Source: Opitutus sp. ER46
GTDB taxonomy: Bacteria; Verrucomicrobiota; Verrucomicrobiia; Opitutales; Opitutaceae
Direction: 5' to 3'
DNA: 64,000 bases
NCBI RefSeq assembly: GCF_003054705.1
Contig: NZ_QAYX01000025.1
Location: 1-64,000, forward strand
Within the stretch, counting starts at the first letter, position 1. Every line of letters begins with the position of its first letter. The notes below the pieces were generated by a model. The model worked only from the letters and a program-made list of their open reading frames with translations. It did not search any database and had not been told where the DNA came from. The translations under genes were made by a program, and so were the position numbers. Shown piece by piece: positions 1 through 64,000 of this stretch.

Positions 1-144
1 GCCATCCCCCGAGTCTAGCCGGTACGAATCGCCCCGTCACCACGCCCAAGTTGAACGCTTACAGTGGACCAACCAGCGGTCCCCGCGCAGCCTCGCATCG
101 AACATGTCCGTCCCCTTTAGTTCATCCCCGGCTTGGACTATGAC

Positions 145-516
145 ATGAAGGTGGCGAAAGTGGACTTCGATGCGGCTGCAGCTGTCGCGTCAACGAGAGG
201 CGTGACGCTGGAGCAAAAATACGTGTCTTCAGTTTCTGACCTGCTTGATACAGTGAATGATGTGCCAATGTCGATTCAAGTATTTCGTCTTGACAATGAA
301 TCGGAGGGGAAGGGGGTCTATCACCAAGTCACAATCCGAAGAGCGGATGGAGATGAACCGATGTTCCGGATAACAAATTTGTACGGTAAAGGAGGAATAG
401 ATTCATTTACACCGTCCGACCTTCGTGGATACTTTCGGGCTGACGAGGACCGGCCGAGAGCGCGTATCGTTATGCACCGAAGTGGTGAGTACGTGATAGT
501 AGCTAGACCGAAATAA
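145..516 (+). CDS. hypothetical protein, AT-richer region
   Basis: Open frame of about 123 residues from ATG 145; an in-frame TTG at 133 is an alternative start and neither has an obvious ribosome binding site. I recognise no domain. The protein looks soluble, with alternating hydrophobic and charged stretches typical of a small alpha/beta protein and no signal peptide or membrane segment. Base composition is visibly less GC-rich than the rest of the window. The stop overlaps the alternative start of the next gene (TAATG at 514-518), so the two are probably co-transcribed. A horizontally acquired cargo or immunity-type gene is possible, but nothing in the sequence proves it. Confidence 0.5.
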   Translation: MKVAKVDFDAAAAVASTRGVTLEQKYVSSVSDLLDTVNDVPMSIQVFRLDNESEGKGVYHQVTIRRADGDEPMFRITNLYGKGGIDSFTPSDLRGYFRADEDRPRARIVMHRSGEYVIVARPK

Positions 517-530
517 TGAGGCGATGTAAA

Positions 531-1190
531 ATGAAAACCATTGGCTGTATCTGTGTGCTCGTTGTGATCAGCGTATTGCTTGATTGTCGCGTTGCCGGGG
601 CCGGTTCGCAGTTGCGGGTGGAGATAGGCCCGTATCGAGCGGAGTCTTTTGATTGGGTGACGCTTGGAACGATGGTGATTGTGCGGGATCCGTTAGGGGA
701 CGGATGTCTGCTGTATCGGGATCGCCGTGGAGAGTTCGTGATGATTACCCGAAATATTCTCGGTGTAGCGGCAATTGTTAATGCCGAGGTGCCCGTTTCG
801 GAACGGCTCAGTTTCATTAGGTCAAAACTGCTTGGCGTTCTTTCCGTGGTATTTCCAAATCCGACTGAAAATACCATTGATGATACCTACATGCGGAGCA
901 GATCTAGGCAGAAGATGTGGCCGACTCGCCCAAGTGCCGATTTGGTCGCCCGATCGTACTCGATTCTACAGCAGTTCCATGCTCCCAGACTCGAGGTTGA
1001 TGGAAATAGGTGGATTTGGACCTACTACGTTACCGATGAGGAGGGGGGCGTGGCGTCCAAAATGGCCCGCGGTGATATTACTCCCTTTTCAATCGCCGAG
1101 GTGAGGACCGAAACTGTGATTCCAGCTGGTACTATCGCGCCGACCGTTCGACTACATGGGCGTGACGCTGAAGACACTGAGTCAGAGTAG
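531..1190 (+). CDS. hypothetical secreted protein
   Basis: About 219 residues. I chose ATG 531 because GAGG at 518-521 gives a well-placed ribosome binding site and because the product then begins with a textbook signal peptide (MKTIG, a hydrophobic core VLVVISVLL, cleavage probably after VAGA). ATG 516 is a possible earlier start that overlaps the upstream stop. The mature part has no domain I recognise. It shares the AT-richer composition of its upstream partner and is followed by more than 400 bases without a credible gene. It is probably exported; the function is unknown. Confidence 0.5.
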   Translation: MKTIGCICVLVVISVLLDCRVAGAGSQLRVEIGPYRAESFDWVTLGTMVIVRDPLGDGCLLYRDRRGEFVMITRNILGVAAIVNAEVPVSERLSFIRSKLLGVLSVVFPNPTENTIDDTYMRSRSRQKMWPTRPSADLVARSYSILQQFHAPRLEVDGNRWIWTYYVTDEEGGVASKMARGDITPFSIAEVRTETVIPAGTIAPTVRLHGRDAEDTESE

Positions 1191-1605
1191 CAGGCCGTTA
1201 CGGTACCGGTCCGAAGGGGCTTTCAGCAGCCGGCCACGCCGAGTACACTGGGGCGGTCTTGGCCGGGCTGACGAACACCGTCCGCTCGTACGCCTTCACG
1301 TAATGCACCGGTGCCCGCCGGGCGAGCACCTCGATGCGCTGTAAGCGTAGCTTTGGGTGCCTTGTAAGTACGAGAGTTACGGCTGGCGTGCGATTGGGAG
1401 TCTCGTACGTACGAGACCTACGATCAGGCGCGCTTCCAGCGTGGTAAGCGTCCGGCCGGCCTTTCAATTACCCACATTTCTTCCTGACGAGCGCGGCCGT
1501 GGGTGAGCAGAAGTGCCTAATATCTGGACGATTATGATACACTGCGCCTAAGGAGGTGCAGCTTGGACAAGGGACCGATGGGGTTCTGTCAAACCGGTCA
1601 AAAGG
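1191..1605. other. gene-free stretch with palindrome
   Basis: I see no credible gene here. A minus-strand frame (1467 to 1198) carries stretches such as YVKAYERTVFVSP that could be a coding remnant, but it has no start signal or recognisable family. The stretch holds an 18-bp perfect palindrome (1400-1417), a nearby related GTAAGTACGAGAGTTAC, and at 1519-1539 an AT-rich motif with TATCTGGACGATTAT that resembles the 21-bp repeats at 61447-61509. It lies between the AT-richer gene pair and the transposase, so it is probably an insertion-prone junction. Confidence 0.4.
1400..1417. repeat. 18-bp perfect palindrome
   Basis: GTCTCGTACGTACGAGAC reads the same on both strands. It has no loop, so it looks more like a protein-binding or recombination site than a transcription terminator. 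No T-run follows on either strand. Confidence 0.6.
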
Positions 1606-1628
1606 GGTCATCCCTTACCTTTTACCTT
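1606..1628 (+). repeat. left inverted repeat of RAYT element
   Basis: This 23-bp arm pairs with 2621-2643 at 21 of 23 positions. It begins GGTCATCCCTTACC and ends just before the GGAGGAGG ribosome binding site of the transposase. Confidence 0.75.
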
Positions 1629-1663
1629 GAGGAGGGGAGGGCGGAGTGACATGGGGAGGAGGC

Positions 1664-2641
1664 ATGGCGCGCAAGTGGCGAGTGGAGTACCCCGGGGCGG
1701 TGTACCACGTGATCAATCGCGGGAACTATCGGGCGTGGGTGTTTCGTGAAGAGGGGGCGCGGGACGCGTTCGAGGCGTGCCTGGCGGAGGCGGCGGAGCG
1801 GTACGGGTGGGTGCTGCATGCGTGGGTGGTCATGAGCAATCACTTCCATTTGGCGCTCGAAACGCCGGCGGGGAATCTGGTGGCGGGGATGCAGTGGCTG
1901 CAAAGCGTGTACGCGAATCGGTTCAACCGGTACCGCGGAGAGAACGGGCAGTTGTTCCAGGGACGATACAAGGCGCTGCTGGTGGAGAAGGGGACCGCCT
2001 TGGGGCAGGTGTGTGATTATATTCATCTGAATCCCGTGCGCGCCCGCATGATCACGGTGGAGACACTTGGGAACTACGGCCACGGGAGCTATCGGTTCCT
2101 AGCCCGCCCGAAGGCGCGGCCGGCCTTTCTGGACGTGGCAGGCTTCCTGACGCAGGCCGGAGGTTTGGCGGACACACCGGCCGGCTGGGAATGCTACGCC
2201 GACTACATGGCGTGGCAGGCGGCGGAAGGACCCGCCGGACGCAACAAAGCCTATGTGAATCTGACGCGGGGTTGGGCGTTGGGAACCGAAGAGTTCAAGG
2301 CAACCGTCCTTCGCGAGCAGTTGGTGCCGGAGGACCATCATGCGTGGACCGGGGCCGACTGCCGGGAGGAGCGGAGCCTGCGCTGGCGGGCCGCACTGGA
2401 TCGCTGTCTCGGATTAATCGGATGCAAATGTGCGGCCGGCGATTCGAAGTCAGCGGCGTGGAAGGTCGCGATCGCGACGCATCTGCGGCAGACCATGGGC
2501 GTGCCGAATGGCTGGCTGGCGGAGCACCTCGACATGGGTTCAGCGTTCTACGTCAGCAAGCACGTCGGGCTCGCGCGGAAGGCCGATCACCCGGCCGGCG
2601 TGTTCCTGCTCCAGCTGAGAAAGGCAAAGGGTAAGGGATGA
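1664..2641 (+). CDS. REP-associated tyrosine transposase (RAYT, Y1_Tnp)
   Basis: About 325 residues from ATG 1664, preceded by GGAGGAGG; GTG 1646 is an in-frame alternative. The N-terminal half is a Y1 transposase domain related to IS200/IS605 TnpA. It opens with RKWRVEYPGAVYHVINRG, has the metal-binding HUH motif SNHFHL (His60 and His62), and a YANRFNRYRGENG segment with the likely nucleophile Tyr83, then FQGRYKALLV and YIHLNPVRARM. The C-terminal part (MGVPNGWLAEHLDM...) resembles a helix-turn-helix of DnaA-C type, as in longer RAYTs. The family makes single-strand nicks at REP-like hairpins. It appears intact and stands alone without an accessory gene. Confidence 0.88.
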   Translation: MARKWRVEYPGAVYHVINRGNYRAWVFREEGARDAFEACLAEAAERYGWVLHAWVVMSNHFHLALETPAGNLVAGMQWLQSVYANRFNRYRGENGQLFQGRYKALLVEKGTALGQVCDYIHLNPVRARMITVETLGNYGHGSYRFLARPKARPAFLDVAGFLTQAGGLADTPAGWECYADYMAWQAAEGPAGRNKAYVNLTRGWALGTEEFKATVLREQLVPEDHHAWTGADCREERSLRWRAALDRCLGLIGCKCAAGDSKSAAWKVAIATHLRQTMGVPNGWLAEHLDMGSAFYVSKHVGLARKADHPAGVFLLQLRKAKGKG

Positions 2642-2643
2642 CC
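2621..2643 (+). repeat. right inverted repeat of RAYT element
   Basis: This 23-bp arm contains GGTAAGGGATGACC and is the inverted partner of 1606-1628. It encodes the final residues (KAKGKG) and stop of the transposase, so coding and terminal functions share the same bases. Confidence 0.75.
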
Positions 2644-2882
2644 ACTTATGGTCCGCTAGAATCTGGCTCACGCCATCCCGTCGGGGCACGCGTACGACAA
2701 CAGTGACTTGAGTTGTCCGTTCCGGAAGGTCGCGGAGTTCGAGCACGGACGAAGAATGTTCAGCGCTGAACCGACGCCCCCATGGCTACGGGTCGGATCC
2801 TAAGCGCCGAGCGATGGAGGGCGCCCCTTCCGGGCGTGCCGTTTTCGCCCAGCGCGCTGCCAGGACGCTTGGGTTCCGCTGC

Positions 2883-3566
2883 TCAGCCGCTGCGGGCGGC
2901 GTCGGCGTAGGCGTCGACGATGCCGAGGGTGGGGTCCCAGTCGCGGGCCCAGCGTTCGAAGTCGGCGGGGCTGATCGAAAAGGCCTGGATGGTTTGCGCG
3001 TTGAGGCCGTTGAGCTGAGCAGTCACGGCGCCGATGAACGCGGGGCGCTCGGCCTCGGCGAGGTGGGCGCTGTTCATCGTGTTCACCACGACTTGGTGGG
3101 CGGTGTAGTTGTTGAGGCGATTGAAGACGATGGCGCGGACGAGCAGCATGATCCGCTGGCGGTGCTGCTCGGCCATGGCGGCGACCTGGGCGGGACTGGG
3201 GCGTGATGCGGGCAACGGGCGGGGCGCGCGCGGAGCGGGTGAAGCGGTGCCGGTGGAGGGCGTCGGGGTCGGGGACGGCGCAGGCGCAGGCTGGGCCCGA
3301 CGCAATCCTCGCTGGCGGGCGCGCGCGAGCCGCGGGTCGGGGGCGGGGGCAGCGGATGCGTCGGACGAGGTCAGCCCGAAGCTGAGTCCGAGCGCCGCCA
3401 GGACGCGCTCGAGGGCGTGCAAGGTGATGACGCCCGTGGCTTCGAAACGCTGGTACGAACGGCTGGGAATGCCGGAACGGGCGACGACCTCGGCCTGGGT
3501 CCAGCCCAGCCGCAGGCGCTCCTGACGAACCCGGCTGGCGAGTGCCGAGGCAAGCGAAGTGCTCAT
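2883..3566 (-). CDS. XRE-family HTH transcriptional regulator
   Basis: 227 residues. Residues 10-60 form a Cro/CI-type helix-turn-helix (RVRQERLRLGWTQAEVVARSGI, then SYQRFEATG and LERVLAALGL). A low-complexity Pro/Ala/Ser/Arg linker covers roughly 68-120. The C-terminal 105 residues look helical and contain a hydrophobic stretch (RIMLLVRAIVFNRLNNYTA) that I do not recognise as a known domain. Two tandem dyad operators lie 34 bp upstream of the start, which suggests autoregulation. No toxin or partner gene overlaps it. It could be a stand-alone DNA-binding regulator or the antitoxin-like half of a broken pair. Confidence 0.7.
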   Translation of the reverse strand: MSTSLASALASRVRQERLRLGWTQAEVVARSGIPSRSYQRFEATGVITLHALERVLAALGLSFGLTSSDASAAPAPDPRLARARQRGLRRAQPAPAPSPTPTPSTGTASPAPRAPRPLPASRPSPAQVAAMAEQHRQRIMLLVRAIVFNRLNNYTAHQVVVNTMNSAHLAEAERPAFIGAVTAQLNGLNAQTIQAFSISPADFERWARDWDPTLGIVDAYADAARSG

Positions 3567-3599
3567 GATGCTGCGCCGATGCTAGCAGCCCAAACTGAG

Positions 3600-3661
3600 A
3601 TAACACGCCAAATCTGACGAGTTATCGCGGATAATACGCCAAAATTGGCGAGTTATCACGG
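3600..3661. promoter_or_regulatory. two tandem 31-bp operator repeats
   Basis: Two adjacent 31-bp direct repeats (3600-3630 and 3631-3661) match at 26 of 31 positions. Each is itself a dyad bounded by GATAA and GTTATC. The second has the perfect core CGCCAAAATTGGCG; the first has a degenerate version of it. They lie directly upstream of the divergently read HTH gene starting at 3566, the usual place for cooperative repressor binding. That the HTH protein binds them is inferred. Confidence 0.65.
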
Positions 3662-3722
3662 CCGCCGCCGCGGCGCGGCGGCGGCCTAATGGAGAATGGA
3701 GAATGCGGAATGGAGAATGACG
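3660..3722. repeat. GC palindrome plus AATGGAG heptamer array
   Basis: A near-perfect GC palindrome (3660-3686, GGCCGCC...GGCGGCC) runs through a TAATG junction into five heptamers (3688-3722: AATGGAG, AATGGAG, AATGCGG, AATGGAG, AATGACG). The same head-plus-tail arrangement recurs at 10944-10987 and 22497-22552. Its first base is also the last base of the operator pair. Confidence 0.7.
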
Positions 3723-3856
3723 GGGCGCGGGTGCGGCCCCGGCGGTCGGAGCGCGCTTCGGCGGCGGATCGTGAGGTCGACCGGCGGGGAGAGTCGCGTC
3801 GGTGTCCCCAACGGACCGCAGCGGGCGCCCGTTTCCTTCGCCTTCAGGGCGAATGG

Positions 3857-4198
3857 CTAGAAGAGCGCGTCGAGCAAGCTGACGAGGTCGACGCTGTCGA
3901 GAACCGCTTCGGCGGTGCGCCGGATGCCGAGGGCGGCGAAGGCGAGGAGGAGTCCGCTGCCGACGAACAGGCCGCCTGAAACCGCGACGGGCAGAGCGTC
4001 CAACGTGAGGTAGGCGGTGATCCCGAGCGCGACGCTGGCGAGCGCCAGCAGCGCGCGTTTCCACGGCTCCACCGTCTGGATACGCAACCGGGAGGCGTCC
4101 GCCCGCCGCTCCGCCGTGAGCGCACCGCGGTCGATCGCCTTCTGCGCGGCGCGCAGCGCTTGCCGTTCGAGGTAACGTTGGTGCGATTCCCAGCTCAT
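3857..4198 (-). CDS. small membrane protein, hypothetical
   Basis: 113 residues. The first 45 residues are charged and probably cytoplasmic (SHQRYLERQALRAAQKAIDRG). Two hydrophobic segments follow at about 47-66 (ALLALASVALGITAYLTLDAL) and 70-90 (VAVSGGLFVGSGLLLAFAALG), with a short amphipathic tail. I recognise no family. It lies 36 bp after the gene ending at 4235 on the same strand and probably shares its transcript. Confidence 0.6.
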   Translation of the reverse strand: MSWESHQRYLERQALRAAQKAIDRGALTAERRADASRLRIQTVEPWKRALLALASVALGITAYLTLDALPVAVSGGLFVGSGLLLAFAALGIRRTAEAVLDSVDLVSLLDALF

Positions 4199-4234
4199 TG
4201 GCGGATCGGAACGGATAAGCAGGCCAAGGCGAAG

Positions 4235-4927
4235 CTACTCCGCGCAACGCGCGAGGAGCCGGCGGCCGAGTTCGACGCGGCGGCGGTCGAACTGACGGTC
4301 GGAGCGCGAGAGGCGCGGGAGAATCCGTTCCCAACGCGGCGCGGCATACTTCAGCTCGCGCCGCGCAAGCTCGTCTGGGATTTCCAGGAGCGCGAGCGAG
4401 GTGAAGTAGAACGGAAACCGGGACCAGCCGCCGTCCTCCGTGCGCAGTCGGCTCAGCTCCTGCAGCCCGCGCCGCAATCGCTCCTCTGCCTCCGGAAACA
4501 GGCCGGTGGCGAGGTTGCGCCAATAGGCCGCGCTGCAGGTGCCGCAGCAATAGCACGAGGTCGAGTGGCCGCGCTGCTCCGTGGCGGCGAGCTGGGCGGA
4601 CATGCCGGCCACGGCGCGTCGCAGGGCACCTGATACCGTTTGGTTCCTGACCTTGAGGACCGTGAGGATCCGGCAGCCCTCTTCGCCGAGCTGATGACCG
4701 ACCCCCGCGCCCGTGCGGACAACTTCACCGGTGAAGAGCCGGATGCCACGCCAGTCGGAGCGGGTGGGCGCGAACATATCGGCGTAGGCGCCGGGTAGTC
4801 CCTGACGTCCGGCGATCCAGCCGGCGGCCCGGGATCGTTCCGCGGTAGAGATCGGACGCCGGAAGAAGAGAGCGTCGGCGACCGAATCAAGCGTGGCGGC
4901 AAGACTGGAGGAGTGGACGTGATTCAT
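4235..4927 (-). CDS. conserved hypothetical protein with Cys cluster
   Basis: 230 residues without a signal peptide. There is a cysteine-rich segment around residues 124-130 (SCYCCGTCSAAYWRN), followed by repeating helical stretches with small and aromatic residues (LRTEDGGWSRFPFYFTSLALLEI). That pattern resembles the alpha-alpha barrel seen in prenyltransferase or squalene-cyclase-like folds, but I cannot assign a function. The cysteines could bind a metal. It lies 174 bp beyond tRNA-Leu on the same strand and precedes the small membrane protein gene. Confidence 0.6.
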   Translation of the reverse strand: MNHVHSSSLAATLDSVADALFFRRPISTAERSRAAGWIAGRQGLPGAYADMFAPTRSDWRGIRLFTGEVVRTGAGVGHQLGEEGCRILTVLKVRNQTVSGALRRAVAGMSAQLAATEQRGHSTSCYCCGTCSAAYWRNLATGLFPEAEERLRRGLQELSRLRTEDGGWSRFPFYFTSLALLEIPDELARRELKYAAPRWERILPRLSRSDRQFDRRRVELGRRLLARCAE

Positions 4928-5101
4928 GTCGAGGCGGCGGCCGACGCTTCGGAAGTCTGTCGCTAGGCCGCCGCAAGGCCACTCTTTCGTGGTTCGAGGC
5001 GAGGCGTGCGATGTCGGGGCAGCTCATCCACGTCGACGAGGGACTCGCCCGTCATGTTGTTGGCGCCTTTCACCGGCGCGGTCCTGCCTTCGCCGCGTTG
5101 A

Positions 5102-5189
5102 TGGTGCCCGGAGTGGGGGTCGAACCCACATGCCTTTAGAGGGCGACGGATTTTGAGTCCGTTGCGTCTGCCAATTCCGCCATCCGGGC
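5102..5189 (-). tRNA. tRNA-Leu (anticodon CAA)
   Basis: Read on the minus strand, the gene starts GCCCGGATGGCGGAATTGG and ends TCCGGGC, A, then an encoded CCA. The acceptor arm pairs over 7 bp. The anticodon arm is ACGGA / CTCAAAA / TCCGT, giving CAA (codon UUG). The long variable arm (CGCCCTCTAAAGGCAT) and the G-T-G-G-GTTCGAC T-arm are typical of class II tRNA-Leu. Confidence 0.96.
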
Positions 5190-5339
5190 CAGGAGTTCGC
5201 GGAACCTAGGTGGGCGGGGAACCGTGTCCATGCAATTTTGCGGGCCGGAAGATTGAACGTCCCTCCAGGACGCGGCGTCTCTCCCGGTGTTAGTTCCCCG
5301 TTCTTTTTGGGAAGTTCATAGTTTGCAGTTCAAGTCGGC

Positions 5340-5369
5340 AAGGGCGCCGGGGTTAACCTCGGCGCCCTT
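5340..5369. terminator. strong dyad downstream of histidine kinase gene
   Basis: Perfect 10-bp arms AAGGGCGCCG and CGGCGCCCTT enclose an inner palindrome GGTTAACC. It sits about 50 bp past the stop of the minus-strand histidine kinase gene. There is no clear T-run, so termination is only a possibility. Confidence 0.35.
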
Positions 5370-5416
5370 ACTGTTTCCACTCGGGCGCGAGGCCCGACGC
5401 GGCGCCTGCGGCTCGT

Positions 5417-6514
5417 TCAGGCTCCGGTTGGGGTCGGCCGGGCATCTCCGCAGACCACCGGCGACGACTGCGCGGCGGCGGGGTGAGCTGCGGGTTGGGC
5501 GGCATCGAGTTCCAGCGTGAACCAGAAGCGCGAGCCGCTGCCGGGCACACTCTTCACCCCGATCTCGCCGTGCATCAGCTCGATCAGCCGCTTGCAGATC
5601 GCGAGCCCCAGCCCGGTGCCGCCGTGGCGCCGGCTGGTCGAGGGTTCCGCCTGGACGTAGGGCCGGAAGAGCAGGGCCTGCACGTGGGCGGGGATGCCGA
5701 TGCCAGTGTCCATCACCTCAAACCGCAGCCGGAAGCGGGCGGAGGCGCGTTCGTCGAGGCGCACCTTGAGGACGACATTGCCGCCGCGCGGGGTGAACTT
5801 CACCGCGTTGCTCATCAGGTTGAGCACAATCTGCCGGAGCCGCACCGGGTCGCCGGAGACCGCGGTCGGCACGGCGGGATCGAGCTCGAGGAAGAGCTGG
5901 AGCCCCTTGGCGGAGGCGTCGTCGGAGCAGAGCAGCACCGCGAGCTGGAGCTGTTCCCGGAGGTCGAAATCGATGTGCTCAAGGGTGAGGCCGCCGGCCT
6001 CGATCTTGGAAAGGTCGAGCACGTCGTTGAGCATGGTGCGAAGGGAATGTCCCTCCCGGGTGAGCGCCTGGACGAGATCGGCCTGCTCCTGGGTGAGGGC
6101 GGTCCCGCGCAGGAGATTGCCGACGCCGAGCAAGCCGTTGAGCGCGGTGCGGATCTCGTGGCTGACCTGGGCGAGAAAATCGCGGCGGGCGGTGCCGGCG
6201 GCTTCCACGATGGCCTTCTCGCGGCGCAGTTCCTGGGCAATGAGCACCTGGCGGTCGAGCTCCTCGCGCAGCAGGCCGTTGCGCCGCTCCAGCTCGGCGA
6301 TGCGGGCGTGGAGCTGCCGCTCGAGCTCGTCGACCGGGTCCTGGGCGGCGGTTGCTTCGGCAAAGAGCCGCCACCGGCGGAAGAAGGGGATGGCCACCCC
6401 GCGCGTCCCGCGGCGCAGGTTCGCGGCGAACACCAGGGTGGAGGACGTGGACGCGCCGGTCCGGGATCCCTGCCTGGCTTCGTTGAGGTGCGGATGCGGG
6501 TGAGTGGAGGTCAT
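5417..6514 (-). CDS. orphan sensor histidine kinase, soluble
   Basis: 365 residues from ATG 6514, preceded by GGAGGGAG; upstream in-frame codons only translate a heptamer repeat. A coiled-coil (about residues 50-105, rich in ELERR, ELDRQ) precedes HisKA with the phospho-acceptor in [11 protein letters not shown] (His about 118). HATPase_c follows: N-box [10 protein letters not shown]1 DTGIGIP, G2 GGTGLGLAI, ending near FWFTLEL. No transmembrane, PAS or receiver domain is present, so it should be a cytoplasmic kinase that receives its signal through a partner. No response regulator gene is adjacent. Confidence 0.9.
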
Positions 6515-6555
6515 ACTCCCTCCAAAGCGAGATTCCGGGGAGAAAGGGGCCACCG

Positions 6556-6594
6556 CCGCCATTTGCCGCCGGCGAAGCCGGCGGCAAATGGCGG
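6556..6594. repeat. perfect 18-bp stem-loop (GAA loop)
   Basis: Arms 6556-6573 and 6577-6594 are perfectly complementary around a GAA loop (CCGCCATTTGCCGCCGGC on the left). It stands at the head of an 8-mer tract (AAGGGCTG-like, 6595-6634) and the heptamer array that follows. It could act as a barrier between the divergent kinase and sigma-factor genes. Confidence 0.8.
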
Positions 6595-6634
6595 AAAGGC
6601 TGAAGGGCCGAAGGGCTGAAAAGCTGAAGGTTCT

Positions 6635-6807
6635 GGCCTCCGGCCTCTGACCTCCGGCTTCAGGCCTCCGGCTTCCGGCCTCTGACCTCTGACCTCTGAC
6701 GTCTGACATCCGACATCTGGCCTCCGGCTTCCGGCCTCCGGCCTCCGGCTTCTGACCTCTGACGTCTGACATCCGACATCTGGCCATCAGGCCTCCGGCC
6801 TCTGACC
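6635..6807. repeat. 24-unit heptamer array GRCNTCY
   Basis: Some 24 consecutive 7-bp units follow the pattern G-R-C-N-T-C-Y (GGCCTCC, GACCTCT, GACGTCT, GACATCC, GGCTTCC), with one 8-bp unit at 6782-6789. A seven-unit relative lies at 22676-22724. The block GACCTCT-GACGTCT-GACATCC is present twice, showing internal duplication. It occupies the divergent intergenic region between the histidine kinase and the first sigma factor gene. Confidence 0.85.
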
Positions 6808-6886
6808 CAAGATGACACGTAGCGGAGGCGGAGTGTCATCTTTTGGCTTTGTATCGCGCGGGGCGGCTTCGCAGGCTCGTTGGCTG

Positions 6887-7462
6887 GTGAATGACGGAGA
6901 CATCACGCTGATCCTCCAGCGGATCGAGCAGGGCGACCCCCACGCAGCCGAGCAGTTGTTACCCCTGGTGTACGACGAGCTGCGGCGGCTGGCGGCGGCG
7001 CGCATGGCGCGGGAGCGGCCCGGGCAGACCTTGCAGCCGACGGCGCTGGTGCACGAGGCGTGGCTGCGGCTGGGCGGCGATGCGCAGCCGGCGTGGGCGA
7101 ATCGGGCGCACTTCTTTGCCGCCGCGGCGGAGGGCATGCGGCGGATCCTCGTCGATGCCGCGCGACGGAAACAGGCGGCGCGCCACGGCGGCGGGCTGGC
7201 GAAGTTGAGCGCCAGCGAAACCGGTTTTGATGTCGCGGCGCTGGCGGAGGACGACGAGGAGCTGCTCCGGCTCAACGAGGCGCTCGACGCGCTCGCCGCC
7301 CACGACCCGCGCAAGGCCGAACTGGTGAAGCAGCGGTATTTCGCCGGGCTTACGCTCGAGGAGGCGGGGGAGGTGCTGGGCATCTCGCCGCGGACCGCGA
7401 AGCGCGACTGGGCATACGCGCGGGCCTGGCTGTTCAACGAAATGCAGCGCCTCCGCGCGTGA
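6887..7462 (+). CDS. ECF sigma factor, TIGR02999-like (module 1)
   Basis: About 191 residues from GTG 6887, where the product aligns with the family N-terminus (NDGDITLILQRIEQGDPHAAEQLLPLVYDELRRLA); an open frame extends back to ATG 6812 but runs into repeat-derived sequence. Sigma region 2 is at about residues 20-90 (LVHEAWLRL, FFAAAAEGMRRILVDAARRK) and region 4 at 135-185 (AELVKQRYFAGLTLEEAGEVLGISPRTAKRDWAYARAWLF). There is no anti-sigma factor. The stop lies 35 bp before the kinase start, so the two are co-transcribed. It should direct RNA polymerase to unknown promoters, probably under control of the kinase. Confidence 0.88.
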   Translation: MNDGDITLILQRIEQGDPHAAEQLLPLVYDELRRLAAARMARERPGQTLQPTALVHEAWLRLGGDAQPAWANRAHFFAAAAEGMRRILVDAARRKQAARHGGGLAKLSASETGFDVAALAEDDEELLRLNEALDALAAHDPRKAELVKQRYFAGLTLEEAGEVLGISPRTAKRDWAYARAWLFNEMQRLRA

Positions 7463-7497
7463 CGCGTTCGCGCTCCCGCGTTTTCCGTCTCGACCCC

Positions 7498-10323
7498 ATG
7501 GACGACCCCAACCCCTCAACGCCAGGCCTGCGCGACGACGAACTCTTTGCCGATGCGCTGGAGCTGCCGGTGGGGGCGCGCACGGAGCTGCTCGACCGCG
7601 TGTGCGCGGGCGACCCGGCGCGGCGGGCGCGGCTCGAGGCGCTGCTGGCGGCGCATGCGGGGGCGGGCGGCTTTCTGGAGGAGGGCCCCGCGGGCGTGCC
7701 GCGGCGGATCGAGGAACGCATCGGCGACGTGCTCGGGCGGTACCGGCTCGAGCAGAAACTGGGCGAAGGCGGCTGCGGGGCGGTGTACCTCGCGGAGCAG
7801 CAGGCGCCGGTGCGGCGGCGCGTGGCGCTGAAGGTGATCAAACTGGGGATGGACACCCGCGCGGTCATCGCGCGTTTCGAGGCGGAGCGGCAGGCGCTCG
7901 CGCTGATGGACCATCCCGACATCGCGCGGGTGTTCGATGCCGGCGCGACCGACGCCGGGCGGCCGTATTTCGTGATGGAGTACGTGGAGGGCATTCCGAT
8001 CACGCGCTTCTGCGATGAACACGCGCTGCCGGTGCGGGCCCGGCTGGAGCTTTTCGCGCGCGTGTGCCTGGCGCTGCAGCATGCGCATCAGAAGGGCGTC
8101 ATTCACCGCGACGTGAAGCCCTCGAACATCCTCGTGGCGCTCGTCGACGGGGTGCCGGCGCCGAAGGTGATCGATTTTGGCATCGCGAAGGCGACGCAGG
8201 ATCGGCTGACGGACCGCACGCTCGTCACGGCGGTGGGACAGTTCATCGGCACGCCGGCGTACATGAGTCCGGAGCAGGTGGACCAGCGGGACGTCGACGT
8301 GGACATTCGCAGCGACGTGTACGCGCTGGGCGTGCTCCTGTACGAGCTGCTGGCGGGGCGGCTGCCGCTGGAGCCGGGCACGCTGACGCAGGGCGGGCTG
8401 GACAGCTTTCGCCGACTGGCGCGGGAAGGCGCGGTCGTGCGACCCTCGGCCAAGGTGGCGGCGCTGGCGGCGGCGGAGCAGGCGGACGTGGCGCGAGGGC
8501 GGAGCACGACGCCGCGCGCGCTGGTGGCGGCGTTGCGCGGGGACCTGGATTGGATCACGGCGCGCTGCCTGGAGAAGGACCCGGACCGCCGGTACGGCAC
8601 CGCGCGGGAGCTGGCGGCCGACGTGCTGCGGCATGTGCGCCGGGAGCCGGTGGAGGCGCGGCCGCCCGGCGCGCTGTACCGCGTCGAGCGATTCGTGGCG
8701 CGCAACCGGCTCGCGTGCGCGAGCGCGGCGGCGGTGCTGGCGGCGCTCCTGGCGGGTACGGGCGTGAGCGTGTGGCAGGCGGTGCGGGCGACGCGCGCGG
8801 AGGGCGTGGCGGTGGCGGCGCGGCAGACGGAGGCCCAGGCGCGCCGGGACGCGCAGCGCCGGCAGGAGCAGGCGGAGGACCTGCTGACCTTCATGCTGGG
8901 GGACTTTCACGCCGAGCTGAAGAAAGTGGGCCGGTTGCAGCTCCTCGATGCGGTGGGGGAGAAGGCGATGACCTATTTCGCCGGACTGAAACCGCAGGAC
9001 CTGACGGACACGGCGCTGACGCGGCAGGCCAAGGCGCTGACGCAGATCGGGGAAGTGCGTCTGGATGAGAACCGCCTCGCGGAGGCGGAGGCGGCATTTG
9101 CGGCGGCGCAGGCGCGTGCCGCCGCCCTGGCCGGGCGGCATCCGCAGAACGCGGACATGATCTTCGAACGCGGGCAGGCGGAGTTCTGGATCGCGGCGGT
9201 GGCCCGCAAGCGCGGCGCGCTACCGGTGGCGCTGGAGTGGATCGGCCGCTATCGCGATACCGCGACGGCGCTCATGGCCGTGGAAGGACGGAGCCGGCGC
9301 GCGCGGCTCGAGTTGTCCTACGCGCACGACAACCTGGCGGTGCTGGCGTTTGAGCTGGGGAAGCTGGAGGAGGCGCGGCGCGGGTTCGAGAGCGAGAAGA
9401 CCGAGACCGAGGCGTTGCTGGCGGAGACGCCGGACGATCGCGCGCTGCGCGCGCGGCTGGCCGAGGTGTCGTCGTGGCTGGGCAGCGTGGCGGAGCGCGA
9501 AGGCCGCTACCAGGACGCGCTGGCCTCGTATCGCGAGATGCAGACCGGGTACGCGGCGCTGGCGCGGGCGGAGCCCGGCGTGGCGCGCTGGCAGATTCGC
9601 CTGGCGGAGAGCATGACCTTTGGCGGGATCGCGCTCGCGATCCTCGAGCGGCGTGACGCGGCCGTGGAGGCGTTTGCGCAATCAGAGCGAACGCTGCAGG
9701 AACTGGTGACGAAGGACCCGAAGAACCGGCGCTGGCAGACGTATCTCCTCAACCTGCGCCTGGAGCAGGCGGCGGTGCAGCGGGCGCGCGGCGACGCGGC
9801 GGTGCTCGCGACGCTGGTGAAGACCCGCACGCAATTGCAGGAACTCGCCACCGCGGAGCCGAGTTCACGCACGATCGCGCGGTGCCTGGGCGTGGCGTGG
9901 CAACTCGAGGCGGCGCTGCAGTTCGCTGCTGGCGACGCGGGCGCGGCGGCGGTGGCGGTGGCGCGCGCGACGGAGATCGGCGACGGGCAGATCGACCAGC
10001 AGCGCGCCAACACCCGCATCCTGGCCGAGGCGGCCCAGTCCCACCTGCTCGCCGGCAGAATCGCGGCGGCGGTGGGAGATCGCGACGGCGCGCGGCGGCA
10101 TTGGGAACGCGTGCTGGCGGTTTTGGAGTCCAGGTTGGATGCCTCGCGCGATGGGCGCGTGCTCGACCCGGCGGCGCAGGCGCTCGTCCTGCTCGGGCGG
10201 ACGCCGGAGGCCCGACCCTTGCTCAGCCGCCTCCGCGAGACCGGCTATCACTCCACGGACCCTTTGGCGGAGCCCACCCTGGGTTCCGTCGCGCCGGCTA
10301 CCGGCGATTACCGCAAACAATGA
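7498..10323 (+). CDS. transmembrane Ser/Thr protein kinase with TPR-like tail (module 1)
   Basis: About 941 residues from ATG 7498; an in-frame GTG at 7459 overlaps the sigma stop. The kinase domain spans about 80-370: Gly loop GEGGCGAVYL (87), catalytic Lys in VALKVIK (112), HRDVKPSN (201), DFGIAKA (225), GTPAYMSPEQ and DVYALGVLLYELLAG. A membrane helix lies at about 404-427 (AAAVLAALLAGTGVSVW). The remaining 500 residues are alpha-helical with TPR-like pairs (RLAEAEAAFAAAQARAAALA, EGRYQDALASYREM) and should be outside the cytoplasm as a sensor. All catalytic residues are present. The target is presumably the co-encoded sigma factor, by family precedent. Confidence 0.9.
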   Translation: MDDPNPSTPGLRDDELFADALELPVGARTELLDRVCAGDPARRARLEALLAAHAGAGGFLEEGPAGVPRRIEERIGDVLGRYRLEQKLGEGGCGAVYLAEQQAPVRRRVALKVIKLGMDTRAVIARFEAERQALALMDHPDIARVFDAGATDAGRPYFVMEYVEGIPITRFCDEHALPVRARLELFARVCLALQHAHQKGVIHRDVKPSNILVALVDGVPAPKVIDFGIAKATQDRLTDRTLVTAVGQFIGTPAYMSPEQVDQRDVDVDIRSDVYALGVLLYELLAGRLPLEPGTLTQGGLDSFRRLAREGAVVRPSAKVAALAAAEQADVARGRSTTPRALVAALRGDLDWITARCLEKDPDRRYGTARELAADVLRHVRREPVEARPPGALYRVERFVARNRLACASAAAVLAALLAGTGVSVWQAVRATRAEGVAVAARQTEAQARRDAQRRQEQAEDLLTFMLGDFHAELKKVGRLQLLDAVGEKAMTYFAGLKPQDLTDTALTRQAKALTQIGEVRLDENRLAEAEAAFAAAQARAAALAGRHPQNADMIFERGQAEFWIAAVARKRGALPVALEWIGRYRDTATALMAVEGRSRRARLELSYAHDNLAVLAFELGKLEEARRGFESEKTETEALLAETPDDRALRARLAEVSSWLGSVAEREGRYQDALASYREMQTGYAALARAEPGVARWQIRLAESMTFGGIALAILERRDAAVEAFAQSERTLQELVTKDPKNRRWQTYLLNLRLEQAAVQRARGDAAVLATLVKTRTQLQELATAEPSSRTIARCLGVAWQLEAALQFAAGDAGAAAVAVARATEIGDGQIDQQRANTRILAEAAQSHLLAGRIAAAVGDRDGARRHWERVLAVLESRLDASRDGRVLDPAAQALVLLGRTPEARPLLSRLRETGYHSTDPLAEPTLGSVAPATGDYRKQ

Positions 10324-10335
10324 GATCCAGCCAAC

Positions 10336-10845
10336 ATGTATAAAGCCACGGTTAAGGTGAATGTGCAGTTGTTCACAGAGAAGGTCGGCGAGTATGGCGT
10401 TCGCGACATCGACGCCTACCTGAACGACCTGAAGGACGTCTCCGCGAGACCACGTCCGGATGGAAAACCCGTGTTCGTCCTCGACGAACCGAAGCGAGGC
10501 GAGGAGCAGGTGCTGCACATTCGAATCCCGGAGGGGTACAAGAATGGCGTGCAGATCACGTTTCAGCTGCCGATGCCCACCGACCCGAAAGCGGAGAGCT
10601 ACGTGATTCTCGGGCTGGCGTTCACGCCCTACGACCAAGGCCGCGAGGTGGGACAGAGTGAGTTTCCGCTGATCGCCATGAACCGCGACACCCACGCGAG
10701 CGAACTCACCGTGACCGACATGTGCGACCAGGGTCCGGGCGAGCACCGCTGCTATCGTTACGGTATCCTGCTCCAGCGCGTGGAGGACGGACAGATCGGC
10801 GTGTTTGATCCGGAGTTCGACAACGAGACGCCGGATGTGCCCTGA
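10336..10845 (+). CDS. hypothetical protein, possibly DP-EP-like
   Basis: 169 residues from ATG 10336, only 12 bp after the kinase stop, so it belongs to the module 1 transcript. It looks like a soluble beta-rich protein with no signal peptide: KATVKVNVQLF at the start, VLHIRIPEGYKNGVQITFQL in the middle, YRYGILLQRVEDGQIGVFDPEF near the end. The closing FDPEFDNETP resembles the C-terminal signature that names the small DP-EP family, but I hold that match loosely. Close linkage to the kinase suggests a substrate or effector. Confidence 0.6.
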   Translation: MYKATVKVNVQLFTEKVGEYGVRDIDAYLNDLKDVSARPRPDGKPVFVLDEPKRGEEQVLHIRIPEGYKNGVQITFQLPMPTDPKAESYVILGLAFTPYDQGREVGQSEFPLIAMNRDTHASELTVTDMCDQGPGEHRCYRYGILLQRVEDGQIGVFDPEFDNETPDVP

Positions 10846-10860
10846 CGGCCGCCGGGCTAC

Positions 10861-10911
10861 GGCCGGCCGCGGCCGGCCGAATGCTGAAAGCTGAAAGACT
10901 GAAAGCTGAAC
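10861..10911. repeat. perfect GC palindrome plus GCTGAAA tract
   Basis: An 18-bp perfect palindrome GGCCGGCCGCGGCCGGCC (10861-10878) joins, through GAATG, a tract of CTGAAAG units (10880-10911). A shorter copy, GGCCGGCCGAATGCTGA, occurs again at 11039-11056. Confidence 0.7.
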
Positions 10912-10943
10912 CGACGCTCTGGTTTTCAGGTTCAGCCACGGGC

Positions 10944-10987
10944 GGCCGGCCTAATGGAGAATTGAGAATGAAGAATGCAGAATGCCG
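10944..10987. repeat. GC palindrome plus AATGGAG heptamers
   Basis: GGCCGGCC (10944-10951) runs through TAATG into AATGGAG, AATTGAG, AATGAAG, AATGCAG, AATGCCG (10953-10987). The first four units match those at 22518-22545 except for one base. Confidence 0.75.
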
Positions 10988-11131
10988 GAGGCAGTGACGG
11001 CACCGCTTAGCCGGCAGTTCTTCTGCATCGACGTTGAAGGCCGGCCGAATGCTGAGCGTTGAATTGCGACGCGGGCGGTTTGGCATCCCCTCCGCGCGCG
11101 CGCGCGGTCGTGTCAGGGGCCGAAAACAACA

Positions 11132-11168
11132 AGTCGAAGACCAGCGCGCGAGGCGCCGGTCTTCGACT
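11132..11168 (-). terminator. intrinsic terminator candidate, minus strand
   Basis: Arms 11132-11147 and 11153-11168 pair at 15 of 16 positions around a 5-base loop. On the minus strand the hairpin is followed by TTGTTGTTTT. It lies about 230 bp past the micro-protein gene at 11397-11474 and is the first good stop signal on that strand. Confidence 0.5.
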
Positions 11169-11396
11169 GTGGATTGCGGAGGCGGCTGTCGGTGCGAACT
11201 CAGTGACAGGTCCAGGTAGACCGGTGATTCACTGGCTCGCGGCCTTGGTCGTCCGCCAGAAACACGATGCAACGCGGTGGTAAGTGAGATCAGCTTCACT
11301 GCGGCCGGTCGCTGGTTGAACAGCTCGGCCGGCCTGATGAGGAAGGTGATCTCCCGCGTTCATCGTGGCTGGGTGGTGCGGAAGAATCGCCGAAGC

Positions 11397-11474
11397 TTAC
11401 TTCTTCTTCGCGACCTTCTTCACCTTCTTTGCCGGAGCTTTCTTAGCTTTCTTCACGGCCTTTGCTTTAGGCAT
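11397..11474 (-). CDS. 25-residue lysine-rich micro-protein
   Basis: ATG at 11474 reads 25 codons to TAA at 11397. The product starts MPKAKAVKKAKKAPAKK and ends VKKVAKKK: 13 of 25 residues are Lys, the rest Ala, Val and Pro. An AGGGA stands 6-10 bases upstream of the start. The (A/P)-KK repeat pattern is that of bacterial histone H1-like tails (AlgP, Hc1-like), so a nucleic-acid-binding peptide is plausible. It lies upstream of a hairpin with a T-rich flank on the same strand. It is too short for most gene callers; expression is unproven. Confidence 0.6.
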   Translation of the reverse strand: MPKAKAVKKAKKAPAKKVKKVAKKK

Positions 11475-11674
11475 GTCTTTCCCTGGTTGAGGTTGCTTTC
11501 GACGGGCGGAGTGCCCGGCGACGTACCCTTTCGGATACACTCACCACGCGCGGAAAATACCGCGGTGGCGCACCTGACTAATGCGCCCGCGGTGGAAAAC
11601 GTCGAACATTTTTCCACGCGAGCGCGAAGTTTGTGCGCGTGCGTCACGCGAATCGCGCGACGTGTGGCGCGGCG

Positions 11675-13093
11675 TCAGCTCGTGCCGCGCACATGTGCGA
11701 TGACATCGGCCGCGCTGTAGCGGTCAGCGCCGGGCGGAACCAGCCGCGCGAGCGTGGCGAGTTCGTTGCCCGCGGTGATGATCGGCGTCTCGCTCGCGCC
11801 GTGGCGCCGCTGCCCGAGTCCCACCGTGGCGACGAGTCCGTTGCAGAGGCACTTTCGTCCGTTGCACTCGGCGGTAGCGCCGCCCTTGGCGACGAAGGCG
11901 TCGACGGGCTCGGCGGAGCAGCGGTAGCCGAGCGAACCGTCGTCACGGCGATAGGGCTGCCGCAGGTAACCGAGGTCGCAGACGCGCTCGCGGGCGGCGT
12001 AGACGCCGGCCTCGGACAACGTGCCGGAGAGCTGCGCGACCTTGAATGGAAAGCCGGTGGGCGACGCGAGGGGATCGGTGAAGACGCGGGCTTTGCCGGC
12101 GCGGCTGGCAGCGATCATCTCGTCCTTGAGCGAGCGGTCGACGCCAGCTTCGTCGCAGAAAGCGAACGCGGTGCCGATTTGGATGCCGACGGCGCCCTGG
12201 GCCTGGGCGGCGGCGAGGTGGGCGGGCGAGGCCTGCGCGCCGGCGAGCCAGAACGGCAGGCCGATTTCCTTGATCTTCGCGAGATCGGGGGTGTCGCGCA
12301 CGCCATAGATCGGTTCGCCTTGCGCGTCCAGCTGCAGCGGGCCGCGCGGCGGGGCGTTGTGGCCGCCGGCGAGTGCGCCCTCGACGACGAAGCCGTCGAC
12401 GCGACCGTTGGACTTTTTTGCCAGGGTGAGGGCGAGCGTCGCCGAGGAGACGATGGCCAGAAACTGCGGCCGCGGTACGACCGGGGCGGGACGGCCGAAG
12501 AACGCGGCGGGATCGAAACGCGAAAAGTACGCCTCGGCGTCCTGGGCGCCGGCGACGTCGACCTTGAGTTCGGCGGCGGCGCCGGTGCTCAGGCGGTCGA
12601 GCGCGCCGGGGATCGCGCGGGGAATGCCCGCGCCCATCAGGACGTAATCGACGCCGGCGAGCATGGCGCCGTAGAGCGACGGCAGGGTGGCGAGCTGGAT
12701 CTTTTCCAGCAGGTTGATGCCGACCTGGCCGGAGTGCCCCTCCTTGGCGAGATGCACCTCGACGAAGTTGGCGGCGACGGTGAGCTCGGTGAAGGCGCGG
12801 CTGGGCTCAAGCGTCGGCATGGGCACGCCGCGGAAAGGCGTGCCGGGAGCCTGGCCGCCGGGGACAAAGTACGTGTCGATGATACGCTCGGCGACCGCGG
12901 GGATGGGAAATGCCTCGAGGCCGCGGCGCATGTCGCCGCTGGCGTCGCCGTCGGCGAGACGGCGGGCAAGGATGACGGCGAGGAGGGTGCCGGAGATGAC
13001 GCCCAGTTCGCCGAGGCGCGAGACGGTGCGGGCCAGCTGCCAGTTGGAAACGGCGACGCCCATGCCGCCCTGAATGATGACGGGAGATGACAT
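11675..13093 (-). CDS. nitronate monooxygenase-like FMN protein
   Basis: 472 residues from ATG 13093 (MSSPVIIQGGMGVAVSNWQLA). The frame stays open far upstream to 14134, but that extension is antisense to the second sigma factor and is not real. The TIM-barrel N-terminus IQGGMGV...SRLGELGVISGT, the SFGxP-type core replaced by ANFVEVHLAKEGHSGQVGIN, and VEGALAGGHNAPPRG are features of the 2-nitropropane dioxygenase/nitronate monooxygenase superfamily. IQIGTAFAFCDEAG should help bind FMN phosphate. At 472 residues it is longer than the usual 320-380, with a C-terminal cysteine patch CNGRKCLCNG. True substrate unknown; it may be an enoyl-reductase-type paralogue. Confidence 0.78.
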   Translation of the reverse strand: MSSPVIIQGGMGVAVSNWQLARTVSRLGELGVISGTLLAVILARRLADGDASGDMRRGLEAFPIPAVAERIIDTYFVPGGQAPGTPFRGVPMPTLEPSRAFTELTVAANFVEVHLAKEGHSGQVGINLLEKIQLATLPSLYGAMLAGVDYVLMGAGIPRAIPGALDRLSTGAAAELKVDVAGAQDAEAYFSRFDPAAFFGRPAPVVPRPQFLAIVSSATLALTLAKKSNGRVDGFVVEGALAGGHNAPPRGPLQLDAQGEPIYGVRDTPDLAKIKEIGLPFWLAGAQASPAHLAAAQAQGAVGIQIGTAFAFCDEAGVDRSLKDEMIAASRAGKARVFTDPLASPTGFPFKVAQLSGTLSEAGVYAARERVCDLGYLRQPYRRDDGSLGYRCSAEPVDAFVAKGGATAECNGRKCLCNGLVATVGLGQRRHGASETPIITAGNELATLARLVPPGADRYSAADVIAHVRGTS

Positions 13094-13606
13094 ATGGATC
13101 GCGCGAGCTTTCGCTGGTGTCGCCGGGAGGCGGATGACGTATCGGGGCTCCGAGACCGGCGTGGACACCGGCGCGTGGGAGCCGAAAGCCCTCGCAATCG
13201 GACGCGCGTCGCGACCATGGGGCCGCGCTCCCCAACAAGGAAGCCCTATTTTGGCGCGGCCAACCGCAATGCGGGTGGAGACTACGAGGGCAGCGCCGCG
13301 CGTCGACGACGCGGGGGCGGCCCGAGAACTTTCCCGGGTCGGGCGGCCGGGAAAACTGCCTTGGGGCGGACCCGTGACGCTGCGCCTAACGGTCAAGCGG
13401 ACTGACCTTGCGCCACGAACTTCGGCGGCCATAAACCACCGCCGACCCAACCCCTGCGATCGATCCGCGGCCCCACGCGGCTCGAATTTCCCCAAGTATG
13501 AACCACCCCACGCGCCGGCCCACCGCTGTGACTGCGCACGCCCATTCCAATCCCCCCGGCCCGAGCGGTCCCGCGGAGCGCGAGCCGTTCCCCAAGGAGG
13601 CGCATC
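13094..13606. other. divergent intergenic region
   Basis: This 513-bp stretch separates the minus-strand oxygenase gene from the plus-strand sigma factor gene and should hold promoters for both. I see no credible coding sequence, RNA gene or strong hairpin. Open frames on both strands are interrupted or antisense to real genes. Confidence 0.5.
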
Positions 13607-14188
13607 GTGGCTGAGATCCTGGCCGCGACCTCCGAGATCACCCGGTTGCTGCAGGCGTGCGGCCGGGGCGAGCGCCAGGCTTCGGCGGAACTCCTGCCGC
13701 TGGTCTACGACGAACTGCGGCGCCATGCGGCGGTGCGTATGGCGAGCGAACCCGCCGGGCAGACGCTCCAGCCCACCGCGCTGGTGCACGAAGCCTGGCT
13801 GCGGCTGAACCGGGACGATGCCCAGGTCTGGCAGAACCGCGCGCACTTCTTCGGAGCGGCGGCGGAGGCCATGCGCCGGATCCTGATCGAGAACGCCCGG
13901 CGCAAGTCGCGCCTCAAGCGGGGTGGCGACCGGCAGCGCGTGAATTTCGACGACGTCGAGCTGGCCGATACCACGCCGGACGAGAAGATCCTGCTGATCG
14001 ACGAGGCGCTGGAGCGGCTGCAACTGGAGGATCCGGAGAAGGCGCGGGTCGTGCTCCTGAAGTTCTTCGGCGGGCGGACCAATCAGGAAGTCGCCGAGAT
14101 GCTGGACGTGACCGAAAGAACGGTGGAACGGCACTGGGCCTACGCGAAGGCATGGCTGTTTGAGAGCATCCGGGCCCAGAAGGGCTGA
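13607..14188 (+). CDS. ECF sigma factor, TIGR02999-like (module 2)
   Basis: 193 residues from GTG 13607, with a strong AAGGAGG at spacing 7. It is the paralogue of the sigma factor at 6887: LLPLVYDELRRHAAVRM and GQTLQPTALVHEAWLRL are near-identical blocks. Region 2 covers about residues 25-100, region 4 about 140-190 (ARVVLLKFFGGRTNQEVAEMLDVTERTVERHWAYAKAWLF). No anti-sigma gene is present. The kinase gene starts 39 bp downstream, reproducing the module 1 layout. Confidence 0.9.
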   Translation: MAEILAATSEITRLLQACGRGERQASAELLPLVYDELRRHAAVRMASEPAGQTLQPTALVHEAWLRLNRDDAQVWQNRAHFFGAAAEAMRRILIENARRKSRLKRGGDRQRVNFDDVELADTTPDEKILLIDEALERLQLEDPEKARVVLLKFFGGRTNQEVAEMLDVTERTVERHWAYAKAWLFESIRAQKG

Positions 14189-14227
14189 GGTTCACGTGTC
14201 GGCTTTCGCGGTCGAATCTCGCATGAC

Positions 14228-16459
14228 ATGAGCGACGCGATGGATGCCCGGATCGTGCGTGATCCCTCTGGAATCTTCGAGACTGCGCGCCACCTGGCCG
14301 ACGGTCCGGCGCGCCGCGCGTTCCTGGAGGGAGCCTGCGGGGGCGACCTGACCCTGCGCCGCCGGGTGGAGGCGCTGCTGCGGGCGGCGGACGACGCGGA
14401 GGAGTTCTTTGCGGAGACGACGTCCGCGGTGGATCGCGCGATCACGACGCTCCACGCGCAGCACGGGGCCGAGGGGCTGGCGGAGGCGATGAGCGCGTAC
14501 CTGCCGGGCGAGGAGCCGATCGGGAGCCGGATCGGACGGTACAAGCTGCGCCGGAAGATCGGGGAAGGCGGCTGCGGCGTGGTGTACGAGGCGGAGCAGG
14601 AGGAGCCGGTGCGCCGCGCGGTGGCGCTCAAGATCATCAAGCTTGGGATGGAAACCCGGAGCGTGATCGCGCGTTTCGAGGCGGAGCGGCAGGCGCTGGC
14701 GATGATGGATCACCCCAACATCGCGCACGTGTTCGATGCCGGCGCGACCCAGCGCGGGTCGCCGTACTTCGTGATGGAGCTCGTGCGGGGCGTGAAGATC
14801 ACCGAGTACTGCGACCAGCACCGGCTGCCGACGCGCGAGCGGTTGGATCTGTTCGTGCAGATCTGCCACGCGATCCAGCACGCGCACCAGAAGGGCATCA
14901 TCCACGGCGACATCAAACCCTCGAACATCATGGTGACCCTCCATGACGGGGTGCCGGTGCCGAAGGTCATCGATTTTGGCATCTCCAAGGCCACCGAAGT
15001 CAGGCTTGCCGACAAGGTGCTCGTCACGGCCGACGGTCAACTGATCGGCACGCCGGCGTACATGAGTCCCGAGCAGGCGGAGCTGGGGGCGATGGACATC
15101 GATACCCGCAGCGACATCTACAGCCTCGGGGTGCTGTTGTACGAATTGCTGACGGGCAAGACGCCCTTCGATCCCCAGGAACTCGGGTCGGCCGGGTACG
15201 ACGGGATGCGCCGGATCCTGCGCGAGAAGGAGCCGCCGCGGCCGTCGGTGCGGCTGAAGATGCTGGCGCCGGAGGAACTGCTGCGCGTGGCGACGGCGCG
15301 GCGCTCGGAGCCCGCGCGCCTTTGGGCGCTGTATCGGGGCGACCTGGATTGGGTGGTGATGAAGGCCCTCGAGAAGGATCGGCGCCGCCGTTACGAGACG
15401 GCTAACGGCCTGGCGGTGGACATCCAGCGTCACCTCAGCAACGACGCGGTGGTGGCGCGGCCGCCGAGCCGGATCTACCGCTTTCAGAAGCTGGTGCGGC
15501 GCAACCGGGGCGTGTTCGTGGCGACCGGGGCGGTGGGACTTTCGCTCATCCTCGGCACGGCGACCTCGACCTGGCTGTTCCTGCGCGAGCGGGACGCGCG
15601 CCGGCGGGCGGTCGCGGCGGAGCAGGAGGAGGCGCGGTTGCGGCAAGGGGCGGAGTTGCGGCAGAAGCTGACGCAGGCCGCGCTGCTGGTGAGCCAGGAC
15701 AAGTTTGCGAAGGCGGATGCGCTATTGGCGGGGATTCCGGTGAACCAGCCGACGGTGGAAGGCGCGGCGGTGCTGCGATCGCTCGGCGAATGGCATGCGG
15801 TGGAGAATCGCTGGGCCGAAGCGGTGAAACGTTTCCAGATGCTGGTGCGCATCGACCAGTTGGACGGCTGGGACGTGACCACGCTCGATCTGCTGCGGCT
15901 AGGGCCGGCGCTGATCGAGAGCGGGGACGTGGCCGGTTACGAGCGGTTTTGCGAGGCCGCGATCCTGCACCATGTGGCGGCCGCGGTGTCGGCGGGGGAT
16001 CGCATCGTGAAGATCAGTCTCCTGCGCCCGGCGAACGAACGACTGTTGGCGTCGCTGAAGCCCTACGCGGAGGGCACGGCCAAGTCGCTGGCGATGGCGG
16101 ATTCGAATGGCGACGGGTTTGGCGCCGCGTGGCGCTCGATGTCGCTCGCGCTCTGGGAGTACCGGCGCGGGGACCTCGCCCGCGCGGCCGACTGGGCCAA
16201 CCGGTGCCTGAACTACGAGAACGCGAACGAGCCCCGGCAGGCGACGGCGCGGGCGATCCTGGCGATGGCGTTGCGGCAACTCGGGCGGGTGGAGGAGGCG
16301 CGGAGCCAGTTGGCGACGGCGCGGGAACTGATTGAGGCTCGAGACAAAGGCGCGGCCAACCGAGGCACGCCGGTGCAGGGGTTTTGGTTCGACTGGCAGT
16401 TCGCCCGGCTGATCTATCGCGAGGCGGCGGCGAAAGTGGGGCCGCAGGCGCAGGAGTGA
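14228..16459 (+). CDS. transmembrane Ser/Thr kinase, non-RD type (module 2)
   Basis: 743 residues. The kinase domain spans about 105-395: GEGGCGVVYE (111), Lys in VALKIIK (134), catalytic loop HGDIKPSN (225), DFGISKA (247), GTPAYMSPEQ, DIYSLGVLLYELLTG. The Arg of HRD is Gly, while catalytic Asp, Lys and DFG Asp remain, so activity is possible but regulation through activation-loop phosphorylation should differ from module 1. A membrane helix follows at about 430-452 (ATGAVGLSLILGTATSTWLFL), then a helical, TPR-like tail of about 290 residues, shorter than that of module 1. It shares GMETRSVIARFEAERQALAMMDHP with its paralogue. Confidence 0.9.
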   Translation: MSDAMDARIVRDPSGIFETARHLADGPARRAFLEGACGGDLTLRRRVEALLRAADDAEEFFAETTSAVDRAITTLHAQHGAEGLAEAMSAYLPGEEPIGSRIGRYKLRRKIGEGGCGVVYEAEQEEPVRRAVALKIIKLGMETRSVIARFEAERQALAMMDHPNIAHVFDAGATQRGSPYFVMELVRGVKITEYCDQHRLPTRERLDLFVQICHAIQHAHQKGIIHGDIKPSNIMVTLHDGVPVPKVIDFGISKATEVRLADKVLVTADGQLIGTPAYMSPEQAELGAMDIDTRSDIYSLGVLLYELLTGKTPFDPQELGSAGYDGMRRILREKEPPRPSVRLKMLAPEELLRVATARRSEPARLWALYRGDLDWVVMKALEKDRRRRYETANGLAVDIQRHLSNDAVVARPPSRIYRFQKLVRRNRGVFVATGAVGLSLILGTATSTWLFLRERDARRRAVAAEQEEARLRQGAELRQKLTQAALLVSQDKFAKADALLAGIPVNQPTVEGAAVLRSLGEWHAVENRWAEAVKRFQMLVRIDQLDGWDVTTLDLLRLGPALIESGDVAGYERFCEAAILHHVAAAVSAGDRIVKISLLRPANERLLASLKPYAEGTAKSLAMADSNGDGFGAAWRSMSLALWEYRRGDLARAADWANRCLNYENANEPRQATARAILAMALRQLGRVEEARSQLATARELIEARDKGAANRGTPVQGFWFDWQFARLIYREAAAKVGPQAQE

Positions 16460-16519
16460 CGACGGTTTTTGCCGGCGCGGGGCTGTCGGATTTCGGCCCC
16501 CGAATGGCGCATTACCAAC

Positions 16520-18487
16520 ATGACCTCCTTCTCCCGCGTCCTCGTGCTGGGCCTCCTGTTTGTGGCAAGCCTCGGGTCGGCCCGTGCCGCCAAAGTCAGC
16601 GTGGCCGTGGATCGGCCAGGTGCGGATTTGAACCCGGCGATGTGGGGCGTCTTCTTCGAGGACATCAACTTCGGGGCGGATGGCGGCCTGTACGCGGAGT
16701 TGGTGAAGAACCGGGGTTTCGAGTTTCCCGAGCCGCTGATGGGCTGGACCAAGCTGAGCCCTTCGCTCGCACGGGGTGAACTGACGGTGCGGACCGACGC
16801 GCCCTTCAACGCGAAGAACCCGCACTATGTGCGACTGGCGTCCGAAGGGACCGCCCCGTTTGGGCTCTCCAATGAAGGCTTTCGCGGCATGGCGGTGCGC
16901 AAAGGCGAGGCGTACCAGCTCAGCCTCCGGGCGCGGCGGGCCGGGGGCGACACGCCGCTGCGGGTGCAGCTCTATGGCGGGGACGGGGCCGTGCTGGAGA
17001 CGGTGGAGTTGAAGACACTCCCGGTGGACTGGGGCAAGGTGACCGCGACGCTGCGGCCCAATGCCACGGATCCGGATGCGCGGCTCGCGCTGCTGCTGCC
17101 GGCGAAAGGCGTGGTCGATGTGGATTTTGTTTCGCTCTTCCCGGCCGAGACCTGGAAGGGCAGGACGGGCGGATTGCGGGCGGACATGGTGCAGGCGCTG
17201 GCCGATCTCCGGCCGGGTTTCCTGCGTTTCCCGGGCGGCTGTATCGTCGAGGGCAGCGATCTGTCGAAGCGTTACCAGTGGAAGCAGACGCTCGGGCCGA
17301 TCGAGGAGCGGCCCCTGCTGATCAACCGCTGGAACTACGAGTTCCTGCACCGGCCCACGCCGGACTACTACCAGACCTTCGGGCTTGGTTTTCTGGAGTA
17401 CTTCCAGCTCTGCGAGGACATCGGGGCCGAGCCGATGCCGATCCTGAATTGCGGCATGGCGTGCCAGTTCAACTCGGGCGAGCTCTGCCGGCCGGAGGAG
17501 CTAGACGCGTACATCCAGGACGCGCTGGACCTGATCGAGTTCGCCAACGGCCCGGTGGGCAGCACGTGGGGCGCGAAACGCGCGGCGCTGGGACACCCGA
17601 AGCCCTTTGGCGTGAAGATGCTCGGCGTGGGCAACGAGCAATGGGGGGAGGCTTACCTCGAGCGGTTCGCGAAATTCGCGGCGGCCCTGAAGGCGAAGTA
17701 CCCGGAGGTGCAGTTGATCGCGGCCGCCGGCCCGCTCCCGGCCGACGAGCGCTTCAAGCTGGCGTGGGCCAGGCTGCCGGGGATGAAGGCGGACATCATT
17801 GACGAGCACTGCTACGCGCCGCCGGCGTGGTTCTTCGACAGCGCGAACCGCTACGACACGTACGACCGCAAAGGCCCGAAGGTCTTCATGGGCGAGTACG
17901 CGGCGCAGAGCGTCGAGATGGTGAGTGTGAAAAATCGCAACACCTTTGAGTGCGCGTTGGCGGAGGCGGCCTTCATGACGGGGATGGAGCGCAATGCCGA
18001 CGTCGTGCGCATCGCCTCGTACGCGCCCCTCTTCTCAAATGCGGAGGCGTGGCAGTGGACACCGGACCTGATCTGGGTGGATGGCCTGCGGGTGGTGCTC
18101 ACGCCGAACTACCATGTGCAGCGCATGTTCGCGGTGAACCGGGGCGACCGCGTGCTGCCCGTGCAGATCAGCGAGCCGAGCAAGGAGGAATCCACCCGGT
18201 TCTATGCTTCGTCGACCTTCGAGGCCGCGACGGGCGAGGTGATCCTGAAGCTGGTGAATGCGACGACGAAGGCGTCGACGACCACCGTAGCCCTGGCGGG
18301 AGCGGCGCGGGTGGGGCGCGGGATGCGAACCGTGCTGCAGGCGGAGTCGCTGGACGCGGTAAACACCTTTGGCCAGCCGCAGCGGGTCGAGCCGCGGACT
18401 TTCGAGTTTAGGCCGGACGCGCCGACCTTCGAGCTTACCCTGCCGGCGCAGTCGTTTACGGTCCTGCGGCTGCCGGTCGCGCGATGA
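16520..18487 (+). CDS. secreted alpha-L-arabinofuranosidase, GH51
   Basis: 655 residues from ATG 16520, where a clean signal peptide begins (MTSFSRVLVLGLLFVASLGSARA). GH51 features: MWGVFFEDINFGADGGLYAELVKNRGFEFP, a carbohydrate-binding-like insert at about 100-210, FLRFPGGCIVEG, the acid/base Glu in GVGNEQWG (about 375), HCYAPPAWF, and the likely nucleophile Glu in KVFMGEYAAQS (about 457). The C-terminal 180 residues form the usual beta-sandwich. It removes terminal arabinofuranosyl groups from arabinan, arabinoxylan or arabinogalactan. Paired with the endo-arabinanase 27 bp downstream, it would finish arabinan breakdown. Confidence 0.93.
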   Translation: MTSFSRVLVLGLLFVASLGSARAAKVSVAVDRPGADLNPAMWGVFFEDINFGADGGLYAELVKNRGFEFPEPLMGWTKLSPSLARGELTVRTDAPFNAKNPHYVRLASEGTAPFGLSNEGFRGMAVRKGEAYQLSLRARRAGGDTPLRVQLYGGDGAVLETVELKTLPVDWGKVTATLRPNATDPDARLALLLPAKGVVDVDFVSLFPAETWKGRTGGLRADMVQALADLRPGFLRFPGGCIVEGSDLSKRYQWKQTLGPIEERPLLINRWNYEFLHRPTPDYYQTFGLGFLEYFQLCEDIGAEPMPILNCGMACQFNSGELCRPEELDAYIQDALDLIEFANGPVGSTWGAKRAALGHPKPFGVKMLGVGNEQWGEAYLERFAKFAAALKAKYPEVQLIAAAGPLPADERFKLAWARLPGMKADIIDEHCYAPPAWFFDSANRYDTYDRKGPKVFMGEYAAQSVEMVSVKNRNTFECALAEAAFMTGMERNADVVRIASYAPLFSNAEAWQWTPDLIWVDGLRVVLTPNYHVQRMFAVNRGDRVLPVQISEPSKEESTRFYASSTFEAATGEVILKLVNATTKASTTTVALAGAARVGRGMRTVLQAESLDAVNTFGQPQRVEPRTFEFRPDAPTFELTLPAQSFTVLRLPVAR

Positions 18488-18514
18488 GCGGCAGCGGCTA
18501 GAATCACCCCTGCC

Positions 18515-21130
18515 GTGAGCTTTCGTACTTTCGCGCATCCGAAGTCACTCCGCCATCTGCTCGCCGCTGCAGGCGTGCTGGCAGTGGCCGCTGGCGCGTC
18601 GGCGCAGGCGACGACCCCGGCGTTCACGCTCAACGCGACCGTCCACGATCCCTCGGTGGTGCGGGAAGGCGATGCGTACTACGTCTTCGGCTCGCACCTG
18701 GCGTCGGCGCGTACGACCGACCTGATGAACTGGACGCAGATCTCGACGTCGCCGACGACGGGCAACGCGCTGGTCCCGTATCCGCAGACCGAGTTCGCGG
18801 AGGCGCTGACCTGGGCGGAGACGAACACCTTCTGGGCGCCGGATGTGATCAAGTTGGCGGATGGGCGCTTCCGCTTCTACTACTGCGCCTGCAAGGGCGA
18901 CTCGCCGCGAAGCGCGCTGGGCATTGCGACGGCGAACGCGATCACCGGGCCGTACTCGAACCAGGCGATCCTGCTCCGCTCGGGCATGTGGAACCAGGTG
19001 AGTCCCGACGGCCGGATCTACGACAACGCGATCCATCCCAACGTCGTGGATCCGGCGGTGTTCTTCGATGCGACCGGCAAGCTTTGGATGGTGTACGGTT
19101 CGTACTCGGGCGGTCTGTTCATCATGGCGATGGATCCGGCGACGGGCCTGCCGCCCGAAGGGCAGGGCTATGGGAAGAAACTCATTGGCGGGAACAACAG
19201 CACGATCGAGGGCCCGTACATCCTCTACAGCCCCGAGACCCAATACTACTACCTGTTCTTCACCTTTGGCGGGCTGGCGGCCGACGGTGGCTACAACGTG
19301 CGCATGGGGCGCTCACGGGCACCGGATGGGCCGTACGTGGATGCCGAGGGCAATGTGCTGACCGAGGTGAAAGGCGCGCCGGGGACCTACTTCGACAATA
19401 CGTCGATCGCGCCGTACGGCGTGAAGCTGATGGGGAACTGGCAGTTTCTCCATGTGGCGGGCGAGGTGGGGACGCTGAGCCGCGGCTATGTTTCGCCGGG
19501 CGGCGTGTCCTGCTACCGCCAGCCGGAGAGCGGGAAGTACGTGATCGTTTTCCACACCCGGTTCGTGGGACGGGGCGAAACCCACGAGGTGCGCGTGCAT
19601 CAGATGTACCTGAACGAGGACGGCTGGTTTGTCCTGGCGCCGCACCGTTACGCGCAGGAGACGCTCACGACCACCGACCCGAGCCAGGTCCCCGGCGAGT
19701 ACAAGCTGTTGAACCACGGCAAGGACATCACGGCCACGGTGAAGACCTCGACGATCATCACGCTCAAGGCGGATGGCAGCGTCACGGGCGCGGCAACGGG
19801 GACGTGGGCGGTCAGCGGCGACGCCTTTGCGACGATCGTGCTGGGCGGGACAACTTACCGCGGCGTGTTCACGCCGCAGTGGGACGACGACAACCAGGTG
19901 TGGGTGCGGGCTTTCTCGGCGATTTCCGCGGGTGGCGTGGCGGTCTGGGGCAGCGCCGTGGCGTATCCCGTGGTGAACGTGATGCCGACAATCACCGCGC
20001 ATCCGCAAAGCCAGACGGTGATGCCCGGAGCCAGCGTCACCTTCTCGGTCACGGCGAGCGGCACGCCGGCGCCGACGTATCAATGGATGAAGAACGGCAC
20101 GGCGCTGGCGGGCGCGACGACGCGGACGTACACCGTGGCGAGTGCCGCGGCGGCGGACCTTGGCTCCTACACGGTGAAGGTCGTGAACAGCGTCGGAAGC
20201 GTCACGAGCACGGCAGGGGTCCTGGCGTTTCCCGCGCCACCCGCGCAGGTGAAGGTCGCGAAGGGCACCGGGACGGCGCAGATCGTCAATCTGTCGACCC
20301 GCGGCATCGTGGCCAAAGGCGAGGACGTGCTCATCGCGGGCTTCGTGATTTCCGGCAGCGCGAACAAGAAGGTCTTGATCCTCGGCTCCGGGTGGAATTT
20401 GCGGCGCTTGGGCGTCACCGGTGAAATCGGCCGGCCCAAGATCACGTTGTACCACCGCGTGGACGGGGTGGATCGCTACGTCACGGAGAACAGCGACTGG
20501 CAACGGGCCGGACCGGAAGTGGCCCCGTTGGCGAAGCAGGTGTATGCCCCGATGCCCGAGCCCTCGGCGGATCCGGCGCACGGTGATGCGGCGCTGGTGA
20601 TGACGCTCGAGCCGGGCGCCTACACGGTCATGGTCGAACCGGCGGCGACGAGTGCCAACGAGGACGGCATCGGGTTGATCGAGATCTATGACGTGCAACC
20701 GGGCAGCGGTTCGCGGCTGGTGAACATTTCGTCGCGCGGCCGCGTCGAGACCGGACTCCGCCAGATGATTGTCGGCGCCGTGATGAGCGGTGCAGGACAA
20801 CTGCGGGTGCTGGTGCGCGGCGTCGGTCCGACGTTGCGGCTGCTGCAGATCACGCGGGCCTTGGCGAATCCGTCGGAGGTCTTGTACCGCTACAAGGACG
20901 GGACCCAGACGGTGATCGCGACGAATGACGACTGGTGGTACTCCGCCCAGGCGCAGCAGATCGTGTCGCTGGCGCAGCGGGTGGGGGCCTTTGGACTGAC
21001 CGACTACTCGACCGATTCGGTGATGCTGGTGCGGTTGGAGCCGGGGCAGTACACGACGATCATCTCGCCGTCGGACGACAAACCCGGCGTGGCGCTGGCC
21101 GAGTTGTACGACGTGGACCAACTGGACTGA
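18515..21130 (+). CDS. secreted endo-1,5-alpha-L-arabinanase, GH43, multidomain
   Basis: 871 residues from GTG 18515, with a signal peptide ending near ASAQA. The GH43 propeller (about 37-370) shows the three acidic residues in HDPSVV, NVVDPAVF and TIEGPYI, and the arabinanase-type WAPDV. A beta-barrel module follows (about 390-488), then an Ig-like domain (about 490-575, PTITAHPQSQTV...YQWMKNG). The C-terminus carries two related domains at about 585-725 (IVNLSTRG) and 733-871 (LVNISSRG, VLVRGVGPTLRLL, VALAELYDV). Domains of that type are common C-terminally in Opitutaceae exoproteins; surface retention is a guess. It forms an operon with the GH51 gene. Confidence 0.92.
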   Translation: MSFRTFAHPKSLRHLLAAAGVLAVAAGASAQATTPAFTLNATVHDPSVVREGDAYYVFGSHLASARTTDLMNWTQISTSPTTGNALVPYPQTEFAEALTWAETNTFWAPDVIKLADGRFRFYYCACKGDSPRSALGIATANAITGPYSNQAILLRSGMWNQVSPDGRIYDNAIHPNVVDPAVFFDATGKLWMVYGSYSGGLFIMAMDPATGLPPEGQGYGKKLIGGNNSTIEGPYILYSPETQYYYLFFTFGGLAADGGYNVRMGRSRAPDGPYVDAEGNVLTEVKGAPGTYFDNTSIAPYGVKLMGNWQFLHVAGEVGTLSRGYVSPGGVSCYRQPESGKYVIVFHTRFVGRGETHEVRVHQMYLNEDGWFVLAPHRYAQETLTTTDPSQVPGEYKLLNHGKDITATVKTSTIITLKADGSVTGAATGTWAVSGDAFATIVLGGTTYRGVFTPQWDDDNQVWVRAFSAISAGGVAVWGSAVAYPVVNVMPTITAHPQSQTVMPGASVTFSVTASGTPAPTYQWMKNGTALAGATTRTYTVASAAAADLGSYTVKVVNSVGSVTSTAGVLAFPAPPAQVKVAKGTGTAQIVNLSTRGIVAKGEDVLIAGFVISGSANKKVLILGSGWNLRRLGVTGEIGRPKITLYHRVDGVDRYVTENSDWQRAGPEVAPLAKQVYAPMPEPSADPAHGDAALVMTLEPGAYTVMVEPAATSANEDGIGLIEIYDVQPGSGSRLVNISSRGRVETGLRQMIVGAVMSGAGQLRVLVRGVGPTLRLLQITRALANPSEVLYRYKDGTQTVIATNDDWWYSAQAQQIVSLAQRVGAFGLTDYSTDSVMLVRLEPGQYTTIISPSDDKPGVALAELYDVDQLD

Positions 21131-21165
21131 CGCCGGCACGCGCGCCGAGCGGAATGAAGCAGGGA

Positions 21166-21184
21166 AAGGCGGTCACGCCGCCTT
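21166..21184. terminator. hairpin between convergent genes
   Basis: AAGGCGG and CCGCCTT pair around TCACG, 35 bp past the GH43 stop and just beyond the stop of the minus-strand micro-ORF. There is no long T-run on either side. Confidence 0.35.
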
Positions 21185-21205
21185 GGTGCGCCCGGGGGGC
21201 GGCGG

Positions 21206-21289
21206 CTATTTGAGCCCCAGGATGATGAGGAGAACGCCTGCGGCGAAAACCAGGAGGAGAAGGGCGAGTACGCCCATTCCCTTCGGCAT
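21206..21289 (-). CDS. 27-residue single-pass membrane micro-protein
   Basis: ATG at 21289 reads 27 codons to TAG at 21206: MPKGMG, then a continuous hydrophobic run (VLALLLLVFAAGVLLIIL) and GLK. AGGA stands 8-11 bases before the start. This is the layout of a small membrane-inserted regulator or of a tail-anchored assembly peptide. It is the only credible gene in the 360 bp between the arabinanase gene and trxB. It is too short for homology claims; coding is inferred from the hydrophobicity pattern and ribosome binding site. Confidence 0.45.
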   Translation of the reverse strand: MPKGMGVLALLLLVFAAGVLLIILGLK

Positions 21290-21491
21290 GGGGGAATCCT
21301 GAAAACTGCGATCCTGCTGATTGCGTGACATCGAGATGAAGCGCCGGCGACGACTGCCGTGGCCGACGGCATCTTCCTAGCACGCCCGCCCGCAGGAGCC
21401 GCGCGCAAACATTCGTAAATTCCACGCGCAGCCGCGTGGAAATGAGGAGGAGGCCTCAGGCGGACCGGGGTGATCTGCCCGGTCGCTGGGG

Positions 21492-22439
21492 TCATGCGCC
21501 GTGTTCGGCGAGCCAGCGCTCGGCCTCGATGGCGGCGGCGCAGCCCATGCCGGCTGCGGTGATCGCCTGGCGGTACACGTGATCGGCGCAGTCACCGGCG
21601 ACGTACACGCCCGGGACCTTGGTCCGCACCTGGGAACCGGCCGCGGGTTTGAAGTAGCCGTTTTCGTCCACGTCCAGGGCGGCGGCGAACGGGGCGGTGT
21701 TGGGCATGTGGCCGATGGCGACGAACACGCCCTTCACCGCGAGGGTCGATTCGACGCCGGTCTTGACGTTCTTGATGCGCAGCCCGCTCACCGCGCCGGC
21801 GTCCACGCCCTCGACGGCGACGGGGACGCTGTCCCAGACGCAGGTGATCTTTTCGTGGGTGGTGGCGCGCTCCGCCATGATCTTGGAGGCGCGCAGGGCG
21901 TCGCGGCGGTGCACCAGGTAGACACGGCTGGCAAAACGGGTGAGGAAGAGCGCCTCTTCCGCGGCGCTATCGCCGCCGCCGATCACGGCGACGTCCATCT
22001 TGCGGTAGAACGCGCCGTCGCAGGTTGCGCAGGTGGTGACGCCCTTGCCGCCGTAGAGCTCCTTTTCGCCGGGGATGCCGGTCATGCGCGGGGAGGCGCC
22101 CGTGGCGATGATGACGCTCTTGGCGAGGATCGTGCGGTCGCTGCAGACGATCCGGCGGGGCATCGCGGTGAAATCGACCGACGTGACGAACGCCTGCTCG
22201 AAGCGGGTGCCGAACTTCGTGGCCTGCTCGCGCAGGTTGGTCATCAGCTGGAAGCCGTCGATGCCCTGGGGAAATCCGGGGAAGTTCTCCACCTCGCTCG
22301 TCGTGGTGAGCTGCCCGCCGGGGAGCGAGCCCTCGATGACCAGGGGTTTGAGGTTGGCGCGACCGGTATAGATGGCGGCGGTGAGTCCAGCGCAGCCAGT
22401 GCCAACGATCACGACGTTTTCGACGGGGGAAGTGGACAT
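21492..22439 (-). CDS. trxB: thioredoxin reductase
   Basis: 315 residues from ATG 22439 ([19 protein letters not shown]); an upstream in-frame start is not needed. FAD-binding GxGxxG-type motif at the start, [22 protein letters not shown], redox-active CATC in [17 protein letters not shown] (about 140), NADPH-binding [13 protein letters not shown] and HRRDALRAS, and the closing [34 protein letters not shown]. All are diagnostic of low-molecular-weight TrxB. It passes electrons from NADPH to thioredoxin in the cytoplasm. Thioredoxin itself is not encoded nearby. A GC hairpin and heptamer array lie in its upstream region. Confidence 0.96.
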
Positions 22440-22496
22440 GGGAAGAGGAGCTTCGAAAAGAGGGGAACGTAGCACACAGCGCAACTGCTGAAACGC

Positions 22497-22552
22497 GGCC
22501 GCTTGGCGAAGCGGCCTAATGTAGAATTGAGAATGAAGAATGCAGAATGCTT
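22497..22552. repeat. GC stem-loop plus AATGNAG heptamers
   Basis: GGCCGCTT and AAGCGGCC pair around GGCG (22497-22516), then TAATG leads into AATGTAG, AATTGAG, AATGAAG, AATGCAG, AATGCTT (22518-22552). It lies between the divergent trxB and radical SAM genes. Confidence 0.75.
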
Positions 22553-22675
22553 ACGCCGCGCTAATGCCGAAAGGTGAAGGAAGAATGCAGAAGGTCCGAC
22601 ATCGAGGTGGAGGCACGCCAGACGGCGGAAACTGGCCCCTTCCGAACCCTGGCTGCGTTTGACTCCGATCTGACT

Positions 22676-22724
22676 GACGTCCGGCCTCCGGCTTCAGGCT
22701 TCCGGCCTCCGAAATCCGGTCTAG
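22676..22724. repeat. 7-unit GRCNTCY heptamer array
   Basis: GACGTCC, GGCCTCC, GGCTTCA, GGCTTCC, GGCCTCC, GAAATCC, GGTCTAG in phase: a shorter relative of the array at 6635-6807. It ends about 50 bp before the radical SAM gene start. Confidence 0.75.
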
Positions 22725-22772
22725 GCGGGCTTGCGCCGGGGAAAATTCGCCCTGACGGTCTGGCCGTTCCCG

Positions 22773-24770
22773 ATGCCCACACCGACTGCACCCGCCAAAT
22801 CCACGCCGCGTGACACCACTTGGGATCCCGCGCGCTGGCTGCCGACCACGCGCGACGAGCTGGAGGCGCGCGGCTGGGATTATGTGGATGTGATTCTCAT
22901 TTCCGGGGATGCCTATGTGGATCACCCGGCCTTCGGCACGGCGGTGGTGGGACGGCTGATCGAGCGCGAGGGATTTCGGATCGCAATCGTGCCGCAGCCA
23001 AACTGGCGGGACGACCTGCGCGATTTCAAGAAGCTCGGAACGCCCCGGCTGTTCTTTGGCGTGACGGCGGGTTGCATGGATTCGATGGTGAACCGCTACA
23101 CGGCGGCGAAGCGGCTGCGGTCGGAGGACGCGTACACGCCGGGCGGCGAGCACGGTTTTCGTCCCGACTATGCGGTGACGGGCTACACGCGGATCCTGAA
23201 GCAGTTGTATCCGGACGTTCCCGTGCTGATCGGCGGCATCGAGGCGAGCCTGCGGCGGGTGACGCATTACGACTACTGGTCCGACTCGACCAAGCCGAGC
23301 ATCCTGGCCGACAGCGGCGCGGACATGCTGGTTTACGGGATGGGCGAGCAGCCCCTCCGGGAGTTGCTGCGGCTGCTGAAGCAGGGCGTGCCGTTTTCGT
23401 CGCTGAAGACGATTGCGCAGACGGCGGTGCTGCTGGCGCCGGGCGCGGTGCCGCCGAAGAACCAGAACTGGGAGGATTTCGCGCTGCACTCGCACGAGGA
23501 GTGCCTGGCGGACCGCACGCTGTACGCGACGAACTTCAAGCAGATCGAAACCGAGTCGAACCGGGTGAAGGCGCGGCGGCTGCTCCAGCTGATCGGCGAC
23601 CGGCTGCTGGTGGTAAACCCGCCTTTCCCGACGATGACCGAGCAGCAGATCGATGCCAGTTTCGACCTGCCGTACACGCGGCTGCCGCATCCGCGCTACC
23701 GCAAGCGCGGGCCGATTCCGGCGTACGAGATGATCAAGCACTCGATCAACATGCACCGCGGGTGCTTTGGCGGCTGCAGCTTCTGCACGATCTCGGCGCA
23801 CCAGGGGAAGTTCGTCGCGAGCCGGAGCAAGGAGAGCATCCTGCGCGAGGTGGAGGCGATCAAACTGATGCCGGACTTCCGCGGCACGATCACCGACCTC
23901 GGCGGCCCGTCGGCGAACATGTACCGGATGAAGGGCAAGGAGCAGTGGATCTGCGACGAGTGCACGCGGCCGAGCTGCATCTGGCCGAGTGTATGCCGCA
24001 ACCTGGATACGGATCACACCGCCCTGCTCGACATCTACAAATCCGTGCGCGAGACGCCGGGCGTGAAGCACGCCTTCGTCACGAGCGGGCTGCGCTACGA
24101 TCTCTTCCTGCACGACCATGCCTCGCCGCAGGCGAAGCAGAGCCACGAGACGTTCATCGACGAACTCGTGGCGCACCACGTCTCGGGGCGGCTCAAGGTG
24201 GCGCCTGAACACACCTCCGACGACGTGCTGAAGGTAATGCGCAAGCCGTCCTTCGGATACTTCTACAAGTTCAAGGAGAAGTTCGACGCGGCGAAGGAGA
24301 AGCAGGGCAAGCCGCAGATGCAGATCGTGCCGTACTTCATCAGCTCGCACCCGGGTTCGAAACCCGAGGACATGGCGGACGTGGCGCTGAAGACGAAGGA
24401 ACTCGGGTTCAAGCTGGAGCAGGTGCAGGATTTCACGCCGACGCCGATGACGGTGGCGACGGAGATCTACGCGACGGGCGTGCACCCGTACAACCAGCAG
24501 CCGGTGAACGTGGCCAAGACGCCGGAGGAGAAGCAGGAGCAGCGCAGCTTCTTCTTCTGGTATAAGCCGGAGATGCGGGGACCCCTGCGGTCGACGCTGC
24601 ACCGGCTGGGGCTGGACGAGATTGCCGGCCGGCTGCTGGGCGGCGGCGGCGCGAAGGCGGAGATGATCGCCGGCAGCGATCCAGGATTTCAGCGGCAGCA
24701 GCAAGGCTGCGGTGGACGCCGCCCGGCGCCCCAGCCCGACAAGCCGTGGTTCGGGAAGAAACGCCGATAA
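22773..24770 (+). CDS. ygiQ: YgiQ-family radical SAM protein (UPF0313)
   Basis: 665 residues from ATG 22773. The N-terminal YgiQ domain (WLPTTRDELEARGWDYVDVILISGDAYVDHP, GIEASLRRVTHYDYWSD) leads to a radical SAM core whose 4Fe-4S ligands are the three Cys of CFGGCSFCTI (about 330-337), then ITDLGGPSANMYRM, a second Cys group (CDECTRPSC...C) and VAPEHTSDDVLKVMRKP. The tail is Lys/Gln/Gly-rich and basic. The family is universal in many bacteria but its substrate is not settled. The gene stands alone, with repeats upstream. Confidence 0.93.
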   Translation: MPTPTAPAKSTPRDTTWDPARWLPTTRDELEARGWDYVDVILISGDAYVDHPAFGTAVVGRLIEREGFRIAIVPQPNWRDDLRDFKKLGTPRLFFGVTAGCMDSMVNRYTAAKRLRSEDAYTPGGEHGFRPDYAVTGYTRILKQLYPDVPVLIGGIEASLRRVTHYDYWSDSTKPSILADSGADMLVYGMGEQPLRELLRLLKQGVPFSSLKTIAQTAVLLAPGAVPPKNQNWEDFALHSHEECLADRTLYATNFKQIETESNRVKARRLLQLIGDRLLVVNPPFPTMTEQQIDASFDLPYTRLPHPRYRKRGPIPAYEMIKHSINMHRGCFGGCSFCTISAHQGKFVASRSKESILREVEAIKLMPDFRGTITDLGGPSANMYRMKGKEQWICDECTRPSCIWPSVCRNLDTDHTALLDIYKSVRETPGVKHAFVTSGLRYDLFLHDHASPQAKQSHETFIDELVAHHVSGRLKVAPEHTSDDVLKVMRKPSFGYFYKFKEKFDAAKEKQGKPQMQIVPYFISSHPGSKPEDMADVALKTKELGFKLEQVQDFTPTPMTVATEIYATGVHPYNQQPVNVAKTPEEKQEQRSFFFWYKPEMRGPLRSTLHRLGLDEIAGRLLGGGGAKAEMIAGSDPGFQRQQQGCGGRRPAPQPDKPWFGKKRR

Positions 24771-24909
24771 GAAATCGCGGACGCGTTTTCCTCAGGGGGC
24801 GAGGGGCGACGTTGTCGAAGCTCGGATGCGCACGTCTTGCCCCTCCTGAAACGGGGTCCCCGGCCGGGGCGTCCTGAACGGAGGCAGGAGCGAGGGGGGG
24901 CGGGCGACG

Positions 24910-25806
24910 TCAGCGGGTGCCGGTGGCGGCGGGGGGCAGGCTGCGGAAGTAGGCGAAGAGCGCGCGGAGTTCGATGTCGTCGAGGCCGGCGAAGGCGCGC
25001 GGCATGACCGGGCTGATCTCGGCGCCGTCCGGACGGCGCGCCTCGCGCAGGGCGCGGACGAAGTCGGCCTCGGTCCAGCGGGCGAGGTCGCCGGTGGGGT
25101 GGGGAGTGAGGTTGCGCGCGGGCGGCCAGTCGGGCGGCCCGATCTCGATCTTGCCGCCGGAGAAGTTGGCGCCGTGGCAGCCGGTGCAGCCATTGGCCAG
25201 GTAGCGGCCGTAGTCGACGGTCACGGCCTTGGCGACGGTGGCCGGATGGATGCGGGCGTGGTCGATGGTGGTGGCGGCGAGCTTCATCTTGCCGAACGCG
25301 AGCAGAGCGCGGGTGACGGGGCCGAAGGCCAGCGGGACGTTCGCCTGGTCCACGGCGGGGACGGTCTTCAGGTAGGCGATGAGGCTGCCGAGATCCTCGT
25401 CGCTGAAATGCGAATACTCCTCCGACGGCATGAGGAAGAGCGCGCGGCCGTCGGGCGCGACGCCGTGGCGGATGGCGCGAACCCAGTCGGAGTCGGTGAA
25501 GACGGCGGTGCGGCTGCCGCGCCCGCGGGTGAGATTGGTGCCGTGGATCCGGCCCATGGCGCCGTCGTCCATGACCTTGGCGCCGGCGAGATTGGCGCCG
25601 TGGCAGTCGACGCAGCCGCGAGTGCGGGCGAGGTGTTCGCCGCGGGCGATGGCCTCGGGGGAGGAGGGAATGACCACCGGACGGGCGTTGACGGCGAAGT
25701 GGCGGGAGAGCTTGGCGTTGCTCGCGAAGTAGATGCCGGTGGCGCCGAGGGCGATGGCAGCAGCCAACGTCCCCGCGGCATAGCCGAGGAATTTAAGAAC
25801 CTTCAT
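24910..25806 (-). CDS. membrane-anchored dihaem cytochrome c
   Basis: 298 residues. An uncleaved or signal-anchor helix at 5-28 (LGYAAGTLAAAIALGATGIYF) is followed by two haem c modules: CVDCH (about 64-68) with a distal Met candidate in FLMPSEEYSHFSDEDL, and CTGCH (about 207-211) with ISPVMPRAFAGLDDIELRALFAYFRSLPP. Both modules are typical class I cytochrome c, periplasmic. No oxidase or dehydrogenase gene adjoins it, so its redox partner is unknown. A long hexamer-built inverted repeat lies just upstream of its start. Confidence 0.9.
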   Translation of the reverse strand: MKVLKFLGYAAGTLAAAIALGATGIYFASNAKLSRHFAVNARPVVIPSSPEAIARGEHLARTRGCVDCHGANLAGAKVMDDGAMGRIHGTNLTRGRGSRTAVFTDSDWVRAIRHGVAPDGRALFLMPSEEYSHFSDEDLGSLIAYLKTVPAVDQANVPLAFGPVTRALLAFGKMKLAATTIDHARIHPATVAKAVTVDYGRYLANGCTGCHGANFSGGKIEIGPPDWPPARNLTPHPTGDLARWTEADFVRALREARRPDGAEISPVMPRAFAGLDDIELRALFAYFRSLPPAATGTR

Positions 25807-25905
25807 GTGGGAGTGTGGGAGCTGGCGGTGAAAGCAGCTACGGCACGCTCGTGCAAGAAGTTTGATCCAGGTGACGGCCGGCGGGCCGAGCCGCAGGTCA
25901 CGATC

Positions 25906-26000
25906 GTTCTCTTCCTCTTACTCGTTCTCTTTCTCTCGAAGGATTCGAGGCCGGCGGCGGGAGCGTTGGAGAGTAAGAGAAAGAGGAAGAGTAAGAGAAA
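25906..26000. repeat. hexamer-built giant inverted repeat
   Basis: Two 32-nt arms (25906-25937 and 25969-26000) are complementary at 27 of 32 positions. The right arm is a run of GAGNAA hexamers (GAGTAA, GAGAAA, GAGGAA) and the left its complement. The 31-nt spacer holds a short TCGAAGGATTCGA dyad. It lies in the 3' flank of the helicase gene and upstream of the cytochrome gene, both on the minus strand, so it would form a large purine/pyrimidine hairpin in the helicase transcript. Confidence 0.75.
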
Positions 26001-26028
26001 GACTCCCGGTCAGACCGGATCGCCGACG

Positions 26029-28050
26029 TTACCAGCCGTAGTTACGCTTGATGCGGAGGGGCTGGTAGAGGTCGGGGGGGAGCTCCTGGAGGAAGCGGCT
26101 GGGGGAAAGCAGCATGGAGGGGCCGCCCTTCGTGTTCAGCTTGGGGAAGCAGAGGTAGAGCTCGTCGCGGGCGCGGGTGACGGCGACGTAGAAGAGGCGG
26201 CGTTCCTCCTCGACGTCGTTGGCCTCGATGGCGCGGCGGAGGGGGAACATGCCCTCGGCGAGGCCGATGAGGAACACGGCGGCGTACTCGAGGCCCTTGG
26301 CTTGGTGGACGGTCGTGAGACGGAGGGCGTCGGCGTTGGGATCGGCGGAGCGGTCGCTCGTCTCGCTGTTGAGGAGCATGATCTGGGCGAGCAGCTCCTG
26401 CATGTCCTCATAGCGGCTGGCGAAGCCGATGAGCGACTTCAGGTCGTCGAGGCGCGAGGCGTAGTTGGAGAACGCGCCGCGGAGGTAGTCGCCGTACCAG
26501 CCGTCGATGGCGGTCTCGACGGCGTTGTGCGGGCGCATCGTGCGCATGATCTCGCTGACCTGCTGGAGCGAGGCGACGAACTTGGGCCACTCCTCGCGAG
26601 CATCCTTCGGCACGCGGCTGGCGACGTCGTCGCTGCTGAGCGCGTCGACGAAGTTCTGCTGCAGCAGGCGGGCGTGGTCGAGGGCGGCGGAGTGGAGCTT
26701 CTGGGCGTTCTTGTCGCCGACCTTGGGCAGCAGGATCGCGATGCGGTTCCAGGCCGCGACATCGCTCGGGTTGTACACGAAGCGTAGGAGGGCTACGAGG
26801 TCCCGGATGTGCGCCTGCTCGAAGAAGCGGACGCCGCTGGTGATCTGGTAGGGGATCTGCAGGCGCGCGAGCTCGAGCTGGATGTCGAGGGCCTGGAAGT
26901 GCGCGCGATAAAGGATGGCGATGTCGCTCAACGAGCAGCCCTCGTCGAGGAGGCCGCGGACGCGCTGCACGATGAATTGCGCCTGTTCCCGACCGTCCAT
27001 CGCCTGGACGAGGAAGGGCTTCTCGGAGTTGGCGCGGGCGGGGCGGAGCTCCTTGTCGAAGTGACGGCCCTTGGGTTGGGCGAGGAGGACGCCGTTGGCG
27101 AGGGCGAGGATCTGCGGCGTGGAGCGGTAATTGGTCTCGATCCGGTGGACGACGGTGCCGGGGTGCCGGTCGGGGAAGGTGAGGATGTTTTCGAAGTTCG
27201 CGCCGCGCCAAGAGTAGATGCACTGGGCGTCGTCGCCAACGGCCATCACCCGGTGGTGCGAGGCGATGGTGTCGACGATCTGGGACTGGAGCGTGTTGGT
27301 GTCCTGGTACTCGTCGACGAGCACGTGGCGGAAGCGCTGGCTGAAGTAATTGGCGACCTCCGGGGACTTCTTCAGGAGGTCGAGCCAGAACTCGAGCAGG
27401 TCGTCGTAGTCGACGACGTTGGCCTCGCGTTTCCGCTCGGCGTATTTCTGGGCGAACGCGGGGAGGCGGTCGAGGATGCCCTCGTGTTGGGGAAAGAAGC
27501 GGCTGACCGTTTCGCTGAACGAGGCCTGCGTGTTGCGCGCCATCGAGATGATGTCGTGGAGCGGGCCGGGGCGCGGGTGGGTCTTGTCCTTGAAGAAGCC
27601 CTTGGCGGTCTGCTCGACGGCGTCGCGCAGGATGCCCTCGGACTCATCGGCATCGAGGATGGTGAAGCCGCGGCCCAGGCCGATCGTCTCGCCGTACATG
27701 CGCAGCGTGCGGTGGCCGATGCTGTGAAAGGTGCCGCCCCAGAAGCGGGAGGGTTCGACGCCGGTGAGTTCCTGCACGCGGTGGAGCATCTCCTTCGCGG
27801 CCTTGTTGGTGAAGGTGAGCAGGAGGATGTCGCCGGGGCGCACGCCCTGGGAAAGCAGGTAGGCGACGCGGTAGGTGAGGGTGCGGGTCTTGCCGGAGCC
27901 GGCGCCGGCGAGAACCAGGAGCGGGCCGGGCTCAGCGGTAACGGCGGCGTACTGCTCGTCGTTGAGCTGGGCGCGAAAGTCGATCGGCGGGATGCCGTCC
28001 GGCAGGCGCTGGTTGTCGAGGGCAAAATCCATGAAGCTCGCAACGCTCAT
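26029..28050 (-). CDS. UvrD/PcrA-like superfamily 1 DNA helicase
   Basis: 673 residues from ATG 28050 (MSVASFMDFALDNQRLPDG). SF1A motifs in order: Q-motif LNDEQYAAV, Walker A AGAGSGKTRTL, Ia TFTNKAAKEML, Ib GGTFHSIGHRTLR, II LVDEYQDTN, III MAVGDDAQCIYSWRGA, IV ETNYRST, V LTTVHQAKGLEYAAVFLIGL, VI YVAVTRARDELYL. It moves 3' to 5' on single-stranded DNA in repair or plasmid replication, by family knowledge. The usual C-terminal Tudor-like RNA polymerase-binding extension of PcrA is absent (ends KRNYGW). Its start region overlaps the terminator of hppA. Confidence 0.93.
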   Translation of the reverse strand: MSVASFMDFALDNQRLPDGIPPIDFRAQLNDEQYAAVTAEPGPLLVLAGAGSGKTRTLTYRVAYLLSQGVRPGDILLLTFTNKAAKEMLHRVQELTGVEPSRFWGGTFHSIGHRTLRMYGETIGLGRGFTILDADESEGILRDAVEQTAKGFFKDKTHPRPGPLHDIISMARNTQASFSETVSRFFPQHEGILDRLPAFAQKYAERKREANVVDYDDLLEFWLDLLKKSPEVANYFSQRFRHVLVDEYQDTNTLQSQIVDTIASHHRVMAVGDDAQCIYSWRGANFENILTFPDRHPGTVVHRIETNYRSTPQILALANGVLLAQPKGRHFDKELRPARANSEKPFLVQAMDGREQAQFIVQRVRGLLDEGCSLSDIAILYRAHFQALDIQLELARLQIPYQITSGVRFFEQAHIRDLVALLRFVYNPSDVAAWNRIAILLPKVGDKNAQKLHSAALDHARLLQQNFVDALSSDDVASRVPKDAREEWPKFVASLQQVSEIMRTMRPHNAVETAIDGWYGDYLRGAFSNYASRLDDLKSLIGFASRYEDMQELLAQIMLLNSETSDRSADPNADALRLTTVHQAKGLEYAAVFLIGLAEGMFPLRRAIEANDVEEERRLFYVAVTRARDELYLCFPKLNTKGGPSMLLSPSRFLQELPPDLYQPLRIKRNYGW

Positions 28051-28072
28051 GCATGGCGTGGCGGAGGCAAAG

Positions 28073-28109
28073 CAAAAGAAAGCCGGCGCCACCCGAGGAT
28101 GGCGCCGGC
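28073..28109 (-). terminator. intrinsic terminator of hppA
   Basis: Perfect 10-bp arms GCCGGCGCCA (28082-28091) and TGGCGCCGGC (28100-28109). On the minus strand they are followed by TTTCTTTTG. It lies 26 bp past the hppA stop. Confidence 0.75.
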
Positions 28110-28134
28110 GGTGAACCGAAGAGATGAGCGTGGG

Positions 28135-30696
<2,562 letters not shown>

Positions 30697-31063
30697 ACGG
30701 GGATGTCGGATCAGTTTGATCGGGTTCACAGGGAGAAAAAGACGGGGGCTCACCGGAGCGAGGGCGCTTCCGGGGCGAAAAGGGCACGCAGCGAACGCAC
30801 GCACTTCATTGGACGCTGGGTTTTGGAGCGGGGGTTTAACGAATTGCCGGCGTGTACCATAATTACAGAGAACGGCGGAACCGGCTGTGCGTTCGTTGGC
30901 GAACCCATCGCTTCTGTTGCTGCTGCGCGTGCCGCGGAGTAGGTGGACTTATGATACGATCAAGGCTTGACGGCGGAGTCCCAGCACTTTGGCGCGGGTC
31001 GGACAAAGGGAGTGGGGGGCGCAGGTGGCAACCGACGGGTGGGGGACAGGGCGACGGCGGGGC
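30697..31063. other. upstream region of hppA
   Basis: No convincing gene is visible. The 5' half on the minus strand contains the alternative GTG starts of hppA (30729 and 30804). An AT-rich patch at 30857-30872 (TACCATAATTACAGAG) and another at 30949-30963 are the only promoter-like spots, and neither has clear -35/-10 spacing. Confidence 0.35.
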
Positions 31064-31096
31064 AAAAAAAGGCGCGGCCGGAAGCACCGGCCGCGC
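31064..31096 (-). terminator. intrinsic terminator of GH28 gene
   Basis: Perfect arms GCGCGGCCGG (31072-31081) and CCGGCCGCGC (31087-31096) with loop AAGCA. On the minus strand a run of seven T (31064-31070) follows. It lies 30 bp past the polygalacturonase stop. Confidence 0.9.
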
Positions 31097-31126
31097 GAGG
31101 CACAGAGAGCGGGAAAGGTGGGATGA

Positions 31127-32536
31127 CTAGTCTCCCTGGGGCGGGCGGGAGCTCAGGCTGCGGGGCAGCTTGGCCGGCAGAATCGTGACGCCCTCGAAGG
31201 TGATCCGCCCGGCGTGCTGGACGTACTCGGCGGTCTCCACCCCGGCAAATCTGCTGTCCTTGATCGTGATGCCGTCGACGGTGGCGCCGGGGAAGCTGGC
31301 GATGTAGAGCACGCGGGGCGAGGACTGGCTGACGACGTTCTCGAGTTGCACATTGCGGAGGACAGGCCGGTGCGCGCCTTTGGCGCCCTCCTCATAGAGA
31401 AAATCCACCGTGATGATCGCCTCGGCGACCTGGCCGATGGTCACGTTGCGCATGAAGATGTTTTCCAGGAGGCCGCCGCGACGGGCGTTGGATTTAAAGC
31501 GGAGGGCGCGCTCGAGATTCGGGCTGTCCATCCGGCAGTTCTCGACGAAGACGTTGCGACAGCCGCCGGCGATTTCGCTGCCGATGACGACGCCGCCATG
31601 GCCGTCCTTCATCGTGCAGTCGCGGATGATCAGGTTTTCGGAGGGGACGCCAACGCGACGACCGTCGTCGTTGCGGCCGGACTTGATGGCGATGCAGTCG
31701 TCACCGGTGTCGAACACGCAGCCCTCGATGAGCACGTCGCGGCAGGAGTCGGGGTCGCAGCCGTCGTTGTTCGGGCCGTGGGTGACGATGTCGAGATTGC
31801 GGACGATGACATTGGTGCAGAGCACCGGGTTGATTTCCCACATGGGGGAGCGGCGGATCTTCACTCCCTCGATCAGGACGTTGCGGCAGCGATACGGCTG
31901 GAAGAAGTTTGGGCGGAGGAGGTGGCCTTCGCCGAAGAGGCGCTGTTCGACGGGCACGCCCTGGTCGCCGTACTCATTGAGCTGGCGGACGTCCGACGAG
32001 GCGCGGGAGGAGCCGTCGGGCCGCTTCTGCGCCCAGCCCCACCAGTTGTCGAGCGACGCGGCGCCATCGAGTGTGCCACGGCCGGTGACGGCGATGTTTT
32101 CCTGTTCGAAGGCGTAGATGAGCGCGGAGTAGTTCATGCACTCGATGCCCTCCCAGCGGGAGCGTACGACGGGAAGATAGGCCTGCGGATCGGTGCTGAA
32201 GCGCAGCGTGGCGCCCTCGCTCACGTGGAGATTGACGTTGCTGCGCAGGTGAATCGCGCCGGTGAAGAACTCGCCGGCGGGGACGACGACCATGCCGCCG
32301 CCGGCCTGGTGGCAGGCATCGATGGCCTGGCGGATGGCGGCGGTGGCATCGGTCTTGCCGTCGGCGACCGCGCCGAAATCGGTGATCGAGAATTTCCGAT
32401 CCGGGAACTGCGGCGCCTTGATCCGCTGCAGGATTTCCGTCGCGGTGGTCCACGACGGAGCGGCGGTCTCGGCCGCATGGGTCCAGAGGCCGAAGAGGAG
32501 GGAAGCCGCGGCCAGGAAGGGGAGGGAAGGTTTCAT
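31127..32536 (-). CDS. secreted GH28 glycosidase (polygalacturonase-like)
   Basis: 469 residues from ATG 32536 with a signal peptide (MKPSLPFLAAASLLFGLWTHAAE). The right-handed beta-helix begins at FSITDFGAVADGKTDATAAIRQAIDAC. Catalytic GH28 motifs: GPNNDGCDPDSC, FDTGDDCIAIKSG (Asp pair), DGHGGVVIGSE (His) and LRFKSN (Arg/Lys substrate clamp). It should cleave galacturonan or rhamnogalacturonan chains outside the cytoplasm. It stands alone between hppA and proB with its own terminator, but complements the GH51/GH43 pair in pectin use. Confidence 0.92.
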   Translation of the reverse strand: MKPSLPFLAAASLLFGLWTHAAETAAPSWTTATEILQRIKAPQFPDRKFSITDFGAVADGKTDATAAIRQAIDACHQAGGGMVVVPAGEFFTGAIHLRSNVNLHVSEGATLRFSTDPQAYLPVVRSRWEGIECMNYSALIYAFEQENIAVTGRGTLDGAASLDNWWGWAQKRPDGSSRASSDVRQLNEYGDQGVPVEQRLFGEGHLLRPNFFQPYRCRNVLIEGVKIRRSPMWEINPVLCTNVIVRNLDIVTHGPNNDGCDPDSCRDVLIEGCVFDTGDDCIAIKSGRNDDGRRVGVPSENLIIRDCTMKDGHGGVVIGSEIAGGCRNVFVENCRMDSPNLERALRFKSNARRGGLLENIFMRNVTIGQVAEAIITVDFLYEEGAKGAHRPVLRNVQLENVVSQSSPRVLYIASFPGATVDGITIKDSRFAGVETAEYVQHAGRITFEGVTILPAKLPRSLSSRPPQGD

Positions 32537-32687
32537 GGGGCTCAAACTGGGACTCGTGTCCGCGAACATGCGCCAGCCGGCCCTTGGCGCGCAAGCCCAG
32601 GCTGGGATGGGCGGGTTGGGCGGCGCCCGTTTGGCCGCCAGCGGATGGCAACAATGCGAGGGGTGGTGCGCGCCGGATGGCGGCGAC

Positions 32688-33821
32688 TCAGAGGAGCACG
32701 AGATCGTCGCGATGGATCACTTCCAGGTGTTTCCGCGACGGGAAGAGCTGGCGCATGGCGTCGCCGTGTTTGCCCGCGAGGTTCGCGATCTCACTGCTGC
32801 CGAAGCGGGTGCGGCCGCGGGCGAGGACGGTGCCGTCGGGACCTGCGACGTTGACGACATCGCCATCGACGAAGGAACCCTCGGCGCCGGTCACACCAAC
32901 AGCGAGGAGACTGCGGCCCTGGTCGCGCAGCACGGGGATGGCGCAGGAGTTGATGCGGATGGTGCCGGTCGGCCGCTGGAAAAACGCGAGCCAGCGCTTC
33001 TTGGCCTCGAGGGGCAGGCCGCTGGGGACGAAGAACGTGCCGGGGCCGGTGCCCTGAAGGATGCGGGGGAGAATGTCGGCTTCGGCGCCGCTCGCGATGA
33101 AGACGCCGCAACCGGCGCGGGTGGCGAGTTTCGCGGCCGAGATCTTGGTGATCATGCCGCCGACGGCCGTGGCGCTCGTGGTACCGCCGGCCATGGCTTC
33201 GATGTCCGGGGTGATGCGAGAAACGACGGGCACGATTTGCCCGGTGCCCTGCATGTCGATCAGGCCGGGGGCGGTGGAGAGGATAAACAGGTATTGGGCT
33301 TCGGCGAGGCTCGCGACGAGGGCGGAAAGGGTGTCGTTGTCGCCGAACCGGATCTCCTGGATTTCGGCGGAGCTCACGGTGTCGTTCTCGTTGATGACGG
33401 GGACGGCGCCGTAGGCGAGAATCTGCTCCAGGCAGGCTTTCACGCTCAGGTAGCGGTCGCGCGAGCGGATGTCCTCGTGGGTGAGCAGGACCTGGGCGGC
33501 GACGATGCCAAGAGGCGCGAACGCGCGCTGCCAGACCTGCATGAGCATGCTCTGGCCGATGGCGGCGCACGCCTGCTTTTTCGCCGTTTCCTTTGGACGG
33601 CGGAGCAGCCGCAGGGCGCCCAGTCCGAGACCGATGGCGCCGGAGGAGACGACGATCACCTCGGTGCCTTGGGCGCGGAGCGCCGCGATCTGGGCGCAGA
33701 TGGCCGCGACTCTCGGCTCGTTGAGCTGGCCGACTCCGGAAGTGAGGACGCCGGTGCCGAGCTTCACGACGACCCGGTGGGGTCGCTTGGTGGTCGCGTT
33801 GAAGAAGGAGCTGAGAGGCAT
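32688..33821 (-). CDS. proB: glutamate 5-kinase
   Basis: 377 residues from ATG 33821 (MPLSSFFNATTKRPHRVVVKLGTGVLTSG). Amino acid kinase fold with VVVSSGAIGLG, INENDTVS, FGDNDTLSALVASLAEA and GGTTSATAVGGMITKISAAKLAT. A C-terminal PUA domain (about 285-377, GTIRINSCAIPVLRDQGRSLLAVGVTGAEGSFVDGDVVNV) completes the long bacterial form. It catalyses the first step of proline synthesis, ATP-dependent phosphorylation of glutamate. proA is not adjacent. It follows the frr terminator on the same strand. Confidence 0.95.
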   Translation of the reverse strand: MPLSSFFNATTKRPHRVVVKLGTGVLTSGVGQLNEPRVAAICAQIAALRAQGTEVIVVSSGAIGLGLGALRLLRRPKETAKKQACAAIGQSMLMQVWQRAFAPLGIVAAQVLLTHEDIRSRDRYLSVKACLEQILAYGAVPVINENDTVSSAEIQEIRFGDNDTLSALVASLAEAQYLFILSTAPGLIDMQGTGQIVPVVSRITPDIEAMAGGTTSATAVGGMITKISAAKLATRAGCGVFIASGAEADILPRILQGTGPGTFFVPSGLPLEAKKRWLAFFQRPTGTIRINSCAIPVLRDQGRSLLAVGVTGAEGSFVDGDVVNVAGPDGTVLARGRTRFGSSEIANLAGKHGDAMRQLFPSRKHLEVIHRDDLVLL

Positions 33822-33918
33822 GGGCGGCACTAGAACAGCGGCGGAAGGGTGGCGCTTAAAGCCGAAAACCACCGGCGACCGGGCCCGGGTGCGTCATCGC
33901 CGGGCCGAAAAGGGGCAC

Positions 33919-33945
33919 AAAAAAAGCCCCGGCGGTGGCCGGGGC
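33919..33945 (-). terminator. intrinsic terminator of pyrH-frr
   Basis: GCCCCGGC (33926-33933) and GCCGGGGC (33938-33945) pair around GGTG. On the minus strand the stem is followed by seven T (33919-33925). It is 24 bp past the frr stop. Confidence 0.9.
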
Positions 33946-33968
33946 GGCAGGGAAGCGATGGGCTCGGC

Positions 33969-34514
33969 TCAGACCGAGAGGAGATCCTTCTCCTTGGCGG
34001 CGAGGTTCGCGTTGATGTCGGCGATGGCCTTGTCGGTGGACGTCTGGATATCTTTCTCGAGCCGCTTGGCCTCGTCCTCGGGCAGCTTGGCCTTCTTGGT
34101 CACCTCGATCATGTCGCGGCGGATGTTGCGCACCTGCACGCGGCCTTCCTCGGCGAGACGGTGGGCGGTTTTCACGAACTCCTGGCGGCGCTCGCGGCTC
34201 ATCTCGGGGAGCGGTACGCGGATCAGCTTGGAGTCGATGAGCGGGTTGAAACCAAGATTGGCGTCAATGATCGCCTTGGCGATCGGCTTCACGAGGGTGG
34301 CGTCCCACGGCTGGATCTGGATCATCCGGGCGTCGGGCGTGGAGATGGCCGCGCACTCCTTGAGTCGCATCTGCGAACCGTAGGCATCGACCATGACGCT
34401 CTCGACCATGGACGGCGTGGCCTTGCCGGTGTGGATGGTGCTGAATTCGTGGAGGGTGTGATCCACGGCCTTCTTCATGCGGGACTGGGCGTCGATCAGG
34501 ATGGGATGGCTCAT
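33969..34514 (-). CDS. frr: ribosome recycling factor
   Basis: 181 residues, close to the family's usual 185. Two-domain RRF: a three-helix bundle formed by the N-terminus (ILIDAQSRMKKAVDHTLHEFSTIHTGKATPSMVESV) and the C-terminal half (MSRERRQEFVKTAHRLAEEGRVQVRNIRRDMIE), with a beta-barrel between (VDAYGSQMRLKECAAISTPDARMIQIQPWD). It splits post-termination ribosomes together with EF-G. It lies 84 bp after pyrH on the same strand, the common pyrH-frr pairing, with a strong terminator behind. Confidence 0.97.
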   Translation of the reverse strand: MSHPILIDAQSRMKKAVDHTLHEFSTIHTGKATPSMVESVMVDAYGSQMRLKECAAISTPDARMIQIQPWDATLVKPIAKAIIDANLGFNPLIDSKLIRVPLPEMSRERRQEFVKTAHRLAEEGRVQVRNIRRDMIEVTKKAKLPEDEAKRLEKDIQTSTDKAIADINANLAAKEKDLLSV

Positions 34515-34598
34515 CGGGGGGGGAGATTACTGGGTTGAGAATTGAGGCGGGGGAGGAAGCGGAGGCGCGGCCGGGAACCGACCGCGCCCGAAGGGGGA

Positions 34599-35339
34599 TC
34601 AGTTGTGGACGAGGGTGCCAATCTTCTCGCCCAGCACGGCCTTGCGGATGGCGTGCTCGTTACCGAGATCAAACACGAGGATGGGCACGCTGTTGTCCAT
34701 GCAGAGGGAGAACGCCGTCGAATCCATGACGTTGAGGCGCTGCTTCAACGCATCGATGAACGTGAGCTGCTCGAAGCGCACGGCGTCGGGGTATTTCTTC
34801 GGGTCCTTGTCGTACACGCCGTCGACCTTGGTGGCCTTGAGGATGATCTCGGCGTGCAGTTCGCTGGCGCGGAGGGCGGCGGTGGTGTCGGTTGAGAAAT
34901 ACGGATTGCCGGTGCCCGCAACGAAGATGACGACGCGGCCCTTTTCGAGGTGGCGCATCGCACGGCGGAGAATGAACGGCTCGGCGATCTGGTTCATCGG
35001 GATGGCGCTCTGCACCCGCGTGTTCACACCGAGTTTCTCCAGGCAATCCATGAGGGCGAGGCCGTTGATGACGGTCGCGAGCATGCCCATGTAGTCGCCG
35101 GTGGTGCGGTCGACCCCGCGCTTCTCGCCGTTGAGGCCGCGGAAAATGTTTCCGCCGCCGATGACGACGCAGACCTGGACGCCCAGGTCGTGGATTTCTT
35201 TCACCTGAATGCAGATCTTCTCCAGCGTCGGACCGTCGATCGGGTCGCCGGCTTTGCCGCCGCGGAGGACTTCTCCGGACAGCTTAAGAACGACGCGTTT
35301 ATACCGGTTGCGAGGAGTGGCGGGCTTGGAGTCGCGCAT
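34599..35339 (-). CDS. pyrH: uridylate kinase
   Basis: 246 residues from ATG 35339 ([25 protein letters not shown]). Signature blocks: [81 protein letters not shown], and [16 protein letters not shown]. It converts UMP to UDP in pyrimidine synthesis. In many bacteria rpsB and tsf precede pyrH; here the upstream gene is a hybrid histidine kinase instead. A GC hairpin without T-run lies between pyrH and frr. Confidence 0.97.
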
Positions 35340-35453
35340 AAAAAGGAGCAAACGAACCGGAAAAAAGCGCGTCAATGCCCGATATGGTCACGGACCCTGC
35401 CGCACCGGCAGCTCAACTACATGGCGGAGATGCTGATCCGCGCGGTGGGGATT

Positions 35454-38400
35454 TCAGGAGTTGGGGTGAGAACCGGCCGCGGGCGAACTGGCTACCGTCG
35501 GCGCCGGGGAAAAATGGCGGCGAATCGCGGCGGAGATCTCATGCATCTTCACCGGCTTTGAGATGTAATCGTCCATGCCGGCGGCGACGCACATCTCCCG
35601 GTCGCCCTGCATGGCGTTGGCGGTGAGGGCGACGATCTTCGGCTGGTGATCCGCCCCCACGCGGGCGCGGATCTGTCGGGTGGCCTCGAAGCCGTCCATC
35701 TCCGGCATCTGCAGATCCATCAGCACGAGATCGTAGCGGCGGTTGCGGACGGCGGTGACGGCCTCGATGCCGTTGGCCACGGCCTCGGCGCGATAGCCGA
35801 GCCGTTCGAGGAAGCGTAGCGCGACCTTCTGGTTCACCGGGTTGTCCTCGGCCAGGAGCACCTCGAGCGGGATGTCCTCGCCGAGCTTGCGATCGGCGGG
35901 TTTCGCGACAGGTAGCCGGCCGAGCGGCAACGGCTGGAAGAGGGCCTTGATTGCGTGCTGGAAGGCGCCGGTGCGGATGGGCTTTGAGACGGTGGCGACC
36001 GGGGCGCTGCCGACCGGGGCGGTGGGAGGCGTCTGGCCAAAGGGAAACAGGACGAGCCGGGGGCAGGAGAGGCCGAGCGCGGACGCGGCGGAGGCGGCTG
36101 CATCCGTCCCCCCGCCGTCGATCACGAACAGGGCGGGCGGCTTGGGCAGCGTAGTGAGGGTCGTGGCGGCGGCCTTCAGATCGGCGACGACCACGCAGCG
36201 CACCGCCATCCGCTCGAACAAGGTGCTGAGGCGCGCCTGAGTGACGGGATGATCCTCGATGCAGAGGACCAGCCCCTCGCGCAGCGGCGGGGGCGTGACC
36301 GGCAGTCCGGAATCGGTGCCGCTGACGGCCGCCACGGTCTGGATGGTGAACGCGAAGGAGGAACCCTGGCCCGGGGTGCTTTCGACGCGGATGTCGCCGC
36401 CCATGAGGTGGGTGAGGCGCTGGCAGATGGCGAGGCCGAGGCCGGTGCCGCCGTACTTGCGGGTGGTGGAGGAATCGACCTGGCTGAACGCCTTGAAGAG
36501 CCGGTCCGCGCGCTCGCGGGGGATGCCGATGCCGGTGTCGCGGACGGTGAACTCGAGAACGATGCGTTTCGGGTCGGGGGCCGCGCCGAACTCGAAATTG
36601 TGGGGCACGGGGTCGCGTTTAGCACGGCGGATCTCGAGCGAGATGCTGCCGCTCGGGGTGAATTTCACCGCGTTGTTGACGAGGTTGACGAGCACCTGGC
36701 GCAGGCGCGTGACGTCGCCGACGATCCAGGTCGGGACGTCGGCCGCCATGTGGTAACCGATCTCGAGCCGCTTGGCGGCGGCCTGGAGGGCGAAGAGGTC
36801 GAGCGCTTCCTCGACGCAGGCGGAGAGCTCGAATCGGGCGCGCTCGAGTTCCATCTTGCCGGACTCGATCTTCGAGAAGTCGAGAATGTCGTTGATGATG
36901 GTGAGCAGCGCCTCGCCGGAGGTGCGGATGGTGCTGACGTAGTCGCGCTGCTCGGTCGTCAGGACGGTTTCCATCAGCAGGCTCGTCATGCCAATCACGC
37001 CGTTCATCGGCGTGCGGATCTCGTGCGACATGGAGGCGAGAAACTCGCTCTTGGCGCGGGACGCGTCGTCGGCCTCGGCCTTGGCGCGGCGCAGTTGGTG
37101 CTCGGTTTCAACGCGGGCGGTGATGTCGGTCTCGACCACGATGAAGTTCTCGAGCTGACCGGTGGCACTGCGGACCGGCTGGATCTCGATGTGCAGATGG
37201 AATTTCCGGCCCGACTTCGAGTAGTTGACGATATCGGTGCTGATGCCCTCACCATTGCTGATCGCGGCCTGGATTTCCGCCATCGTCTGCTGACTGGTTT
37301 CCGGGCCGACCATGTAGTACGCCGGGTTCTTGCCGACGACTTCCTCGAGCGAGTACTCCATGACCCGGCAGAACGCCTCATTGGCCCACTCGATGTGGCC
37401 CTCGCGGGACGTGATGAGCACGGGGTTGTCGGTCTTGGCGGCGACGAGGGAGAGCTTGCGGGCCTCGGCCTGGCTCTCGCGCAGCGCGAGCTCGGCCTCG
37501 CGGCGGGCGGTGATGTCCTGGATGGTGCCGACGATCCGGATGGGCCGACCGTCAGCGCCCATGGCGACGGACTTGGAGCGCGTGTAAACCCAGCGCCAGT
37601 CGCCATTGCGGGCGCGGACGCGGCATTCCGGTTCGATGAACGTGACGACGCCGTTGAGCTGGGCCTCAACGCGACGGCGGTAGACCGGAACATCGTCGGG
37701 GTGGATGAGCGACTGCCACGCATCGACGGTGGAGGGCATGCGGGTGTGATCGTATCCAAGCATGGCCCACAGGCCGGGGCTGTAGTAGACGTGGCCGGCG
37801 GTGACGCTCCACTCGAAGATGCCGATCTGGGTGGAATCCAAGGCGAGTCGCAGGCGCTCGTCGGAGACCTTGAGGCGGGCCTCGACGCGGCGGCGTTCCT
37901 CGTTCTCGGCGAAGAGCCGCTTGTTGGACAACTCGGCGGCGCGCTGGCCGGCTCGGGCGCGGCGGGCGAGGTGGACGCTGAGGCCGAACAAGGTCGTGAT
38001 GCCGAAACCGGCGAGGAGGGACAGCTCGGGGAGATAGCGATGGTCGCGCGCGAGGGCGGCGGGACGGGGCGTGAGGCTGACCTGCACGTAGCGGTCCGAG
38101 ATCCGGAACGTCATCGTGCTGGTGTAGCGCTCGTCGGCGGCCGCTTCGGCGACGCCGGAAACGTAGACGGGGTTCCGGGCGATCGAGGCGATGGCGTGGT
38201 ACTGGGTGGTGATGCCCTCGCGGGTGGCAATGCGATCGAACAGCGGCTGGTAGGCGAATTCGGCGGCGATGAAGCCGATGAGCATGCGGTCGCGCACGAT
38301 GGGCGCGTAGATGACGAGGCCGGGCTCGGTGCTGTGTGCGGTGCGGATCCGCGTGGTGCGGGAAGGCACGGCGGTGTTGCTCTCGCTGGCCTCGACCATC

Positions 38401-39440
38401 GCGTCATGCCGTTCGGGGACGGTATTGTGGTCGAAGCCGATCGCGCCCTCGTTGTTTTCCTGGGGGAAGACCCAGCGCGTGTGGCCGGTGGCCTCGATGT
38501 ATTGGATGGAGCGGCAGCCGCGATCGACGGAGTTGTTCCACTGGGGGCGGGCGTCCGCCTCCCACAGCGAAGGGGTGCTGGAGACGTTGTTCGCCGCGCG
38601 GGCCGCCATGCGTTCGAACTGGTTTACCTGGCGGTCGATCTCGGCCTGCACGTTGGTGACCAGCCGTTCCATTGCCGTCGCGGTGTTGGCGCCGATGTAG
38701 GCATTCTCGCGCTGGCCGAGCCCGATCCAAAGGATGAGCGACATCGCGAGGCAGCTGACAACCACCGGCAGGGGCGACCAGGAGGGCGCCTCGCCATTGA
38801 GGCGGGTGCTCTCGCGCCAGGCGGTGCTGATCAGCGCCGTACCGAGCAGGAGGAGGCCCGCGGCGGCCATGGTCGAGGTGGGCAGCCCGGCGCCGGACGA
38901 ATAGATGACCTGGAGCCCGACGGCATAGCCGACGAGGGTTGAAAAACCCGCGGCGCCGATCAGCGAACCCGCGGTGGCCAGGACTGCGAGGCGTTGGCGC
39001 GCGTGGCGCTCGAGGGCGCTCCAGGCCAAGGCGCCGCCGCCGAGGAGAAGGCAGATCGAAACCACGAGGCCCATGCGCCCGGCGTTGCCGGCGTTGGCCG
39101 CCAGATAGTCGCGCGTGAGCAGTTCATCGATGCGGAGGTTCAACCGCAGCGTATGCTCGACGAGGCTCAGGCCACCAATCGCGGCGGGCGCGAGGGCGAG
39201 CCAGGCGACGCGTCGCCGGCCGAATTCGAGGGCGATGAGGACGATGCCAAGGATGACGAACGCGACGGCCGTGTTCATCTTCATCGTCGCCGTGCCGGTG
39301 TGTGGCGGCTGCAGCAGCGCGTCGACGCGGAACAGCCAGCCCACGACGGTCAACCCGCCGCAGAGGATGAGCGCGCCTTGAACCGCAAGCGACGCCCGCT
39401 CCAGCCACGTGCGCTTCGGCAATGTGGGCAACGAACTCAT
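35454..39440 (-). CDS. hybrid sensor histidine kinase, membrane/CHASE-PAS-PAS-HK-REC-REC
   Basis: 1328 residues. The N-terminal 230 residues hold about seven membrane helices. A periplasmic CHASE-like region covers about 250-455 (IDRQVNQFERMAARAANN, GLVIYAPIVRD), closed by a helix at about 465-485. Then two PAS domains (about 525-645 and 655-785), HisKA with MSHEIRTPMNG (His about 805), and HATPase_c ([26 protein letters not shown]). REC1 (about 1050-1165) is degenerate, with VIDGGG at the phosphosite and few other conserved residues. REC2 (about 1190-1315) is intact: LLAEDNPVNQ, LVLMDLQMPEMDG, KP. No response regulator gene adjoins it. Confidence 0.93.
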   Translation of the reverse strand: MSSLPTLPKRTWLERASLAVQGALILCGGLTVVGWLFRVDALLQPPHTGTATMKMNTAVAFVILGIVLIALEFGRRRVAWLALAPAAIGGLSLVEHTLRLNLRIDELLTRDYLAANAGNAGRMGLVVSICLLLGGGALAWSALERHARQRLAVLATAGSLIGAAGFSTLVGYAVGLQVIYSSGAGLPTSTMAAAGLLLLGTALISTAWRESTRLNGEAPSWSPLPVVVSCLAMSLILWIGLGQRENAYIGANTATAMERLVTNVQAEIDRQVNQFERMAARAANNVSSTPSLWEADARPQWNNSVDRGCRSIQYIEATGHTRWVFPQENNEGAIGFDHNTVPERHDAMVEASESNTAVPSRTTRIRTAHSTEPGLVIYAPIVRDRMLIGFIAAEFAYQPLFDRIATREGITTQYHAIASIARNPVYVSGVAEAAADERYTSTMTFRISDRYVQVSLTPRPAALARDHRYLPELSLLAGFGITTLFGLSVHLARRARAGQRAAELSNKRLFAENEERRRVEARLKVSDERLRLALDSTQIGIFEWSVTAGHVYYSPGLWAMLGYDHTRMPSTVDAWQSLIHPDDVPVYRRRVEAQLNGVVTFIEPECRVRARNGDWRWVYTRSKSVAMGADGRPIRIVGTIQDITARREAELALRESQAEARKLSLVAAKTDNPVLITSREGHIEWANEAFCRVMEYSLEEVVGKNPAYYMVGPETSQQTMAEIQAAISNGEGISTDIVNYSKSGRKFHLHIEIQPVRSATGQLENFIVVETDITARVETEHQLRRAKAEADDASRAKSEFLASMSHEIRTPMNGVIGMTSLLMETVLTTEQRDYVSTIRTSGEALLTIINDILDFSKIESGKMELERARFELSACVEEALDLFALQAAAKRLEIGYHMAADVPTWIVGDVTRLRQVLVNLVNNAVKFTPSGSISLEIRRAKRDPVPHNFEFGAAPDPKRIVLEFTVRDTGIGIPRERADRLFKAFSQVDSSTTRKYGGTGLGLAICQRLTHLMGGDIRVESTPGQGSSFAFTIQTVAAVSGTDSGLPVTPPPLREGLVLCIEDHPVTQARLSTLFERMAVRCVVVADLKAAATTLTTLPKPPALFVIDGGGTDAAASAASALGLSCPRLVLFPFGQTPPTAPVGSAPVATVSKPIRTGAFQHAIKALFQPLPLGRLPVAKPADRKLGEDIPLEVLLAEDNPVNQKVALRFLERLGYRAEAVANGIEAVTAVRNRRYDLVLMDLQMPEMDGFEATRQIRARVGADHQPKIVALTANAMQGDREMCVAAGMDDYISKPVKMHEISAAIRRHFSPAPTVASSPAAGSHPNS

Positions 39441-39679
39441 CAGAGGTATCGGGCTACTACATCGGGCACGGGAAGACGGGGCAATGAGCTTTTCGCCGGA
39501 GTGTACTCTGGCGGATACGTGCTGCTACGCAGTGTCACGCCGGCGACGCAGCCGACCAAGATGCTCGCGGGGCAGACCCGCGCGTGGGGCGCCTGGCCGC
39601 CGGGGCGGGGGGCGAGTCACGTCGCGCGAGGCCAACAGAAAAGCGGACTCATCGGGGAGGTCCGCTTCGTGGTCAAAAA

Positions 39680-39756
<77 letters not shown>

Positions 39757-39902
39757 AACAAGTGAGGGGTCACAAAGACTCACGGGATAACCCGAGGCAA
39801 GTGCTTTTTCCGCCCGGTGTTCTTGGGCGTGTTCGGGCAGCCGATTCCCCGGGCCGATGACCGGACTCGCATCGCGGCCGCGACCCGGGTTAGGGAACAG
39901 CC

Positions 39903-41009
39903 ATGAACAAGGTCCGTCTCGGCATCATTGGCTTCGGTGGCATGGGGCAGTTTCATGCGGGAAACGTGCTGAGCGGCAAAGTCGCGCGCTGTGAACTGGT
40001 CGCAGCGTGCGATCCCGTGCCGGCCAATTTCGCGCAGTTTCCCCAGGTGCGCGCCTATGCGTCGGAAGCTGAGTTGCTCGGGAGCGGTGAGGTGGATGCC
40101 GTGCTGGTGGCGACGCCGCACTATGCCCACACGACGATGGGCATCGCGGCGCTGAATGCCGGCGTGCACGTGATGGTGGAAAAGCCGATTTCGGTCCACG
40201 TGGGGGATGCCCGGCGCCTGCTGGCGGCACACGAGGGCCGGTCGCGCCAGGTCTTCGCGGCGATGTTCAACCAAAGGACCGACCCCTTTTTTCAGACGAT
40301 CCGCCGCTTGGTGAGGACCGGCGAACTGGGCGAAGTCCGTCGCGTGCAGTGGACGATCACAGACTGGTTTCGCACGCATGCCTACTACGCGGGCGACAGT
40401 TGGCGGGCAACGTGGGCCGGGGAGGGCGGGGGCGTGCTGCTCAACCAATGCCCGCACAACTTGGATATCTTCCAATGGGTCTTTGGTATGCCTAATCGGG
40501 TGAGTGGGTTCTGTAACTATGGGCGTTACCATCCCATCGAAGTGGAGGACGACGTCACTGCTTACTTTGAGCTGCCGGGGGGCGCCCAGGCCACGTTCAT
40601 CACGTCCACGGGCGAGGCGCCGGGGACCAATCGACTGGAGATTGCGGCGGAACGGGGCCGGCTTGTGTATGAGGCAGAGCGGCTTACGTGGCAGCGCAAC
40701 GACATGCCGATGAGCGAATTCAGTCGCTCGTCGCCCGAACGTTTTGGCCGGCCAAAGGTGGAAACGGTCGATTTCCAAATCGCCGGGCATGGTGGTCAGC
40801 ACGTCGAGCTTCTGCAAAATTTTGTCGATGCCATTCTGGACGGTACCCCGCTGATCGCGCCCGCGCCCGAAGGCGTGGCGTCGGTGGAGTTGGCGAACGC
40901 GATTTTGCTCTCCGCGTGGCAAAAACGGACAGTCGATATTCCTTTGTGTCCAGAAATTTACGCGACGGAGCTCGCGGCCAGGGTGAAGGCTGGGCGCCGC
41001 GACGATTAG
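39903..41009 (+). CDS. Gfo/Idh/MocA-family oxidoreductase
   Basis: 368 residues. N-terminal Rossmann fold with GIIGFGGMGQFHAGN, then ATPHYAHTTMGIAALNAGVHVMVEKPIS, which holds the family EKP motif with its catalytic Lys. The C-terminal alpha/beta domain (about 125-345) includes GEGGGVLLNQCPHNLDIFQWVFG, with the conserved Asp/His pair. It should be an NAD(P)-dependent sugar or cyclitol dehydrogenase; the substrate cannot be read from sequence. It stands alone between tRNA-Pro and the suf regulator. Confidence 0.9.
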   Translation: MNKVRLGIIGFGGMGQFHAGNVLSGKVARCELVAACDPVPANFAQFPQVRAYASEAELLGSGEVDAVLVATPHYAHTTMGIAALNAGVHVMVEKPISVHVGDARRLLAAHEGRSRQVFAAMFNQRTDPFFQTIRRLVRTGELGEVRRVQWTITDWFRTHAYYAGDSWRATWAGEGGGVLLNQCPHNLDIFQWVFGMPNRVSGFCNYGRYHPIEVEDDVTAYFELPGGAQATFITSTGEAPGTNRLEIAAERGRLVYEAERLTWQRNDMPMSEFSRSSPERFGRPKVETVDFQIAGHGGQHVELLQNFVDAILDGTPLIAPAPEGVASVELANAILLSAWQKRTVDIPLCPEIYATELAARVKAGRRDD

Positions 41010-41044
41010 GGTTTTTGGCTGGGTCTGCGGGGCGCCATTACCGG

Positions 41045-41065
41045 TTAGAATAGGTCTAATTCTTA
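41045..41065. promoter_or_regulatory. AT-rich dyad upstream of Fur-like gene
   Basis: AGAAT and ATTCT arms separated by 7 bp form a dyad (TTAGAATAGGTCTAATTCTT) 47 bp before the regulator's start. It resembles AT-rich Fur or PerR boxes but is not a canonical 7-1-7 match. Autoregulation is inferred. Confidence 0.4.
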
Positions 41066-41111
41066 CTTGCGCCTTAGAACCATTCCAATTGGTTGGGCGC
41101 TCCTGATCCGA

Positions 41112-41582
41112 ATGCGTCCCAATCTCACACCTGATGCGCTCTCCCAGAAGCTCGCCAACAGCGGGCTTCGGTCCACGCCGCAGCGTGAGCTGGTCTATAG
41201 CGTGCTATTGGAGCGGCGGGACCATCCAACGGCGGACGAGGTGTATGCCCGCGTGCGCACTGAGATGCCGACGATCTCCCTGGCGACGGTCTATAACTGC
41301 CTCGAGGCGCTGGTGCAGTGCCAGGTGGTTCGGGCGGTGAACTTCGAACGGGCTCCCACGCGGTATTGCCCGAATCTGAAGCCCCATGCTCATTTTCACG
41401 ACGAGAAGTCCGGGCGAGCGTACGACATCGACCTGCCCGAGTCCCTCATGGGTCAGCTCAAGGCGATCCTGCCGCCCGGATATGCCGCGACGTCGGTCGA
41501 CGTGATCTTCCGGGGCGAAGTCGCCGCGTCCGCACCGCAGCCTGAACTCCTGCCGCACGACGAGACCAAGTTGGCCTCCTGA
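41112..41582 (+). CDS. Fur/PerR-family metalloregulator heading suf operon
   Basis: 156 residues from ATG 41112; an in-frame start at 41067 gives an unlikely extra N-terminus. Winged helix: [58 protein letters not shown]. The C-terminal part keeps [10 protein letters not shown], supplying the regulatory His/Asp site. The Cys pairs of a structural zinc site are absent, apart from single Cys residues. It sits 45 bp before sufC, a location typical of repressors that sense iron, peroxide or cluster status. Confidence 0.85.
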
Positions 41583-41627
41583 TCTTCCAGCTCTGCCTTC
41601 CCCTCCCAGTCCTTTTCAGCACACACC

Positions 41628-42389
41628 ATGTCCTCGCTCGAAATTAAGAACCTCCACGTCGCCATTGGCGAAAAGCCGATCGTCAAGGGGCTCACGCTCA
41701 CGATCAACAGCGGTGAAGTCCACGCCATCATGGGGCCGAACGGCACGGGCAAGTCGACGCTGTCCAAGGCGATCGCCGGGCATCCCGATTACACGATCAC
41801 CTCGGGCGAGGTGCTCATTGATGGTCGCTCGCTCCTTGAACTGGAGCCGGACGAGCGCGCCCGGGCCGGTGTCTTTCTGGCGTTTCAATACCCGAGCGAG
41901 ATCCCGGGCGTCTCGATCGCCAACTTCCTCCGTGCGGCCCAGCAGGCCCGCATGGCCGAAGGCGAGGAACTCGATGCGACCGCGTACTACAAGCGGCTCT
42001 ATTCCCGCATGGACCTCCTGAAGATCGACCGGAAGTTCACCTCGCGGGCCGTCAACGAGGGGTTCTCCGGCGGCGAGAAGAAGCGCTGTGAGATCCTGCA
42101 GATGGCGATGCTCGAGCCGAAGTTCGCCCTGATGGACGAGACCGATTCCGGCCTCGACATCGATGCGCTGCGCATCGTGGCCGATGGCGTGAATCAGCTG
42201 CGTGGACCCAACCTGGGCGTGCTGCTGATCACCCACTATCAGCGCCTCCTGAACTACATCGTGCCGGATTTCGTGCACGTCATGTACGACGGTCGCATTG
42301 TGAAGAGCGGCGACAAGACCCTGGCGCTCGAACTCGAGGCGAAGGGCTATGACTGGGTCAAACAGGAGCTGGCCGCCGCGACCGCCTGA
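41628..42389 (+). CDS. sufC: Fe-S cluster assembly ATPase SufC
   Basis: 253 residues. ABC ATPase with Walker [14 protein letters not shown], the SufC-typical Q-loop [14 protein letters not shown], signature [17 protein letters not shown], Walker [17 protein letters not shown] and H-loop ITHYQRLL. It forms the SufBC2D complex and powers cluster assembly on the scaffold in the cytoplasm. It is the first structural gene after the regulator. Confidence 0.97.
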
Positions 42390-42484
42390 TCCGCCCGCAC
42401 GACGAAACACCACCTGCACCTGCCACCCGCGACGCGGCCGTTTCCGGCGCGATCGGGCCCGGCAATGCCAATCGGAGGACCACC

Positions 42485-43939
42485 ATGAAACCACCCGAGA
42501 CCGAAACGCTTTCCAGTCCTGAGACCGACGAGCTCAACGCCAACCCGGTCGCCGGAATTGACCAGTCGGTCGGCGACTTCAGATACGACGTCAAATACGA
42601 CTTCGATGCCGGCACCGGCCTGACGGAAGAAACCGTTCGCTACATCAGCGGCGTGAAGAAGGAGGCCTCGTGGCTCCTCGATTTCCGCCTCAACGCGCTG
42701 AAGACCTTCCTCGCCAAACCGCTCCCGACGCACTGGGCGACGAAGGATCTCGAGAGCATCAACTTCGACAAGATCCGGTACTATCTCGCGAGCGGGCAGA
42801 AGCCGAAGCGCACGTGGGAAGAAGTGCCGGACGACATCAAGAAGACGTTCGAACGGCTCGGCATTCCCGAGCAGGAGCGCAAGTACCTCGCCGGCGTCGA
42901 GGCGCAGTTCGACTCCGAGGCGGCGTACTCCAACGTGAAGGAGGCCGTCGCGAAGCAGGGCGTCATCTTCGTCAATTCGACCGAGGGCCTGCGGGAGCAT
43001 CCCGAGCTCTTCCGCAAGTGGTTCGGCAAGGTGATCCCGACGGGTGACAACAAGTTCTCGGCGCTTAACAGCGCGGTGTTCTCCGGTGGCTCCTTCATCT
43101 ACGTGCCGCCGGGCGTGAAGGTCTCGCATCCGCTGCAGGCCTACTTCCGCATCAACGCGGAGAACTTCGGGCAGTTCGAGCGCACGCTCATCATCGCCGA
43201 CGAAGGCGCCGAGGTGACCTACATGGAAGGCTGCACGGCGCCGAAGTTCAGCACCTCGACGCTCCACAGCGCCGTCGTCGAACTCGTCGCGCTGAAGGGC
43301 GCCAAGATCCAGTACATCACCGTCCAGAACTGGGCCGCCAACGTCTTCAACCTCGTCACCAAGCGCGGCGTCGCGCACGAGGAGGCCGAGATCAAGTGGA
43401 TCGATTGCAACATCGGCTCGCGCCTCACCATGAAGTATCCCGGGGTCGTCCTGAAGGGCCGCAAGGCCCGCGGTGAGGTGATCTCGATCGCCCTCGCCAA
43501 CAACGGCCAGCACCAGGACACCGGCGCCAAGATGATTCACGCGGCCGACGAGACGACGTCCAACGTCATCTCCAAGTCGATCAGCGTGGGGCAGGGGCGG
43601 GCGACGTATCGCGGCCAGATTCACATCCCGAAGCATCTCAAGGGCTGCAAGAACAACACCGAGTGCGACGCGCTGCTGATCAACACCAACAGCCGCACCG
43701 ACACGTACCCCGCGATCACCGTGCGCGGCGACCGCAACTACGTGCAGCACGAGGCGAGCGTCTCGAAGGTGAATGAAGACATGATCTTCTACATGCAGCA
43801 GCGCGGACTGACCGAAGGCCAGGCCATGAGTCTCGCGGTGAACGGCTTCATCAACGACCTGGCCCGCCAGTTCCCGATGGAGTACTCCGTTGAGCTCAAG
43901 CGGCTGATCGACCTCGAAATGGAGGGCAGCGTCGGCTGA
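42485..43939 (+). CDS. sufB: Fe-S cluster scaffold SufB
   Basis: 484 residues, start chosen by GGAGG at 42474-42478. SufB signatures: [98 protein letters not shown], and [22 protein letters not shown], which carries the conserved Cys used for assembly, followed by [23 protein letters not shown]. It assembles new Fe-S clusters with SufC and SufD. Confidence 0.97.
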
Positions 43940-44005
43940 CGCCCTGGAGCGGGGGCCGCCCCGTTCCGCTCCTCTCACGCTCGCATCCCGGATTCCATCA
44001 TCTCC

Positions 44006-45319
44006 ATGTCTTCCTCCGCTCCTCTTCACGTCGCGCCCCGCTCCCCGGTGGGAGCGTTCACGGCGGACGCGTTCGCGGCCCATCTTGCGACGCAGGCCAA
44101 CGCGCCCGCGTGGTGGCTTGAGCGCAAGCGGGCGGCACACGCCCGTTTCGGCGAACTGCCGATGCCGCGCCGCACCGACGAATCGTGGCGTTTCAGCAAC
44201 ATTGCCACGCTCACCGTCGAGGGCTTTGCCCCCGGCCTGGCGGCGCCGACCGGCGTTGCCGTGGGTTCTCCGTTTGGCCCGTCGGCGCTGACCTTCGTCA
44301 ACCAGCAACTCGCGGTGGCGTTGCCCGATGCATCTCGCCCCACGGGCGTTGTGGTGGCGCCAATCTCGTCGGCCCTGCGCACGCACTCCGAACTTCTGCG
44401 CCAGCACTTCATGGCGCAGCCGCAGAAGCTCGGGTCCGAAAAGCTGGCGGCGCTGCACACCGCGTTCGTCTCGGATGGTGCGTTCATCTACGTCCCGCGC
44501 GGCGTGGAACTCTCCGCGCCGATCGTCATCACGCACATCGCGGCCGGCGCCGGCGCGGCCGTCTTCCCGCACACGCTCGTGGTCGCGGAGGAGAACGCCA
44601 AGGTCACGGTCGTCGACTATTTTGTGTCGGCCGATGACGGCGCGCACTTCGCCTGCGGGGCCAACGATCTCTACGCAGGCCACGGCGCCCAGATCACCTA
44701 CATCGGCGCGCAGCATTGGTCGCGCGCCACGGAGTCCTTCCAGTTCAATTCGACCGTGGTGCGGCGCGACGCCCGCGTGCAGTCGCTGAATCTTCATCTC
44801 GGCGGCCGGCAGGCCCGGCACGAATCGCTCTCGCAACTCCAGGCCCCCGGCGGCTTCTCCGAGATGCTGGCCCTCACGGTTGCCGACGGCGCGCAGGAGT
44901 TTGACCAACGCACGCTGCAGATTCACCAGGCGCCGAACACCAAGTCGGACCTGCTCTACAAGAACGCGCTCCGGCACCAGGCGAAGACCATCTTCTCCGG
45001 CCTGATCGTCGTCGATCCCGACGCCCAGAAGACCGACGCGTACCAGAGCAACCGCAACCTGATGCTGAGCGAGGAGGCCGAGGCCAACTCGCTGCCCGGG
45101 CTCGAAATCCAGGCCAACGACGTGCGCTGCACCCATGGCGCGACCTCGAGCCGCATCGATCCCGAGCAGGAGTTCTACCTCCAGTCCCGCGGCATCAACC
45201 AGGCGATGGCCGACGAACTCCTGACCTTCGGCTTCTTCGAGGACGTGCTGAACCGCCTCGAGAGCGAGGAACTGCACACCGCGCTCCGCGCGCTCATCCA
45301 GACCCAGTTCAAAAAGTAA
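44006..45319 (+). CDS. sufD: Fe-S cluster assembly protein SufD
   Basis: 437 residues, related to SufB in the beta-helix core. Features: DESWRFSNIATLT, DGAFIYVPRGVELSAPIVITHIA, NLHLGGRQARHESLSQLQAPGG, FSGLIVVDPDAQKTDAYQSNRNLMLSEEAEANSLPGLEIQANDVRCTHGATSS (with the conserved His) and FYLQSRGINQAMADELLTFGFFEDVL. It is a structural partner of SufB and SufC. It lies 66 bp after sufB. Confidence 0.96.
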   Translation: MSSSAPLHVAPRSPVGAFTADAFAAHLATQANAPAWWLERKRAAHARFGELPMPRRTDESWRFSNIATLTVEGFAPGLAAPTGVAVGSPFGPSALTFVNQQLAVALPDASRPTGVVVAPISSALRTHSELLRQHFMAQPQKLGSEKLAALHTAFVSDGAFIYVPRGVELSAPIVITHIAAGAGAAVFPHTLVVAEENAKVTVVDYFVSADDGAHFACGANDLYAGHGAQITYIGAQHWSRATESFQFNSTVVRRDARVQSLNLHLGGRQARHESLSQLQAPGGFSEMLALTVADGAQEFDQRTLQIHQAPNTKSDLLYKNALRHQAKTIFSGLIVVDPDAQKTDAYQSNRNLMLSEEAEANSLPGLEIQANDVRCTHGATSSRIDPEQEFYLQSRGINQAMADELLTFGFFEDVLNRLESEELHTALRALIQTQFKK

Positions 45320-45380
45320 TCTCGGGCCGCAAACGGCGCGTTGCACCTGATGCGCCGTTTTGCGTGGCTCGGCTTCTCCC

Positions 45381-45941
45381 ATGCAACGCGAACGCACCCT
45401 CTCCCGCGACCTCACCGCCACGCAGATTCCCTCTGGCGACAAGCAGACCCTGCCGAACGGCACGCGTATCCTGATTCATCAGACGCTGGGCGGCAGCTAC
45501 ACCGTGCAGACCGACTTTGGGCTCTTCCGCGTCGACGGCGCCGATGCCGATGCCCTGGGCGAGGCGGTGAAGGACACGACCGTCAAGGCCGCCACGCTCG
45601 AGGGGGGCGCGCCGGATCCCGAGGCGATCTGGGGGCAGCTCCGGCAGGTGTTCGACCCGGAGATCCCGGTGAACATCGTCGACCTGGGGCTCGTTTACTC
45701 GATGGACCTCGAAGAGGTCCGGGACCTCGCGAACGGCGGCGCGCCGGGGTACAAGGTCAATGTGGCCATGACGCTCACCGCGCCCGGCTGCGGCATGGGT
45801 CCGGCAATCGCCGAGGACGCCAGGAGCAAGATTCTCCTCGTTCCTGGGGTCTCCGAGGCGGATGTGCGCATCACGTGGGACCCGCCTTGGAATCAGCAGA
45901 TGATTTCCGAGGAAGGGAAGATGAAGCTGGGCCTGATCTAG
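45381..45941 (+). CDS. sufT: SufT-like MIP18-family (DUF59) protein
   Basis: 186 residues from ATG 45381; an in-frame earlier start at 45360 adds seven residues. The C-terminal DUF59 domain has FDPEIPVNIVDLGLVY and MTLTAPGCGMGPAI with the conserved Cys, then VTWDPPW-like RITWDPPWNQQMIS. The N-terminal 80 residues (DKQTLPNGTRILIHQTLGGSYTVQTDFGLFRV) are the SufT-specific extension. It supports Fe-S cluster maturation or transfer. It is the last gene of the suf operon here; sufS and sufE do not follow. Confidence 0.88.
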   Translation: MQRERTLSRDLTATQIPSGDKQTLPNGTRILIHQTLGGSYTVQTDFGLFRVDGADADALGEAVKDTTVKAATLEGGAPDPEAIWGQLRQVFDPEIPVNIVDLGLVYSMDLEEVRDLANGGAPGYKVNVAMTLTAPGCGMGPAIAEDARSKILLVPGVSEADVRITWDPPWNQQMISEEGKMKLGLI

Positions 45942-45961
45942 GTCCGCTTCCGGTCGCCCTT

Positions 45962-45977
45962 CGGACCGCACGGTCCG
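45962..45977. terminator. short dyad after sufT
   Basis: CGGACCG and CGGTCCG flank CA, 20 bp past the sufT stop. No T-run follows, so it is a weak candidate for the end of the suf transcript. Confidence 0.3.
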
Positions 45978-46040
45978 GGCGGACGGAGGGTCGCCTGGCT
46001 TTTGACTCGCGTCCGTGAGTCGCCCGGCATGCTTCGCTGC

Positions 46041-46694
46041 ATGCCCTCCAAGTTTCTCGTTGCCCTGGCCGCTGGCGCGTTGGGCTTCCTCGCGTCCGCT
46101 CGCGCCGCGGAGCCGGTCGATCTTTTCCCCCGCGGGGACCTGTCCGCGTGGGAGTACGTGACGGTGCCAGCGGCGCCGATCGCGACCGTGTGCCGCGCCG
46201 GGGCTGACGGGGTGATCTCCGTGACAGGCAAGCCGGTCGGTTATCTCGCCACCAGGAAGTCGTACGACAACTACCGGCTGCACGCCGAGTGGCGGTGGGC
46301 GGCTGATGCCCCGAAGAACGCGAACGGCGGCGTGCTGCTGCACATCGCGTCCGGCCCGAAGGATCGCGCGTGGCCCGTTTCGATTCAGGTCCAGACGAAG
46401 ATCGGCCGCGCGGGTGATCTGCTGCCCATGGCCGGAGCGGTGTTTGCCGAGAAGCTTTCGACTGCGGCCGAGGCCAAGACGCCCCAGCTCAACCGCCGGG
46501 CGGATCGCGGCGAGCACCCGGCAGGGGAGTGGAATCAATGTGACATCGTGTGCCAGGATGGCCGGATCAGCGTGACGATCAACGGGGTGCTTCAGAACGA
46601 AGTGTCCGAAGTCACCCCGGGCGCGGGCAAGGTCGGCTTCCAGCTCGAGGGCACCGCGTTTGAGCTGCGCAACGTGCGGATCGAGCCGCTCTAG
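46041..46694 (+). CDS. secreted DUF1080-like protein
   Basis: 217 residues from ATG 46041 with a signal peptide (MPSKFLVALAAGALGFLASARAAE); ATG 46029 is an alternative. The mature part resembles the concanavalin-like beta-sandwich of DUF1080 (3-keto-disaccharide hydrolase) proteins: DLSAWEYV, YRLHAEWRW, NGGVLLHIASG, WNQCDIVCQDGRISVTINGVLQNE and GKVGFQLEGTAFELRNVRI. Such proteins are abundant in Verrucomicrobiota and Planctomycetota, where they are tied to glycan use. The usual catalytic activity cannot be confirmed from sequence. Confidence 0.8.
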   Translation: MPSKFLVALAAGALGFLASARAAEPVDLFPRGDLSAWEYVTVPAAPIATVCRAGADGVISVTGKPVGYLATRKSYDNYRLHAEWRWAADAPKNANGGVLLHIASGPKDRAWPVSIQVQTKIGRAGDLLPMAGAVFAEKLSTAAEAKTPQLNRRADRGEHPAGEWNQCDIVCQDGRISVTINGVLQNEVSEVTPGAGKVGFQLEGTAFELRNVRIEPL

Positions 46695-46838
46695 GAGCTC
46701 TCTCGGCCCGACCTGACCGTTCGCGGGCACTGCCAGCCGTCCTTCGGATGTGCTAGTTGCAGGGTGGCGGCGGTTTAGCTGCCGCGATGTGGCCAGCATT
46801 GCACGGAACACTCGGCCCGGCCAAGTTTCCATCTGTCC

Positions 46839-47540
46839 ATGACTCGTCCCGCTGCGCTTCCCTCCTGTTTCGCGGTTCTGGCTTCCGTGGCGCTGACGGC
46901 ATCGGCGCTGGCGCAGGAATCAGTTCCCGCCGTCCCGACCCAACCCGCCACGCTTCCGGCGACCGTGAGCGCGACTCCGCCTTTGGCCCCGGGTGAGAAC
47001 CCGGTGCTGGCCACGCCGGCGACCCCGACCACGCCCGCTCCGCGCCCGCGTCGGGCCCGAGCCATTTCGCCGGAGGTCGCAGCCCAGCTTGCGGCGGCCT
47101 CGCCGAAGTATGCGCCGCCCGCGCCGAAGCCGGCGACACCGTCCGCGGAAGAGGAGGACCTGCGCGAGACCGACAAACCGCGCAATGGCATCATCCGCCT
47201 GCCGAAATACATCGTGACCCAGCCCCGGCCGCCGGTTTTCTCCGAACGCGCCATCACGACCGACAAGGGCTTGGCCGACATCGCGATGAAGCGTTACCTG
47301 AACGAAACCTACCGGGCGCTGAACGCGTTCACGCTTCCGCTGTTTGGCGCGAGCAAGGAACAGGTCGCGATGTCGATGTATGAGGAGGACGAGCGCCTCC
47401 GGAACATGGCGGACATGTCCGATCTCGCCCGCATGGTCACCGCCACCGACAAGGCGGCTGGCCTCTATGTGAAACGCGAGGTCCAGGAGACCTTCGTGCG
47501 GGAGGGCAATTTCGACTGGCGACCGCTGAGCCGGCGTTGA
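46839..47540 (+). CDS. secreted Pro/Ala-rich hypothetical protein
   Basis: 233 residues with a signal peptide (cleavage near ASALAQ). Residues 25-105 form a disordered Pro/Ala/Thr-rich linker. The remainder is helical, with a recognisable IIRLPKYIVTQPRPPVFSERAI and RYLNETYRALNAFTLPLFG. I do not know a named family. The layout suggests a periplasmic or outer-membrane-tethered protein with a flexible stalk. It is probably transcribed alone. Confidence 0.65.
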   Translation: MTRPAALPSCFAVLASVALTASALAQESVPAVPTQPATLPATVSATPPLAPGENPVLATPATPTTPAPRPRRARAISPEVAAQLAAASPKYAPPAPKPATPSAEEEDLRETDKPRNGIIRLPKYIVTQPRPPVFSERAITTDKGLADIAMKRYLNETYRALNAFTLPLFGASKEQVAMSMYEEDERLRNMADMSDLARMVTATDKAAGLYVKREVQETFVREGNFDWRPLSRR

Positions 47541-47658
47541 ACGCCCGGCCGTTTTTCGAGTCGCCCTCGGCACCGAAATGCGTGGGCTCGAAACCGCTGC
47601 CGTGGCGCAACTTCCGCTCGCATCTTCGCCCCGGCAGCGCCGTCCTGCTGCCGTAATC

Positions 47659-48648
47659 ATGCCGACTGCCGAACACGTCATCCTGCGGGAACTTCTGGCC
47701 CACGAGCCCAACTGGGTTTCGGGCGCGACGCTGGCCGCCAAGATTGGCGTGAGCCGTGTCGCCGTCTGGCAGCACATGGAGAAGCTGCGGGCGGCGGGGT
47801 TCGCCTTCGAGGCCCAGCGTTCGCATGGCTACCGGATCGCCGAGAAGCCGCGGACGCTTCACGCCACGTTGATCGAGACGCAGCTCAAGGTGCGCCCCAA
47901 GGGGTTCTCCATGATCGTGCTCGATACGGTCGACAGCACCAACGACGAGGCGGCCCGCCAACTCGCGGGCGGACGGCCGACCCCCTTCGCCGTGCTGGCT
48001 CGCCGACAGACGCGCGGCCGGGGCCGTTTCGGCCGCACCTGGCACAGTGACTCCAGCGCCAACGTCTACGCCAGTTTCGCCTTTCGTCCGCGCGTGATTC
48101 CGGACCGCATGCAGACGTTCACCCTGTGGATGGGGGTGAACATCTGCGCCTTCCTCGAGAACTTCGCCAAGGTGCACCCCGGCATCAAGTGGCCCAACGA
48201 CATCGTCTTCGACGGGCGCAAGGCCGGCGGCATGCTGACTGAGGCACGGGTCGACGCGGATCAGATCCGCGATCTGGTCTTTGGCCTCGGGCTCAACGTG
48301 AACAGCGCGTCCTCGGCCTGGCCGGAGGAGCTCTCCCGTCGGGCCGTCTCGCTTTCCCAGCTCACCGGTGGCGACCTCGATCTCAATCGTTTTGCCGCGG
48401 CGCTGGTCGGGCGGGTGCTCCTGGCGTATCGCAAGTTCAGCGACGCCGATCACCTCGAGACGTTCGCCGACCTCTGGAACCATTACGACGTCCTGCGCGG
48501 CACCCCGGTCTCGCTCCACGAAGCCGGGCGCCGCCATCAGGGCATTGCGGCCGGCGTGGACGACGACGGGGCGCTCCTCCTGCGCGACGATCGTGGCCGC
48601 GTGCAACGTTTTCGCGCCGGCGAGGTGACGATCGACAAGGCCTCCTGA
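47659..48648 (+). CDS. birA: biotin-protein ligase and biotin operon repressor
   Basis: 329 residues from ATG 47659; the longer frame upstream to 47578 has no support. An N-terminal winged helix (WVSGATLAAKIGVSRVAVWQHMEKLRAAGFAFEAQRSHGYRI) marks the bifunctional type. The ligase core has VDSTNDEA, RRQTRGRGRFGRTWHS (biotinyl-AMP loop), IKWPNDIVFDGRKAGGMLTEA and LGLNVNS, with the C-terminal SH3-like domain (GIAAGVDDDGALLLRD). It attaches biotin to carboxylase carrier domains and probably represses biotin synthesis genes, which are not in the window. Confidence 0.94.
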   Translation: MPTAEHVILRELLAHEPNWVSGATLAAKIGVSRVAVWQHMEKLRAAGFAFEAQRSHGYRIAEKPRTLHATLIETQLKVRPKGFSMIVLDTVDSTNDEAARQLAGGRPTPFAVLARRQTRGRGRFGRTWHSDSSANVYASFAFRPRVIPDRMQTFTLWMGVNICAFLENFAKVHPGIKWPNDIVFDGRKAGGMLTEARVDADQIRDLVFGLGLNVNSASSAWPEELSRRAVSLSQLTGGDLDLNRFAAALVGRVLLAYRKFSDADHLETFADLWNHYDVLRGTPVSLHEAGRRHQGIAAGVDDDGALLLRDDRGRVQRFRAGEVTIDKAS

Positions 48649-48856
48649 CCCGACCTTCGGGAAAATACCGGACCCACGCCGGCGCGCCCTTGTCCAACGC
48701 CGTCGTCCGGCAAGTTGCGTTCCGCTGCCATTCTCTGGCATCACCATGCCGGCCGAAGCCTTGGCTCTCGCGATTGCCGCCCGGGACTGAGGCTCACGCC
48801 GCGCTTGCCGCGCCCGTCACTCCCTCATTCCCTCAGCCAAACCTCCGCTCTCGTCC

Positions 48857-49879
48857 ATGTCCGATCCTCAACCGCCCGCGATTGAAGTCTCCCATCTGGT
48901 GAAGACTTACGCCGGCGTTTCGGCCGTGAGTGACATCAGCTTCACCGTGGCGCAGGGCGAGATCATCGGGTTCCTCGGGCCCAACGGCGCCGGCAAGTCG
49001 ACGACGATGCGTATCCTCACCGGGTACCTGCCCGCCACCTCCGGCTCGGTCCGCATCTGCGGCGTACCGGTGGCGACGCACCCGGACGAGATCAAGCGCC
49101 GCATTGGCTACATGCCGGAGAACAACCCGCTGCCCGAGGACATGCGGGTTTCGGAGTATCTCTATTTTCGCGGCCGCCTGAAGGAGGTGCCACGGCGGAA
49201 GCTTGGCCCGCGGATCGATGAAGTGCTCGAGATCTGCGACCTGAAGCGCGTTCGCCACAAGATCATCGGCCAGCTCTCGAAGGGCTACCGGCAGCGCGTG
49301 GGCATTGCCGAGGCGATCCTGGCCGAACCGCCGGTGATCATCATGGACGAGCCGACCATCGGCCTCGATCCGCACCAGATTCTCATCGTCCGCGACCTCA
49401 TCTCGAGCCTGCGCGGCCGGATGACGGTGATCATCTCGTCGCACATCCTGCCCGAGATCGAGATGACCTGCGACCGCGTGCTGATCATCAACCAGGGCCG
49501 CGTGGTGGCCCAGGGCACGCCGGCCGAACTGCGCCGCGAGATCCTGGGCCGCACCGCCTACGAACTCGAGGTGGCGGGCGACCTGGCCGCGCTGCCTCAG
49601 GTGGTGGCCGCGGCGGACGCGAGCCTCCGGATCGAGTCCGACGAGGAGGCCGGCACCCCCGGGTTCCGTCGGGTGCGGGTGACCACCGATCGCGACGAGG
49701 ACATCGGCGAGCCGATTTTGCAGGCGCTGTTGGCGCGCCAGTTTCGCGTGCGCGCCCTGAGTCGCGCCCATCCGACCCTCGAGGATGTCTTCCTGGCAGC
49801 CACCCGTCGCAGCTGGGATGTCCTGGTGCCGTCCGCCGGCCGGACGAACCCGCCGATCCCCCGAACCCCGCAGGCATGA
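48857..49879 (+). CDS. gldA: ABC transporter ATPase, GldA-like
   Basis: 340 residues. Walker A LGPNGAGKSTTMR, Q-loop YMPENNPLPEDM, variant signature LSKGYRQRVGIAEAIL (Lys in place of Gly in LSGGQ), Walker B VIIMDEPTIGLDP, H-loop SSHIL. A C-terminal extension (about 225-340) resembles the DUF4162 tail of ABC-2 ATPases, and ends in a Pro-rich stretch. It is the first gene of a five-gene co-directional cluster with spacings of 37, 39, 22 and 34 bp, which I infer to be one operon. GldA-like by context, not proven motility. Confidence 0.88.
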   Translation: MSDPQPPAIEVSHLVKTYAGVSAVSDISFTVAQGEIIGFLGPNGAGKSTTMRILTGYLPATSGSVRICGVPVATHPDEIKRRIGYMPENNPLPEDMRVSEYLYFRGRLKEVPRRKLGPRIDEVLEICDLKRVRHKIIGQLSKGYRQRVGIAEAILAEPPVIIMDEPTIGLDPHQILIVRDLISSLRGRMTVIISSHILPEIEMTCDRVLIINQGRVVAQGTPAELRREILGRTAYELEVAGDLAALPQVVAAADASLRIESDEEAGTPGFRRVRVTTDRDEDIGEPILQALLARQFRVRALSRAHPTLEDVFLAATRRSWDVLVPSAGRTNPPIPRTPQA

Positions 49880-49916
49880 TGCGCGGCCGCGCTCACCGAT
49901 TCGACGCCCTTTTCCG

Positions 49917-50678
49917 ATGAAGCACTTCCCGACGCTCCTCAGTCACGAGATCCGGATGCTGCTGGTTTCCCCGGCCACGTACTTCGCGGCGACGCTGTTC
50001 CTGGCGTTCATGGGGCTGATCTTTTCCCAGATCCTCGACCAATACAGCGGGGCCGCGCAGGATACCTCGCCGGCGTACGTCTTCTTCCACCTGTTCTGGC
50101 TGCCGGTGTGCGTGATGGTGCCGCTGCTGACGATGAAGTGCTTCGCGGAGGAGCGCCGGTTGGGGACGATTGAGACCCTATTGACGACGCCGGTGACCAC
50201 GACCGAGGTGGTGCTCGGCAAGTTCGGCGCGGCCTACCTGCTCTATCTCGCCCTCTGGGCTACCACGGGCGGCTTCTTCTACATCCTGCATAAGTTCTCC
50301 GCCGATCCCCGCTTCCTGGATCCGGGACCCCTCGTGGGTGGCTATGTTTTCGTGGCGGTCTCGGGCCTCTTCTTTGTGGCGATCGGAGTCTTCGCGAGCT
50401 CGCTCACGCGCAACCAATCGGTCGCGGCGGTGCTCGCCTGCGTGATGCTCGGCATGCTCATCCTGGGCGGCAGCGTCCTCTCGACGTCGGCCTGGCTCGA
50501 ACAGGACATGTTCCAACCGGTGAAGACCGGGCTGGAGTACGCACGGGTGTTCACGCACCGGGATGATTTCACCCGCGGCATCATCGACACGCGCCAACTG
50601 CTCTTCTACCTCAGCGGCACCGTGGTGACGCTGATCTTCAGCATCCTCGGCGTGGAGGCCAAACTGCTGCACGCCTGA
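49917..50678 (+). CDS. gldF: ABC-2 type permease, GldF-like
   Basis: 253 residues from ATG 49917 (MKHFPTLLSHEIRMLLVSPATYF). Six membrane segments can be traced, e.g. TYFAATLFLAFMGLIFSQIL, AYVFFHLFWLPVCVMVPLLTM, LYLALWATTGGFFYIL, VFVAVSGLFFVAIGVFASSL. The cytoplasmic CFAEERRLGTIETLLTTPVTTTEVVLGKFGA is the ABC-2 coupling motif. It should pair with the upstream ATPase. Confidence 0.9.
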   Translation: MKHFPTLLSHEIRMLLVSPATYFAATLFLAFMGLIFSQILDQYSGAAQDTSPAYVFFHLFWLPVCVMVPLLTMKCFAEERRLGTIETLLTTPVTTTEVVLGKFGAAYLLYLALWATTGGFFYILHKFSADPRFLDPGPLVGGYVFVAVSGLFFVAIGVFASSLTRNQSVAAVLACVMLGMLILGGSVLSTSAWLEQDMFQPVKTGLEYARVFTHRDDFTRGIIDTRQLLFYLSGTVVTLIFSILGVEAKLLHA

Positions 50679-50717
50679 TCCCGGCGGATCCCCAACGTCA
50701 TCCTTCCTTCGATCGCC

Positions 50718-52211
50718 GTGCCCTTCTTCGAAAGCTTCCGCGCCGTCCGCTGGCTCCGCACGATGAACCTCGTGCTGCAGGCCGTGTTGTTCCTGACCTT
50801 CGTGGGCGGACTCAACTACCTCGCGCGGAACCACGCCTCACGCATCGACCTCACCCGCTACCGCCGGTACTCCCTGTCGCCCGAGACGCTGTCCTACCTG
50901 AAGAACCTCAAGCAGACGGTGCACATCTACGCGACGGTGACCGACGATACCGAGATTCCCGTCGAGGTGCGCGGCCTGCTCGACGAGTTCGTACACGCGG
51001 CGGATTCCTCGCGCGGCCAGATCAAGTTCGAGATCGTCAACGTGTACCAGGACCGGCGCCGGGCGGAACAGCTTGGGCTCGAGCAGCCGAACGTCCTCCT
51101 CCTGGTCTGCGGCGAGAACCCCCGCGCGGTGCGGGTCGATGAACTCTACCGCATGCGCAACGAGGGCGGCCGGCCGGTGCCGGAAGCCTTCATCGGCGAG
51201 CAGGTGCTGACGGCGGCCGTGCTCGACGTCTCCTCCCCGGAACGCCAGCACATCTACTTTCTCGTCGGCCATGGCGAACTGCAGCCGGACGACACCAATC
51301 CGGCGCGAGGGCTTTCCTCCCTGCGCAACGAGCTGCAGATCCGTAATTTCAAGGTCGATACCGTGGATCTCTCCATCTCGAAGATCCCCGACGAGGCGGC
51401 GCTGCTGGTCGCGGTCGCACCGCAGTCCCGCTACAGCAAGGCGGAGCAGGAGAAGCTCCGGCAGTACCTGAGCACCAATGCGGGCCGGCTGCTCCTGCTG
51501 CTATCCCCGGGCATCAATGCCTCCCAGCTCGGGCTCGATGACCTGCTGCTCGACTGGGGAGTGTTGGTTTACGACGACGTGATCTGCGAGACCGACCCGG
51601 TCTATCGCACGGACGATGGCGACCTGATCGTGAAGCACTACGATCCGAAGCACCCGATCTCGCAGCCGCTGATCAACTACAACTTCTACCTTCGGCTCGG
51701 CTACACCCGCACCGTCTATCCCGACCCGAGCAAGGCCGCCGGCAGCGGGCTTACCACCACGACGATCGCGGCTGCCTCGCCGACCGCCTGGGGCGAGGTG
51801 GGGCACCGCGTGGGCCTCCAGCCCAAGTCCACGAACCCCGGCAACACGCATCCGATCCCCGGGCTCAAGCCCGAGGGCCAGCTTGGCGTCGTCGTCGCCT
51901 CGGAACGCGTCGCGCCCCGTGGCAACCTCGCCTTCAGCGTGCGCGCCGGCCGCGTGGTCGTGTTCGGCTCGGGTGACTTCGTGGCCAACCAGCGCATCAA
52001 CACCGCCGGCAACGAAGCGCTCTTCCTGAGCGCGGTGAACTGGGCCGTGGAGCGGGACGCTCAGCTCAACGTCCCGGCGCGCCCGATCCAGCGCTTCCAG
52101 CTTTCGTTGAGCGCGGCCGACCTGAACCGGCTCAACTACACGCTGTGGTTCGCCCTTCCCGGCACCATGGCACTGCTCGGTCTCATCGTGTACTGGACCC
52201 GGCGCAAATAA
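50718..52211 (+). CDS. gldG: GldG-family substrate-binding-like ABC component
   Basis: 497 residues from GTG 50718. One membrane helix near the N-terminus (LVLQAVLFLTFVGGLNYLAR), a large periplasmic GldG/DUF-type domain (IDLTRYRRYSLSPETLSYLKNLKQTVHIYATVTDD; VYFLVGHGELQPDD-like IYFLVGHGELQPDD; VFGSGDFVANQ), and a C-terminal helix (YTLWFALPGTMALLGLIVYWTRRK). This topology is that of GldG, a partner of GldA and GldF. It probably binds or presents the exported substrate. Confidence 0.88.
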   Translation: MPFFESFRAVRWLRTMNLVLQAVLFLTFVGGLNYLARNHASRIDLTRYRRYSLSPETLSYLKNLKQTVHIYATVTDDTEIPVEVRGLLDEFVHAADSSRGQIKFEIVNVYQDRRRAEQLGLEQPNVLLLVCGENPRAVRVDELYRMRNEGGRPVPEAFIGEQVLTAAVLDVSSPERQHIYFLVGHGELQPDDTNPARGLSSLRNELQIRNFKVDTVDLSISKIPDEAALLVAVAPQSRYSKAEQEKLRQYLSTNAGRLLLLLSPGINASQLGLDDLLLDWGVLVYDDVICETDPVYRTDDGDLIVKHYDPKHPISQPLINYNFYLRLGYTRTVYPDPSKAAGSGLTTTTIAAASPTAWGEVGHRVGLQPKSTNPGNTHPIPGLKPEGQLGVVVASERVAPRGNLAFSVRAGRVVVFGSGDFVANQRINTAGNEALFLSAVNWAVERDAQLNVPARPIQRFQLSLSAADLNRLNYTLWFALPGTMALLGLIVYWTRRK

Positions 52212-52233
52212 CCTCCCGTCCCCCCTTCCTCCC

Positions 52234-54201
52234 GTGCGTACCAAAGTCACGCTGGTTCTCATCTTCCTCAACGTCGCCCTGTTCTTCTTCATCTTCCGGT
52301 TCGAACGGGCCTGGCGCACCGAGGACGCGTTGCGCGAGGCGCGCCGTCGGGTCCTCGGCGCCGAGACGACGGAGATCCGCACCTTGTCCGTGACCAGCAC
52401 GACTGCGACCGGCGCGTCCTACACCATGGTGCGCCAGCGCGACGTCTGGGTGCTCACCGATCCGCTCGACTGGCCGGCCAACCAGTACGCCGCGCAGAAC
52501 ATCGTCGCCCAGCTGCAGCTGCTGGAGAACGAGACCAGCTTTGCCGTCAGCGACATCCTCAAGAGTGGCCGGTCGCTGGCCGACTACGGCCTGGACAAAC
52601 CGCGCCTCACGGTGGCCTTCACCTCGAGCGCGGGTGGGGCGGCCACCGCCTCCGGGGCGCCCGCCGCGGGACCACGTACCGTCCTCCAGATCGGTGACTC
52701 CACCAACATGGGGAACCGCTTTTACGTGCTCTCACCGGACGGCAGCCGCGTCCACGTCGTCGGCCGCGCCCTCATCGACGCCATCTCCGTCCCGCTCGAC
52801 CAGCTTCGGGCCGATGCGCTCCTCACGATCGAAGTGTTCGAGGCGCGGGCGCTCAGCGTCCAGACCAGCGGCGCCCGCGTGCGCATTCGCCGCGAAAGCG
52901 GCAGCTGGCTCTTCGACACGATCGTCAACGCGCGGGCCAGCCGCATCGAGATGGACCTCACCATCAAGGAGCTGAACCGGCTGCGGGCGAAGTCGTTTCC
53001 GCCCAATCCGCCCGCGGTGCTGCCTTCGTCGGCGCCGACCCTGCGCGTGACGCTCGATGGGACGAACCGGAGCGAAACGCTGTTTCTCGGCGAGCCGGTG
53101 CGTCCCGCCGGTGGCGAGGGCGCGGGGGCTGCGGCCAAGGAAACCGAGTACTACGCCCAGCTGATGAACGGGAACAGCGTGCGCTCGCCGGTGTTCACCG
53201 TGGTCGTGCCGAGCGGAACCAACAGTCTCCTCGAGCGGTTGCAGCAGGCGCAGACCGAGTTGCGCGAGCGCCGCATCGTGGATTTTGATCCGCTGGCGGT
53301 CACCTCGGTCACGCTCGCCGCCCCGAACCAGCCTTCGCTCACGCTGCAGCGCCTCGATCCCAACGCGCCCAACAGCACCTGGCATCTGGTGCGGGAATCA
53401 GAGAATGCCGGGCGGCCCCAGACCCTCGCCGCCGAGAGTGTCGCGGTACGCCAGTTGCTGGACCGGCTGAGCCTGCTCTCCGCCACCCGCTTCGAGAGCG
53501 ACGCTCCGTCCAGCGCGCAGATCGAGGCCTGGGGCTTCAACCGTCCGGAGCGTGAGATCACCATCATGACCAGCACCGCGCCGGGGGCGGCGAACCGGCC
53601 GACCATCCTGCAGTTGGGCACCGACAAAGCGGGGGCGGTGTTTGCCCGCGTCGGGCGGCCGACTGATCCCTGGCGGTCGGTGTATGCGGTGGATGTCGAT
53701 CTCGGGCGGGACTTCCCCGTCGACATCGCCTCGTGGCGCGACCGCACGATCCGCGAATTGCCGGCCACCGCGCGCATCGCGGCCCTCAAACTCACCGATC
53801 TCACCACCCAGAAGGTGGTCTTCGAGACCACGTTTGGCCCGGATGGCGCGCCGACCGTCGCACCGCGCGATCCCACCGCGCTTGGCAAGCTCCTGCCGGC
53901 ACTGCGGACCTTGCGCGCGAAACGTTTCGTGCGCGACCGGTTCGTCGACCAGATGCTGCTCGCCGGCGACGACCGCACCTGGCGGTACCAGCTCGACCTC
54001 ACCGTGGCGCTGCCGGCGGGGGGCGCGGAACAGACGAGCACGAGCACGCTTTTCCTGACTGACCGGGTGGGCGGCGCCCAGCAACTCGCCGGGTCGCGTG
54101 AGTTCGACGTCGTGTTCGAGGTGGAGCAGCCGTTCCTCGACGGTCTCTGGAGCGTCGGCTACGGCGCGCGGGATCCTGGTCCACAGGAGAAGAAACCGTG
54201 A
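52234..54201 (+). CDS. DUF4340 domain protein
   Basis: 655 residues from GTG 52234. An N-terminal membrane anchor (VTLVLIFLNVALFFFIFRFERAW) precedes a long periplasmic region with repeats of the DUF4340 type (VRQRDVWVLTDPLDWPANQYAAQNIVAQLQLLENETSFAVSDI, then VLQIGDSTNMGNRFYVLSPDGSRVHVVG). DUF4340 proteins regularly follow GldG genes in ABC clusters, and this one lies 22 bp behind it. Function unknown; likely an accessory subunit of the same envelope complex. Confidence 0.85.
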   Translation: MRTKVTLVLIFLNVALFFFIFRFERAWRTEDALREARRRVLGAETTEIRTLSVTSTTATGASYTMVRQRDVWVLTDPLDWPANQYAAQNIVAQLQLLENETSFAVSDILKSGRSLADYGLDKPRLTVAFTSSAGGAATASGAPAAGPRTVLQIGDSTNMGNRFYVLSPDGSRVHVVGRALIDAISVPLDQLRADALLTIEVFEARALSVQTSGARVRIRRESGSWLFDTIVNARASRIEMDLTIKELNRLRAKSFPPNPPAVLPSSAPTLRVTLDGTNRSETLFLGEPVRPAGGEGAGAAAKETEYYAQLMNGNSVRSPVFTVVVPSGTNSLLERLQQAQTELRERRIVDFDPLAVTSVTLAAPNQPSLTLQRLDPNAPNSTWHLVRESENAGRPQTLAAESVAVRQLLDRLSLLSATRFESDAPSSAQIEAWGFNRPEREITIMTSTAPGAANRPTILQLGTDKAGAVFARVGRPTDPWRSVYAVDVDLGRDFPVDIASWRDRTIRELPATARIAALKLTDLTTQKVVFETTFGPDGAPTVAPRDPTALGKLLPALRTLRAKRFVRDRFVDQMLLAGDDRTWRYQLDLTVALPAGGAEQTSTSTLFLTDRVGGAQQLAGSREFDVVFEVEQPFLDGLWSVGYGARDPGPQEKKP

Positions 54202-54235
54202 CCGCCCGGGGGTTCGCGCCCGCTTGAACTCCGCC

Positions 54236-57109
54236 ATGAAGCCCTTTCGTCGCTTCCTGCAGGAGGCTCTGCGCCAGGTGGCGGGGGCAGGCGTGACCTT
54301 TCTGTTTTACATGCTGTGGACGGCGCTCGCGGTCGTCGCGTTCGCGCAGGTCTACATCCTCACGCACAACGAGCTCGCGCTGCCCGGCTTCCTGCTGCGG
54401 CGCATCGAGGCGCGGCTGGAGGAGACCGGGATGCGCGCGTCGTTCGAACGCGCGGTGTTCGACCCGACCGGACGCATCCTCGTCGAGTCGCCCAAGCTGT
54501 TCCTGCCGGGCTATTCCGATCCGGTGGTGACCGCGAAGGCCGCCTACGTGGGGCTCAATCCCTGGCGGCTCGCCGTTGGCCAGTTCGAACCCGACGAGAT
54601 CCGCCTGATCGCGGGCGCGCTGCAGGTGCCGGCCATGCTCTCGCCAAGCGGTCGGAGCGAGCCGCTGGTGCGCGATATCGATGCCCTGCTGCTGCCGAGC
54701 GATCGCGAACTGCGCATCCGGCAGATCAGCGCGCGCGTGAACGGTCTCGTCGTCTCCCTCCACGGTTCCGTGGCCCTGCCGCGGGGCGCCGCCGGTGCCC
54801 GGAGCGATCTCGGCGCCCGGCTGCGCACCGGCTTTCCCGAGTACTGCAAGAACGCGCTGGAGTGGACCCGGCAGCTCAGCGCGCTGGAACAGCCGGTGCT
54901 CGACATCGCGCTGGAGCCGTCGGCCACCCGCCTGGCCCTCGTGACGCTGGAGCTGACCGCGCGGGGGCTGCAGGTGGAGAAACCGGTGCCCGTGTCGGTG
55001 CAGCGCTTCCGCGTGACGACCCTGTTTCCGCTCTGGGGCGAGGACACGTCGGCCACCCACCTCGATGTGCAGGCCGACGAGGTGCGAGCGCCCGGTTCGG
55101 TGGTGGTGCGCAATTTGCACGCGGACCTGCGCGCCCGGCTGCACCCCAAGGCCAGGCGGCTGGAACCGGTGGAACTTCGGGCCTCGGCCGACTCCGTGCA
55201 GACGCCGGAGGGGACGGTGCTGGATGTCTCCGGGACCTTCCGGCCGTTGTCACTTTCGGCCTGGGAAGCGGACCTGGCGGCGCGGCTCCTCGATTCGCGG
55301 CTTGGCGTAAAGGGCGAAGTCGACCTCAACCTGAAGACGGCGCAGCTGCAGGCCGCGGGTGAGATCTCGCCCCGGGTGCTCGACATCGTGAACCAGCACA
55401 CGCGCGTCGACGTGCGGAAGTACTTCGATTTTGACGCGCTCCAATTGGGGCGGGCCGACGTGACGATCGGGCCCGGATGGCGGTTCCAGCGGCTGACGGC
55501 GAGCGTCGCGCTCCAGGGAATTCACGCCTACGGGATCACGATGGAAGACGGGTATGCCGTCGTGGAGCTGGATCCGCAGCGCTTCTATGCCCCGGTGGCC
55601 TACGCCCGCATCGGCGAGAACTACGCCCACGGCAGCTACGAGCACATTTTTGCGACGCACGAGTATCGCTTTCTCCTCGATGGCCGGCTGCGGCCGCTGG
55701 CGATCTCCGGGTGGTTCCATGACTGGTGGCCGCGCTTCTTCCGGCGTTTTGATTTTCCCGTGGCCCCGCCGCCCGCGAGTGTCGACGTGCATGGTTTCTG
55801 GCGGGAGGGACGACGGACCAGTGTCTTCGTCTTCGCCGACAGCCCCTCGCCGGTGATCCTGGGCCAGCCGCTGCAGCGTGTCAGAACCCGCCTGTTCATC
55901 CGCCCGGGCTTCTACGACGGGCTGGAAATCTTTGGCGTCGATCCTACCGGGGGGAGGGTGCAGGGGACTTTCGCCGTGACGACGGACGTCGAATCCGCGG
56001 AGGTGCGCGCGTTTGAGTTCGACGGAAAGTCGACGGTGCCGCTCGAGGTGGCGGCGCGGATGATCGGTCCGGTGAGCGACCCGGTGCTGGGACCGTTCCA
56101 AGTGGCGAAGGCGCCGACCGTCACCGCCCGGGGACGCTTTGACGGCCCGGGCGCGCCGGCTCCGCGTCACTCGAGCCTGGATCTGCGGGCCCAGAGTACG
56201 GGCGAATTCAAGTATCACCACCTGCGCTTCGAGGACGCCGTGTTCACGGCGGTGCTGCGCGATGACGAACTCACGGTGGAGGGCGTCGAGGCCAAGTTTG
56301 CCGGCGGGACGGCGCGCGGGAAGGCGAAGGTCACCGGTTTGGGCACCCAGCGCCGGCTGGCCGTGCAAGGGACCGTGGCGGACGCAAGCCTGGGCGCGGC
56401 CGTGGCGGCGCTGCAGAACTTCTCGGCCGAGCGGAAAGGGTTGCCGAACCCGCCGGCGGGAAAATTCGTGCAGGAGAAGGCGAACGTCCGGGTGGACCTG
56501 GTGGCCTCGGTGGAGGGCGACTACAGCGCTCCGCTCAGCTTTCAGGGCGAGGGCAACGCGGTCCTGCGTGGCCCCGAAATTGGCGAGGTGGCGCTGTTCG
56601 GCCCGCTGTCGGAACTGCTCAAGTTCACCGCCCTGCGTTTCACGACCGGCCACGCGACGATGAAGCTGAACGGGGCCAAGCTGCTGTTCCCCGATGTGAA
56701 GTTCCGGGGCGCGAACTCTGGCATCGACGCGCATGGCGAGTACGCCTTCGACCGGCAGCAACTCGATTTCCGGGCCAAGGTTTATCCGTTCCAGGAAAGC
56801 GACAACGTGCTGAAGAGCGTGGTGGGCGTGGTGCTCACGCCATTCTCGATGATCTTCGAGGTGAAGCTGACGGGTACGCTCGAGAAGCCGGATTGGACCT
56901 TTGTGCGCGGGCCGACGAATTTCCTGCGTTCGCTGGCCGGCGATTCTGAACCGACGCCGCCGGCGGCCCCGGCCAACGGCACTGCGCCCAGCACCCCTGC
57001 GAACGGCACCCCACCGGCGAAGCCGGCGACGGCGGAAGCGCCGCGGGGCGAACTGCCGGAAGTACGTTTCCCCCCACCGGCGCCCACGCCGCAGCCGGAA
57101 AAGAAATAG
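54236..57109 (+). CDS. AsmA/TamB-like envelope protein
   Basis: 957 residues from ATG 54236 with one N-terminal membrane helix (VTFLFYMLWTALAVVAFAQVYIL) and a long beta-rich region. The last 300 residues have the AsmA-like pattern: FKYHHLRFEDAVFTAVLRDDELTVEGVEAKFAGGTARGKAKV, GEVALFGPLSELLKFTALRFTTGHATMKLNG and VKSVVGVVLTPFSMIFEVKLTGTLEKPDW. It ends in a Pro/Ala-rich disordered tail. AsmA-type proteins are proposed lipid bridges between membranes. Its place at the end of the GldA-GldG-DUF4340 operon suggests a role in envelope transport. Confidence 0.8.
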   Translation: MKPFRRFLQEALRQVAGAGVTFLFYMLWTALAVVAFAQVYILTHNELALPGFLLRRIEARLEETGMRASFERAVFDPTGRILVESPKLFLPGYSDPVVTAKAAYVGLNPWRLAVGQFEPDEIRLIAGALQVPAMLSPSGRSEPLVRDIDALLLPSDRELRIRQISARVNGLVVSLHGSVALPRGAAGARSDLGARLRTGFPEYCKNALEWTRQLSALEQPVLDIALEPSATRLALVTLELTARGLQVEKPVPVSVQRFRVTTLFPLWGEDTSATHLDVQADEVRAPGSVVVRNLHADLRARLHPKARRLEPVELRASADSVQTPEGTVLDVSGTFRPLSLSAWEADLAARLLDSRLGVKGEVDLNLKTAQLQAAGEISPRVLDIVNQHTRVDVRKYFDFDALQLGRADVTIGPGWRFQRLTASVALQGIHAYGITMEDGYAVVELDPQRFYAPVAYARIGENYAHGSYEHIFATHEYRFLLDGRLRPLAISGWFHDWWPRFFRRFDFPVAPPPASVDVHGFWREGRRTSVFVFADSPSPVILGQPLQRVRTRLFIRPGFYDGLEIFGVDPTGGRVQGTFAVTTDVESAEVRAFEFDGKSTVPLEVAARMIGPVSDPVLGPFQVAKAPTVTARGRFDGPGAPAPRHSSLDLRAQSTGEFKYHHLRFEDAVFTAVLRDDELTVEGVEAKFAGGTARGKAKVTGLGTQRRLAVQGTVADASLGAAVAALQNFSAERKGLPNPPAGKFVQEKANVRVDLVASVEGDYSAPLSFQGEGNAVLRGPEIGEVALFGPLSELLKFTALRFTTGHATMKLNGAKLLFPDVKFRGANSGIDAHGEYAFDRQQLDFRAKVYPFQESDNVLKSVVGVVLTPFSMIFEVKLTGTLEKPDWTFVRGPTNFLRSLAGDSEPTPPAAPANGTAPSTPANGTPPAKPATAEAPRGELPEVRFPPPAPTPQPEKK

Positions 57110-57176
57110 GGCGGGCCGGCGGGCGGCGACGCCGGCTTGTCTCGTGCCGGCTTCTCGGTTTTTTCGCTGGTTCTCC

Positions 57177-59294
57177 ATGGCCAAGGCACGAACGTCCCGT
57201 CCCCCGGCGGTCCCCTTACGCCGGCGCGCCAGCGCCCTGATGGCGCTTGGGCTCGCGCTGCTGACGGCGCTGCTCTTCGCGCGCGCCTGCGGCAACGGGT
57301 TCGTCAATTACGACGACAATCTTTACGTGACCGGCAACGAGCACGTGCTCGCAGGGCTGACGCCGGAGAGCGTCCGATGGGCGCTGACGGCCGAGGTGGT
57401 ATCAAACTGGCACCCGCTCACGGTGCTCTCGCACCAGCTCGACGTGACGCTGTTCGGGCGCAACGCGGCCGGCCACCACGCGACGAGCGTGCTGCTGCAT
57501 GCGCTGAATGCCGCGCTGGCCTTTCTCGTGCTGCGACGGCTCACCGGCGCGTACTGGAGAAGCGCGCTGGTGGCGGCGCTGTTTGCCTGGCATCCGCTGC
57601 GGGTCGAGTCGGTCGCCTGGATCGCGGAACGAAAGGACGTCCTGAGCGGGTGCTGTTTCTTTCTGTGCCTCTGGAGCTACACGGCGTACGTCGAGCGCCG
57701 GCGTCGCGGGGCGCCGGCCTGGGGCTGGTATGGCCTCACGCTGCTGACGTGTGGGCTTGGCCTCACCGCCAAACCGATGCTCGTCACGCTGCCGTGCCTG
57801 TTGCTGCTGCTGGACTTCTGGCCGCTGCGACGATTCGGCGGTGCCGCGGTGGCAACGGTTGGGGCGGAGGAGGCAAAGGAGGCGCCGCCGGCCACGCTGG
57901 CTTCCTTGCTGCTCGAGAAAGTGCCTTTGCTGCTGCTGGCCGGTGCGGCCGCGGTCGTCACGTACCTCGTGCAGGCGGACAGCGGGGCGGTGAGTGGCGC
58001 GCTGGGGTTGGGCGCGCGGTTGGCAAATGCCGTGATCGCCGTCTGGCGCTACGTGGGGCACCTGCTGGTCCCGACCGATCTGGCGGTGCTGTATCCGCAC
58101 CCCGGGCACTGGCATCCCGGACTCGTTTGGCTCGCGGCGACCGGCCTGGTGGCCGTCACGGTCGCGGTGCTCTGGCGCGCCCGCCGGGAACCTTGGCTGG
58201 CGGTGGGCTGGTGTTGGTTCCTGGGAATGCTGGTGCCGGTGAGCGGCGTGGTGCAGGTGGGGCTCCAGGCCATGGCCGACCGGTACACGTATTTGCCGGC
58301 GATCGGGCTGACGATCATCGCGGTTTGGGGTGGGGCGGAGCTGCTCGAACGGCGGCGTGCCGGGGCGGGCCGCCCCGACGCCCCGCGGCACCTCGGCGGC
58401 GGGGTCGTGGTTGCGGTCGTCCTGGTGCTGGGCGCGTTCGCGGTCGCGACGGTCCGGCAGATCGGGGTGTGGCGCGATTCACTGACGCTCTTCAACCACA
58501 CCCTCGCGGTGGCGGGAGAGGGCAACTACCTCGCGTACGACAATCGCGGCGTCGCGTACGGGGAGGCAGGCCAGGCGGAGCTGGCGTTCGCGGACCACCA
58601 GAAGGCGGTCGCACTGCGTCCGGAGTATCCGGATGCCAATAACAACCTGGGCCGGGCGCTCGCCGCCCGCGGCCGTTTCCAGGAGGCCATCGCGCATTAT
58701 CGCGTGGCATTGAAGGGCAAGCCGAACCAGCTCGAGGTGCACAACAACCTCGCGAACGCGCTCGCCGACACCGGGGCCCTCGACGAGGCGATCACGCATT
58801 ACCGCTTTGTGCTCGAGCGGGCGCCGCGGCACGTGAATGCCCGCAATGGTTACGCGGTGGCGCTGGCGATGCAGGGACGCGTGCCGGAGGCCGAGCGGGA
58901 GCTGCGTGAGGTCCTGCGCCTGGAGCCCGGAAATGCGGGGGCGTTGAGCAATCTCGGCAACGTCTGCGCCATGTCGGGTCGGCGCGAGGAGGCGATCGCC
59001 CTGTATACCCGCGCGCTGGACGTGCAGCCCCGGGATGGGGCCGTGCTCCTCAATCTGGGCAACCTGCAGGTGGAGCTCGGGCAGTTGGACGCGGCCCAGG
59101 GTAGTTTTCGCCAGGCGGTGGCGCTCAGGCCGGGCAATCCGGACGCCCACGCCGCGCTCGGCCTGGTGCTCGACCGGCTGGGCCGGCGAGACGAAGCCAT
59201 CCGGGAGTGGACGATCGCGCTGCAACAGCGGCCGGACTCCCCGCGCGTGCGGGCCTGGCTCGACGCCGCGACGGCGGCGCGGGCTGGCCGGTGA
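57177..59294 (+). CDS. TMTC-like membrane protein with C-terminal TPRs
   Basis: 705 residues from ATG 57177. About ten membrane segments in the first 440 residues. The first loop carries NGFVNYDDNLYVTGNEHV and FAWHPLRVESVAWIAERKDVL, the acidic and HP(L/A)xVESVAW motifs of GT-C fold TMTC/O-mannosyl transferase-like proteins. Residues about 440-700 hold seven TPR units (AYDNRGVAYGEAGQAELAFADHQKAVALRPEYPDANNNLG and similar). It may transfer sugars to exported proteins; bacterial homologues are mostly uncharacterised. It lies 67 bp after the AsmA-like gene. Confidence 0.85.
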   Translation: MAKARTSRPPAVPLRRRASALMALGLALLTALLFARACGNGFVNYDDNLYVTGNEHVLAGLTPESVRWALTAEVVSNWHPLTVLSHQLDVTLFGRNAAGHHATSVLLHALNAALAFLVLRRLTGAYWRSALVAALFAWHPLRVESVAWIAERKDVLSGCCFFLCLWSYTAYVERRRRGAPAWGWYGLTLLTCGLGLTAKPMLVTLPCLLLLLDFWPLRRFGGAAVATVGAEEAKEAPPATLASLLLEKVPLLLLAGAAAVVTYLVQADSGAVSGALGLGARLANAVIAVWRYVGHLLVPTDLAVLYPHPGHWHPGLVWLAATGLVAVTVAVLWRARREPWLAVGWCWFLGMLVPVSGVVQVGLQAMADRYTYLPAIGLTIIAVWGGAELLERRRAGAGRPDAPRHLGGGVVVAVVLVLGAFAVATVRQIGVWRDSLTLFNHTLAVAGEGNYLAYDNRGVAYGEAGQAELAFADHQKAVALRPEYPDANNNLGRALAARGRFQEAIAHYRVALKGKPNQLEVHNNLANALADTGALDEAITHYRFVLERAPRHVNARNGYAVALAMQGRVPEAERELREVLRLEPGNAGALSNLGNVCAMSGRREEAIALYTRALDVQPRDGAVLLNLGNLQVELGQLDAAQGSFRQAVALRPGNPDAHAALGLVLDRLGRRDEAIREWTIALQQRPDSPRVRAWLDAATAARAGR

Positions 59295-61415
<2,121 letters not shown>

Positions 61416-61446
61416 ACGAGCGGTTTCACGCACCGCCGCGGCGGCC

Positions 61447-61509
61447 GAGTATTGGACATTATTCGGAGAGTATCTGGACATTATCCCCGAGTATCTGGAC
61501 ATTATCGCG
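61447..61509. repeat. three tandem 21-bp repeats
   Basis: Copies start at 61447, 61468 and 61489, exactly 21 bp apart; the last two match at 19 of 21 positions and the first is degenerate. Core GAGTATCTGGACATTATC. They lie between the convergent ligA and MBL-fold genes, not in an obvious promoter. The core resembles TATCTGGACGATTAT at 1522-1536 upstream of the RAYT gene. Confidence 0.7.
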
Positions 61510-61677
61510 TTAATCGCTGGTGGATAAGTGATAATAATTGTTGCCCTCGTTCACTATGGATCCTGGGGGCGCGTGCTTATGCGACGGCCCATGGTGCCGG
61601 GGCGGCCGGTCAGCTCCTCACCGGGTCGGAGCGATCGGCGGCGCGTGACAGCGTCGTGCCGGGGAGCAGCACCGGAG

Positions 61678-62508
61678 TCAGTACTCGAGCCGGCTGCCGA
61701 CCGCGCAATGCAGGCATTGGGCCGGGAACTCGCGCGCCAGCTGCTGGGTGGCGGCCCAGCCGGTGCAATGCATGGGGCCGAGCTTTTGCAGGCCCAGCCG
61801 GCGCAGTGCTGCCACGGTCTCTTTCATGCGTACTCCGGACGCCCGCTCCAGATGCATGCCGCCGATCACGGCGTGGATGGAGCTCGCGCCCGTGAGCGCC
61901 AGTACCCGTTCCAGAGTGTTGATCACTCCGGAGTGAGCGCAGCCGAGCACGACCACGACGCCGCGCGGGCTCGTGAAGTAGAGGGCCTGGTCGTCGAGCA
62001 GCGGGTCCGGATTCGAAAGGGCCGCGTCGAGGAAGAACGGGCCGCCCGTGTCCTCGTAGGTGTTGGTGCGCGGAATCTCACCGGTCATCCAGATGCCGGG
62101 TACGACTTCGCATGGCTCGCGTGATGTGACGACACGGCGCGGCGGGCTGCGGAAGGCCTCGCGACTGACGAACTCGGTGCTGATGCAGCGGCTGCCAGCG
62201 ACCTGATCGGAGCCGCTGAACTTGGGCTCCGTGGCCCGAGGATGAAGGTAGAGCGTGGCGTTTGGCGCCAGGGCCAGGGCAGTCTCGAGGCCGCCGACGT
62301 GATCATAGTGGCCGTGGCTTAGCACGATGGCATCGGCGCGGCTCAGATCGATGCGAAGCCGGGCCGCGTTGGGCTGGAGGACCATGCCTTGGCCCGTGTC
62401 GAACAGGACACGATGCGCGCCGGTATCGATCCAGTACGCGAGCCCGTGTTCGCCCAGCATCCCGGCCCCGCGGGCGGTGTTTTCCGCGAGGACGGTGATC
62501 GTGGGCAT
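61678..62508 (-). CDS. MBL-fold metallo-hydrolase
   Basis: 276 residues. The HxHxDH motif is SHGHYDHVGGL (about 65-75), with the following metal ligands in VVLGCAHSGVINT and GGMHL. Features VLAENTARGAGMLGEHGLAYWIDTG and VLFDTGQG match the 7,8-dihydropterin-6-yl-methyl-4-(beta-D-ribofuranosyl)aminobenzene 5'-phosphate synthase-related branch. Physiological substrate is unclear. It is convergent with ligA, with the 21-bp repeats between them. Confidence 0.88.
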   Translation of the reverse strand: MPTITVLAENTARGAGMLGEHGLAYWIDTGAHRVLFDTGQGMVLQPNAARLRIDLSRADAIVLSHGHYDHVGGLETALALAPNATLYLHPRATEPKFSGSDQVAGSRCISTEFVSREAFRSPPRRVVTSREPCEVVPGIWMTGEIPRTNTYEDTGGPFFLDAALSNPDPLLDDQALYFTSPRGVVVVLGCAHSGVINTLERVLALTGASSIHAVIGGMHLERASGVRMKETVAALRRLGLQKLGPMHCTGWAATQQLAREFPAQCLHCAVGSRLEY

Positions 62509-62562
62509 GGGGTTGAGCAGACGGCGACTGCGCTGCCGGGAGTGCCGTCCGGGAAACGGGGC

Positions 62563-63141
62563 TCAGTAGCCGCGACGCTGGAGCGACATGCTGAGCTCCT
62601 GCATGAACGCCTGGCTGTCCGCCGCGGTGGGGCGATAGCCCGGCTTGCTGATTTCGGTCAGCCCGGGACGGCCATACTGGTCGACGATCCACTTGCCGGT
62701 GACGCCATCGCTAAAGGTGACCGTGCCGCTCGCGAGCGCGCCCGGGAGCAGGGTGACCTTGTCGACCGTGACCTGGACGTTGCCCAGGCCCGGCTCGGGC
62801 GCGGCTTCCTCGAGGTCGGCGTCCTCCATGTCTTCCTCGGGCGGGAGTTCCTCGTCGGCCTCCTCCTTGCCCAGGCCCAGCTTCTCCTTCGCCTTGTCGA
62901 AGAAACCCTTCTTTTCCGTGGCGGGCGCGGGGCGGGCCTGCGCCTTGGTAACGTCGGTCGCGTCGACCTTGGGGGCGGCGTCCTTGATCTCGAGGTTGAG
63001 ATCGTCGACCAGGAAGCGGACGTCGCGGTAGGTGAGGGAGAGCTTGAACTGGTCGGAAAGCTTCTTCTGCACGGCCGAGAGGTTGTCGCCGGCGGCGATC
63101 CAGTCGGCCACGGCCTTGGTCTGCTCAGGAGTGAGATTCAT
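62563..63141 (-). CDS. hypothetical protein, acidic linker
   Basis: 192 residues from ATG 63141 (MNLTPEQTKAVADWIAAGDNLSAVQKKLSDQF); a longer start at 63162 is unlikely. An N-terminal helical domain (about 1-50) is joined to a C-terminal beta-rich domain (VQVTVDKVTLLPGALASGTVTFSDGVTGKWIVDQYGRPGL) by a linker with a basic segment (KKGFFDKAKEKLGLGK) and an acidic one (EEADEELPPEEDMEDADLEE). I know the architecture only as hypothetical. It lies between dnaA and the MBL gene on the same strand. Confidence 0.65.
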   Translation of the reverse strand: MNLTPEQTKAVADWIAAGDNLSAVQKKLSDQFKLSLTYRDVRFLVDDLNLEIKDAAPKVDATDVTKAQARPAPATEKKGFFDKAKEKLGLGKEEADEELPPEEDMEDADLEEAAPEPGLGNVQVTVDKVTLLPGALASGTVTFSDGVTGKWIVDQYGRPGLTEISKPGYRPTAADSQAFMQELSMSLQRRGY

Positions 63142-63286
63142 GGAGAGATGGGTGGCGCACATGGTTGGAAGATGTGCGCGCGACGCAAGCGTGCCGGATC
63201 AGGTGTGCGCGGAACGGATCACGGGGCCCGATGCGCGCCGGGCCGGGATAGGGACGCGCGGCCTCGTCGTGGCGGGCGCCGGGCCG

Positions 63287-64000
63287 TTACTTCGAAAGCT
63301 GAGCTTTCAGGAACTCGACGGTGCTCTTCATCGACGAGTCCTGCTCCATCATGTTGTCCACGGCCTTGCAGGCGTGGATCACGGTGCCGTGGTCGCGGCC
63401 ACCGAAAGCGTCGCCAATCTCCTGCAGCGAGTGCTTCGTGAGCGTGCGCGTCAGGTACATCGCGATCTGGCGGGGGATGGCGATGTTGTTGGGCCGCCGC
63501 TTGCTGGTCATGTCGCTGTGGCGGATCTGGAAATGGTCGGCAACGCGCTTCTGGATCGTCTCGATCGTGAGGACGTTCTGCGCCTGCTCGAGGAGCACGT
63601 CGTGGAGGAGCCGTTCCGCGGTGGCGAGGTCGAGCGCGCGGTTGGTGAGCGAGGAGTAGCTCGCGACCTTGAGCAGCGCACCTTCGAGCCGGCGGATGTT
63701 CTTCGTGATGTTCTGCGCGATGAACGTGACGATGGGCTCGGGCAGCTGCTGGTTCAGCGACTGGGCCTTGGCGCGCAGGATGGCGAGGCGGGTCTCAAAA
63801 TCCGGCGCCTGGATGTCAGCTGGCAGACCCCACTCGAAGCGGGAGACGAGGCGGGACTCGAGTTTCTGAATCTCGCTGGCGCGACGGTCGCTGGTGAGGA
63901 CGATCTGCTTTCCGGATTCGAAGAGGTCGTTGAAGGTGTGGAAGAACTCCTCCTGGATGCGCTCCTTGCCGGCGAGGAACTGCACATCGTCGAGGAGCAG
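63287..64000 (-). CDS. dnaA: chromosomal replication initiator DnaA, 3' part
   Basis: Partial; the 5' part lies beyond the right edge. About 238 residues are visible. They begin in Walker B ([39 protein letters not shown]), continue through the arginine-finger region ([13 protein letters not shown]) and sensor 2 ([15 protein letters not shown]), and end in the domain IV DnaA-box binding helix-turn-helix ([47 protein letters not shown]). The stop is intact. It initiates chromosome replication; the origin may lie near its upstream end. Confidence 0.97.

Follow-up and report, generated by a model that had tools for sequence, protein, structure and literature searches.

The closest described systems are bacterial H1-like proteins and the Lys-rich tails of larger proteins. 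Hc2 of Chlamydia (165–237 aa) and BpH1 of Bordetella (182–206 aa) are DNA-binding proteins with pentamers in which basic residues are combined with Ala, Val, Thr and Pro, and both differ in length through repeats; Hc2 condenses DNA and also binds RNA, and it has in addition a C-terminal domain without repeats (PMC2848022). The C-terminal tails of AlgP (AlgR3) and PhaF are disordered, rich in Lys, Pro and Ala, and bind DNA, in AlgP through KPAA peptides. They have been compared with eukaryotic H1, itself rich in Lys, Ala and Pro and thought to be bacterial in origin; the AlgP tail is joined to a helical N-terminal domain (PMC9239181).

We analysed a 64,000-nt stretch of the Opitutus sp. ER46 genome (the window; contig NZ_QAYX01000025.1, positions 1 to 64,000), in which a preliminary description had pointed to a short Lys-rich frame with the pattern of a histone H1-like tail. 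This frame, MPKAKAVKKAKKAPAKKVKKVAKKK, lies on the minus strand at 11397..11474 and comprises 25 codons followed by a TAA stop. Its coordinates and composition proved exact: 13 of the 25 residues are Lys and none is acidic. It is the only frame of at least 20 aa with at least 48% Lys in the whole window. Dinucleotide shuffling never produced such a frame, whether the window was shuffled 60 times (top Lys share 20%) or 11200–11680 was shuffled 5000 times (29%). The only simple repeat within the gene is a 9-base unit that occurs twice. A protein search of the same genome with the peptide, of a kind that is insensitive, returned the peptide itself and nothing else.

Histone H1 has a globular part, and the window peptide is without one. 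Pfam and NCBIfam scans of the peptide gave no match, and the folded domains of eukaryotic H1, the core histones and HU are absent from its 25 aa by Pfam. Being Lys/Ala/Pro-rich without a globular domain, it belongs among tail-only H1-like proteins in a loose sense that corresponds to no curated family. The composition thus fits the H1-like tail that had been proposed, and similar short genes exist in the family (below). Likeness to Hc2 and BpH1 (PF07382) lies in the basic residues with Ala, Val, Thr and Pro and in a length that varies by repeats. The window peptide is however far shorter, outside the range of about 165–237 aa with pentamer repeats that marks Hc2, and it did not match the HC2 profiles (PF07382, NF038052) at their curated cut-offs. 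Among its relatives a longer member, L120, scored best on the HC2 profile, reaching 29.1 of the 40 bits that the cut-off demands. None of the 27 genus genomes held an HC2 match above the cut-off, the sub-cut-off matches in the genus included no peptide of the window kind, and the same genome gave no match at E up to 1. Among seven Lys-rich short members scanned against the Rv3852 family and Burkholderia-type H1-like profiles (NF050153, NF038053), L035 and L120 matched weakly, far below the curated cut-offs; the window peptide did not match. Whereas the AlgP tail is attached to another domain, the window peptide is a tail alone. To eukaryotic H1 it is alike in composition, without evidence of descent.

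The signals around the window copy are modest. The preliminary description had named a ribosome binding site. A Shine-Dalgarno-like AGGGAAAG is indeed present (11477..11484, minus strand), but it is weak: it matches no word in the Shine-Dalgarno set tested, and 36% of 1432 window ATGs have a duplex energy as good as its -4.6 or better. The hairpin with a T-rich flank that had been noted downstream is also real, with 16 pairs and a T-rich tail (11132..11168, minus strand), but it begins 229 nt past the stop and not directly behind the frame; no strict intrinsic terminator was found within 150 nt of the stop. It is the sole terminator-like hairpin on the minus strand in 10840–11750, where both strands together have 2 such sites, a number little higher than the shuffle mean of 0.9 (sd 0.7).

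Between stop and terminator lies an unusually structured stretch (11172..11396, minus strand), with a folding z of -5.07 alone and -6.77 when the terminator is included. Of 182 control tiles, one fell below -5.07. The region 11280–11560 gave a z of -3.72; a tile over the peptide gene gave -3.95 with 40 shuffles and a near-equal stretch -2.36 with 150. This structure, together with the long terminator stem and the weak Shine-Dalgarno, speaks for a reading in which the frame is untranslated and its purine-rich sequence arose by chance or belongs to an RNA. The transcript that terminates near 11130 would then be non-coding and structured, or else the untranslated tail of the upstream gene's message. 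However, the plus strand of the same stretch folds well too (z of -3.96 alone, -6.55 with the terminator), and the structure may therefore stem from inverted repeats at the DNA level. Rfam scans gave no match at gathering score, with three weak ones below it in one scan, and within the genus the stretch has no DNA relative apart from the terminator hairpin. Moreover, the Lys-rich make-up with ATG and TAA was never reached in shuffles and matches genes that bear signs of translation. We regard the non-coding reading as unlikely, though it is the strongest of the rivals considered here. Two repeat-rich areas were seen separately. Five of the window's 13 GGCCGGCC sites fall within 474 bases of intergenic region at 10861–11334, beside degenerate 7-base repeats, and phrase-like degenerate repeats (CTCTGACCTCTGACGTCTGACATCCGACATCTGGCCTCCGG...) occupy 6600–6810; the control folding tile of lowest z begins at 6501.

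Upstream of the peptide frame and on the same strand, a nitronate monooxygenase-like gene (11675..13111, minus, start codon provisional; Pfam NMO, E 7.9e-13) ends 200 nt before the peptide start. Downstream lie a convergent 169-aa frame without Pfam match (10336..10845, plus) and a kinase gene, also on the plus strand and convergent to the peptide gene. The minus-strand frames at 11363–11229, 11299–10706 and 10746–9865 had no Pfam match in our scan and mostly overlap plus-strand frames, one of which is the kinase gene. Since structure and a terminator come after the run of Lys codons, the frame could be taken for a leader peptide that controls a downstream operon by attenuation. However, no known-domain gene comes next on the same strand, and in the core loci described below the next gene is convergent wherever readable. 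As no minus-strand frame downstream is Pfam-matched, a leader for a following operon is hardly credible, the least probable reading of all.

The nitronate monooxygenase-like neighbour is present in 11 of the 27 genus genomes, its own included (10 of the 26 others). At the loci beside it in these 10 other genomes we found no such peptide (L013, L015 and L017 are cut by contig ends); L009 holds one unlike 43-aa frame. A longer orthologue was likewise not seen at this locus in the same 10 genomes, which are not close.

Elsewhere in the genus two similar peptides were recovered, so that 3 of 27 genomes hold such a gene in the searches made. Genome G007 encodes MAKSKKATKAPAKKKKAAKKK (21 aa; 76% DNA identity to the window over 62 bases) and G004 encodes MAKAKKKTAAKKKKK (15 aa). 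Both occupy one common site with the same neighbours on either side, namely an NHL-repeat gene and a convergent gene that matches nothing in Pfam. The downstream gene of this site is matched in 26 of 27 genus genomes, distantly (28% identity) in the window's own, and the peptide is present in 2 of the 30 places read, out of 40 listed. Two further DNA queries matched 12 and 19 of the 27 genomes at E up to 0.05, and among their 43 loci such a gene occurred in the G007 and G004 loci only. A gene of MVKGQ type, which adjoins some of the family loci, exists in 25 of the 27 genomes, the window's own among them. The peptide was in none of these 25 loci as read, some of which are cut by contig ends, and the own genome's locus (L171) holds no such frame.

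Across the Opitutaceae, short Lys-rich peptide genes without a folded part were found in at least 19 of 252 genomes and at least 10 of 49 genera, lower bounds that rest on 30 loci of the family DNA search, 38 stretches and the genus DNA query. Members measure 15–84 residues from the best start; MAKAKKTVKKVVAKKAAPKKAVKKVAAKKKK is a further example. One counted genome, G050, contributes a less Lys-rich member (L043, 11 of 28 residues), and a 26-residue member, L109, comes from an Elusimicrobia record. The DNA query matched 230 of the 252 genomes at E up to 1, many of them weakly and for other reasons. Of 35 stretches from a pattern scan of named genomes, 18 hold such a gene (L104 and L109 included), 7 hold a longer or unlike Lys-rich protein, 2 hold unrelated short frames only and 8 have none by the filter used. 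Protein and two-row profile searches returned only the window from 150 family genomes; extended to all 252, they added four matches at E of about 0.5–0.6. The two-row profile failed to recover G007, one of the two sequences it was built from, and these negatives therefore carry little weight. A phage search with the 76-aa member L035 gave no match. Titles and abstract openings in the literature, with subscription journals poorly covered, held no description of such genes.

Thirty loci were compared, including the window and the Elusimicrobia locus; L098 and L125 are from one assembly. Left out as duplicates were L027, L031, L034, L029, L075 and L078 (equal to L125, L124, L101, L120, L114 and L099, respectively, as judged by the length of the contig). 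Also excluded were L104, which runs off its end; the folded-part proteins L026, L030, L041, L080 and L083 and the piece L079; L095, L110 and L166, which we take by eye to be SWIB-like; and, as longer or unlike Lys-rich frames, L009, L022, L037, L045, L053, L068, L087, L090, L092, L106, L108, L111, L119 and others. A second short conserved basic gene of 31–32 residues, MGQQLNKxIKRKRRxxYLKRKK...KKK, was seen in several genomes of the family, at L039, L042, L049, L050, L052, L057, L059, L062 and L067; this group was set aside too, and L039 matched nothing in Pfam or NCBIfam. The folded-part proteins, from other genera, are 199–253 residues long with long Lys-rich tails. L041 carries a ribbon-helix-helix domain (Pfam), and the other four are alike in sequence.

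In 8 of 31 distinct loci the peptide gene is followed, 94–456 nt downstream, by a convergent gene starting MVKGQK, MVKGQR or MVNGQR. Five more are tied to this gene type by BLASTP, the motif being absent from the frames listed. Beyond it, in the single locus L027, stands a DUF5069 gene (Pfam).

In 21 of the 30 loci the stop is followed within 150 nt by a strict intrinsic terminator, as compared with 31 of 1350 random stretches, and these 21 form the core set. Their hairpins begin 23–38 nt past the stop. The stems covary, with two-sided changes in 7 of 12 pairs; at the two ends of the stem, outermost and innermost, the pairs are lost or gapped in 2–4 of the 21. A Shine-Dalgarno word precedes the start in 23 of 30 loci, whereas the figure for ATGs is 1458 of 10003. 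Duplex energy is less telling and rates the Shine-Dalgarno of most members as ordinary: the majority rank around the best third of ATGs, while 6 of 30 fall in the best 11% and two come at the very bottom.

The codons carry a further signal. L124 and L125 encode identical 31 residues with 6 codon differences, all synonymous (chance of 6/6, 1e-4 to 5e-4), and an ungapped comparison of the 30 bases ahead of the start shows 14 differences. L073 and L081 (16 residues) are one synonymous base apart. Across all pairs of 10 core genes, which are non-independent, there were 81, 135 and 426 differences at codon positions 1, 2 and 3, and 317 synonymous against 174 non-synonymous codons.

In one antisense frame the third bases fall in the same register, so that the synonymous changes would be silent there too, and the antisense reading was therefore tested apart. 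It holds that the plus strand encodes a Phe/Leu-rich hydrophobic peptide (11365–11490 in the window), the Lys frame being its shadow. Such a frame is open in the window and in relatives, and the synonymous-only result for L124 and L125 holds in one antisense frame as well. Sites that are 4-fold in sense and 2-fold in antisense favour pyrimidines (179 of 214, made up of 108 C and 71 T, with 25 G and 10 A as the remainder), which codon preference could also explain. On the other side, these sites use all four bases, and the Shine-Dalgarno words and terminator T-runs are oriented for the sense strand. Where the third base of AAN codons is free in antisense, it is the A or G of Lys at 192 of 192 sites in the core 21 and at 49 of 50 in the nine other loci. 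The window copy has Lys at 6 of 6 free sites, with just 6 and 7 sites available for the two tests. The retention of Lys third bases and the use of 4-fold sites point to sense-strand coding in the core 21, and we judge a coding antisense strand highly improbable. By these sequence marks, the core 21 loci appear to have good credentials as real genes.

The window copy stands outside the core. Like L003, L028, L043 and L122 it is without a Shine-Dalgarno word or near terminator, and no convergent MVKGQ-type neighbour is present at its locus. Against reading it as a gene, it was found once, without counterpart at its locus, and its Shine-Dalgarno is weak and its terminator far from the stop. It could be what decay has left of a longer protein with a Lys tail, for example of the ribbon-helix-helix proteins with Lys tails of other genera, and such proteins do exist in the family (L041 by Pfam and its four likenesses). 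However, the 47-aa frame obtained by upstream extension to a GTG has no domain match, and the family does contain short genes that stand alone and have terminators of their own; we hold the remnant reading to be improbable. The preliminary observation was thus confirmed in part and mostly stands, and its interpretation as an H1-like tail peptide is partly supported and plausible. On balance we favour, with some reserve, a small gene whose product is disordered and strongly basic and consists of an H1-like tail only. We infer that the window copy may be translated, that it may share descent with the other short genes and not just composition, and that it may bind nucleic acid. Likeness among low-complexity peptides can be convergent.

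As a small gene of this kind, it would act as follows. The peptide would be made in the cytoplasm, where a chain of this length and charge, mostly Lys and free of acidic residues, is not expected to fold alone. It may bind the phosphates of DNA or RNA by charge, without sequence preference, and by screening charge could contribute to nucleoid compaction or RNA packaging, much as histone H1, Hc2 or AlgP would act through their tails. Composition and these known tails are the basis for suggesting DNA compaction or RNA binding. The ribbon-helix-helix protein L041, of the same family and with a like tail, fits a DNA role.

More tentatively, and at somewhat less than even confidence, the Opitutaceae may hold a class of minimal chromatin peptides that are tail-only and elastic in length, down to 15 residues, often with their own terminator and with fast turnover in length and place, the window gene being a relocated member. 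What would be new is that tail-only H1-like proteins have shrunk to peptide size. If this is true, minimal chromatin peptides would rank with the smallest architectural proteins that bind nucleic acid. Short low-complexity genes are easily overlooked in annotation, and they slip past profile searches, as the profile that missed one of its own two sequences illustrates. The natural series of tails in this family, from 15 to over 80 residues, may reveal how long an H1-like tail has to be before it can bind nucleic acid or compact it.
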